DNA of 12,574 nucleotides, taken from NCBI GenBank assembly GCA_934667465.1, contig CAKUMG010000078.1:1-12574 (forward strand), written 5' to 3'. The notes under the pieces were generated by a model. That model was not told where the DNA came from. It worked only from the letters and a program-made list of their open reading frames with translations, and ran no database searches. Source of the stretch: an uncultured Actinoplanes sp. Lineage in GTDB: Bacteria > Actinomycetota > Actinomycetes > Mycobacteriales > Micromonosporaceae. Shown here piece after piece: positions 1 to 12,574 of the stretch (position 1 is the stretch's first letter; each line of letters starts with the position of its first letter). A program made the position numbers and the translations under genes.

Positions 1-37
1 TCCCGCACCCCGCCTGGCCTGCTGACCTGCGTCTGAG

Positions 38-109
38 TGGGCCGCCAGGGACTCGAACCCTGAACCTATGGATTAAAAGTCCACAGCTCTGCCATTGAGC
101 TAGCGGCCC
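38..109 (-). tRNA. tRNA-Lys, anticodon UUU
   Basis: Read on the minus strand, the segment folds as a complete 72-nt tRNA. A 7-bp acceptor stem (GGGCCGC with GCGGCCC) is followed by a GCTC/GAGC D-stem. The anticodon stem GTGGA/TCCAT (one G-U pair) closes a CTTTTAA loop whose anticodon UUU reads Lys AAA/AAG. The T-arm is CAGGG-TTCGAGT-CCCTG. The discriminator base is A, and CCA is not encoded because the next bases are CTC, as is common in actinobacteria. The gene points toward the left window edge, and no neighbouring tRNA is visible. Confidence 0.96.
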
Positions 110-327
110 GCGCCGATCAGGGTACCCGACCGGGCGACCGGGGGCGGGGCAGTGACCTCGGTGCCGCGCGGCGGGCCTTCCGCCCGGGCCGGGGCCGTGC
201 CCGGTTTGTCCGGTGTCGGCGGGCGGAGCGGCGGTGTCCTCATCGGAGCGGAAACGGGGCAGCTTTTGTCGTACGCGCGTGCGATCCTCTTCGCGGAGAA
301 TCACAGTGGTCTCCGTCGAAGCGTCAT

Positions 328-333
328 GGGGGA
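328..333 (+). promoter_or_regulatory. Ribosome binding site that fixes the start of the secreted repeat protein
   Basis: GGGGGA lies 5 nt before the ATG at 339. The frame stays open upstream to 213, but only the ATG at 339 has both this purine run and an immediately following signal peptide, so 339 is the preferred start. Confidence 0.6.
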
Positions 334-338
334 ATGGC

Positions 339-3095
339 ATGCGTGCGTACCGGCGCGTGTTTGCGCTGATCACGGCATCGGCCCTGGCCTGCGGAGTGGC
401 CGTCGGCACGGGGGCCGCGCCCGCTGCTGCGGCGGTGGGGGTGGTGACCGGGCTGACCACGGCAGGGCAGGCCTGTGTGGGCGAGGCGCCCGGGCCCTAC
501 TTGAGCCCCGACCGGCTCAACGACGCCAACGCCGTTGTGCTGAAGGGCGCGGTGGCCGGAGCAACCGCCGGTGCCGATCTCGAGGCCGACTTCCAGGTGT
601 GGGATGTCACCACGCCGGACGAGCGGCAGCAGTGGCTGCGGGGGATGGGCGAGGAGAACGACGAGGTCTACGTTCAGCTCGAGGATCGTGACCGGCAGCT
701 CGACGGCGTGACGTACGCGTGGCGGGTCCGGGTGCTGGGCGACGGGGAGCCGTCTCCGTGGAGTGCCACCTGCTACTTCACGGTCGACCGGAGCGGCGGT
801 GAGGCACCGGCGGTCACGTCGGCCGAGTACCCGGAGGGGGACTGGGAGGAAGCTCACGGGGAGATCGGAGCGCCCGGGATCTTCACGTTCACGGCGTCCG
901 CGGACGACACGGTGAGCTACGCCTATCGCTTCTACTCCAGCGAGGCCGGCGGTGACGACGAGGACACGGTGGTTCCCGCGGAGCGGCTCGGTGGTCCGGC
1001 AAAGGTCACCTGGACGCCGGAGGCCGCCGGCTACCACTCGGTGCGGGTGTATGCGATCGATCGTGCCGGGAACTACTCTGAGCAGGGCGGTTACTCGTTC
1101 TACGTCCGGGAGACCCGGCCCTCCATCTTCTCCAGCGCCTATCCGGACGGCACGCCCAACCTCGACTACAACGTCGGCGTGGCGGGTGCGTTCGAGCTCT
1201 CCGCCAACGTCCCCGACACGGAGTCGTTCGCCTGGCACATCGACGGCGACGGCCCGAGCGGCTCGGTGGCGGCCGACGACGAGGGTGAGGCCGTGGCGAT
1301 GATCGCCCCGACTCGGCCCGGTCGGCAGACCCTGTACGTCCAGAGCGTGACGCGGGCCGGCAAGAAGCACGCCGCCCGGGCGTACACGTTCGTCGTCGAC
1401 AACGCGCCCAAGGTCACCGGCGACGTCGACCGCGGCGTGACCATCGGGTCGTCGCTGCGGTTCCACTTCGCGCCGCGGGCCGCCGACGTCGAGGCGTACG
1501 TCTACTGGCCGAGCACCTACGACGGGGAGAAGCCGGAGCGCAAGGTCATCGTGCCCGCCCGGGCGGACGGCACCGCCGACCTCACCTGGACCGCGGACAA
1601 CGACAACCGCAACGTACAGGCGCTCCACCTCCAGAGCCGGAGCAAGGACGGCACGCTGTCGGAGCGGCGCTACCTGTCCATGTCCGTGTGGGACGCGGAT
1701 CCCACCGTGAACCGCAGGGGCGGCGACGTGCTGGGCACGTCGGCGACCTTCACCGCGCGCACCGAGATGGTGAATCCCGTCGAGTACGAGGTTACGCTCA
1801 ACCGGGAACCGGCCACCCGGCAGGTGGTGCGGGCGGCCGCCGACGGCACGGCGACGTTCCAGGTGACGCCCACGGTGCGTGGCTACAACTACGTCACCGT
1901 GGTCGCCCGCAACGCCGCCGGCGTGGTGACCGGCGAGGGCGGCTCCAACTGGACCGTCTTCGACTCGCCCGTGGTCACGTCGAAGGAGTTCCCGGCGTCG
2001 GGCGAGGCGAAGATCGCCCCGGGCTCGTTCACCTTCACGTCGCGGCAGGCCGGCACGACGGCGTACGAGTACTCGCTCAACTGCTGCGTCTTCACGCGCA
2101 TCCCGGCGGAGGCGGACGGCACGGCGACGCTGGAGTGGACGCCGACGAGGGACGGTTACTACACGATCTACGTGCGCAGCCTGACGGCGAGCGGTGCCCG
2201 TTCGATGGAGACGACGTACAGCTTCCGGGTCGCGCCCGACCCGCTGACCGTGACGGCGGTGTCGCCCGGCTCGGTGCCCCGGGGCAACGTCCGCACGATC
2301 ACCATCACCGGCACGAGCCTGAGCAGCGAGCACACGATCACCGTCACCCCGGCCGGTGGCGAGCCGCTGCCCGTGACCACGACCTCCGTCTCGGAGGACC
2401 GTAAGAGGCTCACGGGCGAGGTCGACCTGACGTCCGCGCCCGCGGGCAAGGCTGCCGTGGCGGTCCAGGAGTACTACTGGAGCGACCCGGTGGTCCTTGC
2501 CGACGCGTTCACGATCGCGGACGCGGCGGCGCTCGTCGCCACGGCCCGGCCGGTGATCACCGGCGCGGTGGCCGTGAGCGCGACGGTCCGGGCGAGCACG
2601 GGAACGTGGACGCCTGCGGGGACGGCCTACACCTACCAGTGGGCGGCGAACGGCACCCCGATCAGCGGGGCCACCGGCGAGACCTACAAGATCCCGGCGG
2701 CGCAGGTGGGCAAGAAGCTGACCGTCACCGTACGGGCCACCCGGGCGGACTACGTCCCCGCCCAGGCCACCTCGGACGCCACCGAGGCCGTGGCCAAGAG
2801 CGCGACGCTGTGGAACACCGCGAAGCCGAAGATCACCGGTACGGCGGTGGTGGGCGCCACCATCGAGGCCACGAACGGCGCGTGGTCGCCCGGTCCCGAC
2901 TCCTACCGCTACGAGTGGCGGGTGGGCGGCACCGTGCAGGGCACCACGGCGAAAACGCTGACGCTCACCGCCGCGATGGCGGGCAAGCCGGTCACCGTCA
3001 CAGTGGTCGCGGTGAAGGCGGGCTACCTGGAGGTCAAGGCCACCAGCCCGGCGATGACCGTGGCCAGCCGGGCTGACACGGGCCGGTCGCGCTGA
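339..3095 (+). CDS. Secreted multi-repeat Ig-like/IPT surface protein
   Basis: This 918-residue protein is exported and has no catalytic motif that I can see. It has a Sec signal peptide at about 1-32 (MRAYRR, hydrophobic core, APAAAA). A fibronectin-III-like region follows at about 33-150, with a TYAWRVRV strand and a possible disulfide pair (QAC and ATCYF). Five degenerate repeats of about 95 residues start near 155, 260, 356, 452 and 543. They share a VTS.EYP-like opening, an ADGTA.L.WTP strand and a YVRS....G closing strand. An IPT/TIG-like domain lies at about 634-727 (SPGSVPRGNVRTITITGTSL), then two Ig-like repeats at about 734-826 and 827-912 (TYQW/RYEW and KPVTVTV-type strands). The ADGTA-WTP repeat resembles modules in large actinobacterial LamG-type secreted proteins. 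There is no sortase motif or C-terminal membrane helix, so release or non-covalent wall binding is likely. A role in adhesion or carbohydrate binding is inference. Confidence 0.85.
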   Translation: MRAYRRVFALITASALACGVAVGTGAAPAAAAVGVVTGLTTAGQACVGEAPGPYLSPDRLNDANAVVLKGAVAGATAGADLEADFQVWDVTTPDERQQWLRGMGEENDEVYVQLEDRDRQLDGVTYAWRVRVLGDGEPSPWSATCYFTVDRSGGEAPAVTSAEYPEGDWEEAHGEIGAPGIFTFTASADDTVSYAYRFYSSEAGGDDEDTVVPAERLGGPAKVTWTPEAAGYHSVRVYAIDRAGNYSEQGGYSFYVRETRPSIFSSAYPDGTPNLDYNVGVAGAFELSANVPDTESFAWHIDGDGPSGSVAADDEGEAVAMIAPTRPGRQTLYVQSVTRAGKKHAARAYTFVVDNAPKVTGDVDRGVTIGSSLRFHFAPRAADVEAYVYWPSTYDGEKPERKVIVPARADGTADLTWTADNDNRNVQALHLQSRSKDGTLSERRYLSMSVWDADPTVNRRGGDVLGTSATFTARTEMVNPVEYEVTLNREPATRQVVRAAADGTATFQVTPTVRGYNYVTVVARNAAGVVTGEGGSNWTVFDSPVVTSKEFPASGEAKIAPGSFTFTSRQAGTTAYEYSLNCCVFTRIPAEADGTATLEWTPTRDGYYTIYVRSLTASGARSMETTYSFRVAPDPLTVTAVSPGSVPRGNVRTITITGTSLSSEHTITVTPAGGEPLPVTTTSVSEDRKRLTGEVDLTSAPAGKAAVAVQEYYWSDPVVLADAFTIADAAALVATARPVITGAVAVSATVRASTGTWTPAGTAYTYQWAANGTPISGATGETYKIPAAQVGKKLTVTVRATRADYVPAQATSDATEAVAKSATLWNTAKPKITGTAVVGATIEATNGAWSPGPDSYRYEWRVGGTVQGTTAKTLTLTAAMAGKPVTVTVVAVKAGYLEVKATSPAMTVASRADTGRSR

Positions 3096-3190
3096 CAACG
3101 GGCCGGCCGGACTGGTGACGGGCCGGCCGGATCGGCAACGGGCCAGCCGGACAGGCAACCGGCCAGCCGGAGTGACAACGGGCTGAAGAC
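3071..3190. repeat. 20-bp-period GC-rich tandem repeat across a stop codon
   Basis: Six units in exact 20-bp register begin at 3071, 3091, 3111, 3131, 3151 and 3171. Each consists of a variable ten-mer ending near ACG followed by the core GGCC(G/A)GCCGG. In-phase cores start at 3081, 3101, 3121, 3141 and 3161. A further core at 3062 is one base out of phase, and the unit at 3171 decays after GGC. The TGA of the upstream gene (3093-3095) lies inside the second unit. GGCCGGCC cores are self-complementary, so the array could fold in RNA and might help end convergent transcription. That role is inference. Confidence 0.85.
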
Positions 3191-3225
3191 CGGGCCGCAA
3201 GTACAGCGGGAGCGCGGGAGGGCGG

Positions 3226-3879
3226 TCAGCTGACCTCGACGACGATGCCGGTCAGGCCGGTGAGGACCGCCGCGACGCCGGCGCGGATGGCGGTGGCGCA
3301 GCGGGCGGTGGTGAAGGTCGCCGGGTCGTAGCCGGACGAGGAACCCAGCCCCTCGCCGCGGAAGGCCGCCCCGGCCCAGTTGACCGCCGTCACGTTGGCC
3401 GTCGGCTCCGCCAGTTCGGCGCCCGCCACGAGGAACTGGCGGTCCAGGTGGCTCGGCGTGACCAGGGCCAGCGGGTCGATGAGGTCGTTGCCCGCGGTGA
3501 CGATCAGGTCCGGGTCGAGGTTCATCGCGTCGACGACGGCCTGCACGTGGTCGCCGTCCGAGGCGACCGTGCGCAGGTCGGCGTCCTCCGCCGCGGCCCA
3601 GTCCCGGACCGCCGCGGCGAGCGTCGTCGTTGCCGCGTCGTCGCCGGCGGTGAGCAGCACCACGCGGTAGCCGGCGCCCGGGTGGACGTCGTCCCAGGAT
3701 CCCGGTGCCGGGGTGACGGTCGAGGCCGGGGTGGGCGACGCCGAGGGCGCGAGGAAGCCCGAGCCGAGCGCCCCCACCGGTGACGGCGCGGGCCGGGGCT
3801 CGGACCAGTCGGTGCCGGTGCTGCAACCGGCGAGCAGGGCGACGAGCAGCGCACAAACGACGGGACGGATCAGACGCAC
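3226..3879 (-). CDS. Secreted lipoprotein, short BMP-like binding domain
   Basis: This is a 217-residue lipoprotein. The GTG at 3879 is chosen because it starts a compact lipoprotein signal (VRLIRP, hydrophobic stretch, LLAGC) with the lipidated Cys at residue 19. The frame continues upstream to a GTG at 3969, which would add 30 residues before the signal and is unlikely. Residues 20-65 form a Pro/Ser/Thr/Ala-rich spacer. From about 71 a Rossmann-like alpha/beta domain follows, with strands YRVVLLTAGDD and PDLIVTAGNDLIDP. This pattern recalls BMP/PnrA-type substrate-binding proteins, but the domain is roughly half the family's usual size and no transporter genes are adjacent. Function is unknown; ligand sensing or binding outside the membrane is inference. 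It converges with the repeat protein and diverges from the HupE-like gene, sharing a 113-bp upstream region. Confidence 0.75.
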   Translation of the reverse strand: MRLIRPVVCALLVALLAGCSTGTDWSEPRPAPSPVGALGSGFLAPSASPTPASTVTPAPGSWDDVHPGAGYRVVLLTAGDDAATTTLAAAVRDWAAAEDADLRTVASDGDHVQAVVDAMNLDPDLIVTAGNDLIDPLALVTPSHLDRQFLVAGAELAEPTANVTAVNWAGAAFRGEGLGSSSGYDPATFTTARCATAIRAGVAAVLTGLTGIVVEVS

Positions 3880-3952
3880 AGCCGCAGTCTCGTCGCCGAT
3901 CGGCCCACGCGAAAAGTGATCTTGGCAGCTTGTCGCCGTCCCTTGTTCGGCT

Positions 3953-3974
3953 GTCCGCCTCCCGTTCACCCCGG
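3953..3974 (+). promoter_or_regulatory. Weak candidate PHO-box-like direct repeat
   Basis: Two adjacent 11-mers, GTCCGCCTCCC and GTTCACCCCGG, lie in the divergent gap 3880-3992. Against the published Streptomyces PhoP unit G(G/T)TCAYYYR(G/C)G, the second matches 10 of 11 positions and the first 7 of 11. The site ends only 18 nt before the ATG at 3993, which would require a very short leader, so it may be chance or may serve the opposite gene. Confidence 0.25.
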
Positions 3975-3992
3975 CCCTGCAACGTGCCGACC

Positions 3993-4676
3993 ATGTTGCG
4001 CCGCGCCACCGTCATGACCCTGGGAACCGCCGTCCTCCTGCTGGCGGCGCCGGCCCCCGCCGAGGCGCACGGTTTCGAGTCCACCGTCTACGCCGAGATC
4101 ATCGGCGCCGGCGACGAGGTCCGGACGACGCTGCAGCTCGAGTACGACCTGTTCGTCGTCTCCGCCGCGGACACCCAGCGCGACGACCCACTGTTCCGGG
4201 CGGGCACCGAGGCGTTCGAGGCCCGCGACACCGAGGGCCAGGCGGCGGCGCTCAACGCCCACGCGGCCACGGCGACCCGGTACGTCACCGAGCGGTTCAC
4301 CGTCGCCGGCAGCGGAGGGCCGTGCGCGCCGGCCCGCACGGGCGGCTTCACGATGGGCGAGCAGGAGGGTGTCCCGTACGCGACGCTGCAGTTGACCTGG
4401 ACCTGCAAGAACGGAGCCGGCGGGCACGCCATCCGCAGCGACCTGTTCCCCGCCGGCGAGGATTACGTGCGGCAGAGCAAGACCTCGGTCACCTACGACC
4501 TGGACGCCCGGCGCGGCACCACCATGCTCGACGCCGCCCGCCCGGAGTTCTCCACCGAGCGGCCCTGGTATCAAAAGCCGCAGATCGCCGCGGCGCTGAT
4601 GATCCCGGCGATCGCGGCCGCGGCAGTGATCTTGAGAAGGCGCAGGTCTTCCAGGTCGGGCCATTCTCGATCTTGA
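3993..4676 (+). CDS. HupE/UreJ-type N-terminal domain protein with a single membrane anchor
   Basis: This is a 227-residue exported protein. The ATG at 3993 is chosen because MLRR gives the signal peptide (about 1-25, ending AEA) its positive N-terminus; an in-frame ATG at 4014 lacks it. Neither has a clear ribosome site, so a leaderless message is possible. Cleavage after AEA would leave His26 as the mature N-terminus (HGFESTVYAEI). The body (about 26-195) resembles the extracellular N-terminal domain of actinobacterial HupE/UreJ-family proteins. Shared features include the LEYDLFVVSAAD and DDPLFRAGTEAFE stretches, two Cys (GGPCAP, WTCKN) and FSTERPWYQK just before the membrane. The usual multi-span HupE domain is absent. 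Instead one hydrophobic segment (about 198-214) precedes RRRR and the stop. Family HupE domains are linked to Ni/Co uptake, but this protein lacks the transport part. Function is unknown; metal binding outside the membrane is inference. Confidence 0.7.
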   Translation: MLRRATVMTLGTAVLLLAAPAPAEAHGFESTVYAEIIGAGDEVRTTLQLEYDLFVVSAADTQRDDPLFRAGTEAFEARDTEGQAAALNAHAATATRYVTERFTVAGSGGPCAPARTGGFTMGEQEGVPYATLQLTWTCKNGAGGHAIRSDLFPAGEDYVRQSKTSVTYDLDARRGTTMLDAARPEFSTERPWYQKPQIAAALMIPAIAAAAVILRRRRSSRSGHSRS

Positions 4677-4680
4677 TCTT

Positions 4681-4702
4681 GTTCACGCCCGGTTCATCGG
4701 AC
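4681..4702 (+). promoter_or_regulatory. Candidate PHO box (PhoP-binding direct repeats)
   Basis: Two contiguous 11-mers, GTTCACGCCCG and GTTCATCGGAC, share GTTCA in exact 11-bp register. Against the Streptomyces PhoP unit G(G/T)TCAYYYR(G/C)G they match 9 and 8 of 11 positions. The pair ends 66 nt before the ATG of a secreted phosphatase-like gene. A possible -10 (GATCCT, 4714-4719) would place the second unit over the -35 region, as at activated Pho promoters. Regulation by phosphate starvation is inferred from site and gene function together. Confidence 0.55.
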
Positions 4703-4768
4703 GCAGAAAGCTTGATCCTGCACGTTTTCTTTCACGTCCTCACCCGAGGATCACAAGGGACGGAACCG

Positions 4769-6724
4769 ATGAACCTCAGTACCTCTCGCCGCGTGGCCGC
4801 CGGGGCCACCGCGGCGGCCCTGGGCCTCTCCATGGCCCTCGGCACCGGCCTCTGGGCGCCCGCGAGCGCCGCCGAGGCCACCGCTCCCACCAGCATCATC
4901 CTCGGCGTCGGTGCGAGCGAGACCCAGCGCATCGTCACCTGGTACACCAGCGTCGACACCGCGCAGACGGTCCAGCTGGCACCCACCACCGATGTGGTCA
5001 ACGGCGAGTTCCCGGCGAACGCCGCGACCTTCGCCGCGCTCGGCGGTGCGAACATCGCCTCCAGCGGCGGCTACAACCGGCATGCCACCCTGACCGGCCT
5101 GAAGGAGCACACCGGGTACTCGTACCGGGTCGGCTCCGCGGCCGACGGCTGGTCCCCGGCGTACACCTTCAAGACGCAGGACTTCGAGGGCGACTACGAC
5201 TTCCTGTTCTACGGCGACCCGCAGATCGGTGCCTCCGGCGACATCGCCAAGGACCAGGCCGGCTGGGTCGACACGGTCAACGTGTCGCTGGCCGCCAACC
5301 CCGACGCGGAGCTGCTGGTCTCCGGCGGCGACCAGGTCGAGACCGCCAACACCGAGTCGCAGTGGGACGCGTTCCTCGCGCCCGAGCAGCTCAAGAGCTA
5401 CCCGTGGGCGCCCACCATCGGCAACCACGACGTCGGCGGCAAGGCCTACGAGCAGCACTTCTACACCCCGAACTCGGACCGCTCCGGCGCCTACTACTCC
5501 AACGGCAACCCGGCGTCCAACACCTCGGGCGGCAACTACTGGTACATCTACAAGGACACGCTGTTCATCGACCTGAACAGCAACAGCTACCGGACCTCGA
5601 CGGGCGGCGGCGGTGACGAGGCGCACGTCAAGTACGTGACCGACGTCGTCAACGCGCACGGCGGCGAGGCGAAGTGGACGGTCCTCGTCTACCACCACTC
5701 GATCTACTCGGCGGCCTCGCACGCCAAGGACAGCGACAACAAGGTGCGCCGGGTCGACTTCCCGACCGCCTTCTCAAAGCTCGGCGTCGACCTGGTCCTG
5801 CAGGGCCACGACCACGTCTACACCCGCAGCTACCTGCTGAAGAACGGCGAGAAGGCGAACCCGGCCGAGCAGCCCGGCCAGGACGAGGTCTTCGCGGGCC
5901 CCGGCGGCGTGCTCTACGTGACGGCGAACTCGGCCTCGGGCTCGAAGTACTACGACATCACGAAGCCGGACAGCAGCGGCACGAGCGGCGCCGGCAACGG
6001 TGCGGACCCGCTCAACCCGGACAGCTACTGGTACAACTCCGTGCAGAACCAGGAGCACGTCCGGAACTACACCAAGGTGCAGGTCCGCAACGACAAGCTC
6101 GTCGTCGCGAACGTGCGCAGCGGCACCTGCGCGGCCCCGAACGCCTCCGTCGAGAAGGGCAGCTGGTGCACCAACACCGAGGCGGGCCAGCCGGTCGGCT
6201 CGATCGTCGACAAGGTCACGGTGCGCCCGTACCACGCCGACGGCCAGCAGATCCAGGTCAGCGTCCCGAACGCCGCCCCGGGTGAGTTCGGCTGGACGAT
6301 CGACGGCTACAACGGCCTGGTGGACCTCGGCACCGCCGAGGAGCAGAACAACGAGTACTTCGCCGCGACCGGCACGATCAACCCGATCCTCGTGACGGAC
6401 AGCCGTCGCTCGCTGTCGCCGTGGTCGCTGTCGGCAAATGTCGGCGACTTCAAGGACGCCGACAAGACGTTCTCCGGCGGCTACCTCGGCTGGACGCCGA
6501 AGGTGCTGACCGCCGGTGCCGGCGCGAAGGCCGGGGCCGAGGTCCCGTCCGCGTACGACGACGGTGGCAAGGGCCTCTCGGTCTCCCGCGGCCTGGCCTC
6601 GGCGGAGCAGGGCCACGCCCGCGGTTCCGCCAAGCTCGGCGCCGACCTGGACCTGAAGATCCCGGGCACGGTCGACAAGGGCTCCTACCGCGGCACCCTG
6701 ACCATCACCGCACTGAGCAGCTGA
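4769..6724 (+). CDS. Secreted purple-acid-phosphatase-like metallophosphoesterase with C-terminal WxL-like domain
   Basis: This 651-residue exported enzyme probably hydrolyses phosphate esters outside the cell. AAGGGA lies 8 nt before the ATG. A signal peptide (about 1-34, ending APASA) is followed by a fibronectin-like purple acid phosphatase N-terminal domain (about 38-140). The calcineurin-like metallophosphoesterase domain then shows all its metal motifs: GDPQ (D150), GGD (D188), GNHD (N219, H220, D221), YHH (H309, H310) and GHDH (H347, D348, H349). A Cys pair (SGTC, SWC) lies at about 450-470. The C-terminal 150 residues look like a WxL domain. WSL (W552) is followed by SANVGDF, then a GGYLGW strand, and the chain ends in a GSYRGTLTITAL strand where Firmicute WxL proteins carry their second WxL. 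WxL domains bind peptidoglycan, so the enzyme is probably held on the wall with help from the DUF916 protein encoded next. The substrate is unknown. Confidence 0.88.
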   Translation: MNLSTSRRVAAGATAAALGLSMALGTGLWAPASAAEATAPTSIILGVGASETQRIVTWYTSVDTAQTVQLAPTTDVVNGEFPANAATFAALGGANIASSGGYNRHATLTGLKEHTGYSYRVGSAADGWSPAYTFKTQDFEGDYDFLFYGDPQIGASGDIAKDQAGWVDTVNVSLAANPDAELLVSGGDQVETANTESQWDAFLAPEQLKSYPWAPTIGNHDVGGKAYEQHFYTPNSDRSGAYYSNGNPASNTSGGNYWYIYKDTLFIDLNSNSYRTSTGGGGDEAHVKYVTDVVNAHGGEAKWTVLVYHHSIYSAASHAKDSDNKVRRVDFPTAFSKLGVDLVLQGHDHVYTRSYLLKNGEKANPAEQPGQDEVFAGPGGVLYVTANSASGSKYYDITKPDSSGTSGAGNGADPLNPDSYWYNSVQNQEHVRNYTKVQVRNDKLVVANVRSGTCAAPNASVEKGSWCTNTEAGQPVGSIVDKVTVRPYHADGQQIQVSVPNAAPGEFGWTIDGYNGLVDLGTAEEQNNEYFAATGTINPILVTDSRRSLSPWSLSANVGDFKDADKTFSGGYLGWTPKVLTAGAGAKAGAEVPSAYDDGGKGLSVSRGLASAEQGHARGSAKLGADLDLKIPGTVDKGSYRGTLTITALSS

Positions 6725-6730
6725 TTTCCC

Positions 6731-6764
6731 CAGCGGGGCGGGCGTCGTGCCCGCCCCGCTGTTT
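6731..6764 (+). terminator. Perfect 13-bp hairpin followed by TTT
   Basis: The arms 6731-6743 (CAGCGGGGCGGGC) and 6749-6761 pair perfectly around the loop GTCGT and are followed by TTTC. The hairpin starts 6 nt after the phosphatase stop, so it probably ends or attenuates that transcript. The T-tract is short, as is usual in high-GC genomes. Because the DUF916 gene starts only 22 nt downstream, partial read-through would set the ratio of the two proteins. Confidence 0.8.
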
Positions 6765-6773
6765 CACCGTGAA

Positions 6774-6780
6774 AGAAGGA
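6774..6780 (+). promoter_or_regulatory. Strong Shine-Dalgarno of the DUF916 gene
   Basis: AGAAGGA stands just ahead of the ATG at 6784, with only ACG between, so the spacing is short. It fixes the start because the frame remains open far upstream inside the phosphatase gene. Confidence 0.7.
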
Positions 6781-6783
6781 ACG

Positions 6784-7878
6784 ATGTCTCTCATCCGCAG
6801 CGCCGCCGTGGTGCTCATCACCGCCGCGGCGGTCGTCGGCCTGAGCGCCGCCCCCGCGCCGGCCGCCGAGGAGGGTGATGTCACCTGGACGGTCCGCACC
6901 GCCTCGAACAGCTACGGCGACACCCGCTCCAGCTACAGCTACGCCGTCAGCCCCGGCGGCACGTTCGAGGACGCGATGGTCGTCGCGAACCGCGGCAAGG
7001 CGCCGGTCGCGCTCGCCGTCTACACCGCGGACGGCTTCACCGCCGACACCGGCCAGCTCGACCTGCAGGGCAAGGGGACCGCCGCCACGGCGATCGGTAG
7101 CTGGGTCCGTGCGAAGAGTGAGCGCGTGACCGTCGCTCCGGGTAAGACCGCCCAGATCCCCTTCACCGTCGAGGTTCCGGCCAACGCCACTCCCGGTGAC
7201 TATGTCGGCGGCATCGTCACCTCTCTGTCACAGCCCGACCAGGCGCAGGGCATCACCGTCGAGCGCCGCCTCGGCATCCGCATCAAGCTGCGGGTGGGCG
7301 GCGAACTGGCGCCCGCCCTCGCCGTCGAGGACCTGAGCGTCGACTTCCACGGCACCGCCAACCCGTTCGCCGCCGGTGACGCGACAGTGCACTGGACGAT
7401 CCACAACACCGGCAACACCACGCTCTCCGCGCAGCAGGCGGCCTCGATCGCCGGCCCGTTCGGCTGGTTCAGGACCGAGGCGAGCGCCGTCGAGGCCCCG
7501 CCTGAGCTGCTGCCGGGCGAGACCTGGCAGGTCCAGGTCAAGATCAAAGACGTTTCCCCCGCCGTACGCCTGACGGCCACCGCCAACCTCACCCCGGTGC
7601 TCACCGATCCGTCGGGCACCTCGTCGGCGCTCGCCACCGTGAAAGCGACCGCGCACGCGTGGGCCGTCCCGTGGCCGCTCGCGCTGCTGGTGATCGTGCT
7701 GATCGCCGCGGTCGTGGCGCTGATCCTGCTGACCCGCCGCAACCGCGCCCGCCGCAAGCAGCGCGAGGACGCCCGCGTCGCCGAGGCCGTACAGCAGGCC
7801 CTGCGGGAGAAAGAGCCCTTGCAGGAGGAGAAGTCTGCTCAGAGCGGCATCGGATCCACATCGCAGTTGGCCCGCTGA
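6784..7878 (+). CDS. DUF916 / WxL-interacting membrane-anchored cell-surface protein
   Basis: This is a 364-residue protein. A signal peptide (about 1-28, ending APAPAA) precedes a DUF916-type domain (about 30-170). Its diagnostic features are a YAVSPGGTFEDAMVVANRG segment, GSWV, a VTVAPGKTAQIPFTVEVPA strand and ATPGDYVGGIV. A second beta-sandwich follows at about 175-292 (NTGNTTLSA, LLPGETW), matching the layout of WxL-interacting proteins, which have a peptidoglycan-binding domain and a host- or partner-binding domain. One transmembrane helix lies at about 296-319 and is followed by a highly charged cytoplasmic tail (RRNRARRKQRED). In Firmicutes such proteins are encoded beside WxL proteins, and here the upstream neighbour has a WxL-like tail, so a docking partner role is a good inference. 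The last 13 codons overlap the opposite-strand FxsT gene. The tail after KEPLQEEK may therefore be a recent read-through extension. Confidence 0.87.
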   Translation: MSLIRSAAVVLITAAAVVGLSAAPAPAAEEGDVTWTVRTASNSYGDTRSSYSYAVSPGGTFEDAMVVANRGKAPVALAVYTADGFTADTGQLDLQGKGTAATAIGSWVRAKSERVTVAPGKTAQIPFTVEVPANATPGDYVGGIVTSLSQPDQAQGITVERRLGIRIKLRVGGELAPALAVEDLSVDFHGTANPFAAGDATVHWTIHNTGNTTLSAQQAASIAGPFGWFRTEASAVEAPPELLPGETWQVQVKIKDVSPAVRLTATANLTPVLTDPSGTSSALATVKATAHAWAVPWPLALLVIVLIAAVVALILLTRRNRARRKQREDARVAEAVQQALREKEPLQEEKSAQSGIGSTSQLAR

Positions 7879-10800
7879 CCGGCGAGCGCGGCGACGATCG
7901 CCGGGTGCTCCGCGCCGAGCACCCGGCGGTAGCTGTCGACAACCGACTCGAACCGCCGCGTCCCCTCCTCGGCCCGCCGCAGCGCGATCATGTCGAAGGC
8001 CAGGTTCAGCGACGTGGCCAGCGTCGACGGGTGGTCGACCCCCAGCAGCCGGGTGGAACGCTCCGCCGTGTCCCGGTCCCGCTCGTACGCCGCGGCGTGG
8101 TCGCCCCGCATCGCCAGGTCGCTCGCCAGGTTGGTGGCGCACGTGAGGGTCAGGACGTGCTCGGCGCCGAGCCGCCGGCGCAGCCCCTCGTACGCCTTGA
8201 CGTCGTGGCCGTACGCCTGGTCCACCGCGCCGAGCAGCCGGAGCACGATCCCCAGGTTCGTCCGGGCATAGAGGGTGTACGGGTGCTCGGCCCCCAGCGT
8301 GACGCGGTACTCCTCCCAGGTCTGTTCTGCCAGGTCGCGGGACGCCTCGAGGTGGTCCTGCTCGCGCAGGTCCACGGCGTAGTTGAGGGCGCAGGCGATG
8401 GCCTCCGGGTTCAGCTCGCCGAAGAGCTGACGCAGCTCCTCCATCGTCTCCAGGGCCAGCTTGCGGGCGCTGTCGTGCTTGCCCGCGCGGCGCCGTGACA
8501 CCGCCAGGTTGCGCGCGGCCATCAGGGTGAACGGGTGCTTGCGGCCGAGCTTGGTGAGCACGCGCTCGTAGAGCGGCTCCTGTTGCCGGTTCGCCTCCAG
8601 GTAGGCACCGTATTCGCGCAGGTCGAGCGTGAGCCCGTTCTGGCTGAGCAGTGTGAGCGCGTGATCGGCGCCGAGCACCTCGACCCTGCGCTGCACGGTG
8701 TCCATGTCCTGCCGCAGCGCGGTGGAGAAGTCGCCCACGCTCCGCAGGCTGACGCCCAGGGCGTGCGCCATGCTCAGCGTGTGCGGGTAGTCGGGCCCGA
8801 AGACCCGCTCCGAGATCTCGTACGCCTCCCGGTCGAGCCGGACCGCTCCGGCGAAGTCCCCGGCGGCACGCAGGTCCGCGGCGACCAGGCTCATCGCGTC
8901 CAGCGTGTCCTCGTCGTCGGGCTCGTTGGACGCCCGCAGCTTCGCCAGGCAGTCGGCGTTGATCCGGGCCGCCGCCTCGAAGTTGCCGAGCACCCGCTCC
9001 ACGTGCCCCTGCCAGCGGGCGGCCTTGAGGATCTGCGGGTCCTCCGGATCGAGCATCTGGTTCCACCGGGCCACGGCCTCGGCGGCCAGGTCACGGCACT
9101 CCTTCTGCTCGCCCCAGAAGTACTGGAACTCGATGATGTCGATGGCCAGCTGGCGGGCCCACTCGTCCTCGCAGCCGATGAGGTCGGAGGCCCGGACGTG
9201 CGGCGCCAGCGAGTGGTAGCGCGGCCACTGCGTGGCGACCCCCGGATTGCCCGGGTTGCTCCCGGCCAGCAGCAGGTGCGCGGCGTGGCGCATCGTCTTC
9301 CGCTCGCCGGGCGGGATCTGGTCGGCCACCACGGTCCGGACCAGCCGGTGCAGCTGAATCGTGCGTTCCCGGTAGTCGGTGCGGGCGAGGCCGTACCGCT
9401 CGATCTGCCGGAAGGCACGGTTGAGCCGGCTCGGCTTCTGCAGGGTGGCATCCATGGCCGGGGAGATGTTGACGTTCTGCCTGCCCAGGAAGAGCTCCAG
9501 CGAGATCGGCTCCGGCGCCATGAACGAACAGGCCTGGAGCAACTGCAGCGCGACGGGGTTCTCCACGCCGAGCCGCTCCAGGGCCACCGTCCACGCGGCG
9601 GCGACCGCGACCTCGTACTCCTCGGGGTGTTCGATGCCGGTGAGTTCGGCCCGTTTCCGTTGCAGCAGGCCGAGGTACTCCTCGACCGGCATGTTCGTCG
9701 TCGCGCGCCAGGCGGCGGCCTGACCGACGGCGAGCGGCAGGTCGTCGAGGACCGCGGCGAGCCGGTCGGCCTGCTCCTCGCTGATGTCGCCGGGGTTCTT
9801 CTTGCGCAGCAGGGCGATGCTCTCGTGCCGGCTGAAGGTGCCGATCTCCAGGCTGTCGGCCTGGAGGGCCCATGCGTCGTTGCGCGAGGTGACCAGGACC
9901 TTCCCGGTGCCTCCCTGCGGCAGGTACGGCTGCACCTTCTCGATGGTCTCGGCATTGTCGAAGATCAAGAGCCAGTTGGGGTACGGGCTGCCGACCTGCA
10001 GTGCTTGCTGCACCGCCCGTACCGCGCCGGTCGTCTCCTGCCCGATGTCGAGACCGAGCCGCATGCCGAGGTCGATGAGCGCCCGGGAGATCTGGGTGGG
10101 CTGCTCGGCGGGGATGAACCAGACGACGTCGAAGTCGGCACGGTGCCGATACGCGTACTCCGTGGCGATCTGCGACTTGCCCACACCGCCGGTCCCGTGC
10201 AGCGCCTGCGGCAGGACCGCCGTCACCCGCTGGCGGCGGAGCCTGCGATCGAGGGCGTCCAGGAGCTCCTCGCGGCCGGTGAAGTCGCCGTTGCGCGGGG
10301 GCAGGTTCCCCCAGATCGCGGCCTCGGCCTCCGGCTGCATCAGCGCGTTGATCGAGGAGGAGCTGACCAACGGCCCGGGCGGAGCCGCCACGGTTCCGCC
10401 GCCCTGCGCGGGTCTCCGCCGGGGAGCGGGCGCGACGACAGGTGCCTCCGGGATGGGCGTGAACCGGTCGAGCCGGAGCTGGAGGCGGGTCGCCGGGGAC
10501 GCGTACGGGCCGGACAGCGCCCGCAGCACCGCGAGCTCCAGCCGGGCGAGGCCGACATTGTCCGCGGTGACGTCGATCTCCGGACCGTGCACGGGATCGG
10601 CCACGAGCCGCGCGAGGTCCCGCAGCTCAGGCCGGCTCTCCCCGAGCACGCCCGCCACCACCTCCACCACCCGTACGGTGTCGTCCCGCGCGGCGTGGGC
10701 GAGCAGCGCCTCCCGGACGCCGGGGCGGAAGCTCAGGTCGCCCGCGTCGTCCTCGGTGACCAGCAGCGGGCTCGTGACGACCTCCGCGAGATGCACCGGC

Positions 10801-11609
10801 CACGAGCCGGGCAGCAGATCGCCCTGCACCATGCGCAGGGCCTCCAGATCGAGGGGCGCGGACGCTGCGTACGTGGCGAGCCGGAACGCCTGTGCCGACG
10901 CCTCCCCCCGGAACGCGTGGACCAGCGACCGCGCATCGGTGCCCACCCGCTCGGCGGGCGGGACCGGCGGCCGCACCGGCCCGGACGGCCGGTCCGGGTC
11001 GGCGATGTAGGCGACCGCGTCGCGCCAGCCCCCGGCCGAACCGGCCACCAGCGACGCCCACCAGTCCAGCCAGCGGGGCATCAGCTCGAGCAGGGGCACC
11101 GCGACGGCCGACTCCGTGGGCGGCCGGGCGAACGGCGCCCACAGCTTGTCCTCCTGGACCAGGAGTTCGGCGTTGGCCGCCATGGCGTGCGACGCCTTCA
11201 GCCGCAGTTCCCGGGGCGCCAGGTTGGACCGTTTCCAGCGCTCCTGCGGGTACGGGTTCACGATGGCGACCGGCACCGCCCTGCCCCAGGCCTGCAGCAG
11301 CACGCCGGCCTCGCGCTGGGCCCAGAAGGCGTCCAGCCCGTCGGTGATCACCATGATCAGGGCCCCGTCGGGCCGGTCCACGGCGCCCCGGAAGTGGTCC
11401 AGCCGGTACGCGTTGACCCGGGCGAACTCGGCGACGGCCAGCTCGCGGAACGCGGACACCGTGGGCCGCCACACCCGCATGGACGTGCTCGCGTCGACGA
11501 CGAGGGCCAGCACGGACGCGTACCCGGAGAAGCGCCTGAGGTTGTCCCGCAGGCCGGCGCTGTTCGGCAGCGCCTCGACCGGATGCCAGGGGTGGCGTGC
11601 GTCCGTCAT
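7839..11609 (-). CDS. fxsT: FxSxx-COOH-system-type TPR protein: vWA-like (SAV_2336) + NB-ARC NTPase + TPR
   Basis: This 1256-residue cytoplasmic protein has no signal peptide. Residues 1-330 resemble the SAV_2336 N-terminal/vWA-like domain: LALVVDASTSM contains an intact MIDAS DxSxS (D39-S43), with ITDG (D90), VPVAIVNPYPQERWKR and LELMPRWLDWWASLVAG. A Pro-rich linker lies at about 385-425. An NB-ARC/STAND NTPase module starts near 430 (IWGNLPPRNGDFTGREELL). It has a P-loop GTGGVGKS (K478, S479), Walker B LLIFDN (D551), VTSRND near 575, and DLPLA near 620. A winged-helix-like region follows (QLHRLVRTVV). From about 800 there are about ten TPRs of 42 residues with the kinesin-light-chain-like signature LG.(E/D)HP.TL. 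Order and motifs match the FxSxx-COOH system TPR family in actinobacteria. STAND proteins usually oligomerise on nucleotide binding when their repeat domain senses a ligand. The sensed ligand and output are unknown. The ATG overlaps the upstream stop (ATGA), so expression is coupled to the VMAP-C gene. Confidence 0.85.
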   Translation of the reverse strand: MTDARHPWHPVEALPNSAGLRDNLRRFSGYASVLALVVDASTSMRVWRPTVSAFRELAVAEFARVNAYRLDHFRGAVDRPDGALIMVITDGLDAFWAQREAGVLLQAWGRAVPVAIVNPYPQERWKRSNLAPRELRLKASHAMAANAELLVQEDKLWAPFARPPTESAVAVPLLELMPRWLDWWASLVAGSAGGWRDAVAYIADPDRPSGPVRPPVPPAERVGTDARSLVHAFRGEASAQAFRLATYAASAPLDLEALRMVQGDLLPGSWPVHLAEVVTSPLLVTEDDAGDLSFRPGVREALLAHAARDDTVRVVEVVAGVLGESRPELRDLARLVADPVHGPEIDVTADNVGLARLELAVLRALSGPYASPATRLQLRLDRFTPIPEAPVVAPAPRRRPAQGGGTVAAPPGPLVSSSSINALMQPEAEAAIWGNLPPRNGDFTGREELLDALDRRLRRQRVTAVLPQALHGTGGVGKSQIATEYAYRHRADFDVVWFIPAEQPTQISRALIDLGMRLGLDIGQETTGAVRAVQQALQVGSPYPNWLLIFDNAETIEKVQPYLPQGGTGKVLVTSRNDAWALQADSLEIGTFSRHESIALLRKKNPGDISEEQADRLAAVLDDLPLAVGQAAAWRATTNMPVEEYLGLLQRKRAELTGIEHPEEYEVAVAAAWTVALERLGVENPVALQLLQACSFMAPEPISLELFLGRQNVNISPAMDATLQKPSRLNRAFRQIERYGLARTDYRERTIQLHRLVRTVVADQIPPGERKTMRHAAHLLLAGSNPGNPGVATQWPRYHSLAPHVRASDLIGCEDEWARQLAIDIIEFQYFWGEQKECRDLAAEAVARWNQMLDPEDPQILKAARWQGHVERVLGNFEAAARINADCLAKLRASNEPDDEDTLDAMSLVAADLRAAGDFAGAVRLDREAYEISERVFGPDYPHTLSMAHALGVSLRSVGDFSTALRQDMDTVQRRVEVLGADHALTLLSQNGLTLDLREYGAYLEANRQQEPLYERVLTKLGRKHPFTLMAARNLAVSRRRAGKHDSARKLALETMEELRQLFGELNPEAIACALNYAVDLREQDHLEASRDLAEQTWEEYRVTLGAEHPYTLYARTNLGIVLRLLGAVDQAYGHDVKAYEGLRRRLGAEHVLTLTCATNLASDLAMRGDHAAAYERDRDTAERSTRLLGVDHPSTLATSLNLAFDMIALRRAEEGTRRFESVVDSYRRVLGAEHPAIVAALAGQRANCDVDPMPL

Positions 11610-12574
11610 GAGCCGGCACCTTCCTCGGCGAGCACCCGGTACGGGTCGTCCCACAGCAGGGCCACCGACCTGCCCAGGTGGTCCGGATCGTGCGTGGCCA
11701 TCCGCTCCGCCTCCACGCGGAGGGCCCGCATCTCCGCCGGGAGCTTCGTCGGTTCGGACGCCACCAGCCGCCGCAGGAGATCGTCGACCGTCTTCCCGGC
11801 TGGTTCCTCGCGTTGGTCCCAGAGGATGACCGGGACGCCCGCGGCGATCGCGGCGACGAGCTCGGCGCGCCCCCGCTCGACCGTCGGCGGCTCGCTGAGC
11901 ACCACGACCACGTACCGGCTGTCGCCGTTGAGCTCCGTCGCCCAGCTGTCCACGTCGGTGTGCCTGGCCTCGTATCGCACGCCCCAGAGGACCTCGCCGG
12001 CGAACGGCTGACGGTCGAGCAGGCTCCACCTGTTGACCCAGTCGAGCCGCAGGCCGTCCTCCCGCATCCGGTCGGCGCTGCGGACCACGACCGGATAGCG
12101 GACGCAGATGGGCTGCACGAGGCCCAGCCGCGGGGCGGCGCGGTACCACTGCACCGGAAGGTTCAGCAACGGCATCGGCAGGAGGAACTCGATGGCGGCC
12201 TGGCCTGCGGCGTTGCCCTCGCCCCAGGCCCTCTCGGCCCCGGCCACCATGACGCCGACCGCCTCTTCGAGCTGCTCGATGCCGACGTCGGCGGCATCGC
12301 CCGCGCGGGGACCCCAGGGCCCGGCGCTGCCCTGCATGTGGCAATAGACCCGGTATCTGCTCCGATCGATGCCGTCCACCGTCAGCTCGATGAGCAGCAT
12401 GGGCCCGTGGCCCGTGCCCGCCGCCCGGGTCGCGGCGGCGTGGCGCAGCCGCTCCCGCAGCATGTCCTCGCTGCCCGTCCGGCCGGCGTGCGCGGCGACC
12501 CACGACCACAGCCCGGCGGCGAGCTCGGGCTCGGCGGTCTCGACCCGCCGGCCGAGCAGCGCCAGGAACAGGTC
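11606..12574 (-). CDS. VMAP-C domain protein, C-terminal part (5' end beyond window)
   Basis: 322 residues are visible and the frame is open to the right edge. The ATG at 12463 is probably internal, because the 37 codons before it contain no stop and read as ordinary protein (FLALLGRR, LWSWVAAHAG). The sequence matches the vWA-MoxR-associated protein C-terminal domain. It opens with LLIELTVDG, continues with YRVYCHMQG, IEFLLPMPLLNLPVQWY and RYPVVVRSADRMR, and has an AGVPVILWDQRE strand. It ends with the LLWDDPYRVL signature close to the stop. In known VMAP proteins this C-terminal part follows an N-terminal effector such as a protease-like domain; that region is outside the window. VMAP proteins are partners of vWA and MoxR or other NTPase components in proposed conflict systems. 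Here the coupled downstream gene supplies a vWA-like domain and an NB-ARC NTPase in one chain. Confidence 0.75.
   Translation of the reverse strand, partial: DLFLALLGRRVETAEPELAAGLWSWVAAHAGRTGSEDMLRERLRHAAATRAAGTGHGPMLLIELTVDGIDRSRYRVYCHMQGSAGPWGPRAGDAADVGIEQLEEAVGVMVAGAERAWGEGNAAGQAAIEFLLPMPLLNLPVQWYRAAPRLGLVQPICVRYPVVVRSADRMREDGLRLDWVNRWSLLDRQPFAGEVLWGVRYEARHTDVDSWATELNGDSRYVVVVLSEPPTVERGRAELVAAIAAGVPVILWDQREEPAGKTVDDLLRRLVASEPTKLPAEMRALRVEAERMATHDPDHLGRSVALLWDDPYRVLAEEGAGS
11619..11626 (-). promoter_or_regulatory. Shine-Dalgarno deciding the FxsT start
   Basis: On the minus strand GAGGAAGG lies 9 nt before the ATG at 11609. The frame continues open for 300 codons upstream, but that stretch is the antiparallel-free shadow of the VMAP-C gene. 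The ribosome site and the ATGA overlap with the VMAP-C stop support 11609 as the start. Confidence 0.75.

Follow-up and report, generated by a model that had tools for sequence, protein, structure and literature searches.

A MoxR-less VMAP locus in Actinoplanes in which a fused NB-ARC NTPase may do the job of the AAA+ protein

VMAP systems, which are predicted to act in bacterial conflict, are defined by a MoxR-vWA chaperone pair, and the literature drawn on here predicts their function only; in the parts of Kaur et al. (2020, PMC7159879) drawn on here, the gene order VMAP-MoxR-vWA is stated as strict. The stretch of DNA analyzed here (the window, 12,574 nucleotides) contains a VMAP gene that runs directly into a vWA fusion gene, which raises the question of what does the job of MoxR at such a locus. 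The features of the window are the following.

11606..12574, minus strand: last 322 codons of a VMAP gene (open-ended ORF, N terminus past the window edge)
11642..12361, minus strand: VMAP-C domain (PF20028 and an AlphaFold2 model with a CHAT/separase-like fold)
11606..11609, minus strand: ATGA shared by the VMAP stop codon and the vWA-NB-ARC-TPR start codon (read from the sequence)
7839..11609, minus strand: 1256-aa protein, vWA (SAV_2336)-linker-NB-ARC-DUF7779-TPR (translation, Pfam, NCBIfam)
10995..11522, minus strand: vWA domain, residues ~30-205, lacking the N-terminal extension that MoxR-bearing relatives have (NF041121, alignment)
11478..11495, minus strand: MIDAS-like motif DASTSM, residues 39-44 (sequence)
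9720..10268, minus strand: NB-ARC (AP-ATPase) domain, residues 448-630 (PF00931)
10173..10196, minus strand: P-loop GTGGVGKS, residues 472-479 (sequence position; retained in relatives)
9306..9557, minus strand: DUF7779, residues 685-768 (PF25000)
7842..9032, minus strand: TPR region, limits approximate, with the final tail ANCDVDPMPL (TPR_10 and TPR_12 in several stretches; NF040586 to residue 1255)
6421-7878, plus strand: WxLIP-like cell-surface protein, convergent to the fusion gene, ORF start uncertain
4322-6724, plus strand: purple-acid-phosphatase-like metallophosphoesterase, convergent to the fusion gene, ORF start uncertain

The two plus-strand neighbors are apparently unrelated to the VMAP/fusion pair. 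The partial ORF matched PF20028 over residues 72-311 of its 322 residues (E = 4.4e-43, 148 bits, cut-off 27), confirming its VMAP-C identity, which an earlier note on this DNA had proposed. Direct reading of the junction placed the ATG of the fusion gene at 11609-11607 and the TGA of the VMAP gene at 11608-11606, and the ATGA coupling claimed in that note holds. NCBIfam and Pfam likewise bore out a vWA-like (SAV_2336) domain, a STAND NTPase and a TPR region in one 1256-residue chain. The SAV_2336 model NF041121 scored 209 bits (cut-off 200) and covered profile positions 155-471 of 475 only, while the C-terminal 820 residues (436-1255) matched the FxSxx_TPR model NF040586 with 874 bits (cut-off 300). 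NB-ARC (PF00931), DUF7779, TPR_10 and TPR_12 all exceeded their own Pfam cut-offs; VWA_CoxE stayed below its cut-off (21.4 versus 26.4 bits). A structure model of the NB-ARC domain resembled NRC3, Apaf-1 and CED-4. The locus thus has a VMAP protein with a VMAP-C domain, a vWA protein with C-terminal effector domains (NF041121 barely over its cut-off, followed by NB-ARC and TPR) and, as in FxSxx-COOH systems, an FxSxx_TPR protein. The vWA-NB-ARC-TPR architecture and the link between VMAP and peptide processing were both already published (Kaur et al. 2020, PMC7159879, in the parts drawn on here). The tail RANCDVDPMPL (window 7842-7874) is strongly conserved at the C terminus of the TPR protein across relatives.

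A MoxR profile run over all six frames of the window gave nothing convincing (best 2.9 bits), in agreement with the earlier statement that no MoxR gene is in view. No MoxR AAA+ gene lies between the VMAP and vWA genes, and the ATGA overlap leaves no place for one. Because the two genes overlap, the ordinary ternary layout with MoxR just upstream was rejected for its canonical place; this rejection covers the window up to 12574. When genome contigs were scanned with a vWA alignment, 14 named loci were recovered. In eight of them (L001-L008) the VMAP gene directly overlaps the fusion gene by ATGA or GTGA, and no MoxR-like stretch was found within 10 kb on each side of the vWA match (best E = 0.21). 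The other six (L009-L014) carry a MoxR-like AAA+ gene between the VMAP and vWA genes, with aromatic N-terminal motifs, read by eye from an alignment, like those of the VMAP-type MoxR in the parts of Kaur et al. (2020, PMC7159879) drawn on here. Among the fetched loci, the clade of the window comprises ten (L001-L008, L015 and L016), all of which lack both MoxR and the N-terminal extension of the vWA protein. In one of them, from Paractinoplanes pyxinae (L001:9974-13760), the fusion ORF is split over two frames by a break or a sequencing error.

Of 300 Micromonosporaceae genomes, 91 matched PF20028 above its cut-off. By MoxR and vWA profiles, 125 of the 136 VMAP-C matches are followed by a vWA domain; MoxR lies in between in 86 of these and is missing there in 39. 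From them, 124 distinct loci were classified from fetched DNA, 85 as MoxR-bearing (L066 included) and the remainder as MoxR-less. The absence of MoxR is therefore a property of clades (8/8 close named loci, 39/124 family loci). Our literature search returned no report of MoxR-less VMAP loci, and the parts of Kaur et al. (2020, PMC7159879) drawn on here make no mention of them. An NB-ARC-TPR region followed the vWA domain in 39/39 MoxR-less and 32/85 MoxR-bearing family loci (in L064 it sits in a second frame), which is the co-occurrence expected from the idea, raised in the earlier note, that NB-ARC replaces MoxR. A gene for an aKG-HExxH hydroxylase was located nearby in 39/39 MoxR-less loci, in 31/32 MoxR-bearing loci with NB-ARC and in 0/53 MoxR-bearing loci without it. 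In a class-level sample of 394 genomes, 64 carried VMAP-C with E no higher than 1e-15. One of these was part of the earlier count; in the remaining 63, MoxR was found beside 81 of 86 VMAP-C matches. The five exceptions consist of two intact loci (L127 and L128), whose MoxR-less VMAP, vWA-NB-ARC-TPR and HExxH make-up is that of the family loci, two contig ends (L129 and L130) and an apparent VMAP-vWA remnant (L126) with weak VMAP-C, a 486-aa vWA ORF and no NB-ARC. Frequent as they are in Micromonosporaceae, MoxR-less loci are thus uncommon across the class sample. Among the intact surveyed loci, the counts suggest that MoxR was lost only where NB-ARC-TPR is present.

Such systems would still be ternary if a VMAP-type MoxR gene at another place in the genome acted in trans. 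Several genomes with MoxR-less loci do hold MoxR-bearing VMAP loci as well (for example G001, G004, G007 and G008). However, 22 of the 91 VMAP-C genomes contained MoxR-less VMAP loci only and gave no VMAP-type MoxR match, with every MoxR candidate scored in three of them (G003, G005 and G006) and the best 27 candidates per genome in the other 19. In the three fully scored genomes no VMAP-type MoxR was found, with 32 and 41 bits compared to at least 237 for MoxR beside VMAP-C in the same search. We therefore regard action in trans as improbable. Still less credible, and strongly disfavored, is the proposal that the MoxR-less loci are what is left of ternary systems in decay. L126 does have the look of a remnant and the fusion ORF of L001 is broken, but 38 of the 39 family loci have an open fusion frame of at least 1235 codons, P-loops and the hydroxylase gene are kept, and MoxR-less clades are well supported, with up to 17 members.

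To follow the history of the two NTPases, presence and absence were traced on trees, with the row of the window scored as MoxR-less. On the vWA tree, NB-ARC-TPR required one change and MoxR five. The NB-ARC-TPR tree also required five changes for MoxR, all of them forced by well supported branches in a careful search, and 0% of 200 bootstrap trees showed a single MoxR change. On the VMAP-C tree, MoxR again changed five times (four forced) and NB-ARC-TPR four times. A single clade of all MoxR-less rows was rejected (p-AU = 1.5e-9). These trees alone do not separate loss from gain. In NB-ARC loci, the grouping of the MoxR proteins mirrors that of their partner proteins, and MoxR and NB-ARC-TPR distances correlate (Spearman 0.84, with 0/999 permutations as high); inheritance with later loss is therefore likelier than repeated gain, which suggests that MoxR was lost several separate times. 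NB-ARC lineages account for 47% of the branch length (share 0.47), and the chance that five random losses, proportional to length, would all fall within them is ~0.02, which is suggestive only. Since both NTPases coexist in 32 loci, NB-ARC-TPR is at most permissive for the loss of MoxR, and its co-occurrence with MoxR absence does not show replacement.

The vWA domain of the window lacks the N-terminal helical extension of vWA proteins in VMAP ternary systems: the SAV_2336 match starts without the first 154 profile positions, and the alignment agrees, whereas L010, a MoxR-bearing sister locus from Virgisporangium aurantiacum, matches positions 1-468. A profile of the extension, trained on 45 of the MoxR-bearing rows, matched 76/85 MoxR-bearing and 1/39 MoxR-less proteins. 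Because four MoxR-bearing loci (L055, L058, L063 and L069) gave no match, the coupling of extension and MoxR is not strict; perhaps these loci represent an intermediate state before MoxR loss. In five further MoxR-bearing misses (L064, L066, L079, L091 and L112), the vWA frames were either split or matched in part. Among MoxR-less clades, the largest (17 loci: L025-L030, L039, L040, L043, L044, L047, L048, L051-L053, L059 and L060) has a degraded vWA metal site, reading DDDPVM and THG in most members. Judging from these residues, metal binding by the vWA domain may have been lost there, and binding at the metal site cannot be a general feature. In the clade of the window the metal motif is mostly kept, with the exact DxSxS residues in 7/11 rows and the motif-3 Asp in 11/11. 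Among the MoxR-less loci, 37/39 displayed the P-loop pattern and 38/39 the Walker B pattern, the exceptions to the NB-ARC motifs being L001, due to its frame split, and L034 (P-loop SLGGTGKT). These data bear on an alternative that we consider unlikely, in which MoxR became dispensable after the NB-ARC-TPR fusion without NB-ARC taking over its job, the vWA domain only docking VMAP and switching occurring by other means. Loss of the extension, and retention of a vWA domain with a degraded metal site in the largest clade, fit such a docking role. The nearly constant P-loop and Walker B patterns and the largely intact metal motif of the window's clade argue against it.

What VMAP itself might contribute was approached with an AlphaFold2 model of VMAP-C (mean pLDDT 89.9). 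Structure matches assigned the model a CHAT/separase-like, that is, caspase-hemoglobinase-like, fold, with low Foldseek TM-scores (query-normalized 0.34-0.44 in the first 13 rows). Profile-profile comparison of VMAP-C and CHAT by hhalign gave a probability of 0.2%, below significance, and no significant sequence similarity of VMAP-C to TPR-CHAT/Csx29 or separase was found. The resemblance, as modeled, is structural only. A catalytic His-Cys dyad was not found: no Cys is shared by more than 16 of 25 VMAP-C rows, VMAP-C reads LSxPP where 31 actinobacterial CHAT rows read LsAC (paired by motif order, not by superposition), and the best conserved His (window residue 299, 22/25 rows) is located after the expected motif. 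VMAP-C is apparently catalytically dead, and a predicted CHAT/separase-like fold without the dyad may bear on the whole VMAP family. The VMAP of the window ends at the edge before the VMAP-M and N-terminal effector modules, which were found in L008 and in L007, a four-gene locus of Paractinoplanes durhamensis. In the clade of the window this N terminus is purine-nucleoside-phosphorylase (PNP)-like (Pfam in L007 and L008, alignment of all ten loci), and a PNP domain is also present in VMAPs of its sister clade. Across clades the VMAP N termini vary between PNP-like, EAD2 and nothing recognized. At one locus, a 373-aa protein near the precursor gene (L028:1837-2958) has a C-terminal EAD2 domain (PF19956), as does the VMAP of that locus; its N-terminal part appears caspase-like by eye and has no Pfam match.

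The aKG-HExxH hydroxylase gene was found near all ten fetched loci of the window's clade, and NCBIfam confirmed it in the three that were scanned (L004, L006 and L007). In seven loci it precedes VMAP and shares its strand; in three (L006, L008 and L016) it lies downstream of the fusion gene in convergent orientation. Because its position varies in this way, its absence from the visible window, in which neither a HExxH gene nor an RxD-ending precursor was detected, is unsurprising. Upstream of the hydroxylase gene, a precursor ending in PPGRAD was present in 10/10 loci of this clade and in 10/10 of its MoxR-bearing sister clade. A small precursor adjoins the hydroxylase in at least 32/39 MoxR-less loci (by motif). 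With the hydroxylase gene in the flanks of all 39, the description of the locus as a two-gene system had to be abandoned. The suggested link between VMAP and FxSxx-COOH systems did not hold up either: the TPR protein matches NF040586, but PPGRAD is the ending of the precursors in the window's clade, so the system is not FxSxx-COOH proper. An FxSxx-ending precursor with a radical SAM maturase was not found in relatives; the radical SAM check covered four hydroxylases, which matched TIGR04267 and hit the radical-SAM/FxsBH model below its cut-off only. Constant hydroxylase genes and frequent precursors would also suit a system that acts not in conflict but in the control of cell development or of a peptide (RiPP) pathway, and PADLOC returned no defense-model match. 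The EAD2 domains carried by VMAPs in other MoxR-less clades and by one neighboring protein, the PNP-like VMAP N termini of the window's clade and the STAND scaffolds point the other way; EAD2, PNP-like N termini and STAND scaffolds are assigned to conflict systems in the parts of Kaur et al. (2020, PMC7159879) drawn on here. We consider a purely regulatory role a minority reading, on a par with mere docking.

By a narrow margin of belief, we favor the interpretation that the system of the window derives from the peptide-linked VMAP ternary system but lacks MoxR, whose job NB-ARC does. The comparative evidence is compatible with, and does not prove, a STAND NTPase in the former place of MoxR. 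From the observed components, gene order, repeated MoxR absence with NB-ARC-TPR and retained ATP-binding motifs, we infer the following functional steps. The small precursor would be hydroxylated by the aKG-HExxH hydroxylase, and this peptide, or an invader component, would be sensed by the vWA metal site, the TPR array or both. Assembly of NB-ARC, driven by ATP, would then do the work of the MoxR ring and rearrange the bound VMAP, whose CHAT/separase-like, apparently dead C-terminal domain could relay the change to the N-terminal module. In the clade of the window, the PNP-like N terminus would either produce a nucleotide signal or drain a pool of nucleotides. Overall, the arrangement would resemble an apoptosome, with a STAND scaffold and a caspase-fold partner. 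A bolder version, which we offer only tentatively, holds that VMAP-C is a dead caspase-fold adaptor and NB-ARC-TPR its apoptosome, that an Apaf-1-like wheel repeatedly replaced the MoxR ring, and that a hydroxylated self-made peptide triggers a nucleoside-cleaving VMAP N terminus. In the parts of the two papers drawn on here, Kaur et al. (2020, PMC7159879) let VMAP coordinate sensing, with the vWA tail as effector, and PMC10907252 proposes the reverse, with the vWA protein as sensor and the VMAP N terminus as effector. The MoxR-less loci fit the latter reading more simply, because the TPR protein could both sense and switch. Since several MoxR-less lineages have MoxR-bearing sister clades, the role of MoxR can be tested by swapping components between sister loci. 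The comparison suggests that one and the same module can work with either of two different NTPase switches, an AAA+ ring or a STAND wheel. If VMAP-C is CHAT/separase-like, the central component, unplaced so far, would acquire a mechanism, that of a caspase-fold adaptor, and VMAP systems would be tied to Craspase and to the logic of the apoptosome.

Among known systems, the closest is the RxD/acidic-peptide subtype of VMAP ternary systems with vWA-AP-ATPase-TPR, as described in the parts of Kaur et al. (2020, PMC7159879) drawn on here. The window shares the vWA-AP-ATPase-TPR fusion with it, and its relatives share the PNP-type VMAP N terminus with VMAP-M0, the zincin-like HExxH gene and the small RxD-ending precursor; in contrast to this subtype, the window has neither MoxR nor the vWA N-terminal extension, and its vWA gene directly overlaps VMAP. 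FxSxx-COOH systems are similar in that the C-terminal 820 residues of the fusion score as an FxSxx_TPR equivalog and differ in that their precursors end in FxSxx rather than PPGRAD. Unlike TPR-CHAT/Csx29 (Craspase) and separase, VMAP-C has no conserved Cys at the expected motif. Compared to the Apaf-1, CED-4 and plant NLR scaffolds, the fusion is bacterial, carries an N-terminal vWA domain instead of CARD, TIR or CC, and has as its partner an apparently inactive VMAP with a predicted CHAT-like fold.
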